From Nitrospinales bacterium (GTDB lineage Bacteria; Nitrospinota_A; UBA7883; JACRGQ01), in assembly GCA_023248535.1 (NCBI GenBank), contig JAHFEJ010000026.1:1-35011 (forward strand): a DNA stretch of 35,011 bases, written 5' to 3'. Below, one piece after another: positions 1-35,011 of this stretch. The position numbers were made by a program, and so were the translations under genes. Each line of letters starts with the position of its first letter. Positions within the stretch are counted from its first letter, which is position 1. The notes under the pieces were generated by a model, which worked only from the letters and a program-made list of their open reading frames with translations, had not been told where the DNA came from and made no database searches.

Positions 1-758
1 GAGTAGGTGCCGATCTTGTTGGCGGTATCGCCGTTGCTGGCGATCCGGTCCGCCCCGACGACCACCTTGTTGATCATCCCTTTTTTCATGAAGTAGCCGG
101 CCATGTTATCGGTGATGAGGGTTACGTCGATCCCCTCCTTCTTCATTTCCCATGCGGTCAGGCGCGCCCCTTGCAGAAAGGGGCGGGTTTCATCGGAAAA
201 GACTTTTATTTTTTTCCCGGCCAGGTGGGCCGCTTTGATGACGCCGAGCGCGGTGCCGAAGTGGCCGGCGGTGGCCAGCGCCCCGGCGTTGCAGTGGGTG
301 AGCACGGTATCGCCGTCGGCCAGAAGCACGGCTCCGTTGTTCCCCATGGTCTCGTTGATGAAAAGGTCTTCCACCAGTATTTTTTCCGCCTCGGTGATAA
401 GCGCCTGCTTTAGCGTGGCCACCGGGCCATTGTGGGCGGCCGCCACGCGGCGCATCCGGTCCACGGCCCAGAAGAGGTTTACCGCCGTGGGGCGGGTGCC
501 GGCGATGACGCGGCAAACTTCTTCAAATTCCGTTTTAAACGCGGCAAGGTTATCCGTGGCGATCTGCCGCGCGCCCAGGGCGCAGCCGCCCGCCGCGCTG
601 ACGCCGATGGCCGGCGCGCCGCGGACGGTCATGTTCCGTATCGCCTCGGCCAGTTCCTGGTAGTTGGTGCAGGTGACTATCACCTCTTCGGTGGGGAGCA
701 GCCGCTGGTCGATGAGCGCCACACGGCCGTTTTCCAAAAACTCGACTGTTTTAATCAT
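1..758 (-). CDS. mtnA: S-methyl-5-thioribose-1-phosphate isomerase (partial, C-terminus outside window)
   Basis: The frame stays open from the ATG at 758 to the window edge, about 252 codons, so the C-terminal third is missing. The translation starts [20 protein letters not shown] and contains [34 protein letters not shown] and the [20 protein letters not shown] segment, all typical of the MtnA/eIF2B-like isomerase family. The enzyme converts methylthioribose-1-phosphate to methylthioribulose-1-phosphate in the cytosolic methionine salvage pathway. Its ATG overlaps the stop of the upstream yggU-like gene as ATGA, so it is translationally coupled as the last visible gene of the yggS-proC-yggT-yggU run. 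No other salvage gene is visible. Confidence 0.93.
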
Positions 759-1051
759 AGTGCGTCCTTTATTTTTTTTGTTGCCTCGTCCGGCGCGATG
801 CCGGCCGCGAGAATTTTTTTCAATTTTCCCGTTTCACCTTTTATCACCGCCACGGCGCTTTTGGGCAGCCCCAGCGTTTTCGCCAAAAACCGTTCCAATT
901 CCCGGTTCGCCTTCCCCTCCACCGGCGGGGCCGCCACGCGCACCCGCACCGCCAGCGGCGTGATCTCCGCGATGGCGCTCTTCGACGCGCCGGGAACGGC
1001 GCGGCAGGCTATCAGCGTTCCGTTCGCCGCCGCCGTTATCGGGCCGTTCAT
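755..1051 (-). CDS. DUF167/YggU family protein
   Basis: A 98-residue protein matching the small YggU/DUF167 family in length and pattern: [20 protein letters not shown] is the family signature, followed by the typical [14 protein letters not shown] segment. The biochemical role of the family is not established. It sits 7 bases after the yggT stop and overlaps mtnA by ATGA. In many bacteria yggU-like genes accompany yggS, proC and yggT, as here, which supports the assignment. Confidence 0.9.
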
Positions 1052-1058
1052 CCGCCGG

Positions 1059-1355
1059 TCAGTTCATGCGGAGGGCGATATCGTGAAGCGTGCGGACGAC
1101 AAACGCCTGGAGGAAGTAGATGATGAAGATCACCACCAGCGGCGAAAGGTCCAGCCCCGACATCGGCGGCAGCATCCGTTGAACCGGGCGCAGTACCGGA
1201 TCGGTGGCGTTCATCAAAAACCGGACGATGGGGTTGTACGGGTCGGGCGACACCCACGAGATGAGCGCGCGGATGATGATCAGCCACATGAAGAACGTCA
1301 GGGCCATGTCCAGAATGCCGGCGACGGCATCGAGAAAATTCGTGAAGACGAACAT
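1059..1355 (-). CDS. yggT: YggT family integral membrane protein
   Basis: A 98-residue protein with hydrophobic segments at about residues 5-30 and 65-90. Between them lies the family block MWLIIIRALISWVSPDPYNP followed by ATDPVLRPVQRMLPP, which identifies YggT. These small inner-membrane proteins have been linked to osmotic tolerance and cell-division genes, but their exact role is unclear. The ATG overlaps the proC stop (TGATG), indicating translational coupling. Confidence 0.93.
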   Translation of the reverse strand: MFVFTNFLDAVAGILDMALTFFMWLIIIRALISWVSPDPYNPIVRFLMNATDPVLRPVQRMLPPMSGLDLSPLVVIFIIYFLQAFVVRTLHDIALRMN

Positions 1356-2164
1356 CAGCCCAATTCCTTCGAACGCCGCACGGCGGCGGCCACGGCGGCA
1401 AGGAAGGCGGCGCGAACGCCGTGCGCCTCAAGCTCGTGCAACGCGGCGGCGGTGGTGCCGCCGGGGGAGGTGACCCGCTCGCGCAGCACGGCGGGGTGTT
1501 CCCCCTCCATCGCCAGCGTGGCGGAACCCTTCACCGTCTGGTACACCAAGGCGCGCGCCTGCTCCAGGGTGAGGCCGTTTTCCACTCCCGCCTGTATCAG
1601 GGCCTCCATCATTAAAAAGACGTATGCCGGCCCGCTGCCCGAAAGGGCGGTGACGGCGTCCATTTTCGCTTCCTCGATCCAAAGCACGCTTCCCACGGAG
1701 CCGAACAGCTCCTCCACCATGGCGCGGTCATTGCTTTCCACCCGGGGGGTTGATACCAGCGCGGTGCTTCCTTGGCTCACGGTGGCGCAGACGTTCGGCA
1801 TGGCCCGCACCAGCCGGGCCTTGACGGACTGGATAAGCGTGGCGACGCGTATGCCCGCGGCGATGCTGACCACCACTACATCTTCGTTTATGGAGTGCCC
1901 CACTTCGCGCAGCACTTCCGGCATTATCTGCGGCTTTACCGAAAGCACCAGCACATCCGCGTGCGCCACCACCGACAGGTTGTCTTTGGTGACGCCGATG
2001 CCGTAGCGCGCCTTCAGATGATCCAGCCGGACGGGCGAGGCGTCCGACGCCAGTATCGCCTCGGGGGGGCAGGCCCCCGCTTTCAGGAGACCGGCGATGA
2101 TGGCTTCTCCCATCGCGCCGCCGCCGATAAATCCGATCTTTTTAGCCTTTAGTTTTCCGCTCAC
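1355..2164 (-). CDS. proC: Pyrroline-5-carboxylate reductase
   Basis: Catalyses the last step of proline synthesis, NAD(P)H-dependent reduction of 1-pyrroline-5-carboxylate. The N-terminal Rossmann motif [20 protein letters not shown], the central SVKPQIMPEVL and the C-terminal ALSGSGPAYVFLMMEALI plus TSPGGTTAAALHELE blocks are diagnostic. The frame is open back to an ATG at 2221, but that would overlap yggS by 80 bases and add residues before the usual ProC N-terminus. I prefer the GTG at 2164, which has GGGGA upstream, overlaps yggS by 23 bases and gives 269 residues, the usual length. Confidence 0.95.
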   Translation of the reverse strand: MSGKLKAKKIGFIGGGAMGEAIIAGLLKAGACPPEAILASDASPVRLDHLKARYGIGVTKDNLSVVAHADVLVLSVKPQIMPEVLREVGHSINEDVVVVSIAAGIRVATLIQSVKARLVRAMPNVCATVSQGSTALVSTPRVESNDRAMVEELFGSVGSVLWIEEAKMDAVTALSGSGPAYVFLMMEALIQAGVENGLTLEQARALVYQTVKGSATLAMEGEHPAVLRERVTSPGGTTAAALHELEAHGVRAAFLAAVAAAVRRSKELG

Positions 2165-2864
2165 CGAAAATCCCCGTTCCAATCCGTATATGGGAAGCGC
2201 CTTCTTCCACGGCGACCGCATAGTCGCCCGTCATCCCGCATGATAGTACATCCAAGGCGGCATTTTCCATCCCCAAGGCGGCAATTTCATCGCGGAGGCC
2301 CCGCAGCCGCGCAAAATGGGGGCGGGAAGCCTCCGGGTCGTCCGCAAACGGCGGTATCGCCATCAGGCCGCGCAACCGTATGTTCGGCAGCGCCGCGATC
2401 TTTACCGCCGCGGCGATGGTCTCCGCCGGTGGCACGCCATGCTTGTTCGGCTCTTCCCCGATGTTCACTTCCAGCAGCACCGGCATCACCATCCCGCGCG
2501 CGGCGGCGCGGCGGCTTATTTCTCCGGCCAGTTCCGCGCCGTCCACCGAATGAACCATGCTGAATATGTCAAAAATGTATTTTACCTTGTTCTTTTGCAG
2601 CGGGCCGATGAGATGCCATTCGGCGGCGTTGCCTATGGCGGCGAATTTTTCGCGCGCCTCCTGCACCCGGTTTTCCCCCAGAATGGTGACGCCGCAGGCC
2701 AGCGCCGCGCGGACCGCGTCCACGCCCACCGTTTTGGTGACGGCGACCAGCGTCACCTCTTCGGGGCGGCGTCCGGCGCGGGCGCAGGCGGCGGCGACGT
2801 TGCCCCTGATTTCGGCCAGATTGGCGGCGATCCGCGCCTTGAGATTTTCATCATGCATCGCCAT
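2142..2864 (-). CDS. yggS: YggS family pyridoxal phosphate homeostasis protein
   Basis: A 240-residue protein with the family hallmarks: [16 protein letters not shown], which holds the PLP-binding lysine of the alanine-racemase-like N-terminal barrel, then [29 protein letters not shown] and the C-terminal [20 protein letters not shown] and [10 protein letters not shown]. The family binds PLP without a known catalytic reaction and keeps PLP and amino-acid pools balanced. It is the first gene of the minus-strand operon. An ATG at 2858 is a possible alternative start two codons in. Confidence 0.95.
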
Positions 2865-2871
2865 GCACGGG

Positions 2872-2881
2872 ATTATATAAT
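2872..2881. promoter_or_regulatory. Palindromic -10 element between yggS and ald
   Basis: The 54-base divergent spacer contains ATTATATAAT, a perfect palindrome that reads TATAAT on both strands (2876-2881 plus, 2877-2872 minus). A transcript to the right would start near 2888, about 30 bases before the ald GTG. One to the left would start almost at the yggS ATG. No good -35 box is visible on either side, so this is a moderate candidate. Confidence 0.4.
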
Positions 2882-2918
2882 GATTCGGCCACGGAATAAT
2901 TTTTGGGAGGCTTTAAGG

Positions 2919-4025
2919 GTGATCATAGGAGTTCCGCGCGAGATCAAGGCGGACGAATACCGCGTGGGGCTGGCCCCCGCCGGGGCGCGAAGCCTTGCGC
3001 TGGCCGGCCATACCGTCCTTGTTGAAAAAGGGGCGGGGGAGGGGAGCGGTTTTTCCGACGACGCCTACGCCGCCGAGGGGGCGGAGATCGCCGATTCCGC
3101 GCCGGCCCTCTGGAGCCGCGCCGAAATGGTGGTGAAGGTGAAAGAGCCGGTCAGCCCCGAATTTGATTACATGCGGGAAGGGCAGATCCTCTATACCTTC
3201 CTTCACCTCGCCGCCGACAAGAACCTTACCGAACGTTTATTGGAGAAAAAGATCATCGGCGTCGCCTATGAAACCGTGCGGGGGGAGGGGCATTCGCTGC
3301 CGTTGCTGGTGCCGATGTCCGAAATAGCCGGGCGGATGGCGGTGCAGGAGGGGGCGAGATACCTTGAAAAAGCCAACGGCGGCCGCGGCGTGCTGCTGGG
3401 CGGAGTGCCGGGGGTGGCCGCCGCGCGCGTCGCCATCATCGGCGGCGGGGTTGTGGGGGCCAACGCCGCCAAGATCGCCACCGGTATGGGGGCGCGGGTA
3501 AAGGTGCTGGATAGATCGCTCGAACGCCTGCGCTATCTCGACGATATTTTCGGGGGGAGGCTGGAGACCATCTATGCCAACCCGCTCACCATCCGGGCCG
3601 CCACGCGCGAGGCCGACCTGTTGATCGGCGCGGTGCTGATCCCCGGCGCGAAGGCGCCGCGGCTGGTCACCCGCCAGATGGTTGCCGAAATGAAGCAGGG
3701 CGCGGTGATCGTGGATGTTTCGGTGGATCAGGGGGGGTGCATCGAGACCAGCCGCCCCACCACGCATCACAACCCCACCTATGTGGTGGATGGCGTTCTC
3801 CATTATTGCGTGTCGAATATGCCCGGAGCGGTCCCCCGCACCAGTACGCTTGCCCTCACCAGCGCCACATTCCCTTATGCTTTTGAAATAGCGCAGAAAG
3901 GGATTACAATGGCCGTTCGGGACAATCCCCTTTTGCGTCCCGGGTTGAATGTGCATAGGGGATTGCTGACGTGCCAGGAAGTGGCGCAATCGCTTGATTT
4001 GAAATATACTCCGTTGGGAATATGA
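2919..4025 (+). CDS. ald: Alanine dehydrogenase
   Basis: NAD-dependent interconversion of L-alanine and pyruvate plus ammonia. The protein begins [20 protein letters not shown], followed by the catalytic-domain segment MVVKVKEP, the nucleotide-binding region [20 protein letters not shown] near residue 170, and the C-terminal [16 protein letters not shown] and [13 protein letters not shown] blocks. The frame is open further upstream, but the GTG at 2919 has GGGAGG eight bases before it and gives 368 residues, the normal Ald length. Its stop overlaps the next gene as ATGA, so the downstream kinase is translationally coupled to it. Confidence 0.96.
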
Positions 4026-5692
4026 TACCAAAAACACTAGGACGGTTTGAGATAGTTAGCGAGCTTGGCCGCGGGGCCATGGGCGTGGTCTATAAAGGCC
4101 GCGATCCCAAGCTGGAGCGGACGGTTGCCCTTAAGGTCATCCATTTCGGCCTGAACAAGGAAGACGAACAGCAGCTTCAGGTGAAAGAGCGCTTCCTTGT
4201 CGAGGCGCGCGCCACCGCCCAGTTGCAGCACTCGAACATCCTCACCATCTATGATGTCGGCGATGAGGGGAGCCTGACCTACATCGCCATGGAGTTTCTC
4301 GAAGGAGGTTCCCTTGAGGATATGATCAAGGGGGGCAAGTTCCAGGACTACGACCAGATCATCGACATCGTCCGCCAGATAGCCGACGGGCTGGATCATG
4401 CCCACCAGAAAGGGATCGTCCACCGCGACATCAAACCGGCGAATATCATGATGGCCGGCGGCAAAGTGCCGAAGATCGCCGATTTCGGCCTGGCGCGCCT
4501 TTCAAACTCCACGCTGACGACCACCGGTACCGTGTTGGGCACGCCCAGTTACATGGCACCGGAGCAGATACGCGGACGCAAGGTTGACGGCCGTGCCGAT
4601 CTTTTTGCGCTGGGCGTCATTTTTTACGAGATGCTCACCGGGGAAAAACCGTTCGGCGGCGACAGCATCACCAGCGTGATCTACCGGGTGGTGAACGAAG
4701 AGCCGATTCCGCCGCGCAAACTGAACATTGACCTGCCCGACGCCATCGACCAGTTTATGCAAAAAGCCCTGAATAAAGAGCCGGGACAGCGGTTTCAGAC
4801 CGGCGCGGAATTTGTCGAGGCGCTCCGGCTGCTGCAAAAGGGATTATACAAATCCGAGATGGCGTTCTCCGCCTCCAGCAACGCCACGCAGCGGCTGACC
4901 GCCGACGAGACCGCCCGCATGAGCGTCCCCCAGAAGAAAAATATGGGGCTGATCATCGGCGGCGCTGTGGGCGCGGTGGCGGTGGTCGGCCTGGCGGTTA
5001 TGTTGTTCACCGGCGGCAAAAAAGAGACGGTGAAAGCCGACGCCGGGGGGACAGCCACGGAACCGGCCAGTAAGGACGCGAAACCGAAAGAACCCGCCAA
5101 GCCCGAAGAGGCGAAACCCAAAGAAGAAAAGGCCGCGGCGGCCAAACCGGAACAGGTGAAACCCAAAGCCGCGGCGCCTAAAAAAGATAAGGTCGTTGCG
5201 GCGAAACCGGTGGATGGCAAACCTGCCGCTGCAAAGATTGCGGAGACCAAACCGGGCAAGGCGGCGGTTGCGGAAACCAGGCCGGTTGAGGCGAAACCGG
5301 CGGACGTGAAACCGGCGGATACAAAGTCCGCGGAGGCCAAACCAAAAGACGCGAAGCATAAAGAGACAAAGAAAGAGGCCAAGGAAGAAAAAGCCAAAGA
5401 GGAAACAGCCCAGGCCGCCGCTGCCGCCCAGGAGGCCAAAGAGAAGCCCAAGGAAGAGAGCAAAGGCGGTTTCAGCCTTTTTAAATCCGGCGCGTGTACG
5501 CTCATCGTTGAAGCCAAAGAAGGGGACAAGGTGCAAGTGGACGGGCGCGATTACAAGGTTTTCCCGGTTGAGTTAAAAGATATTCCCGTCGGCAGGCACA
5601 ACATATTTGTGGTCCGCAAAGGTTCCAAGCCGTTTTTAAAATCCGTTACGGTAAAGGATGGCGAGACCCTTAAAGTAACGCCGGAATTCTAG
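4022..5692 (+). CDS. Membrane-anchored Ser/Thr protein kinase with Lys/Ala/Pro-rich linker and PEGA-like C-terminal domain
   Basis: A PknB-type Hanks kinase of 556 residues. The kinase domain (about 7-275) has the glycine loop [15 protein letters not shown] lysine K38, catalytic HRDIKPAN at 134-141, DFG at 154-156 and APEQIRG, so it should be active. A single transmembrane helix lies at about 308-331 ([20 protein letters not shown]). It is followed by about 145 residues rich in Lys, Ala, Pro and Glu with loosely repeated AKP/KPA units, then a folded C-terminal domain of about 65 residues resembling a PEGA domain ([15 protein letters not shown]-like turn). The linker and C-terminal domain are expected outside the cytoplasm, where the linker could span the periplasm. 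The gene overlaps ald by ATGA and precedes an MscS channel by 37 bases. The substrate is unknown. Confidence 0.9.
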
Positions 5693-5729
5693 GCGCCGGA
5701 TTTGGGGCGGTTCATCGCGGAAATCCCTT

Positions 5730-6839
5730 ATGAGTGATTTATGGCGTCAGCTTGATCAGTATCACATAGCGGGTATTTCCTTTGCGCTCATCGCCCGCTC
5801 GCTGGGTATCATTCTTGCCACCCTCATTGTGCGCAAATTCGCGGCTCAAAGGATCATGAATTTCTTCGCCCGGTTGGCCGAACGGACCGCGGTGGAGTGG
5901 GACGATCTTGTCATAGAGGCATCCAAGCCGCAGGTATCGCAGCTTATCCTCGTCTTTGGTATTTGGTCTTCCCTGCGGATACTGCCGCTTCCCACCGAGC
6001 CGTTCCATCTGCACAACGGCATCGATCTGCTGGCGAAACTGCTCATCATCGGCATTTTCACCGTGCTGGCGCTCAAATACATCCGCATCCTTGAAGGGGA
6101 GCTGAAAAAAAGCGCCGCGGACCCCGACTACTGGATGGACCTGCACCTCATTCCGCTGATGAGCATCGGGCTCAAAGCATTGCTGGGGATCACGGTTTTC
6201 GTCATCGCCGCCCAAACCCTCGGCTATTCCGTAAGCGCGCTGGTGGCGTCCCTCGGCATCGGCGGCGTGGCGGTGGCTTTGGCGGCCAAGGATACGCTGG
6301 CCAATTTTTTCGGCAGCGTGATGGTGATGATCGACAAACCGTTCCGCATCGGCGAGACCATCAAAGCCGGCGATTTTACCGGGGCTGTGGAGGAGATCGG
6401 TTTCCGCTCCACCCGCATCCGCACCCTCGATAAAACCCTGATGGTGGTGCCGAACGAAAAGATAGCCTCCATGAATATCGAGAACCTGACCCGCATCGCC
6501 GATCCGCATGTGAACATGCGGCGCGTGAATTTCGTGCTCGGCCTGGAATATAAGGGCGCCGCCCGGATCGAAGCGGCGGTGGACGAACTCCGCGCCATCC
6601 TCGCGGCCCACCCGATGGTGGCGGATGAAAACCGGCAGGTCTTTTTTTCGGCGTTCGGCGAATCGTCCCTCAATATCCTCGTCAACTACTTCATCAAGAC
6701 CGGCGATTTTGCGCAGTTCATGGCGATCAAGCAGGAGATCAACCTGGCGATGATGCGGAAGCTGGCGGACATGGGATTGCCGCCCGCCTTTCCAAGCCGC
6801 ACCGTATATCTGGAACAGGGAACCCCGGCAAAACAGTAA
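5730..6839 (+). CDS. MscS-family small-conductance mechanosensitive channel
   Basis: A 369-residue integral membrane protein. Several hydrophobic helices fill the first 180 residues. The pore-lining helix and start of the beta domain are clear: SALVASLGIGGVAVALAAKD then TLANFFGSVMVMIDKPFRIG, followed by GAVEEIGFRSTRIRTLD and VVPNEKIASMNIEN. These are the strongest conserved blocks of MscS. The family releases small solutes on hypo-osmotic shock, and some members are gated by other signals. It lies 37 bases after the kinase on the same strand, so co-transcription is likely. A short GCGCG/CGCGC hairpin after the stop (6841-6854) lacks a T-tract. Confidence 0.93.
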   Translation: MSDLWRQLDQYHIAGISFALIARSLGIILATLIVRKFAAQRIMNFFARLAERTAVEWDDLVIEASKPQVSQLILVFGIWSSLRILPLPTEPFHLHNGIDLLAKLLIIGIFTVLALKYIRILEGELKKSAADPDYWMDLHLIPLMSIGLKALLGITVFVIAAQTLGYSVSALVASLGIGGVAVALAAKDTLANFFGSVMVMIDKPFRIGETIKAGDFTGAVEEIGFRSTRIRTLDKTLMVVPNEKIASMNIENLTRIADPHVNMRRVNFVLGLEYKGAARIEAAVDELRAILAAHPMVADENRQVFFSAFGESSLNILVNYFIKTGDFAQFMAIKQEINLAMMRKLADMGLPPAFPSRTVYLEQGTPAKQ

Positions 6840-6870
6840 CGCGCGTACTCGCGCCGCGCTCCGCCCGCAA

Positions 6871-7647
6871 TTACCGCTTTCCGATTTCCGGTTTGAGGCT
6901 TTTGGGCCGGATGAAGCTTTTCTTCGGATAGTAGCCGGAGGGGAGTGTGGTGTTGGGGTAGACCCAGCACTGCTCTTCCAGAAGGGCGGCGGGGGAGGTG
7001 ACGGAGTTGCATCCCAACTCGCAGTGGTCGCCGATAATGGCGCCGAACTTCGCCATGCCGGTGCGCACCGTTTCACCGTTCAGCACAAACGTTATTTCCG
7101 GGAAGGATACCGCCATCTTCGCTTCCGGCAGGCGGAACTTCAGGTTGGCGATTTTCGTTCCCGCGCCGAGGTTGACGTATGAGCCGAGCACCGAATCGCC
7201 GATGTAATTGAAGTGCCCCGCCTCGGTGTGGTTCATCAGGATCGAGTTTTTGATCTCGGTGGTGTGCCCCAGCGTGCAGTGGTCGCCCGCGATGAGGTCG
7301 CCGCGCAGGAAAGCCCCCTGCCGGATCTCGCATTTGCGGCCGATGAGCGCCGGGCCTTTGATGTAGGCGGCCGGCTCGATTTTTGTTCCCGCGCCGATAA
7401 AGATGTGGAGCGGGCGGTAGTCGATATCCTGTTTCAGCGTGGTTTCACCGGTGCAGAAAAGGGCATCGCCATTCCGTTCGACCCCCGCCGGCAAGGTTGC
7501 GCCGCCGGTTGCGGGAAAGTGGGCGAGGATATGATCGTGTATTTTTGGCAGCACGTCCCACGGGCGGCTGATGCCGTCGAAAATCCCTTTATGGGCGAAG
7601 CCTCCCAGTCCGGGAAAAAAGTCCCGCAGGTTGAAATCAGTCGACAC
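6871..7647 (-). CDS. Stand-alone left-handed beta-helix acetyltransferase, equivalent to the GlmU C-terminal domain
   Basis: A 258-residue protein with hexapeptide repeats (IGAGTKIEPAAYIKGPALIG and onward) forming a left-handed beta-helix. The block EIKNSILMNHTEAGHFNYIG then VNLGAGTKIANLKF matches the GlmU acetyltransferase active site. Residues R115, K133, H145, Y148, N159 and N168 fall at the same spacing as E. coli GlmU R333, K351, H363, Y366, N377 and N386 (numbering recalled). I infer acetyl-CoA-dependent N-acetylation of glucosamine-1-phosphate or a close analogue. The start is GTG 7647, with GGGAGG upstream and an 11-base overlap with the mutase gene. It is the last gene of the amino-sugar operon. 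The N-terminal 75 residues are not recognised. Confidence 0.85.
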   Translation of the reverse strand: MSTDFNLRDFFPGLGGFAHKGIFDGISRPWDVLPKIHDHILAHFPATGGATLPAGVERNGDALFCTGETTLKQDIDYRPLHIFIGAGTKIEPAAYIKGPALIGRKCEIRQGAFLRGDLIAGDHCTLGHTTEIKNSILMNHTEAGHFNYIGDSVLGSYVNLGAGTKIANLKFRLPEAKMAVSFPEITFVLNGETVRTGMAKFGAIIGDHCELGCNSVTSPAALLEEQCWVYPNTTLPSGYYPKKSFIRPKSLKPEIGKR

Positions 7648-9535
7648 ATTCCCTCCCCAACAGCGTAAGGGTAAAACCTTCCGCGCCCGACTTGACCAGT
7701 TTCTGTTTTATTTCCATTTCGTAGGTCAGCCGGTCGAAGTCCACGCCGGGATAGAATTCTTTTTTCGGCTGTTCGCCGTGGAACAACTGTTCCAGGATCA
7801 TCTGTTCCGCCGCGGCCATCCGGTGTTCCCTGTTTTTCATTTTTTTCATAAGGAGTCCCAGCGCCGCATCCAGTGTTTTTTGCAGCAAAGGCCGCAATGC
7901 CCGAGGCCCGCGTACGTTCACGCTTATTTTGTCCTCGGTGCCGCTGTTGCGGACGAAAATGGAGGCGACATGCCCTTCGCCCGCTTTTACCAGTTTGGCG
8001 AAAAGCATGTCAGGTTCGTCGGCGATCAGCAACGGTTCCACGGTGATGTCTTTCGCCTTTCCTTCCATGATGGACCTGTTGATGATATCCAGCACTCTTT
8101 TCCACACCTCGCCGCCGCGGTGGAAAAGTTTTTTGTCTATGTAGTAGGCATAGCCGGTTTGTTTGAAACCCGGCTCAAACGGCTCTTTGAGCAGGGCGGC
8201 CATCTTTGCGTTGTCGGAACCGGCAAGGCGGTGGGCGGCAACCAAGGTGTTGATGGCCCCTTTCAAGCCGTTGCCGGCGAAGACCTTCGCTTCCGCTCCG
8301 CAGGCCGCCAGCGGAACCAGGCCGGCGTGGATGCTGTGGCCGGTTTCCTCGGCGCCAAGCGCGAAACAGCCGGGCGCGCTGTTGGCGCAATGCAGTATCC
8401 ATTTGTCGCCTACCGCCATCATTTCCGGTTTCAGGCCCAGGTTGGCGATGTGGCGCGCGACATTGATATCGCTTTCCACCGTATAGGCGAATGTTTTGCC
8501 GCGGTATTCATCGGGCGCGGATTGCATAAGCCATGCGGCCTGCAGGGCGGAGCATTCGTCGCCGGATAGGATGTGCAGCGCGTCTTCGGCGGAATCGTAC
8601 CAGAGGAGGAAAAACCGGTCGCCATCGCCGTCGAAAACGACCCCCATAAGCCGTTTCAAGGCGCCGGGCCTGGCGGCCAGGGCGCGCCCGGTTTCAAACA
8701 TTTTCTTAACCAGTTTGTGCCGGGCGATGCCCGCGTCCTCGGCGAAGCGCTTTGCGCTGATGGCCCGGATCCCTTCCAGGTAGGCGACTCCCGAATCGCG
8801 GTTGATGTCGCCGTTTTGTTCGCCGGCCACTTCGGTCACTTGCCCAAAGCCAAGCTGTGAAAAAATCATCGCGCCCAATCCAGCCATTGCGCCATGCGCG
8901 GCGTCCACCACGATCCCGGTTCCCGTGAAGAGTCCTTCCCCGGCGCCGATCCACGTGTTGCGGGGATCCATATGGAAATCGGCGAGCTGCCGGCGCCCCC
9001 AGCTGACGAGATCGATGGGCTGATATTTTTTCGGCGTACGGCGCACCGCGTCAAAATCGGCGGCTTCAACGGCGGCGGAAAGGAGATCGTCTTCCTCCGT
9101 CATGGGTTTTACCGCTCCGGGGGCGTTAAATATTTTGATGCCGTTCTGATCCCGGGGATTATGCGAGGCGGTTATCATAAAGGCGGTCGCGGTTGAGCGG
9201 CAGACCAGCGCAATTGCCACTCCCGGGGTGGGAATGACGCCGAGGACGGCTGGCACGCCGCCCGCCTTGGCGATCCCGTCCACCGCTTTGCCGGTATAGC
9301 ACCCTTCGGTGTCGCGGCCGTCCCAGCCGATAAGGACTTCGTCCCCCGGTTCCATCATGCCGGTTTCGATCATGCGCGTCACGTGGGTGTGGCAGTAAAG
9401 CTCGAAAAACTCTTCGGTCATTATTCCGTTCCGATGGAAAACTTCCAGCGGCCCATAGTCAAATGCGGCCGCCAAGGCCACGGGACGGCGCACGCCATCG
9501 GTTCCCTGCAACCGTTCAACGGTTTTTCCGGCCAC
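7637..9535 (-). CDS. Alpha-D-phosphohexomutase, GlmM/PGM-like, unusually long
   Basis: A 632-residue phosphohexomutase. Key sites are in order: GTDGVRR at 11-17, phosphoserine loop TASHNP with S124, metal loop DGDGDR at 302-307, sugar loop GAEETGH at 394-400, and phosphate loop RNSGTED at 528-534. Known members interconvert hexose 1- and 6-phosphates. Between glmS and a GlmU-type acetyltransferase, the likely substrate is glucosamine phosphate (the GlmM role), but GlmM usually has about 450 residues and this subgroup cannot be fixed from motifs. There are extra segments inside the domains and about 80 residues after the phosphate loop that I do not recognise. It lies three bases after glmS. 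Confidence 0.88.
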   Translation of the reverse strand: MAGKTVERLQGTDGVRRPVALAAAFDYGPLEVFHRNGIMTEEFFELYCHTHVTRMIETGMMEPGDEVLIGWDGRDTEGCYTGKAVDGIAKAGGVPAVLGVIPTPGVAIALVCRSTATAFMITASHNPRDQNGIKIFNAPGAVKPMTEEDDLLSAAVEAADFDAVRRTPKKYQPIDLVSWGRRQLADFHMDPRNTWIGAGEGLFTGTGIVVDAAHGAMAGLGAMIFSQLGFGQVTEVAGEQNGDINRDSGVAYLEGIRAISAKRFAEDAGIARHKLVKKMFETGRALAARPGALKRLMGVVFDGDGDRFFLLWYDSAEDALHILSGDECSALQAAWLMQSAPDEYRGKTFAYTVESDINVARHIANLGLKPEMMAVGDKWILHCANSAPGCFALGAEETGHSIHAGLVPLAACGAEAKVFAGNGLKGAINTLVAAHRLAGSDNAKMAALLKEPFEPGFKQTGYAYYIDKKLFHRGGEVWKRVLDIINRSIMEGKAKDITVEPLLIADEPDMLFAKLVKAGEGHVASIFVRNSGTEDKISVNVRGPRALRPLLQKTLDAALGLLMKKMKNREHRMAAAEQMILEQLFHGEQPKKEFYPGVDFDRLTYEMEIKQKLVKSGAEGFTLTLLGRECVD

Positions 9536-9538
9536 CGG

Positions 9539-11359
9539 TCAGGCCACCGTCACCGATTTGGCCAGCGCCCGTGGTTTATCCACGTTCTTGCCCAGCGTGA
9601 CGGCGGCGAAGTAGGAGTAGAGTTGGGCGGCGACCAGGCTTACCAAGGGGGCGACAAGCGGCGGCGACGCGGGGAGCATCAGCTGGTCGTCCAGCAGTTT
9701 TGATTTCTGGAGGGTTTTGGAAGAGTGGATGGCGGTCACCGAGCCTCCCCGCGCCCTGATTTCCTCGATGGAACTCATCGTCATGTTGAACAGCTCCTCC
9801 TCCTTTTCGGCCGGGACGAAAACAAGCGACTTGAGCTTTTCGTCGATGAGGGCGATGGTGCCATGTTTCAAAAAGCCCGCCGGCATCCCTTCGGCATGCA
9901 GGTAGGCCACTTCTTTTACTTTCAGCGCGGCTTCGAGCGCGATGGGGTAGTAGCGGCCCCGGCCCAGATAGAGCCAGTTGTGGTGGTGTGCCGTGCGCTG
10001 CGCCAGGGTGTGCACAAAGCCGGAGTATTCGTTAAGGAAACCGGAGATGGTATCAGGCAGGGTCTCGAGCTGTTTTATTTTCTGTTTTTTATCGGCGGGG
10101 GTTATCCGCTTGGTCATCACTCCCGCCTCGATGGCGATGCGGATGAGGATGATCATCTGCGCCAGGGCGGCTTTGGTGCTGATAACGCAGATTTCGGGGC
10201 CGGAGCCTTGCATCACCACATCGTCCACGAGGCGCGCCATCGTGCTGCCGATGACATTGACCATGGCGGCGGTGCGGGTTTTGCGGCGTTTTGCCTCGCG
10301 CAGAACGCGCAGGGTATCGTATGTTTCGCCGGATTGGGAAACGGCCAGAATGAAATCCTCCTGCCCGAAGGCGCTGCCTTCCAGGAATTCATCGGCGCTT
10401 ACGGCGGGGGCGCTGACGCCCGCTTCGCTGGCGAGGTAGTATTGCCCCAACTGGGCCACATAAAAGGTTGTGCCCACGCCCGTCAGGAATGCGCGGCGCG
10501 CTTCAATCAGGCGGCGGGCCAGATTGGCGATGGACTTTTCGTCGATTGCCAGGGCTTTAATGACAGTCTGGGGCTGCTCGTGGATTTCCTTGAGCATGTA
10601 GTGGGGAAATCCCCCTTTTTTGCTCATCTCGGCGTCCCATTCGATCAGCATCACCTGTTTGTCCACCGGTTGGCCGTTTGACATCCGTTTTACGGCGTAG
10701 CCCTCGTCGGTGATAACGGCATATTCGCCATCGTCCATCACCACGGCGTTCTTGGTGTATTCGATGAAAGCATTGAAATCGGAGCCGAGGTAGTTTTCAT
10801 TTTTTCCCAGCCCGATAATGAGCGGGCTTTCGTGTTTGCCGCAAAAGATGCACCACGGCTCTTCGGCGGATACCATCGCCACGGCAAACGAGCCGTCCAG
10901 TTCTTTCAGGGCGGCCACAAACGCCCCCTCCAGCGGCATGCCCCCTTTGCGGTATTCTTCAATGAGGTGGGGGATCACTTCGGTATCGGTTTCGGACGCG
11001 AAGATGTGCCCCTTTTTCATGAGTTTGGTTCTGAGCACGCCGTAGTTGGAAATAATGCCGTTATGCACTACCGCGATGGTTCCGTCGCAGTTTGTGTGCG
11101 GATGGGCGTTTAACGGCGTAACGCCGCCGTGGGTTGCCCAGCGGGTGTGCGCGATCCCCACATGGCCGTCGAGCGAGGTGAAAAGCTCCTTTTCCGCCAC
11201 TTCGGCCACATGGCCCACGTTCTTGCGGACGATGGGACCGTGGGAATTGATCACCGCCATGCCGCAGGAGTCGTACCCCCGGTATTCAAGATTCTGGATG
11301 CTGTCAAGCAGCCGCCGCGAGATGGAGGTGTTGGAAACGATGCCGCTGATGCCGCACAT
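9539..11359 (-). CDS. glmS: Glutamine-fructose-6-phosphate aminotransferase (canonical copy)
   Basis: Makes glucosamine-6-phosphate from fructose-6-phosphate and glutamine. The frame is open to 11461, but the start is fixed at the ATG at 11359 because Cys2 (MCGISGIV) must become the N-terminal nucleophile. The glutaminase residues are present: EYRGYDSCG, HTRWATHG, VVHNGIISN and SETDTE. The SIS isomerase half has SQSGETYDT, KVKEVAYLHAE, LKHGTIALID and the C-terminal DKPRALAKSVTVA. Length is 606 residues, as expected. It is two bases from the nucleotidyltransferase stop upstream and three from the mutase start downstream. It is one of two GlmS paralogues in this operon and the one with an intact glutaminase site. 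Confidence 0.95.
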   Translation of the reverse strand: MCGISGIVSNTSISRRLLDSIQNLEYRGYDSCGMAVINSHGPIVRKNVGHVAEVAEKELFTSLDGHVGIAHTRWATHGGVTPLNAHPHTNCDGTIAVVHNGIISNYGVLRTKLMKKGHIFASETDTEVIPHLIEEYRKGGMPLEGAFVAALKELDGSFAVAMVSAEEPWCIFCGKHESPLIIGLGKNENYLGSDFNAFIEYTKNAVVMDDGEYAVITDEGYAVKRMSNGQPVDKQVMLIEWDAEMSKKGGFPHYMLKEIHEQPQTVIKALAIDEKSIANLARRLIEARRAFLTGVGTTFYVAQLGQYYLASEAGVSAPAVSADEFLEGSAFGQEDFILAVSQSGETYDTLRVLREAKRRKTRTAAMVNVIGSTMARLVDDVVMQGSGPEICVISTKAALAQMIILIRIAIEAGVMTKRITPADKKQKIKQLETLPDTISGFLNEYSGFVHTLAQRTAHHHNWLYLGRGRYYPIALEAALKVKEVAYLHAEGMPAGFLKHGTIALIDEKLKSLVFVPAEKEEELFNMTMSSIEEIRARGGSVTAIHSSKTLQKSKLLDDQLMLPASPPLVAPLVSLVAAQLYSYFAAVTLGKNVDKPRALAKSVTVA

Positions 11360-11361
11360 GG

Positions 11362-12570
11362 CTATTTTCCGCCTTTCGGATAGGTAAAGTGGTGGGGAAC
11401 CACCGTTTCCGGTTCGATTATGGAACCGGGAGCGATGGTGTGGCCCGCTCCCAGGCGGCAACTGTCCCCCACAAACGCGCCCAGCTTTATCATCTTTGAA
11501 TCCAGGGCAACCTTGTTTACCCGGACTTTCACGGTGGAGCCATCCATGTTGTTGTTGACGGTCACGATACCGGAGCCGACATCGACTCCCTCGCCGATCA
11601 CGCTGTCTCCGATAAAGGAGAGGCGGCCCACGCGGCCACCGCCGGTCAGCACGCAGTTTTTCATTTCGACGCCGTAACCGATCACCGATTTGGGTCCGAG
11701 CGATGAATATTTACGCACCAGCACGTTATTGCCGATGTATGTGCCGCGGCCGATGAAGGCGGGGCCTTCGATAATCGAGCCGGAACGGATTTCCGCGTCT
11801 TCCTCGATGATCACCGGCCCTTTGATCTTCGCGTCCCGCATTTTCACCGATTGGTGCACGCGGGCATGTGTCCACGTATCCATAACCATTTTGTTCGCGG
11901 CCAGGATGTCCCACGGATAGCCGATATCGATCCATCCCTTCTCCCACATGGCCGCCCTGAGGCCTTCGCTTTTAATCAAATGCATCAAGGCCTTGGCCAT
12001 ATCGCCATCACATTTTTCCAGCAGGCCAAAAAAAGTGTACGGGAGCACATAGATGCCCGCCAGTACGTAATTGCCCAAATTTTTGCGTTCCGGCTTTTCC
12101 ACGATTTTAATGATATTCATGGTGTTGTCCAGGTACACATTGCCAAACGAGCCGGTTTCCGGGGGGAGGCAGATGGCCGCCGTCGGCTTACCCCCCAGCC
12201 CGAAAATCTGGAGGGCGTTGCGCACTATGTTATCGTCGGTCACCACGTCCGCGTAGACCAACAGGAAATGTTCCCCCGGAGTGAATTTCGCCTTGGCGGC
12301 GAGGATCGCATCGCCGATGCCCGCCTGTTTTTTTTGCGTTACGTAGCTGATGCCCATGCCGATGTTCTGGCCGGTGCCGAAGTAGTCGGTGATCGATTTG
12401 CCCAACGGGCCCATGACGCAGATGACGTCGTTAAACCCCGATTCCTTAAGCATCTGCAATGACCGGTACAGGATCGGCCGTCCCGCCACATGAAGCATCG
12501 ATTTGGGCCGGGTGGTCGAAAACGGGGCCATGTTGTTTCCGCCGCCCGCGGCCAGGATTAGTGCTTTCAT
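11362..12570 (-). CDS. Diverged sugar-phosphate nucleotidyltransferase/hexapeptide-repeat fusion (GlmU-like, catalytic residues altered)
   Basis: A 402-residue two-domain protein. The N-terminal nucleotidyltransferase fold starts MKALILAAGGGNNMAPFSTT then RPKSMLHVAGRPIL. The usual Arg of the GxGTRM/GERL signature is absent (GGGNNM at residues 9-14). The C-terminal beta-helix aligns with the GlmU acetyltransferase centre: R286 and K304 are kept, but R316 replaces the catalytic His, F319 replaces Tyr and D330 replaces the first Asn, while N339 is kept (alignment by eye). So either it acts on a different sugar or acyl substrate, or one or both activities are lost. It lies between two glmS genes, 12 bases after one and two before the other. 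It resembles the archaeal-type GlmU architecture more than the bacterial one. Confidence 0.85.
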   Translation of the reverse strand: MKALILAAGGGNNMAPFSTTRPKSMLHVAGRPILYRSLQMLKESGFNDVICVMGPLGKSITDYFGTGQNIGMGISYVTQKKQAGIGDAILAAKAKFTPGEHFLLVYADVVTDDNIVRNALQIFGLGGKPTAAICLPPETGSFGNVYLDNTMNIIKIVEKPERKNLGNYVLAGIYVLPYTFFGLLEKCDGDMAKALMHLIKSEGLRAAMWEKGWIDIGYPWDILAANKMVMDTWTHARVHQSVKMRDAKIKGPVIIEEDAEIRSGSIIEGPAFIGRGTYIGNNVLVRKYSSLGPKSVIGYGVEMKNCVLTGGGRVGRLSFIGDSVIGEGVDVGSGIVTVNNNMDGSTVKVRVNKVALDSKMIKLGAFVGDSCRLGAGHTIAPGSIIEPETVVPHHFTYPKGGK

Positions 12571-12582
12571 CCGTAACTCTCC

Positions 12583-14400
12583 TTACACGGTAACGCTTTT
12601 TGCCACATTCCGCGGCCTGTCCACGTCCTTATTATTGTATAAGGCAACATAATAGATGAAAAGCTGGGCCGGAACAATCGCCAGCAACGGGGCCAGGATG
12701 TCCGGTGCCCCGGGCAGCGCGATAAAGTCGTCGCAATGGGATTCCACGCCGCTGTCCGCGAAACCGGTGGCGATCACCCGCGCGCCCCGCGCCCGAAGCT
12801 CATCCATATCGTTAAGCGCCTCCTGCAACAGGGAGTGGAGGTTGCCGAAATAGAGGATCGGCGTGTTTTTTTCAACCAGGCTGATCGGCCCGTGCTTCAT
12901 TTCCCCGCCCACCAGCCCTTCAGCGTGGATACCGGCCACTTCTTTCATTTTAAGGCCGCAATAAAGTGAAACCGGGTAGTTGAGCCCCCGCCCGATAAAA
13001 AAGAAGCTCTTATGGTGTGAAAACTTCTCCGCCAACCGCCGAATAAGCGTTTCATAGGTAACCATCAATTCCATCTGTTCAGGCAATTTGGCCAGCGCAT
13101 CAATCAGTTTCCGCTGTTCCTCCACGGAAAGGGCGTTTTTCGACCGCGCCAGATGCAAGGCCAGAAGGGCGGTGGCCGCCACATTGGCCGAAAAGGTTTT
13201 GCTGGATGCGATGGATATTTCCGGCCCCGCGCGGGTGACGAAAAGGTCGTCCGCCAGGCGGGCAAGGGCGCTGTCGCCATTATTGGTGATCGCCAGCAGG
13301 CGCGCGCCCTTCTCTTTGGCCGCCTTCGAGCTTTCGATAGTATCGTGGGTTTCGCCGGACTGCGAGATCGCCACATAAAGGGTATTTTTCTCGATGACCG
13401 TTGTATCGAAGCGGTATTCAGAGGAAATAACACGCGCGGCGGGGACGCCCGCCACCGTTTCACACAACCGTTGTCCCAGCATGGCCGCCACATACGATGC
13501 TCCGCCGCCGCAGAAAACGGCTTTTTTTATTTCTTCCCCCGCGCCGCAGGGGAAGGTGAAAGCTTCGGGGGTGAGTTGTTCGGCTTTCCCCCGGAAACAG
13601 CCGGCGATGGTTTCGCGCACCGCGCGGGGGGATTCCACGATTTCTTTTAACAGGAAATTTCGGTAGCCCCGCTTTTCGGCCATGACCGGATTCCATGAGA
13701 TTTTCTGGGGGGCCTGCTCCACCTGGCGTCCGTTGAAATCGAGCAGTTGCGCCCCTTCGGGGGTGAGCAGGGCCACCTCGCCATCCCGCAAAAAAACCAT
13801 CGTATCGGTGTACGGCGCGATGGCGGTGGCGTCGGAGGCGGCAAGATACTCCCCTTTGCCCAGCCCGATCACCATGGGATTCCCTTTGCGGACCACCACC
13901 AACTGTTCCGGCGCGCGCGCCGAAACGGCGCAGAAGGTCAGCCCTCCCTCCAGCAGGTTCAAAACCGCCAACACCGAATCGATCAGGTCTCCCCGCCAGT
14001 GCAGATTGATAAGGTGGGGGAGAATCTCAGTGTCGGTTTCGCTGCGGAAACGGATACCCTGTTTTTTAAGCTGCGTGCGCAGGGCCATGGCGTTTTCTAT
14101 GATGCCGTTGTGCACCACCGCGGTGTCCCCCGCCACCTGGGGATGGGCGTTTTTTATGGAGGGTTTGCCGTGCGAAGCCCAGCGGGTATGTGCAATGCCG
14201 ACATTGCCCAAAAGCGGTTTTGCGCGGAGTTTTTCGGCCAACCCTGCCGGTCGGCCCAGCGTCCGCTTGATTGACAACCCTCCGGGGCCGATGAGCGCGA
14301 TGCCGCTGCTGTCGTACCCCCGGTATTCCAGCCGGATGATCGCATCCAGCAATATGTCCTGCGCGTTGCGGGGGCCGATGTACCCGGCAAGGCCGCTCAT
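12583..14400 (-). CDS. GlmS paralogue with Ser in place of the catalytic Cys
   Basis: A 605-residue protein with full GlmS architecture, but the start reads ATG AGC GGC (MSGLAGYIG), so the N-terminal nucleophile is Ser. Other glutaminase residues remain: EYRGYDSSG, HTRWASHG with R73, VVHNGIIEN and SETDTEILPHL. The isomerase half keeps SQSGETHDT, LKMKEVAGIHAE, MKHGPISLVE and the C-terminal DRPRNVAKSVTV, so sugar isomerisation should be possible. Cys-to-Ser changes in class II amidotransferases generally abolish glutamine hydrolysis while ammonia-dependent activity can survive. Here that is an inference. No in-frame Met-Cys lies upstream, because the preceding glmU gene ends in an ATGA overlap exactly at this start. 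Confidence 0.9.
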   Translation of the reverse strand: MSGLAGYIGPRNAQDILLDAIIRLEYRGYDSSGIALIGPGGLSIKRTLGRPAGLAEKLRAKPLLGNVGIAHTRWASHGKPSIKNAHPQVAGDTAVVHNGIIENAMALRTQLKKQGIRFRSETDTEILPHLINLHWRGDLIDSVLAVLNLLEGGLTFCAVSARAPEQLVVVRKGNPMVIGLGKGEYLAASDATAIAPYTDTMVFLRDGEVALLTPEGAQLLDFNGRQVEQAPQKISWNPVMAEKRGYRNFLLKEIVESPRAVRETIAGCFRGKAEQLTPEAFTFPCGAGEEIKKAVFCGGGASYVAAMLGQRLCETVAGVPAARVISSEYRFDTTVIEKNTLYVAISQSGETHDTIESSKAAKEKGARLLAITNNGDSALARLADDLFVTRAGPEISIASSKTFSANVAATALLALHLARSKNALSVEEQRKLIDALAKLPEQMELMVTYETLIRRLAEKFSHHKSFFFIGRGLNYPVSLYCGLKMKEVAGIHAEGLVGGEMKHGPISLVEKNTPILYFGNLHSLLQEALNDMDELRARGARVIATGFADSGVESHCDDFIALPGAPDILAPLLAIVPAQLFIYYVALYNNKDVDRPRNVAKSVTV

Positions 14401-15143
14401 GCGCGCCCGCCGTTGGCATGGGCGCGGTTGATCGCCGCCAGTTCATCAACGGTATTGACGCCGGTGATTTCGCCGATGTCCGGCAGTTTCAGCGCCGCGA
14501 CGGTTTTTCCGCCGGCCAGGGCGATTTTAACCACATCGGTCAGGTAGTATTCCTTCTGGTCGTTGGCGGGGCGTATCTGTTCCAGCGCGCCCCAGAGAAA
14601 AGAGGCGTCGAACACATAGATGCCGCCGTTGATCTCGGTCACGGCCTTCTGGGCGGGAGAGGCATCCCGTTCCTCAACGATGGCGTTCACCGCGCCGCCG
14701 GCATCCCGTATCACCCTTCCGTAACCGGCGGGATGTCCGCATTCGGCGCTCAACAGCGTCACCGCCGCGCCGCTCTCCGCCGCCAACGCCAGCAGGCGGC
14801 GCACAGTGCCCGGCTGGATCCGCGGCACATCGCCGGAGAGCACCACCACCGTGCCGTTGAAACCGTTCAACGCGGGGCGGGCCTGCATCACGGCATGGGC
14901 GGTGCCAAGCTGTTCGCGCTGCCCGGCGAAAAGCGTGCCGGTGCCAGCCAGCGCCTCTTGCACCATTTCGGCCTTATAGCCGACCACCGCGACAACGGTA
15001 CCGGCGATCTCATGCGCGGCGCGCGCCACATGCGCCACCAGCGGCTCCCCCGCGAAGGGGTGCAACACCTTCGGCAGATCGCTTTTCATGCGGGTTCCCT
15101 TGCCCGCCGCCAGGATGATCACCGCCACGCCTTGCTTGTCCAT
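14397..15143 (-). CDS. glmU: GlmU-type N-acetylglucosamine-1-phosphate uridylyltransferase, pyrophosphorylase domain only
   Basis: A 248-residue protein with the bacterial GlmU N-terminal domain: VIILAAGKGTRMKSDLPKVL, AGQREQLGTAHAVMQ, VVLSGDVPRI, AGYGRVIRD, AIVEERDAS, EINGGIYVF and TGVNTVDELA. It should transfer UMP from UTP to GlcNAc-1-phosphate. Normal GlmU is about 450 residues and carries a beta-helix acetyltransferase domain. Here the gene stops after the first domain, with an ATGA overlap into the GlmS paralogue, so it is a clean gene end and not a window or frame artefact. The frame is open to 15440, but the ATG at 15143 gives the normal N-terminus. It is the first gene of the six-gene operon. 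Confidence 0.92.
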   Translation of the reverse strand: MDKQGVAVIILAAGKGTRMKSDLPKVLHPFAGEPLVAHVARAAHEIAGTVVAVVGYKAEMVQEALAGTGTLFAGQREQLGTAHAVMQARPALNGFNGTVVVLSGDVPRIQPGTVRRLLALAAESGAAVTLLSAECGHPAGYGRVIRDAGGAVNAIVEERDASPAQKAVTEINGGIYVFDASFLWGALEQIRPANDQKEYYLTDVVKIALAGGKTVAALKLPDIGEITGVNTVDELAAINRAHANGGRA

Positions 15144-15230
15144 GGTGCAATTTTCCAGTAAAGCGCCGCGTAAAGCAATCGGGATATTCCCGTGGTTGGG
15201 GCGGGGGGCCGTGTTTGGTATAGTGAACCG

Positions 15231-16061
15231 ATGCGGATACGGGTGGCTACGCTGGGGGCGGGAGTGATGCTGGTGTTGGCGGCGTTGTTTGCCGTGGGAC
15301 GGTGCCACGAGACGTTTTCCATGCTCCACCCCGCGCGGGGGGATGTCAGCGTTCCCGCCGGCTACAATCCCAAGCCGCGCGATGTATTCATCGATACCGG
15401 CCGCGGGGTGATTCACGGCTGGTTTTTCGCGGTGGATCAAAACGCCCCCACGCTTCTATATATACATGGCAACGCCGATACCATCGCCAAGCGGCTTGAG
15501 GTCATCAAAGGGTATATCGGCCTTGGCCTCAATGTTTTCATCTACGACCCGCATGGGTTCGGCAAGAGCCAGGGGGGATCGAACCGGTTCAATTTCGTGT
15601 CGGACGCTTTTGCCGCCTACCGCCACCTCACGGAGCGGATGCGGATACGCCCGCACAGCATTATTGTACTGGGGCAATCGCTGGGAGGCGTACCGGCATT
15701 GCGGCTGGCCAACAAAGAACCAGTGGGGGGGCTGATTCTCGAAGGAACGTTCATAAGCATCCGCCAGATGGCGCGTGACATGTATCCCGCTTTGCCCTTA
15801 TGGCCGCTGGCCTCCGGTGACTACGATAACGAACGGGAAATACGCCGCCTGAAAACGCCGCTTCTGATCATTAACGGCTCGGCGGATATGGTGGTCGCGC
15901 CCTACCATTCGCAACGGCTGTTCGATATTGCGCCGGAGCCGCGGGAGTATATACGCGTCGACGGCGCTGGACATACCGCCATGTATGAAGTCTCGCCGGA
16001 GGCTTACTACGGAGGGATAGCCCGGTTCATCGAGAGGACGGCGGGGCAGCGGTCTCTTTAA
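15231..16061 (+). CDS. Alpha/beta hydrolase with N-terminal membrane anchor or signal peptide
   Basis: About 276 residues. The N-terminus RIRVATLGAGVMLVLAALFA is a signal sequence or membrane anchor. The cysteine that follows does not make a good lipobox. The hydrolase core shows LLYIHGNADT (oxyanion strand), YDPHGFGKSQG, the nucleophile elbow GQSLGG, the acid strand INGSADMVV and the catalytic His in DGAGHT. This resembles the BEM46/YfnB-like serine hydrolases. The substrate is unknown. A TATAGT at 15219-15224 would place transcription start at or next to the ATG, so the message could be nearly leaderless. The 3' end overlaps the convergent antiporter gene by 35 bases. Confidence 0.87.
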   Translation: MRIRVATLGAGVMLVLAALFAVGRCHETFSMLHPARGDVSVPAGYNPKPRDVFIDTGRGVIHGWFFAVDQNAPTLLYIHGNADTIAKRLEVIKGYIGLGLNVFIYDPHGFGKSQGGSNRFNFVSDAFAAYRHLTERMRIRPHSIIVLGQSLGGVPALRLANKEPVGGLILEGTFISIRQMARDMYPALPLWPLASGDYDNEREIRRLKTPLLIINGSADMVVAPYHSQRLFDIAPEPREYIRVDGAGHTAMYEVSPEAYYGGIARFIERTAGQRSL

Positions 16062-18027
16062 GCCTCTTGGTGGCGCTTTTGAGCTGCATCGGATTCCCGA
16101 CAATGTAAACGATGTCCCGTTCGGCCAGCGCAAAATCGGCCGCCGGATTGGTGTGCAGTTCCCGTTGCCGTTGCACCGCCAACACGGTGGCGCCGGTAAG
16201 GGCGCGCAGGTTCACCTCGGAAAGTTTTTTTTCCGCAACCGTCGCCCCCGGCGGAATGTCCACGGTCTGCATCCCCATTTTGTTGGCAAGAAGACCGCCG
16301 AGCGGGTTGTCCCAGCCTGTTTTGGCCGGCATGGAGCGGAGCATCTTATAGGTTCCTTCACGCACGGTATTGACGTGCTCCATGATGATGTTGAATGGCA
16401 CGTTGTAGACCTGAAGCACGTGCGAAAAAATCTCGATGCTGGTCTCAAACTCTTCGGGGATCACTTCGTTGGCCCCCAGCGCGGTGAGCGGCTCGATCTC
16501 CCGCACATAACGGGTGCGGACGATGATGTGCAGGCGCGGGCTGAGCCGCCGGGCCACGCTCACCACCCGCCGCTCAACCGCCGCGTCCGAGATCGCCACC
16601 ACCATCACCCGCGCCTTGTCCAGCGAGACATGCCTGAGCACATGGTCATGCGTGGCGTCGCCGAAGTGGATCGGCTCGCCCAGTTTCATCTGTTCCCTCA
16701 CCGTGGCGGGGTTCAGTTCCAGGATGTTGTATGGCACGCCGGACGCGCGAAGCACATGCACCAAGTGCTGCCCGTTGAGGCCGAAGCCGACAACGATGAC
16801 GTGGTCGCGGATCGGGCCGTAGTTGCTGCCGGATTCGGTGACGCGCGGTTCGCGCCGCCGCGGCAGGCGGCGCAGGATGGCGGCGGCCACCCGGGGAGAA
16901 GCCGCCATCATAAAAGGGGTGGCGGCCATGGTGATAACGGCGGCGGCCAGAAACGCCTGATAGAACGGCCCCATATCAATACCGGAGCCGATTCCCGATT
17001 TCGCCAACACGAAGGAAAACTCCCCGATCTGGCTCAGCGCCAGGCTTGTGACGATGGAAAAGCGCAACGGCTGGCCGAGCAGCGCGCCCGGCAGCGCGGC
17101 GGCGGGGATCTTGATAAGGATGATGCCGGCGGTGACCGCCAGCACAAACGGCAAATGATCGAAAGCGAAGCGCACATCCAGCAACATGCCGATGGAGACG
17201 AAGAAAAGCGCGTTCAGGATGTCGCGGAACGGCAGGACTTCAGCCACCACCTGATGGGAGTACTCCGAATCGGAGATCATCATGCCGGCGAGGAATGCCC
17301 CCAGCGCCAGCGACAGCCCCGCCTCGAAGGTGAGGTAGGCGGTGCCGAGGCACATCAGGAGGATCACCATGATGAAAAGCTCGCGGTTGCGGGTGCTTAA
17401 CGTGTGGAACAGCAGGTGCGGCACCACCCAGCGGGTGGCGGCCAACACCGCCGCCACCAGCAGCACCGCTTTGAACACCAACGGCAGCAGGGCGGGGGTT
17501 GCGGCGCCGCCGCCGGCCAGGAAAGGGATCAGCAGCATCATCGGCACGGCGCAGAGGTCCTGGAAAATCAGGATACCGGTGATGCTCTGCCCCTGCTGGG
17601 TGTTCACCTCCGCCCGGTCAGTCAGCACCTTCAGCACCACGGCGGTGGAGGAAAGCGCGACGAGGAAACCGATGAAGACCGCTTTCCCCGGATCGCCTAT
17701 GGCGAGGTATGCCACCCCCGCCACGGCCAAAACGGTCAGCCCCACCTGCACTGCGCCGCCCACCAGCACCATTTTCTTCATTCGGTACATTTTGGTCATG
17801 GAGAATTCGAGGCCGACGGTGAACAGCAGCAGCACGACGCCGATCTCGGCCAGTATTTCGACCGTCGATTGATTCTGCACCAGCGAAAGGCCGTGCGGGC
17901 CGAGCGCCACCCCCGAAACAAGGAACCCGACGATGGCCGGTATTTTTATTTTATCGAATACGAAGACGACGATGGCCGACCATCCGAAGATGAGCAGCAG
18001 GTCGCGGAGTAACTCAACCTGCTCCAT
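16027..18027 (-). CDS. KefB/CPA2-type monovalent cation:proton antiporter with RCK domains
   Basis: A 666-residue protein. Residues 1-385 form about a dozen hydrophobic helices with CPA2 landmarks GFLVSGVALGPHGL, LLLFTVGLEFS, ALSSTAVVLKVL, GILIFQDLCAVP and FFVSIGMLLD. Residues about 408-540 are an RCK/TrkA-N domain with the nucleotide loop VIVVGFGLNGQHL. A TrkA-C domain occupies about 570-655. Such proteins export K+ or Na+ in exchange for protons, with gating by nucleotide binding to RCK. The ion here is not determined. The ATG shares one base with the stop of the GHMP kinase gene (TGATG). The last 35 bases overlap the convergent hydrolase gene. Confidence 0.93.
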   Translation of the reverse strand: MEQVELLRDLLLIFGWSAIVVFVFDKIKIPAIVGFLVSGVALGPHGLSLVQNQSTVEILAEIGVVLLLFTVGLEFSMTKMYRMKKMVLVGGAVQVGLTVLAVAGVAYLAIGDPGKAVFIGFLVALSSTAVVLKVLTDRAEVNTQQGQSITGILIFQDLCAVPMMLLIPFLAGGGAATPALLPLVFKAVLLVAAVLAATRWVVPHLLFHTLSTRNRELFIMVILLMCLGTAYLTFEAGLSLALGAFLAGMMISDSEYSHQVVAEVLPFRDILNALFFVSIGMLLDVRFAFDHLPFVLAVTAGIILIKIPAAALPGALLGQPLRFSIVTSLALSQIGEFSFVLAKSGIGSGIDMGPFYQAFLAAAVITMAATPFMMAASPRVAAAILRRLPRRREPRVTESGSNYGPIRDHVIVVGFGLNGQHLVHVLRASGVPYNILELNPATVREQMKLGEPIHFGDATHDHVLRHVSLDKARVMVVAISDAAVERRVVSVARRLSPRLHIIVRTRYVREIEPLTALGANEVIPEEFETSIEIFSHVLQVYNVPFNIIMEHVNTVREGTYKMLRSMPAKTGWDNPLGGLLANKMGMQTVDIPPGATVAEKKLSEVNLRALTGATVLAVQRQRELHTNPAADFALAERDIVYIVGNPMQLKSATKRLKETAAPPSSR

Positions 18028-19013
18028 CAGCCTTTACGGGCGGCCTTCAGTTGCGGGTGGGCCAGCGTGAAATCCAGCACGCGCAGCCCGGCCTTCGCCA
18101 TTGCGGCGGCGATAGCCGCCTTTTTTTCCGGTGCGCACCAAACGATGAAACAGCCGCCTCCCCCCGCGCCGCAAACTTTGGGGTGGCCGCCGTTCTTCTT
18201 TGCGATGGCGAACGCGCGCCGCAGTTTCGGGGTGATGACCCCTTTGCCCAGTTTTTCCCTCATGGCGCTCTCCACGTCGATCAGTTTTCCGACGTGGTCG
18301 TACAGGCCATCCAGCAACGTCGCGGAGAGGGCCAACGAGTTTTTTGCGATTGCGGTAAAGGCGGCGCGGGTGGCGGCGTCGTGTTCCACCGCTTTTTTTA
18401 GCATCAGCCAATTCGGCACGCCCGAAACGCGCGATTGGCCGGAATAGACCAGCACCACCCTGCGTTCCAGTTCGGCGGCGGGGATATCCATCCGCTCGTA
18501 AGTTTGCCCCTCTTGGAGGTTGAGTACGCCGTTCACGCCGCCGGAAAGCGCCGCCACATAGTCCTGTACGCCGGTGGGGATGCCGAGGTGGCGCGCCTCG
18601 ATGTTTTTGGCCACATCCAGCAGATCGCCGTCGGACAACTTCTGGTTGTTGATCTTCGCCAGTGTTTTCAGGAATGCGATGAGCAACGCCGATGAGCCAC
18701 CCAGCCCGGCCCCGGCGGGGGAGAGGGTTTCCGCGTCAAAATGCCATCCCTCGGCGGGCATGAAATCGAGGGCGCGGTGAAACAGCGTTTTCTTTTTTTC
18801 CGGCGTGGCGGGATCGTAGGTAATGGCCGCCCCCAGATGCCGCGCGTGTATGACCGTTCCCTTTTTTTCAGTCTTCGTGGCGGTGACGGTGGCGTACAGG
18901 CTGATCGCCGCGTTGACCGACATCGCCGGGGCGAACATAACCGACAGCGGCCAGATGTCCAACGTGCCGCCGCACAGGTCGATACGGGTGGGAGCCTTCG
19001 CGGTGATCTTCAT
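18027..19013 (-). CDS. GHMP-family small-molecule kinase
   Basis: A 328-residue kinase. It opens KITAKAPTRIDLCGGTLDIW, has the ATP-binding loop SPAGAGLGGSSALLIAF near residue 105, and the C-terminal VCGAGGGGCFIVW motif 3, all diagnostic of the GHMP superfamily. The substrate-recognition start is closest to galactokinase-like and D-glycero-D-manno-heptose-7-phosphate kinase-like members. No heptose or sugar-nucleotide genes adjoin it, so I leave the substrate open. It is coupled to the antiporter gene downstream by TGATG and follows panB after a 188-base gap. Confidence 0.87.
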   Translation of the reverse strand: MKITAKAPTRIDLCGGTLDIWPLSVMFAPAMSVNAAISLYATVTATKTEKKGTVIHARHLGAAITYDPATPEKKKTLFHRALDFMPAEGWHFDAETLSPAGAGLGGSSALLIAFLKTLAKINNQKLSDGDLLDVAKNIEARHLGIPTGVQDYVAALSGGVNGVLNLQEGQTYERMDIPAAELERRVVLVYSGQSRVSGVPNWLMLKKAVEHDAATRAAFTAIAKNSLALSATLLDGLYDHVGKLIDVESAMREKLGKGVITPKLRRAFAIAKKNGGHPKVCGAGGGGCFIVWCAPEKKAAIAAAMAKAGLRVLDFTLAHPQLKAARKG

Positions 19014-19201
19014 ATTTCCTCAAAAATTGCCTGTTGATCTGCCCGGCCATCCAAAGCCGGTTGCTCCGCCCAAAGCGCGAGCGCGGGGAGTGAACCGCCG
19101 CTCCCCTTTAAAAGATTCCTATCAGATACTACCAGTTCACGCGGCCGCCGCGCCGCCAAAAAGCGGCTGTGCCGGCAGGAAGATGGGCGTTTAAAAAAAT
19201 G

Positions 19202-20047
19202 CTACTCCTTCTTTTTGCCAACCACCTTGAGCGGCGATTCGGCAAGCGAGCTATAGGTATGCTCTTTGGCCGGGAAGCTGCCATCGCGCACTTCGCCGAT
19301 ATACGCGCCGAAAGCCTCTTTTACTTTAGCGCGCAGATCGGAAAACACTTTGACGAAGCGCGGGTGCGGGCCGTCCGAAAGGCCCAGCATGTCGTGCATC
19401 ACCAGTATTTGACCGTCGCATTGCGCCCCCGCCCCGATACCGATGGTGGGTATGTGAAGCGTTTCGGTGATCGTGGCGGCCAGTTCCGCCGGTATAGCCT
19501 CCAGCACCACGGCGAAGGCCCCCGCCTTTTCCACCGCGCGGGCATCGGCCAGCAGATGGCGGGCGCTGTCGCCATGCTTTCCCTGCACCTTGTAGCCCCC
19601 CAATTGGTGATAGCTCTGCGGCGTAAGGCCGATGTGCGCCATCACCGGGATGCCCGCGTCCACGATGGCGCGTATCCGGTCGGCGTATTTTCCGCCTCCT
19701 TCCAGTTTCACGCCGTGGGCGCCGCTTTCCTGCATGATGCGGCCGGCGTTTTCCAGCGCCTTTTGGGCGGATACCTGAAAGCTCATGAACGGCATGTCGA
19801 CGATCACCATCGCGTTGTGCGTGGCGGCAGTCACCGCCTTCGCGTGGTGGATCATGTCGCCGACGGTGAGGGAGAGGGTGTCGGGCCGGCCCAGCGCTGC
19901 CATGCCTACGCTGTCCCCGACGAGAATGATATCAACCCCCGCATCGTCCATAATGCGGGCGAAGGGGGCGTCGTATGCGGTCAGTGCGGTAATTCTGCGG
20001 CCGGCGCGTTTCATTTCCAGTACGGCGGGAACGGTGAGTTTTGCCAT
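19202..20047 (-). CDS. panB: 3-methyl-2-oxobutanoate hydroxymethyltransferase
   Basis: First committed step of pantothenate and coenzyme A synthesis: adds a hydroxymethyl group from methylenetetrahydrofolate to ketoisovalerate. The 281-residue protein shows ITALTAYDAPFARIMDDAGV, ILVGDSVGMAALGRPDT (metal-binding Asp), VIVDMPFMSF, GAHGVKLEGG, GIPVMAHIGLTPQS and VEKAGAFAVVLEAIP, then IGIGAGAQCDGQILVMHDML, all highly conserved in PanB. Length is slightly above the usual 260-270 because of a lysine-rich C-terminus. No panC or panD is nearby. A folate enzyme (folK) lies in the same run. Confidence 0.96.
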   Translation of the reverse strand: MAKLTVPAVLEMKRAGRRITALTAYDAPFARIMDDAGVDIILVGDSVGMAALGRPDTLSLTVGDMIHHAKAVTAATHNAMVIVDMPFMSFQVSAQKALENAGRIMQESGAHGVKLEGGGKYADRIRAIVDAGIPVMAHIGLTPQSYHQLGGYKVQGKHGDSARHLLADARAVEKAGAFAVVLEAIPAELAATITETLHIPTIGIGAGAQCDGQILVMHDMLGLSDGPHPRFVKVFSDLRAKVKEAFGAYIGEVRDGSFPAKEHTYSSLAESPLKVVGKKKE

Positions 20048-20106
20048 GATGCGTGCTCCTTTCCACGGCCGGGAAAGAAAGAATATGTGGCGCGCGCCCC
20101 TTTAGC

Positions 20107-20117
20107 GGGGGGGGGGG
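20107..20117. repeat. Homopolymer of 11 G in the dck-panB spacer
   Basis: A run of 11 consecutive G on the plus strand (C on the coding strand) lies 60 bases upstream of the panB ATG. It follows CCCCTTTAGC, so part of it can pair with the CCCC to form a short hairpin. Long G tracts are prone to slippage during replication and to sequencing error. Confidence 0.7.
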
Positions 20118-20147
20118 CAGGCTGCCGTTCTTCCCGTCCCGGTCAAT

Positions 20148-20798
20148 TTACATTGATCCAAGCGGATTGAAAAACTCCCTCCCTTTCACCGGGCGGGAAA
20201 TTTTCTCCAGCAATTTAATAAAGTCTTCTTCATTCTCCACAAAGTCGATGCCGCTGGTGTTCACCTGCAGCGACGGGCCGGCATCGTAATGGAAAAACCA
20301 CCGGTGGTAGGCCTCGTTGACCTCCTCGATATATTTTTCCGCCATGCCGGCTTCAAAATTCCGGCCCCGTTTCGCAATCCGGCGGACCAACGTTTCCGTG
20401 TCCGCCGAAAGGAATATGACGAGGTCCGGCTTTGCCAGCCGCGACAGCAACACTTCGTACATTTGATTATACAGCTTGAATTCCTCGGAATCCAGATTGA
20501 TCAGGGCGAATATCCGGTCTTTCTCCAGCATATAATCCGCCACTACCTTTTGCTTAAAAAGGCTCACCTGGTTGGCTTCGGCCAACTGTTTGTTGCGGGA
20601 GAGCAGGAAAAACATCTGCGCCTGGAATGCGAATTGCCGCCGATCCTTATAGAACCCGGCCAGAAACGGGTTTTCTTCAACATGTTCCATAATGGTTTCG
20701 GCGCCGAAGTGGTTGGCCAGCTTCAGGGTGAGCGAGGATTTGCCTACCCCGATCGGTCCCTCGATGGCGATGTAGTTAGGCGTGCGCCAATCCTTCAC
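20148..20798 (-). CDS. Deoxynucleoside kinase
   Basis: A 216-residue P-loop kinase of the dCK/dGK/dNK family: YIAIEGPIGVGKSSLTLKLA (Walker A), EHVEENPFLAGFYKDRRQFA (substrate-binding EENP), VVADYMLEKDRIFA (the family DR motif) and RIAKRGRNFE in the lid. It phosphorylates deoxynucleosides, often deoxyadenosine or deoxyguanosine in bacteria, for nucleotide salvage. The base specificity cannot be read here. It overlaps folK by 23 bases, so the two are co-translated. Pairing of folK with such a kinase is seen in several bacterial lineages. Confidence 0.9.
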   Translation of the reverse strand: MKDWRTPNYIAIEGPIGVGKSSLTLKLANHFGAETIMEHVEENPFLAGFYKDRRQFAFQAQMFFLLSRNKQLAEANQVSLFKQKVVADYMLEKDRIFALINLDSEEFKLYNQMYEVLLSRLAKPDLVIFLSADTETLVRRIAKRGRNFEAGMAEKYIEEVNEAYHRWFFHYDAGPSLQVNTSGIDFVENEEDFIKLLEKISRPVKGREFFNPLGSM

Positions 20799-21282
20799 GG
20801 GTTACCTGTTGATCCGCGGTTAACGCGTTTAGCGCCGAGCTGGTCCGCTTCAACACCGGATGAAGGACATGGGGGGCGATCTCCGCCAACGGCTCCAGTA
20901 CAAAGCGGCGCTGGGCCATCTGCGGGTGGGGCACCGAAAGGCGCGGCAACGCCACGATGTGGCCGCCGTACAATAGAATGTCGATATCAATGGGGCGGTC
21001 GGCGTACAGCTCTTTGCTGTGGCGGCCAAGTGAAAGCTCGATCTCCTCCAGACGGTCCAGCAGTTCCAGAGGATCCAACGCGGTGCGCAGCGCCGCAACG
21101 CAATTGAGAAACGGTGCGGCATCCACCTTCATGCCAACGGGTGCGGTGCGGTACATGCTGGAGATGGATGTGACTTCCACCCCCTCGATCTTGCGCAACC
21201 CGTCCACGGCGGCCGCTATGTTGGCGTGGCGGTCCCCCTCGTTGGAGCCAAGGGAAAGATAGACCGTTTCCATGTTTTCCAT
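20776..21282 (-). CDS. folK: 6-hydroxymethyl-7,8-dihydropterin pyrophosphokinase
   Basis: Transfers pyrophosphate from ATP to hydroxymethyl-dihydropterin in folate synthesis. The 168-residue protein begins METVYLSLGSNEGDR and contains SSMYRTAPVG, FLNCVAALRT, the signature DRPIDIDILLYG and LSVPHPQMAQRRFVLEPLAE, all standard for HPPK. The ATG at 21282 gives three residues before METVYL, and the ATG at 21273 is an alternative. It starts 12 bases after dapL and overlaps the deoxynucleoside kinase gene. Confidence 0.95.
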   Translation of the reverse strand: MENMETVYLSLGSNEGDRHANIAAAVDGLRKIEGVEVTSISSMYRTAPVGMKVDAAPFLNCVAALRTALDPLELLDRLEEIELSLGRHSKELYADRPIDIDILLYGGHIVALPRLSVPHPQMAQRRFVLEPLAEIAPHVLHPVLKRTSSALNALTADQQVTREGLAHA

Positions 21283-21294
21283 CGTATCAACGTC

Positions 21295-22530
21295 TCAGAA
21301 TACGAGGCCGGTTTCCAGCATCCGTTGTTTCATCAGGGCGACGACCCGCTTTTCGTCCGCTTCGTCCTTCGCCTCGAAGGTGCAACCGAAGCGGAGGAAG
21401 CTCCCCACGGTGTCTTCCGGCACGGTGGAGATCAGTTTTTCCTTGATAAGGAACTGGCTGGCGTCTTCGGCGGTGGCGAATTTCACGCCCCCCTTCGTCC
21501 CCTTGGGGGCCGGGACGTACAGATAAAAAGTGCCGCCGGGGAGCTTGGCGTCGAAGCCGGCTTCCCGCAGGGCATCCACCATCAACTTGAGTTTGCGTTC
21601 GTACTTTGCAACCGTTTTGGCGGTGATGGCGGGGTTTTGCAGCGCCTTGACCCCCGCGTGCTGGATGGCGGCGAACTGGCCGCTGTCGCAGTTGTCCTTA
21701 ACCGTGGCGAAGGCGTTGACCACCAGCGGGTTGCCCACCACAAACGCCATGCGCCAGCCGGTCATGTTGAACGCCTTGGAGAGGGAGTGTATCTCCACGC
21801 CGACATCCATCGCGCCGTCGATGCTTAAGAAGGAAAGCGGCTTGCGGCCATACACCAAAGCCCCGTAGGCGGCATCCTGCACCACCACCAGCTTGTGTTT
21901 ATGGGCGAAGGCCACGGCCTTTTCAAAAAACTTCGCGTCGGCCATCGCGCCGGTCGGGTTGTTAGGATAATTGATGTAGAGCATCTTCGCCTTCGCCAGC
22001 TTGTCGGCGGGGATGGCGTCGAGGTCGGGCAAAAAGCCGTTCTCGCGCTTGAGCGGCAGGTTCACCACCTCGCCGCCGTAATAGGCGGTGTGCGTCCCCA
22101 TCACCGGGTAGCCCGGCACGGTCATAAAGGTAACGTCTCCGGGGTTGATGAAGCAGGCGGGCATCATGGCCAGCGCCGGCTTGCTGCCGATGGCGTGGTT
22201 GACGTGCTTTTGCGGGTCCAGCCCTTTCACGCCATAGACGGAATCCATATAGGCGCAGGCGGCGTCCTTGAACTGCTGTATGCCGTTGTCGGTGTAGCCT
22301 CGGTTTTCGCGTTTTTGAGCCTGGGCTATCAGTTCGTTGACAACCAGCGGGTCGGCCATCCAGTCAGGTTCGCCGACGCCCATGTCGATCATCTCGGCGC
22401 CGGGATTGGCAGCAAGGGCCGCACGCTTGGCCCGCTTGATCTTCTCGAATTTGTAGATTTTGTCTTCTTTGCCGAAGTTTTTGCCGCCGATGCGCTCGGC
22501 AAATAGCTGCTGTATATACGGTTCGCCCAT
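21295..22530 (-). CDS. dapL: LL-diaminopimelate aminotransferase
   Basis: A 411-residue PLP aminotransferase that converts tetrahydrodipicolinate directly to LL-diaminopimelate, bypassing the succinyl or acetyl route to lysine and peptidoglycan. Evidence: YKFEKIKRAKRAALA near the N-terminus, DMGVGEPDWMADPLVV, RGYTDNGIQQFKDAA, YPNNPTGAMAD, the QDAAYG turn and the PLP lysine in HSLSKAFNMTGWRM (K252). The full length and the GEPDW and YTDNGIQ blocks favour DapL over other class I aminotransferases. The family is typical of deltaproteobacteria, Nitrospira-like groups, cyanobacteria and spirochaetes. It heads the minus-strand run dapL-folK-dck-panB. Confidence 0.9.
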   Translation of the reverse strand: MGEPYIQQLFAERIGGKNFGKEDKIYKFEKIKRAKRAALAANPGAEMIDMGVGEPDWMADPLVVNELIAQAQKRENRGYTDNGIQQFKDAACAYMDSVYGVKGLDPQKHVNHAIGSKPALAMMPACFINPGDVTFMTVPGYPVMGTHTAYYGGEVVNLPLKRENGFLPDLDAIPADKLAKAKMLYINYPNNPTGAMADAKFFEKAVAFAHKHKLVVVQDAAYGALVYGRKPLSFLSIDGAMDVGVEIHSLSKAFNMTGWRMAFVVGNPLVVNAFATVKDNCDSGQFAAIQHAGVKALQNPAITAKTVAKYERKLKLMVDALREAGFDAKLPGGTFYLYVPAPKGTKGGVKFATAEDASQFLIKEKLISTVPEDTVGSFLRFGCTFEAKDEADEKRVVALMKQRMLETGLVF

Positions 22531-22632
22531 ACGGTCTCCCAGTAAGCCGATTGTTTATCCGGTCAATTAAAAATGGAATGGTACGGCAAAAGCGCCTTTG
22601 CGTCAATGCCGCCCCCTCTTGTGCATGGTACA

Positions 22633-22853
22633 TCGGCCCGGCGGGCCGAGAGAGTTGCCGCTGACGCGGCAATGCGGACAAGAGTGTCCGCACCACCCAG
22701 GAAAAGTTCCGCTCTTGGTCTTGGTGGGACGGACACTCCTGTCCGTCATCGGCCCATCGGGCCGACTTTCTCTCGGCGCGTTGCGCCAATGGTCGACAAG
22801 AGTGACGACCCTACCCGGAAATTTCGATGGGTACATGCTGAGAGCATGTACCC
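22633..22853. repeat. Cluster of eight short perfect or near-perfect palindromes
   Basis: The spacer between divergent dapL and rho is about 470 bases with no credible gene. It holds hairpins with tiny loops: TCGGCCC/GGGCCGA at 22633-22649 and again at 22749-22765; TTGCCGC/GCGGCAA at 22655-22672; TGCGGACA/TGTCCGCA at 22673-22692; GACGGACA/TGTCCGTC at 22728-22747; GGCGC/GCGCC at 22775-22787; GGTCG..CGACC around CAAGAGTG at 22792-22810; and an 11-base stem GGGTACATGCT/AGCATGTACCC at 22829-22853. None has a T-tract, and divergent genes need no terminator here. REP-like repeat DNA is the best description. Short frames across it look like chance. Confidence 0.85.
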
Positions 22854-22868
22854 GATTGGGAAAAAGGT

Positions 22869-22897
22869 TTGACAATATTAGGGAGAAATGGCACAAT
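22869..22897 (+). promoter_or_regulatory. Sigma-70 type promoter of rho
   Basis: A perfect -35 TTGACA at 22869-22874, a 17-base spacer and CACAAT (4 of 6) at 22892-22897. Transcription would begin near 22904, leaving a leader of about 100 bases before the rho ATG. The leader has a C-rich stretch with little G (22945-22972), the kind of unstructured C-rich RNA that Rho binds, so feedback of Rho on its own leader is plausible. Confidence 0.7.
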
Positions 22898-23003
22898 CCC
22901 TCAATTAAGAACTGCCATTAATTTGTTGGAGAAACCGTTAGTATCCCCCACGTTCACCCCACAACCCCTTTTTAAGTGATCTATATCCGCATTGGAAAAA
23001 CCT

Positions 23004-24275
23004 ATGGAAATGAATGTCGCCGACCTCAAGAAAAAAACCGTGCTGGAGCTGAACGCCCTCGTCAAAGAGCTGAATATTGAAGGAACCGGCGGCCTGCGCA
23101 AGCAGGAGCTTATTTTCAAGATACTCGAGGGGCAGACCAAGACCCAGGTGGCCGAGGGCAAAGAGGGGATAATTATGGGGGAAGGGGTGCTGGAAATCCT
23201 GCCGGACGGCTTTGGTTTCCTGCGCGCGCCCACCAGCAACTATCTCCCGGGGCCGGACGACATGTATGTTTCCCCCTCGCAGATCCGCAAGTTCGACTTG
23301 CGCACCGGCGATACCGTTACCGGCGAAATCCGCCCGCCGAAGGAAGGGGAGCGCTACTTCGCCCTGCTGAAGGTTGAAAGCATCAACGGCGAGCCGCCGA
23401 ATCTGGAAAAAATACGCCCGCTGTTCGACAACCTCACCCCGCTCTATCCGGAGCGGCGGCTGAAGCTGGAATCGGACGATGGCAACCTTTCGATGCGCGT
23501 GATGGATCTGTTAACCCCCGTCGGCATGGGGCAGCGTTCCATTATCGTCGCCCCGCCCCGCACCGGCAAAACCATGCTGATGCAGGCGATGGCCAACTCG
23601 ATAGCCAAGAACCACCCCGACGTTACCTTGATCGTTCTTCTCATCGACGAACGGCCCGAAGAAGTCACCGACATGGAGCGCTCGGTAAAAGGGGAGGTTA
23701 TCGCCTCCACCTTCGACGAACCGGCCCAGCGCCACGTGCAGGTGGCCGAGATGGTCATCGAAAAGGCAAAACGGCTGGTCGAGCACAAACGTGACGTGGT
23801 AATCCTGCTCGACTCGATCACCCGCTTGGCCCGCGCCTACAACACCGTAGTGCCCCCCTCCGGCAAGGTTCTTTCCGGCGGCGTGGACAGCCACGCGCTC
23901 CAGCGCCCCAAGCGCTTTTTCGGCGCGGCGCGCAATATAGAAGAAGGGGGCAGCCTCACCATTATCGCCACGGCCCTCATCGAAACCGGCAGCCGGATGG
24001 ATGACGTGATCTTCGAGGAATTCAAGGGAACCGGCAATATGGAAATACACCTGGACCGGAAACTGGCCGACCGCCGTGTCTTTCCGGCCATCGACATCAA
24101 CCCCTCCGGCACCCGTAAAGAAGAGCTGCTGCTGTCGCCGGAAGAGCTGGGGCGGGTTTGGCTGTTGCGCAAGGTTCTTCAACCGATGGATTCGGTGGAG
24201 GCGATGGAGCTTTTGTTGGATAGAATGCGGCAAACCAAGACGAACACGAAGTTCCTTGCCGCAATGAACGCATAA
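23004..24275 (+). CDS. rho: Transcription termination factor Rho
   Basis: A hexameric RNA-dependent ATPase that ends transcription. The protein has the Rho N-terminal helix bundle ([20 protein letters not shown]), the RNA-binding cold-shock-like domain ([20 protein letters not shown]), Walker A in [36 protein letters not shown], Walker B in [20 protein letters not shown] and the Q/R-loop block [20 protein letters not shown]. The frame is open from a TTG at 22992. The ATG at 23004 has TTGGAAAA upstream, and the ATG at 23010 would give the N-terminus closest to known Rho proteins. Either gives the normal 421-423 residues. It starts the rho-rpmE-prfA-prmC-murA run. Confidence 0.96.
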
Positions 24276-24284
24276 TAGTATAAT
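24256..24284 (+). promoter_or_regulatory. Candidate promoter of rpmE
   Basis: TTGCCG (4 of 6) at 24256-24261, 17 bases, then a perfect TATAAT at 24279-24284, spanning the end of rho. Transcription would start near 24291, 19 bases before the rpmE ATG. It would allow ribosomal protein L31 to be made independently of rho. Confidence 0.5.
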
Positions 24285-24309
24285 CACGCGCTTTAGTGAG
24301 GAGAAATAC

Positions 24310-24519
24310 ATGAAACAGGGAATTCACCCGGAATATGGTCCGGCCAAGATCGTCTGCGGCTGTGGCAGCGTTTTGGAAATCAACGCCACGGTAAAGACGA
24401 TCAGCCTGGACATCTGTTCAGTCTGCCACCCGTTTTACACCGGCACGCAGAAGCTGGTGGACACCGCCGGGCGCGTGGAAAAGTTCCGCCGCCGCGTCGC
24501 AAAAGCGGAACCGAAATAA
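24310..24519 (+). CDS. rpmE: 50S ribosomal protein L31, zinc-binding type
   Basis: A 69-residue ribosomal protein beginning MKQGIHPEYGPAKIVCGCGS. The four zinc-ligand cysteines C16, C18, C36 and C39 are all present, so this is the zinc-containing form, not the C-minus paralogue used under zinc starvation. DICSVCHPFYTGTQK followed by the basic tail GRVEKFRRRV is typical. A clear GAGGAG lies eight bases before the ATG. It sits 34 bases after rho with its own candidate promoter. Confidence 0.96.
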   Translation: MKQGIHPEYGPAKIVCGCGSVLEINATVKTISLDICSVCHPFYTGTQKLVDTAGRVEKFRRRVAKAEPK

Positions 24520-24563
24520 CGGTGATCGGCATTATCCGTCCCGTTTGCTTTACGGCAGGCGGG

Positions 24564-24588
24564 ACGGGGTACGCCACGCCCGTTTTTT
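24564..24588 (+). terminator. Candidate intrinsic terminator after rpmE
   Basis: ACGGG at 24564-24568 pairs with CCCGT at 24579-24583 around a 10-base loop, and the last T begins a run of six T (24583-24588). An overlapping larger hairpin, CCGTCCCG/CGGGACGG at 24536-24567 with a 16-base loop, precedes it. It ends 23 bases before the prfA ATG, so any read-through would be controlled here. Confidence 0.5.
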
Positions 24589-24611
24589 CATCCCGTTAGC
24601 GCCCCCCCGCC

Positions 24612-25703
24612 ATGTTTGAAAAACTCAAGGAAGTCGAAAAACGTTTCGAGCAGTTAAGCGAGCTTCTCTGCCTTCCCGCCACTATCACCAATCAGGAGTT
24701 ATACCGGAAGCTCGGCAAGGAGCAGGCCGACCTGGTTGACCTTGTCGCCGCTTACCGCGAATACGTGAAAGCTGAAACGTCGTTCAAGGAAAACGAGGAA
24801 CTGGCCGCTTCGGGGGACGCCGAATTGGCGGCAATGGCCCGCGACGAGAACTGCAAGCTGAAGGAAACGATGGCGGCGCTGGAAATACGCCTCAAGGAGC
24901 TTATCGTCCCCAAAGACCCGGCCGACCAGAAAAACCTCATCATGGAAATACGCGCCGGCACCGGCGGCGACGAAGCGGGCCTTTTTGCCGCGGAACTGTT
25001 CAACATGTACAGCCGGTTCGCCCAGAAGCGAGGGCTGAAGGTGGAGACCATGAGCGTGAGCGCCAACGACGCGGGCGGCGTGAAAGAGGTTATCGCCACC
25101 ATCGAGGGGAAGGGGGCCTATGGCCTGTTCCGCTACGAATCGGGGGTGCACCGCGTGCAGCGGGTGCCGAAAACCGAGACGCAGGGGCGCATCCACACCT
25201 CCACCGTCACCGTGGCGGTGTTGCCCGAGGCCGAGGAAAAAGAAGTGCAGATAAATCCCGCCGAACTCCGGATCGACGTGTTCCGCAGCGGCGGCCCCGG
25301 CGGCCAGAGCGTGAATACCACCGACAGCGCGGTGCGCATCACCCATCTTCCCACCGGCATGGTGGTTTCGATGCAGGATGAAAAATCACAGATCAAGAAC
25401 CGCCAGAAGGCCATGCGCGTGCTGCTTTCCCGCCTGCAGGATTTTTACCAGGAGCAGGATCGGCAAAAGCAAAGCGCCCAGCGCCGTTCCCAGATCGGCA
25501 GCGGCGACCGCAGCGAAAAAATACGCACCTACAATTTTCCGCAGGGGCGCGTCACCGATCACCGCATCAACGAGAACTTTTTCAACATACAGGGGATCAT
25601 GATGGGGGATATGGACGATATGGCCGATACCTGCCGCAAGGCCTTCCACGCCGCGTTGCTTTCCAACGCCGCGCCGGGATCCGCCGATGATCCAGCTCAT
25701 TAA
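24612..25703 (+). CDS. prfA: Peptide chain release factor 1
   Basis: Recognises UAA and UAG and triggers peptide release. The 363-residue protein has the catalytic GGQ at residues 230-232 ([20 protein letters not shown]) and the codon-recognition tripeptide of the RF1 PxT type in [20 protein letters not shown]2 would have SPF. The N-terminal coiled domain and the [17 protein letters not shown] block fit. The ATG at 24612 gives the normal start ([12 protein letters not shown]), but it is preceded by a C-rich stretch with no Shine-Dalgarno-like sequence, which is unusual in this window. It overlaps prmC, its modifying enzyme, by 17 bases. Confidence 0.96.
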
Positions 25704-26544
25704 CGAATTTACCGTCCTGTTGGCGGAAGGAACGAAAGCTCTCACCGCCACCCGTTGCCCCACCCCCGGCCTGGACGCCGGATTTTTATTGGCCGATCTG
25801 TTGGGAGTTGAGCGCGCCGCAATGCTGCTTGATCCCCCCGCCGCGCTCCCCGCGGGCGCCGCGGATGCCTACCGCCGCCGCATCGCCCGGCGCGTCGCGG
25901 GCGAACCGGTGCAGTACATCACCGGCAAAAAGGAATTTTACAACCACACGTTCGAGGTCGGGCCAGCCGTTCTGATCCCCCGCCCTGAAACGGAAGAGCT
26001 GGTCGAAGCGGTATTGAAGCAGGTACCTCCCGGCGCGGCGCTTTCCGTGGCGGATGTCGGCACCGGCAGCGGCTGCATCGCAATTTCGCTGGGACTGGAA
26101 CGCCCCGAATGGCGCGTGACGGCGATAGACCTTTCGCCCGCCGCGCTGGACATCGCGCGGCGCAACGCCGCGCGGCTGGGAGCGGCCAACATATCGTTTG
26201 CGCAATCGGACCTTTTTGCGGCCGTTCCCGGCCCGTTCGACATGATCGTATCCAACCCGCCGTATATCGATTTTGGCGTAAAGGAGACATTGCAGGTGGA
26301 AGTGCGCAAGTTCGAACCGCCGCTGGCCCTCTTCGCCGCCGAGCGGGGGCTTGCGGTCATCCGCGAACTGGTCGCCCAGAGCGCCGGACATCTTAAGCCG
26401 GGCGGTTCCTTGTTCTGTGAAATCGGTTATGACCAGAAGGGGGCGGTGGAAAAATTCTTTGATGGAGGCGCGTGGAACGATGTAACCTTCCTGAAGGATA
26501 TATCGGGGCACGACCGCATCGTCCGGGCGGCGCGCCGCCCGTAA
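25687..26544 (+). CDS. prmC: Release factor glutamine N5-methyltransferase
   Basis: Methylates the glutamine of the GGQ motif in release factors, so its gene overlapping prfA fits its job. The 285-residue protein has the N-terminal helical domain ending in [20 protein letters not shown], the SAM-binding motif [18 protein letters not shown], and the substrate motif NPPY at 190-193 ([10 protein letters not shown]), followed by [14 protein letters not shown]. All are standard for PrmC/HemK. The start at 25687 lies inside the last codons of prfA and murA follows after 19 bases. Confidence 0.95.
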
Positions 26545-26563
26545 CCGCGTCAATGGGGGAAGA

Positions 26564-27826
26564 ATGGACAAGATAGTTATCGAAGGGGGCCGCCGCCTTG
26601 AAGGGGAGGTAACCATCGCCGGCGCGAAGAACGCCTCGCTGCCGGCCTTTGCCGCCACGCTGCTCTGCCCCGGCCCGTTTACGTTCACCAACGTGCCCGA
26701 TCTCAAGGATATCGATACCATCATCGCGCTGCTCAAGGATTTGGGGGCGGCCATCACCCGTCCCGAAAAAGGGGTGGTCGTTGTCGACACCGCCGGGCTA
26801 AAAAGCTACGAAGCATCGTACGACCTGGTGCGCACCATGCGCGCTTCGTGTCTCGTGATGGGGCCGTTGCTGGCGCGGATGGGCAAAGCGCGCGTGAGCC
26901 ATCCGGGCGGCTGCGCCATCGGCGAACGCCCGATCAACCTCCACCTCAAGGGTTTCGGGGCGATGGGGGCGCATACCGCGCTGGACGAAGGGTATGTCAA
27001 CATTACCGCCAATGACGGCCTGCATGGCGCGAAAATCTACTTCGATATCGTCACCGTCACCGGCACCGCCAACGTGATGATGGCGGCGTTGGCCGCGGAA
27101 GGCGCCACCACCCTGGAAAACTGCGCCCGGGAACCGGAAGTGGTTTTTCTGGCCGACATGCTTGTCCGCATGGGGGCCGACATCAAAGGGGCGGGCACCG
27201 ACCGGATTGTCATCACCGGCGGGCGTCCGCTCAAGGCGGTGGAGACCGCCATTATTCCGGACCGGATAGAAACCGGCACATTCATCGCGGCGGCCGCCAT
27301 CACCGGCGGGTCGCTCCGCATCAACCGGTGCAACCCGGCGGATTTTGAAGCGGTAACGATCAAGTTCATTGAAATGGGGTGCACAATCACCGAGGGGAAC
27401 GGCTGGATAGAAGTATCCGGCCCGAAGCGTCCCGCCGCGGTGGATATCGAGACCGCGCCGCATCCCAGCTTTCCGACCGATATGCAAGCGCAGGCGATGG
27501 CGGTGCTTGCCGTTGCCGATGGCACCAGCGTGATACACGAATCGGTTTTTGAGAACCGTTACATGCACGTGGCCGAACTCCGCCGTTTGGGGGCGGACAT
27601 CCGGATGAAAGGGGCGAACGCCTTCGTGCACGGCGTGCCGGGGCTTTCCGGCGCCACGGTGATGGCGACCGACCTGCGCGCCAGCGCCTCGCTCATTGTC
27701 GCCGGCCTCGCCGCGAAAGGGAAAACCTCCGTCCGGCGCGTCTATCACCTCGACCGGGGGTACGAGCGGATAGAAGAGAAGCTGAAAAAAACCGGCGCCC
27801 GCATCTCCCGCCAGCCGGATAAGTAG
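26564..27826 (+). CDS. murA: UDP-N-acetylglucosamine 1-carboxyvinyltransferase
   Basis: First committed step of peptidoglycan synthesis: transfers enolpyruvate from PEP to UDP-GlcNAc. The 420-residue protein shows VTIAGAKNASLPAFAATLLC with the catalytic K22 and N23, the active-site Cys C117 in SHPGGCAIGERPINLHLKG, and ITGGSLRINRC, ETAPHPSFPTDMQAQ and HESVFENRYMHVAELRRLGA. The loop carries Cys, not the Asp form that resists fosfomycin. It uses the product of the amino-sugar operon at 6.9-15.1 kb. It ends the plus-strand run and converges on the HD-GYP gene. Confidence 0.96.
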   Translation: MDKIVIEGGRRLEGEVTIAGAKNASLPAFAATLLCPGPFTFTNVPDLKDIDTIIALLKDLGAAITRPEKGVVVVDTAGLKSYEASYDLVRTMRASCLVMGPLLARMGKARVSHPGGCAIGERPINLHLKGFGAMGAHTALDEGYVNITANDGLHGAKIYFDIVTVTGTANVMMAALAAEGATTLENCAREPEVVFLADMLVRMGADIKGAGTDRIVITGGRPLKAVETAIIPDRIETGTFIAAAAITGGSLRINRCNPADFEAVTIKFIEMGCTITEGNGWIEVSGPKRPAAVDIETAPHPSFPTDMQAQAMAVLAVADGTSVIHESVFENRYMHVAELRRLGADIRMKGANAFVHGVPGLSGATVMATDLRASASLIVAGLAAKGKTSVRRVYHLDRGYERIEEKLKKTGARISRQPDK

Positions 27827-27871
27827 TCCGCGGCGAAAGTACGGCACATAAACGGTAAATGCGCCGATCCG

Positions 27872-29875
27872 TCAGCGGATCAGATTCTTGATGGCGATGA
27901 TTTCGTTGATGCCGGCTTTGAGCGCCTGGACGCAATCGGGCGCGAAGTGCTTTCCCGATCCCTGATCGATGATCTCCATCGCGTAGTCGTGGGACATGTC
28001 TTCCTTGTACACGCGGCGGGAGGTCAGCGCATCGTAGACGTCCGCCACCGCCACGATGCGGGCCGGCAACGGTATGCGTTCACCAGCCACGCGGTGGGGA
28101 TACCCGCTGCCGTCCCATTTTTCGTGATGATACCCGGCGATCTCGGAGGCCATCTCCAGGTAATCCGGCCCCTTCAGGATCATTTCCCCCACCGAGGAAT
28201 GTGTTTTCATGACATCGAACTCTTCATTGGTCAGCTTGCCCGGCTTGAGGAGGACGCTGTCGGCAATCGCCACCTTGCCGATGTCATGTAACGGCGCGGC
28301 GGCGTAAAGCTCGTTGATGAACCGCTCGTCGATGATGGCCGCGTACGTTCCGGTTTTGGCAAGTTCCTGCGCGACGATGCGGCAGTATTTCTGCATCCGC
28401 AGCAGGTGTTCGCCCGTTTCCGGATCGCGCTTTTCCGCCAGTTCCGAGAGTTTCACCATCATGGTCAGCTGTGTTTGCTTGAGGTCGTTCAGCAGCCGCG
28501 CGTTTTCGATCGCGGTGGTTGCCTGATATGCCAGCGATTTCAGAAGCTCGACATCCTGCTCGGTGAATGGCTGGCCGTCCGTTTTGTTAAAGACCGCGAT
28601 GACCGCCACGATGCCTCTTTTGCTTTCGATGGGGTGGGTAATGAGGTTCCGCACCGCAAAGGGGGGGGTAAAGCCCAATTCCGCCGCGGCGGTGGCAAAG
28701 CTGTTTTCGATGACCGGCTTGGCGTTATCGAAGGTCCTGGCCAGAATGCTTTGCGGTTTTATGATGGTGGCGCCCGGCATCTCAACGCGGGCGAACCCGG
28801 CCATCCCGGCGAATGATACCCGCTTTGTTCCCCCCATCACCGCCACGACTGATTGACCCGCTTCGAGCAGGCTGCGGCTGTAATCGGCGATGGAGTTGAA
28901 TATCAATTGCATGTCAAGCGTGCTGTTGATGCGCACACTGATGCGGTTAACCTGTTCGATCAGGGCCGACTGCCGCTGCAGGTCGGTAAACGTCGCCATC
29001 AACTCGCTCAACATGGTGTCCATTTCGCGCGTGGCGCGGAAGGTGGTCTCCATCTGGTCGAAGTGTTTCATGGCGATGGAGGCCAGCGATGATATGGTGG
29101 CGATTGAGTGCTGGTCGATTGACGTGAATGAACCTTTCAGGGGGTCGGTGGCGAAGATAAAGCCGACGAGCTTCGGCTCCTCATCCTGCTTGCGGAAGAG
29201 CAGCGGCACCACCATGAACGCCCCTTTGATTACGAGATCGGCTCCATTGTCCAAAGCGGTGATGGTTTCCGCAACCGTCTGGAACATCGAGGAACTCCGC
29301 TGCGTGCGCGCCACCCTCTCGAAAAGGGTGCCGCGCATGGCGTAGGCGCGATCCATAGCCGGCATATCTTTGCCCTGCTCGCGCAATGCAACCAGCCGTA
29401 CGACGTCATTCTTTTCCGTTACCGCCAACAGGCCGCACCGTTCCGTTTTGGTCAACGATTCCAGAGCCGAGAGCAGCAGCCGGTAGGATTCTTTCCGGTC
29501 ACCCGTCTGCAGCACCTGTTCGGCGAGGTTGCGGTAGACGTTGAGCTTGTCGTAATTCGCCAACAGCTCATGGGTCAGGTTCATCACCTCGGTGAAGTCG
29601 TTCAGCTTCGCTTGGATGAGCTGCTCGGCTTCCGCCATCGCCTTTTGGTCGCCATCTTTGTGGTAAATGTTAAGCCGGATGCCACCTTCGGCCCGTTGGC
29701 CGATAGAGGAAGTGAGGAGTGAATAATTGTGCTCTTCTTCTCCAGTGAGGTTGGAGAAAATATGCCCTTCCGTGTCGCTTTCGATCTCCACAAATACCTC
29801 TAGCATTTTAGAAACCGCGTTCAGGTACTCCAAGACTGAGGGATCGGATTGCAGCTTTTTATAAGCGGTAAACAT
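27872..29875 (-). CDS. GAF domain-containing HD-GYP phosphodiesterase
   Basis: A 667-residue predicted cytoplasmic signalling protein. Residues 1-120 are a helical region with no recognised domain. Two GAF-like domains follow at about 130-275 and 330-480, with a helical linker between them. The C-terminal HD-GYP domain carries the metal ligands in PLHDIGKVAIADSVLLKPG (H530, D531) and the GYHHEKWDGSGYPHRVAGE block near 582-600, then ARIVAVADVYDALTSRRVYK. HD-GYP proteins hydrolyse cyclic di-GMP, and the GAF domains probably sense a ligand. The full motif suggests activity. No transmembrane segment is evident. It is divergent from rarA. A GATCCG/CGGATC hairpin covers the stop (27866-27881). Confidence 0.9.
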   Translation of the reverse strand: MFTAYKKLQSDPSVLEYLNAVSKMLEVFVEIESDTEGHIFSNLTGEEEHNYSLLTSSIGQRAEGGIRLNIYHKDGDQKAMAEAEQLIQAKLNDFTEVMNLTHELLANYDKLNVYRNLAEQVLQTGDRKESYRLLLSALESLTKTERCGLLAVTEKNDVVRLVALREQGKDMPAMDRAYAMRGTLFERVARTQRSSSMFQTVAETITALDNGADLVIKGAFMVVPLLFRKQDEEPKLVGFIFATDPLKGSFTSIDQHSIATISSLASIAMKHFDQMETTFRATREMDTMLSELMATFTDLQRQSALIEQVNRISVRINSTLDMQLIFNSIADYSRSLLEAGQSVVAVMGGTKRVSFAGMAGFARVEMPGATIIKPQSILARTFDNAKPVIENSFATAAAELGFTPPFAVRNLITHPIESKRGIVAVIAVFNKTDGQPFTEQDVELLKSLAYQATTAIENARLLNDLKQTQLTMMVKLSELAEKRDPETGEHLLRMQKYCRIVAQELAKTGTYAAIIDERFINELYAAAPLHDIGKVAIADSVLLKPGKLTNEEFDVMKTHSSVGEMILKGPDYLEMASEIAGYHHEKWDGSGYPHRVAGERIPLPARIVAVADVYDALTSRRVYKEDMSHDYAMEIIDQGSGKHFAPDCVQALKAGINEIIAIKNLIR

Positions 29876-29988
29876 CCCGTCATTCTACCCTTTTTTACGG
29901 CGTTCCGCGTGGGGGAACTTTTTTGGCCGGCGGCGAACGGCTTGAATGCGCAAGAGTTGCCTTCCCCCGGCGGCAGCGCCGCGTTTGC

Positions 29989-29997
29989 TGGTATAAT
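29989..29997 (+). promoter_or_regulatory. Extended -10 promoter of rarA
   Basis: TGGTATAAT at 29989-29997 is a perfect extended -10 (TGn plus TATAAT) in the 162-base spacer between divergent HD-GYP and rarA genes. No -35 box is apparent, as is common for extended -10 promoters. The transcript would start near 30004, 34 bases before the rarA ATG. Confidence 0.6.
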
Positions 29998-30037
29998 TTT
30001 CAAAACGGCGCGGGTTTTTGTTTTCAATGGGAATCAG

Positions 30038-31381
30038 ATGGGAAAAAATCAGAATCTTTTCGGCGATGCGGGGGAAGAGTCCCAACCCCCTTCTCCAGTA
30101 GCCGTTCCTGGCGCCGTGCCGCTGGCGGAGCGGATGCGCCCCGCCGGTTTTGAAGGATTTATCGGCCAGGCGCATGTGGTGGGGAACGGCAAACCGTTGC
30201 GGCGGCTCATCGAGGAAGACCGCTTCGGCCCGCTGCTCCTCTGGGGCCCCCCCGGCACCGGCAAAACCACGCTCGCGCGCATCGCCAGCAATGTGAGCGG
30301 CAGGCACTTCCTTTCGCTCAGCGCGGTGGAGAGCGGCGTGAAGGAACTCAAGGAAGCGGTGGCCGCCGCCCGCTATCACGCCGCCAACGGTAAAAAGACC
30401 GTGCTTTTTATAGACGAGATTCACCGCTACAACAAAACACAGCAGGATCAGCTGTTGCCGCATGTGGAGAGCGGGCTTATTACGCTCATTGGAGCGACGA
30501 CCGAGAATCCCGCATTTGGGGTGATACCGGCGTTGCGGTCGCGCTGCACCATTGTGGAGTTGAGGCCGCTGACGCCCGGCGACGTGGCCGAAATAGTCAA
30601 ACGGGCGCTGACTGCCGAAGAGACGGTGCGGGGGTTCAGCGTGGCGGACGAAGTGGTTGTTCAGATAGCGCAATTGGGGGGCGGCGACGCGCGGCAGGCG
30701 TTGAACATCCTGGAGGCGTGCGCCAAGGCCGCCGAGGGGAGCGTCATCACCGCCGGACTGGTGGCGGAGGTGAGCCAGCGTGCGTTGTTGCGGTACGACA
30801 AGATGGGGGACGCGCACTTCGATCACGCCAGCGCGTTCCAAAAATCGCTGCGCGGATCGGACCCGGACGCCGCCATTTACTGGATGGCCCGGATGATAGA
30901 CGCGGGGGAAGACCCCCGCTTCATCGCGCGGCGGCTTATCGTCACCGCCGCCGAGGATGTGGGGAACGCCGACCCGACCGCGCTGATATTGGCGGTGGCG
31001 GCGGCGGAAGCGGTGGAAAAGATCGGCCTGCCCGAAGGGCGCATCCCGCTGGCGCAGGCGGTTCTGTATGTGGCCTGCGCGCCGAAATCGAACAGCGCCG
31101 TCACCGCCATCGACGCCGCGTCGGCACATCTGGCCGCGCACGGCACCGCGCCGCAGGTGCCGCAGCACCTGCGTGATACGCATTACAGCGATGCGAAGAA
31201 GTGGGGCTACGGCAAAGGCTATCAGTATCCGCACGGATTTCCGAATCACTGGGTGCCGCAAAGCTACCTGCCGGAAGGGATGGAGGATGTCCGCTTTTAC
31301 TCGCCGTCGCCGCACGGGCGCGAGGCGGTTTTTGAGGAACGCTTGAAAGGAATAAAGAAGAAGGAAGGGAAGGAGCCGTGA
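30038..31381 (+). CDS. rarA: Replication-associated recombination protein A (AAA+ ATPase)
   Basis: RarA/MgsA, a clamp-loader-like AAA+ ATPase acting at stalled replication forks. The protein shows the Walker A GPPGTGKT at residues 70-77 (LLLWGPPGTGKTTLARIASN), FIDEIHRYNKTQQDQLLPHV (Walker B), LIGATTENPAFGVIPALRSR (sensor 1 and Arg finger) and the C-terminal block RDTHYSDAKKWGYGKGYQYP. The frame is open from 29849, but the ATG at 30038 gives 447 residues and the usual RxxF-like N-terminus ahead of PLAERMRPAGFEGFIGQ. An earlier start would overlap the HD-GYP start region. It ends in a GTGA overlap with the next gene. Confidence 0.95.
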   Translation: MGKNQNLFGDAGEESQPPSPVAVPGAVPLAERMRPAGFEGFIGQAHVVGNGKPLRRLIEEDRFGPLLLWGPPGTGKTTLARIASNVSGRHFLSLSAVESGVKELKEAVAAARYHAANGKKTVLFIDEIHRYNKTQQDQLLPHVESGLITLIGATTENPAFGVIPALRSRCTIVELRPLTPGDVAEIVKRALTAEETVRGFSVADEVVVQIAQLGGGDARQALNILEACAKAAEGSVITAGLVAEVSQRALLRYDKMGDAHFDHASAFQKSLRGSDPDAAIYWMARMIDAGEDPRFIARRLIVTAAEDVGNADPTALILAVAAAEAVEKIGLPEGRIPLAQAVLYVACAPKSNSAVTAIDAASAHLAAHGTAPQVPQHLRDTHYSDAKKWGYGKGYQYPHGFPNHWVPQSYLPEGMEDVRFYSPSPHGREAVFEERLKGIKKKEGKEP

Positions 31382-31806
31382 AAGAAATTCGCGCCGAGGT
31401 TGTTATCGAGTCGCCGCCGCGGCGGGTGTGGCAGGTTTTTTCCGATTTCGCCGTGTACCCCATTTGGAATGTATTTTTGGTGCGTGTGACAGGGGAGGCG
31501 AAGCAGGGGGAGGAACTGGAAATCCGCGTTCAGCTCCCCGGCGCAAAACCGGCGGCGTACCGCGCTACGGTACTCAAACTGGATGCCGAAAAGGAACTCC
31601 GCTTGAAGTGGAAGGATTTTTTGAAGGGGGAACACATCTTTACGCTGGAACCCTTGGGGGAGAACATGGCCCGTTTCACGCAACGGGTGGAGTTCGGCCT
31701 TTTTGCCGGGGCATTCGCCGATAAAGAGATGATGGCGAAAACGGAGGAGATGTTCGGCCACATGCACCGCGCCTTGAAAGCCCGCTGCGAAGAAGCGGCG
31801 GAATAG
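31378..31806 (+). CDS. SRPBCC family lipid-binding-fold protein
   Basis: A 142-residue protein beginning KEIRAEVVIESPPRRVWQVF then SDFAVYPIWNVFLVRVTGEA, the N-terminal pattern of START/Bet v1-like SRPBCC proteins. Members bind hydrophobic ligands or act as small cyclases or chaperones, and the ligand here cannot be told. The GTG start at 31378 overlaps the rarA stop as GTGA, so it is coupled to rarA. There is no signal peptide. Confidence 0.8.
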   Translation: MKEIRAEVVIESPPRRVWQVFSDFAVYPIWNVFLVRVTGEAKQGEELEIRVQLPGAKPAAYRATVLKLDAEKELRLKWKDFLKGEHIFTLEPLGENMARFTQRVEFGLFAGAFADKEMMAKTEEMFGHMHRALKARCEEAAE

Positions 31807-31813
31807 CCCTGGC

Positions 31814-32143
31814 TCAGCTACGCGGAGTTTCCCGTAAAAGGGCTTCAGCTCCGTCTTTAAGGGGAGGAAGGTTTTCTTTGATTACCTTCCAAACCTGACT
31901 GTCATCAACCAAGTCATACCCATGAATGAGGATGTTCCGAAAGGCGATAATGCGGGGATAATCGCCTAGCCGTGCCGCCGTTTCCGCGTCATGGTGCGCA
32001 AGGCGGTTGATGGCTTCGCCGATGATCTCGAAATTCCGCTCCACTGCGGATTTTACCAGTTGGTTTGCGCGATAATCGGCCTGTTCCATTTTGGCGGTGG
32101 TTGCAATGATAAGGAGGCGCTTGCACGAATGTCTTCGATCCAT
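31814..32143 (-). CDS. hepT: HepT-like toxin, probably frameshifted near its N-terminus
   Basis: The frame from 32143 encodes SAVERNFEIIGEAINRLAHH and RNILIHGYDLVDDSQVWKVI. The RNILIHGY segment is the Rx4HxY ribonuclease motif of HepT (DUF86) toxins, with the Tyr that MntA partners AMPylate. The first residues (MDRRHSCKRL) do not fit the family. The family-like N-terminus lies in another frame, from an ATG at 32163 overlapping the mntA stop: MQRKSPKWIEDIRASA, then a one-base shift near 32116 into LIIATTAKMEQADYRANQLV. So the gene looks broken by loss of one base in a CC run, unless this is a sequence error. Confidence 0.75.
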   Translation of the reverse strand: MDRRHSCKRLLIIATTAKMEQADYRANQLVKSAVERNFEIIGEAINRLAHHDAETAARLGDYPRIIAFRNILIHGYDLVDDSQVWKVIKENLPPLKDGAEALLRETPRS

Positions 32144-32152
32144 TTGGGCGAT

Positions 32153-32464
32153 TTACGCTGCATAAAGGAGGCTTCGCGTCCGGTTTACTTCGTTGATGAA
32201 ATAAGGGTTTTTCAGCGCGGTAACCATAACCAAATCCACTTTAGCGCCCAGCGTTTTTTCCAGTTCGTCACGAAAGTCGAAATAATGCGACATCCACGGC
32301 CCCAAGTCGGCGCCGGACTGAAATTCCACGAGGAAATCAATGTCGGATTCACCGGGCCGAAAGGTTCCGTCGGAGGCCGAGCCGAAGACCTCCAGCCGGT
32401 TTATGCGGTATTTCGCGCATAGGCTTTTTATCGCCCCTATTTTGTTTTCCACTGAGCTGATCAT
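32153..32464 (-). CDS. mntA: MntA-like minimal nucleotidyltransferase antitoxin
   Basis: About 103 residues. The minimal nucleotidyltransferase motif is complete: LEVFGSASDGTFRPGESDID gives GSx10DxD, with a third Asp in GAKVDLVMVTAL. In MntA/HepT systems this protein transfers AMP to the HepT tyrosine and so silences the toxin. The ATG at 32464 has AGGA seven bases upstream. A TTG at 32482 is possible but lies within the -10 region. The gene precedes hepT, and the original hepT start overlaps its stop by 11 bases. Confidence 0.85.
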   Translation of the reverse strand: MISSVENKIGAIKSLCAKYRINRLEVFGSASDGTFRPGESDIDFLVEFQSGADLGPWMSHYFDFRDELEKTLGAKVDLVMVTALKNPYFINEVNRTRSLLYAA

Positions 32465-32481
32465 ATTTATTCCTGCCAGCA

Positions 32482-32490
32482 ATTATATCA
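32482..32490 (-). promoter_or_regulatory. Extended -10 promoter of the mntA-hepT pair
   Basis: On the minus strand TGATATAAT (32490-32482) is a perfect extended -10. Transcription would start near 32475, about 11 bases before the mntA ATG. There is no clear -35 box. Confidence 0.45.
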
Positions 32491-32535
32491 TCATCCCGTG
32501 GCGAAACAGGAAAGACCCCGTTGCGAAATTCCCGG

Positions 32536-33606
32536 TTATTCCATTTTGAAGCGGCGGCGGATGGCGAACAGGAGAAGCGCGAACGCGCTGTACATCAACG
32601 TGAGATGCAACAGCCCGATGAGGAAGTGGATTCCAGGCGTTGTTGGTTTATTCCATTCATAAAACGGGCGGAAGAGGTTAGTAAAGAGCATGATTGAGTT
32701 TGCCCAATAGTCGTTCCAGTTGAGGCTTTCAGCGGTAGAAAGGGAGATGGTCGCCACTGCAAACATAAAAGGAATCATTACGGTCTCTAATATATCTAAG
32801 ATTGCGCCGCTTTTTGTTCTGGATCGGCGGATTGCCAGAATTGCTATTATTCCAAGGATCATAAAGCCGATCAGTGCCAGATAAGTGAAAAAGAGGGAAA
32901 CGGCAGAAAATGGTGCGTCTGATAAATAAGGGAATGTATGGTTGAAAAAAAGAGGCGGAAACAATACCGCTTGGAATATAAAAAGCAAACCAACGGGACG
33001 GTAGATATTGCTGCCGTATTCAGAAACCGACTTGTAGAACCAAGAGATCACAATTTCTACCTCTCCCAAGTCACGGGTATTTAGCAGGCAATGCTGCTCC
33101 GCCGCATAAAAGATGGAGGCAGTACGCCGGCCCCCAGTTTCTTCCATCATTTCCTTTAGCAGTCGGTAATAGCCGTGGCTTACGTTAGGCTCTGCCGTGC
33201 CGCATTCAATTCCTGTGAAGTCGGTATTTGAATATAGCTTCGTGCCGTGCATGTTTGGCGCTTGCTTGAAAATTGCATTGGTAAAGCTGGTTGACGCTTT
33301 GAACTCTCGGCCCTCGAAAGTTGTTAGGCCAACGAAAGACGTGCCATCGAAGTAAACCTCCCCCTCAAATTCCCGAGAGGTATTTATATCATCCCTCTTA
33401 TTGCCGATGGCGGTATTTGCGGAAAAGTCCGCGAAGTCCTCGAATTTGGCTTGGCTAAAGATCGCGTGTTCCGCAAAAGTGGCATTGCTAAATTCTGCCC
33501 ACTGAGTGAAAGTGGTATAGCGGAAGTTGGTCCATTGCTTGAAGATGGTGTTGCCAAACATAGCCTCTTGTTTGAACGTGGTGCGGGTAAAATACACCAT
33601 TTGCAT
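32536..33606 (-). CDS. Pentapeptide-repeat protein with C-terminal transmembrane domain (5' end uncertain)
   Basis: Residues 1-75 and about 90-130 are tandem pentapeptides with Phe at every fifth position (TTFKQ EAMFG NTIFK QWTNF style), expected to form a right-handed quadrilateral beta-helix. The C-terminal half has about four transmembrane helices, including RPVGLLFIFQAVLFPPLFF and FLIGLLHLTLMYSAFALLLF. This architecture occurs in bacterial pentapeptide-repeat membrane proteins of unknown function. The first ATG in frame is at 33606, but the repeat pattern continues upstream (DDAFFNN, FTHWTFFDNSTFTQKAVF) to a stop at 33726 with no ATG, GTG or TTG in a sensible place. The 5' end may therefore be lost. 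The DNA is AT-richer than the genes to the left. Confidence 0.75.
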   Translation of the reverse strand: MQMVYFTRTTFKQEAMFGNTIFKQWTNFRYTTFTQWAEFSNATFAEHAIFSQAKFEDFADFSANTAIGNKRDDINTSREFEGEVYFDGTSFVGLTTFEGREFKASTSFTNAIFKQAPNMHGTKLYSNTDFTGIECGTAEPNVSHGYYRLLKEMMEETGGRRTASIFYAAEQHCLLNTRDLGEVEIVISWFYKSVSEYGSNIYRPVGLLFIFQAVLFPPLFFNHTFPYLSDAPFSAVSLFFTYLALIGFMILGIIAILAIRRSRTKSGAILDILETVMIPFMFAVATISLSTAESLNWNDYWANSIMLFTNLFRPFYEWNKPTTPGIHFLIGLLHLTLMYSAFALLLFAIRRRFKME

Positions 33607-33753
33607 GAAGGCGGTATCGCTAAAAACCGCTTTTTGTGTGAAGGTGGAGTTGTCAAAGAATGTCCAATGAGTGAAAATTATGTTGTTGAAAAAAGCGTCA
33701 TCGGGTAGTGTATCAGTTTGAATTTATCAGAAAATCCCCGGCCTTAGCGAATG

Positions 33754-33771
33754 ACAATACGCCTATATTGT
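33754..33771. promoter_or_regulatory. Inverted repeat, candidate operator
   Basis: ACAATA and TATTGT are perfect 6-base inverted half-sites separated by six bases, 33 bases before the ATG of the small basic protein. The right half overlaps TATATT, a possible -10 box. This is the geometry of a repressor site, but no regulator is assigned. Confidence 0.35.
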
Positions 33772-33804
33772 GGTACGTTACAAAATGAAAGTGGTGACAT
33801 CTCT

Positions 33805-34077
33805 ATGGCGAATTTAAGACCTAAAAGGCCGCGTGATTTCAACCAATTAGCGGCGTCGGTGGTAAAGGCCGCAACTGAGGGGGAAGTTGTGCCTGTTGAA
33901 AAGCCCAAGAACCCCCATGCAGTTGCTCTAGGCAAATTGGGGGGGGCAAAAGGAGGAAAAGCCACAGCAAGAAAATTAACTGCTAAGCAAAGATCGGAAA
34001 ATGCCAGAAAAGCTGTAACAGCCAGATGGAAGAAATATAGACAAAGCCAAAAACAATTCAAGGCTGGCCGTGAATAA
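33805..34077 (+). CDS. Small basic protein with KGG-like repeat region
   Basis: A 90-residue basic protein: MANLRPKRPRDFNQLAASVV, then ALGKLGGAKGGKATARKLTA and SENARKAVTARWKKYRQ. The pattern of an RPRDxNQLA N-terminus, a GGxKGGKAxAxxL centre and a (A/K)xxARW basic C-terminus is common in small bacterial proteins that are often labelled histone-like. Nucleic-acid binding is likely from composition but unproven. The frame is open from 33751. I choose the ATG at 33805 because it gives the conserved N-terminus and has GGTGA upstream. It stands alone on the plus strand between minus-strand genes. Confidence 0.75.
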   Translation: MANLRPKRPRDFNQLAASVVKAATEGEVVPVEKPKNPHAVALGKLGGAKGGKATARKLTAKQRSENARKAVTARWKKYRQSQKQFKAGRE

Positions 34078-34273
34078 GAAACCTAAGCCCTCAACACCAG
34101 CATCATCCCCCCCAGCACCATTAATATTTATACACCCCATTCGGCATCCGCGCCAATAACACAAAATACAGGGGGTCGAGAGGGGGTTCATCCCCCGGCT
34201 CTTTAAGCCATTAAAGGGAGTTAAGAGGGAACTGGATTATCACAAGAGGAGGGAAGAGAAGAAGAGAAAAGAA

Positions 34274-34295
34274 GGGGAATGCTTAACGCATCCCC
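34274..34295 (-). terminator. Intrinsic terminator of the small membrane-protein gene
   Basis: On the minus strand GGGGATGC and GCATTCCCC pair (one bulged base) around a 5-base loop, starting right after the stop codon. A pyrimidine-rich tract with many T follows (TTCTTTTCTCTTCTTC). It is a good rho-independent terminator. Confidence 0.75.
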
Positions 34296-34499
34296 TTAAT
34301 CGTCGTCGTCGGAGAAAAGGCCTTTTGATAATCCACTCAACCCGCCGTCAGACATTACAAGACCACCAGCCGCCATAGCAGAATCCCCCCGCTTCTCAAG
34401 CACGCCACCGACAGGCGCACCAACTATCCTTTCGTGGACAAACTGCACAACAACGGCAACAACCAAGACCGCCGCCAGCACCATAATAATAACTACCAT
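34296..34499 (-). CDS. Small single-pass membrane protein with acidic tail
   Basis: A 67-residue protein with an N-terminal transmembrane helix (residues about 2-20), then VQFVHERI, a Gly/Ser/Ala-rich segment and an acidic end SDDDD. AAGGAGG lies a few bases before the ATG, a near-perfect Shine-Dalgarno sequence. With its consensus promoter and its own terminator, it looks strongly expressed. The first 25 residues match the next upstream gene in register (VQFVxERI at 18-25 in both). I do not recognise the family. A phage or mobile-element structural protein is possible but unproven. Confidence 0.75.
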   Translation of the reverse strand: MVVIIMVLAAVLVVAVVVQFVHERIVGAPVGGVLEKRGDSAMAAGGLVMSDGGLSGLSKGLFSDDDD

Positions 34500-34530
34500 T
34501 GATTCCTCCTTGCATTCCTAAGTTATAAGA

Positions 34531-34559
34531 ATGATACCATGCTATGCCGAAATTGTCAA
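34531..34559 (-). promoter_or_regulatory. Near-consensus sigma-70 promoter
   Basis: On the minus strand a perfect TTGACA (34559-34554), exactly 17 bases, then TATCAT (34536-34531; 5 of 6). Transcription would start near 34524, giving a leader of about 25 bases before the 34499 ATG. It is the strongest promoter I see in the window. Confidence 0.8.
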
Positions 34560-34574
34560 CAGCAGATGCCGCTT

Positions 34575-34862
34575 TTACGCCCCAAGCTTCATCATATTCA
34601 TAACCCACTTGTCCCAATTGGGGGAAACCCTTGCCTCACGGTTCAACACCTCAACACTTACCCCTTTGGCATGCGCCTTCTCAAGCAAGTCAAGAGCCAA
34701 AAGCTCGTTGACTGCATAATTGAACCTCTTACGCACAATCCCGCGAATATAGAACAAATCCTTCTTCGGCAGGTTTTCCTTTCCGTCAATCCTCTCATAT
34801 ACAAACTGTACGAATATGATAGCTACCAACAATCCGCCACCAACCCACACTACCGCTTCCAT
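34575..34862 (-). CDS. Small single-pass membrane protein, paralogous N-terminus to the 34296-34499 gene
   Basis: About 95 residues: a transmembrane helix at 3-20, the motif VQFVYERI at 18-25, then a soluble part with KKDLFYIRGIVRKRFNYAVN and a C-terminal VSPNWDKWVMNMMKLGA. The frame opens at a GTG at 34883. I prefer the ATG at 34862 because GAGGGA precedes it by seven bases and because its VQFVxERI then falls at the same residue numbers as in the neighbouring gene. I do not recognise the family. It lies directly upstream of the strong promoter at 34531-34559. Confidence 0.7.
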   Translation of the reverse strand: MEAVVWVGGGLLVAIIFVQFVYERIDGKENLPKKDLFYIRGIVRKRFNYAVNELLALDLLEKAHAKGVSVEVLNREARVSPNWDKWVMNMMKLGA

Positions 34863-34898
34863 AACCACTTCCCTCACAAACACCCCTCACAAAAACCG

Positions 34899-34961
34899 TC
34901 ACAACCCTTTTCTATAAAACCGCCTATACCAATACCAAGCGGCCACCACTCCCATAAGCAT
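34899..34961 (-). CDS. Possible 20-residue membrane peptide
   Basis: ATG at 34961, two bases after the stop (34966-34964) of a frame that enters from the window edge, encodes MLMGVVAAWYWYRRFYRKGL: a short hydrophobic helix with a basic, aromatic end. Tiny hydrophobic genes of this type occur in toxin and phage cassettes. The tight spacing between stop and start suggests coupling, but the start has only weak ribosome-binding signals and the frame could be chance. Confidence 0.3.
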   Translation of the reverse strand: MLMGVVAAWYWYRRFYRKGL

Positions 34962-34963
34962 GA

Positions 34964-35011
34964 TCAACCATGCTCAGCCAACCCTTCCCACTCGCCGGTC
35001 AACACACACCA
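34964..35011 (-). CDS. Possible C-terminal end of a gene entering from the right edge
   Basis: A minus-strand frame open at the window edge ends at the TGA at 34966-34964. The visible 15 residues read WCVLTGEWEGLAEHG. It is listed because its stop abuts the tiny frame downstream in the same direction. It is too short to identify. Confidence 0.25.
   Translation of the reverse strand, partial: WCVLTGEWEGLAEHG

Follow-up and report, generated by a model that had tools for sequence, protein, structure and literature searches.

The GlmS protein is the entry enzyme for cell-wall sugar synthesis, with glucosamine as its product, and the class II glutamine amidotransferases are defined in textbooks by an N-terminal Cys. 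In the Ntn hydrolases of the penicillin acylase type, an N-terminal Ser is a competent nucleophile; these enzymes have a mature N-terminal Ser, as the GlmS protein described here (Ser-GlmS) would after Met removal, but they are not amidotransferases, and Ser-GlmS is known from sequence. In the glutaminase site of GlmS, Cys1 is described as the sole catalytic residue, and the isomerase residues are Glu488, His504 and Lys603 (PMC9272926). The GlmS/GFAT proteins (TIGR01135; E. coli 1jxa, 2j6h) share with Ser-GlmS the two-domain architecture, the glutamine pocket, the sugar residues and the C-tail, and they have Cys1, whereas Ser-GlmS has Ser, the change E481Y and about 25 further changes at conserved positions of the isomerase half (residue numbering is that of mature E. 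coli GlmS). The E. coli C1A mutant (3ooj) is without the nucleophile and is reported still to bind sugar phosphate and glutamate; it is a laboratory mutant, whereas the Ser of Ser-GlmS is natural and conserved. Human CPS1 likewise shows a natural Cys-to-Ser change: its glutaminase-like domain is retained but silent, other members of its family are glutamine-dependent, and with Ser294 in place of the catalytic Cys it uses free ammonia (PMC4655335). However, CPS1 belongs to Class I (triad) and its ammonia use is proven, whereas Ser-GlmS belongs to Ntn class II and may use ammonia. No description of a natural Ser-GlmS was found in the open-access literature searched.

The window, a stretch of 35,011 nucleotides from a Nitrospinales bacterium (contig JAHFEJ010000026.1), encodes both Ser-GlmS and an intact Cys-bearing paralogue, Cys-GlmS, in one operon (Table 1). 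The Ser-GlmS gene opens with ATG AGC GGC CTT (Met-Ser-Gly-Leu), and Cys-GlmS opens with Met-Cys-Gly-Ile. The sequence-only reading had pointed out a Ser codon at position 2 where GlmS needs Cys, a start fixed by overlap with the preceding gene, and an intact Cys-GlmS two genes downstream, and all of this was borne out: AGC was read at the second codon, in-frame stops lie upstream of the start in addition to the ATGA overlap, and one gene separates the two paralogues. The gene lies on the minus strand, a point absent from that reading. Ser-GlmS scores as a full-length GlmS, with 633 bits against NCBIfam glmS TIGR01135 (cut-off 418) and 638 bits against PRK00331, and its AlphaFold2 model (mean pLDDT 86.7) has a TM score of 0.91 to E. 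coli GlmS (1jxa). The N-terminal Cys nucleophile that marks the GlmS family is Ser (AGC) in this protein, and Met-Ser falls exactly at the Cys1 place of the Ntn pocket, where the Met would presumably be removed. The two paralogues of the operon are 36–38% identical and are the only full-length GlmS proteins in the 98% complete assembly. The bacteria that carry this pair of genes are uncultured and come from groundwater and sediment.

Table 1. Features of the Ser-GlmS gene and of its operon in the window.
Feature	Coordinates	Strand	Basis and remarks
Stand-alone GlmU uridylyltransferase domain, without acetyltransferase half, directly upstream of Ser-GlmS	14397..15143	minus	NCBIfam glmU-type N-terminal match
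Ser-GlmS	12583..14400 (14400→12583)	minus	ORF and translation; 605 aa plus stop, N-terminus MSGLAGYIG
Codon 1, ATG	14398..14400	minus	Sequence
Codon 2, AGC = Ser, place of GlmS catalytic Cys1	14395..14397	minus	Sequence
ATGA, Ser-GlmS start overlapping the TGA stop of the GlmU-type uridylyltransferase gene before it	14397..14400	minus	Sequence
Glutaminase half (GATase_6/7), residues 1–239	13684..14400	minus	Pfam; pocket complete apart from the replaced nucleophile
Isomerase half (two SIS domains), residues 240–605	12586..13683	minus	Pfam; K485, E488, H504, K603 kept, E481Y
Archaeal-type bifunctional GlmU, between both GlmS genes	11362..12570	minus	TIGR03992, 303 bits, above cut-off
Cys-GlmS (MCGISG...), intact class II amidotransferase	9539..11359 (11359→9539)	minus	TIGR01135, 623 bits
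Divergent GlmM-like phosphohexomutase	7637..9535	minus	PGM_PMM domains; glmM 105 bits, below cut-off; conserved position
Stand-alone left-handed-beta-helix acetyltransferase, resembling the archaeal GlmU C-half; closes the operon	6871..7647	minus	TIGR03992 C-terminal match, 144 bits; conserved position

The order GlmU uridylyltransferase domain, Ser-GlmS, archaeal-type GlmU, Cys-GlmS, GlmM-like protein and acetyltransferase recurs across the family. Most of the f1 loci read have the GlmU domain beside Ser-GlmS, as do other Nitrospinota, where Ser-GlmS immediately follows it (L081, L102, L113); in the genome of L102, the only such genome read, the pair of archaeal GlmU and Cys-GlmS is located apart from Ser-GlmS (L165). 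The entire UDP-GlcNAc pathway (6871–15143, minus strand) is placed in one operon made from split and archaeal-type parts. Elsewhere in the class, in the families read, the GlmU domain, archaeal GlmU, Cys-GlmS and GlmM-like genes are clustered wholly or partly without Ser-GlmS, and by identity (56–60%) and by the tree the only GlmS found is the ortholog of the Cys-GlmS of the window. Since the operon exists there without it, Ser-GlmS is the extra and Cys-GlmS the housekeeping enzyme; Ser-GlmS is dispensable across the class and co-occurs with Cys-GlmS. Two further genomes are recorded here as separate observations. In G010 (L056 6107-7860) Cys-GlmS is broken, with residues about 160–180 missing and the frame changed, and Ser-GlmS is intact, a MAG error being possible; in G005, a MAG of the same family that is 94% complete, no GlmS was found, through missing contigs or loss.

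In the genome collection, the phylum of the window is sampled by 24 genomes. Ser stands at residue 2 in all nine sequences of the family of the window with a readable start, encoded by AGC, TCC, TCG, TCA or TCT after the start codons ATG, GTG or TTG. As AGY and TCN codons lie more than one base apart, it is Ser itself that selection maintains. In comparisons within the genus, dN/dS amounts to 0.056–0.070 for Ser-GlmS, low in both protein halves, and 0.049–0.083 for Cys-GlmS. The check proposed in the sequence-only reading, whether relatives with the same gene order keep Ser, thus came out positive; the case it named as refuting, Cys throughout the sister genomes, was looked at and the outcome was the opposite, all being Ser. 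The argument of that reading against simple decay is supported too: dN/dS is about 0.06, similar to the Cys neighbour, and the reading frames are intact in all cases with full coverage. A wrong start is ruled out by the upstream frame, which has stop codons without Met-Cys; in relatives an in-frame stop lies immediately before the same start in G008 (TAA-GTG-TCC) and G023 (TAA-ATG-TCT), and one codon before it in G009 and G007. Although AGC is one base from TGC and the data come from MAGs, an error in the sequence, a misplaced start or a pseudogene in decay has virtually no chance of being the explanation, because sister genomes and switches among five Ser codons in independent genomes rule out an assembly or base-call error, upstream stops fix the start, and dN/dS rules out a pseudogene. 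Ser-GlmS is a real, selected variant with a Cys-bearing GlmS paralogue adjacent to it.

The GlmS tree was built under a mixture model from 64 rows (23 Ser, 41 Cys), with residues 1–2 excluded. The Ser rows are scattered over several places, which asks for at least six changes, four of them forced by strongly supported branches. One origin for all Ser-GlmS proteins is ruled out (p-AU 7e-69), and a single origin for the Nitrospinota/Tectomicrobia and Acidobacteriota Ser clades is compatible with the data (p-AU 0.32). On this tree, the same swap arose separately in different phyla. The direction of change was probably from Cys to Ser, most clearly in Bacillota, where Ser rows are nested among Cys rows. 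The Cys-GlmS of the window (9539–11359, minus strand) belongs to a separate long-branched clade (MCGISG/MCGIAG) seen in Nitrospinota and Tectomicrobia, with GFLKHGT in place of GELKHGP and Thr in place of S303.

Among 87 N-termini retrieved by homology, a non-random sample, the nucleophile place holds Cys in 54 and Ser in 33, and nothing else. Scanning 84,980 species genomes for GlmS starts of the ATG-TCN kind only gave 56 matches, mostly in Acidobacteriota, with further ones in Nitrospinota, three in Bacillota, one in Tectomicrobia and one in Omnitrophota. One match, in Nitrosomonas supralitoralis, was rejected as a fragment of 41 codons in a genome with an intact Cys-GlmS elsewhere. The AGY form occurs in the genus of the window only (among 385 genomes). 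In 91 relatives of one acidobacterium, 37 have the Ser form, with Cys-GlmS also present in 28 of them, and 44 have Cys only; the Tectomicrobia genome and nearly all Nitrospinota with Ser-GlmS also carry Cys-GlmS. Apart from the Ser form, no GlmS was found in the Bacillota MAGs G394, G397 and G391, and near relatives have a single Cys-GlmS; such absences weigh little because the genomes are mostly MAGs. An apparent second full-length Cys-GlmS in G397 was discarded, because the extra fragment matches the C-half of the Ser gene in that genome at 94% identity and is thus probably a strain variant or chimera. Ser-GlmS directly follows a canonical glmM in G394 and follows glmU in Blastocatellia, and in an Omnitrophota MAG it adjoins UDP-sugar dehydrogenase and chain-length/tyrosine-kinase-like genes, with a second GlmS in pieces elsewhere. 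On a Bryobacterales chromosome record (OX638379.1, 6.19 Mb; L078 / L174 7092-8945), no full-length GlmS is present other than a Ser form in which erosion has reached both sites (R73G, N98S, K603R), and a SIS-only GlmS relative lies elsewhere.

The sequence-only reading had also stated that the glutaminase motifs and the isomerase residues are kept. This stands for the pocket (R26, R73, W74, H77, H86, H97, N98, G99 and D123) and for the isomerase catalytic residues E488, H504 and K603 together with K485, all present in the Ser-GlmS of the window, but not for the isomerase half at large: of the positions conserved elsewhere, it differs at 25 of 87, and the glutaminase half at 5 of 53. Across the Ser-GlmS proteins of the family, 26–32% of the canonically conserved positions are changed in the isomerase half and 8–13% in the glutaminase half. 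E488, H504 and K603 are invariant across the f1 rows compared, and Tyr replaces E481 in each of the six f1 sequences of the residue-level alignment; the changes fixed in these six include E481Y, V376N, N532D, A584I and Q259S, which looks like a burst of change followed by constraint rather than drift. K485 is Met or Leu in five sister genomes of the window and in Blastocatellia, and the Terriglobia-type Ser clade carries E488K, as does L106 of Nitrospinota; one or the other change occurs in several Ser lineages and in none of 54 Cys-GlmS proteins. In the tree, 14 of 23 Ser rows against 0 of 41 Cys rows have an altered K485/E488/H504/K603 core, and the glutaminase pocket is altered in 2 of 23 Ser rows (L078, L197) against 1 of 41 Cys rows. 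With only four independent pairs, an association of Ser with loss of the isomerase core beyond shared ancestry was not shown, and the rows compared revealed no compensating residue that the Ser lineages share. In the Acidobacteriota (L072-L121, Terriglobia-type), the change of E488 to Lys is accompanied by Tyr304 mostly to Arg, fixed in many species, and the residues compared mark a second, distinct rewiring.

The precedent of CPS1 and the roles of the GlmS sites lead us to favour, tentatively and at somewhat short of an even chance, an accessory GlmS to which glutamine binds without serving as donor and which acts on hexose phosphate, either with ammonia from outside or as an isomerase. Once Met is removed, the N-terminal Ser would occupy the Cys1 place, and glutamine would be bound and not usefully hydrolysed. 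In the sugar half, His would open the hexose-phosphate ring, Lys would form the Schiff base and Glu would move the proton, the substrate being fructose-6-phosphate or a related sugar that either receives outside ammonia or is plainly isomerised. Glutamine in the intact pocket could govern the activity as a gate or nitrogen signal, and the ordinary glutamine-dependent step would be the job of Cys-GlmS in the same operon. The loss of hydrolysis, the ammonia use and the signal role of glutamine are all of this conditional kind. The retention of Ser2 despite codon-class switches, the purifying selection on both halves, the operons without Ser-GlmS in the other families and the invariant E488, H504 and K603 of the f1 rows compared speak for an accessory enzyme, and the sole Ser-GlmS of the Bacillota, including G391 with an eroded glutaminase pocket and an intact isomerase core, is as expected for glutamine-independent enzymes. 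Against it, known GlcN-6-P synthases are described as unable to use free ammonia, an unusual trait (PMC9272926), and the stronger change of the isomerase half, with K485 lost in the five sisters and E481 replaced in the six f1 sequences, is the reverse of what is expected for an isomerase that dropped its glutaminase. Because the isomerase base is Lys (E488K) in the Acidobacteriota Ser clade, a single catalytic role cannot fit all Ser-GlmS proteins, and the lineages may differ in role, G391 having lost the pocket and kept the isomerase core and the Terriglobia-type proteins the reverse.

A non-catalytic partner is also possible, although on the unlikely side: a pseudo-amidotransferase that would bind glutamine and sugar phosphate and regulate Cys-GlmS or other enzymes of the operon, in the way of GlmR (YvcK), which is not known to be related to GlmS. 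GlmR, a UDP-GlcNAc-binding protein of Bacillus subtilis, is proposed as a GlmS stimulator (PMC7525490), and EIIANtr is reported as another GlmS partner (PMC5024086). A comparable partnership of Ser-GlmS would agree with its co-occurrence with Cys-GlmS in Nitrospinota, Tectomicrobia and most of the Acidobacteriota with Ser (TCN), with the better preservation of the glutamine pocket, and with the loss of the isomerase base in the E488K proteins. However, the window gene and the f1 rows compared retain the three catalytic isomerase residues, the three Bacillota MAGs have the Ser form only, and at 36–38% identity a mixed dimer of Ser- and Cys-GlmS is not obvious.

It is rather unlikely that Ser is itself a working nucleophile, which would make Ser-GlmS an N-terminal-Ser glutaminase or amidotransferase, possibly slower or with a changed acceptor. 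Ser nucleophiles do occur in the Ntn superfamily, but Cys-to-Ser changes in amidotransferases generally abolish glutamine use. The restriction of the 87 N-termini to Ser and Cys, with Ser spread over both codon classes, suggests that the hydroxyl is important, the pocket retains every residue, with Trp74 of the ammonia channel also in place, and Ser-GlmS is the sole GlmS found in the Bacillota MAGs, in one beside glmM. On the other side stand the example of human CPS1 (PMC4655335), the lack of pocket in G391, and the glutaminase half, in which no compensating change recurs apart from T72 to Ile or Leu in some Ser lineages. A class II amidotransferase with an N-terminal Ser nucleophile that came from GlmS several times, and is possibly the sole GlcN-6-P synthase in some Bacillota, has slighter prospects still.

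An isomerase-only (phosphoglucose-isomerase-like) or GlcN-6-P deaminase-like enzyme is improbable. The catalytic sugar residues are present in the Ser-GlmS of the window, and GFAT/GlmS have a glutamine-independent PGI-like activity (PMC7948480); but K485 and E488 are both retained by the SIS-only GlmS relatives examined, whereas several Ser-GlmS lineages lost one of the two, and the more strongly changed isomerase half, the loss of K485 in the sisters and E481Y weaken the plain isomerase for this family. For a deaminase, the NagB-II/GlmD scores are far under the cut-offs (122.8 versus 430; 86.6 versus 580), and Ser-GlmS has the glutaminase domain that NagB-II/GlmD proteins, with SIS domains only, are without. 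The three roles put forward in the sequence-only reading (ammonia-dependent, isomerase-only and regulatory partner) cannot be separated by sequence; a working Ser nucleophile was not among its proposals.

Ser-GlmS is a natural variant of the known enzyme GlmS. Automated annotation labels such genes as glutamine-dependent, by their full glmS score, despite the missing catalytic residue, which calls for caution. The natural, selected and repeated change from Cys to Ser makes it testable whether a Ser nucleophile can serve an amidotransferase, and likewise makes testable a GlmS chemistry without glutamine hydrolysis.
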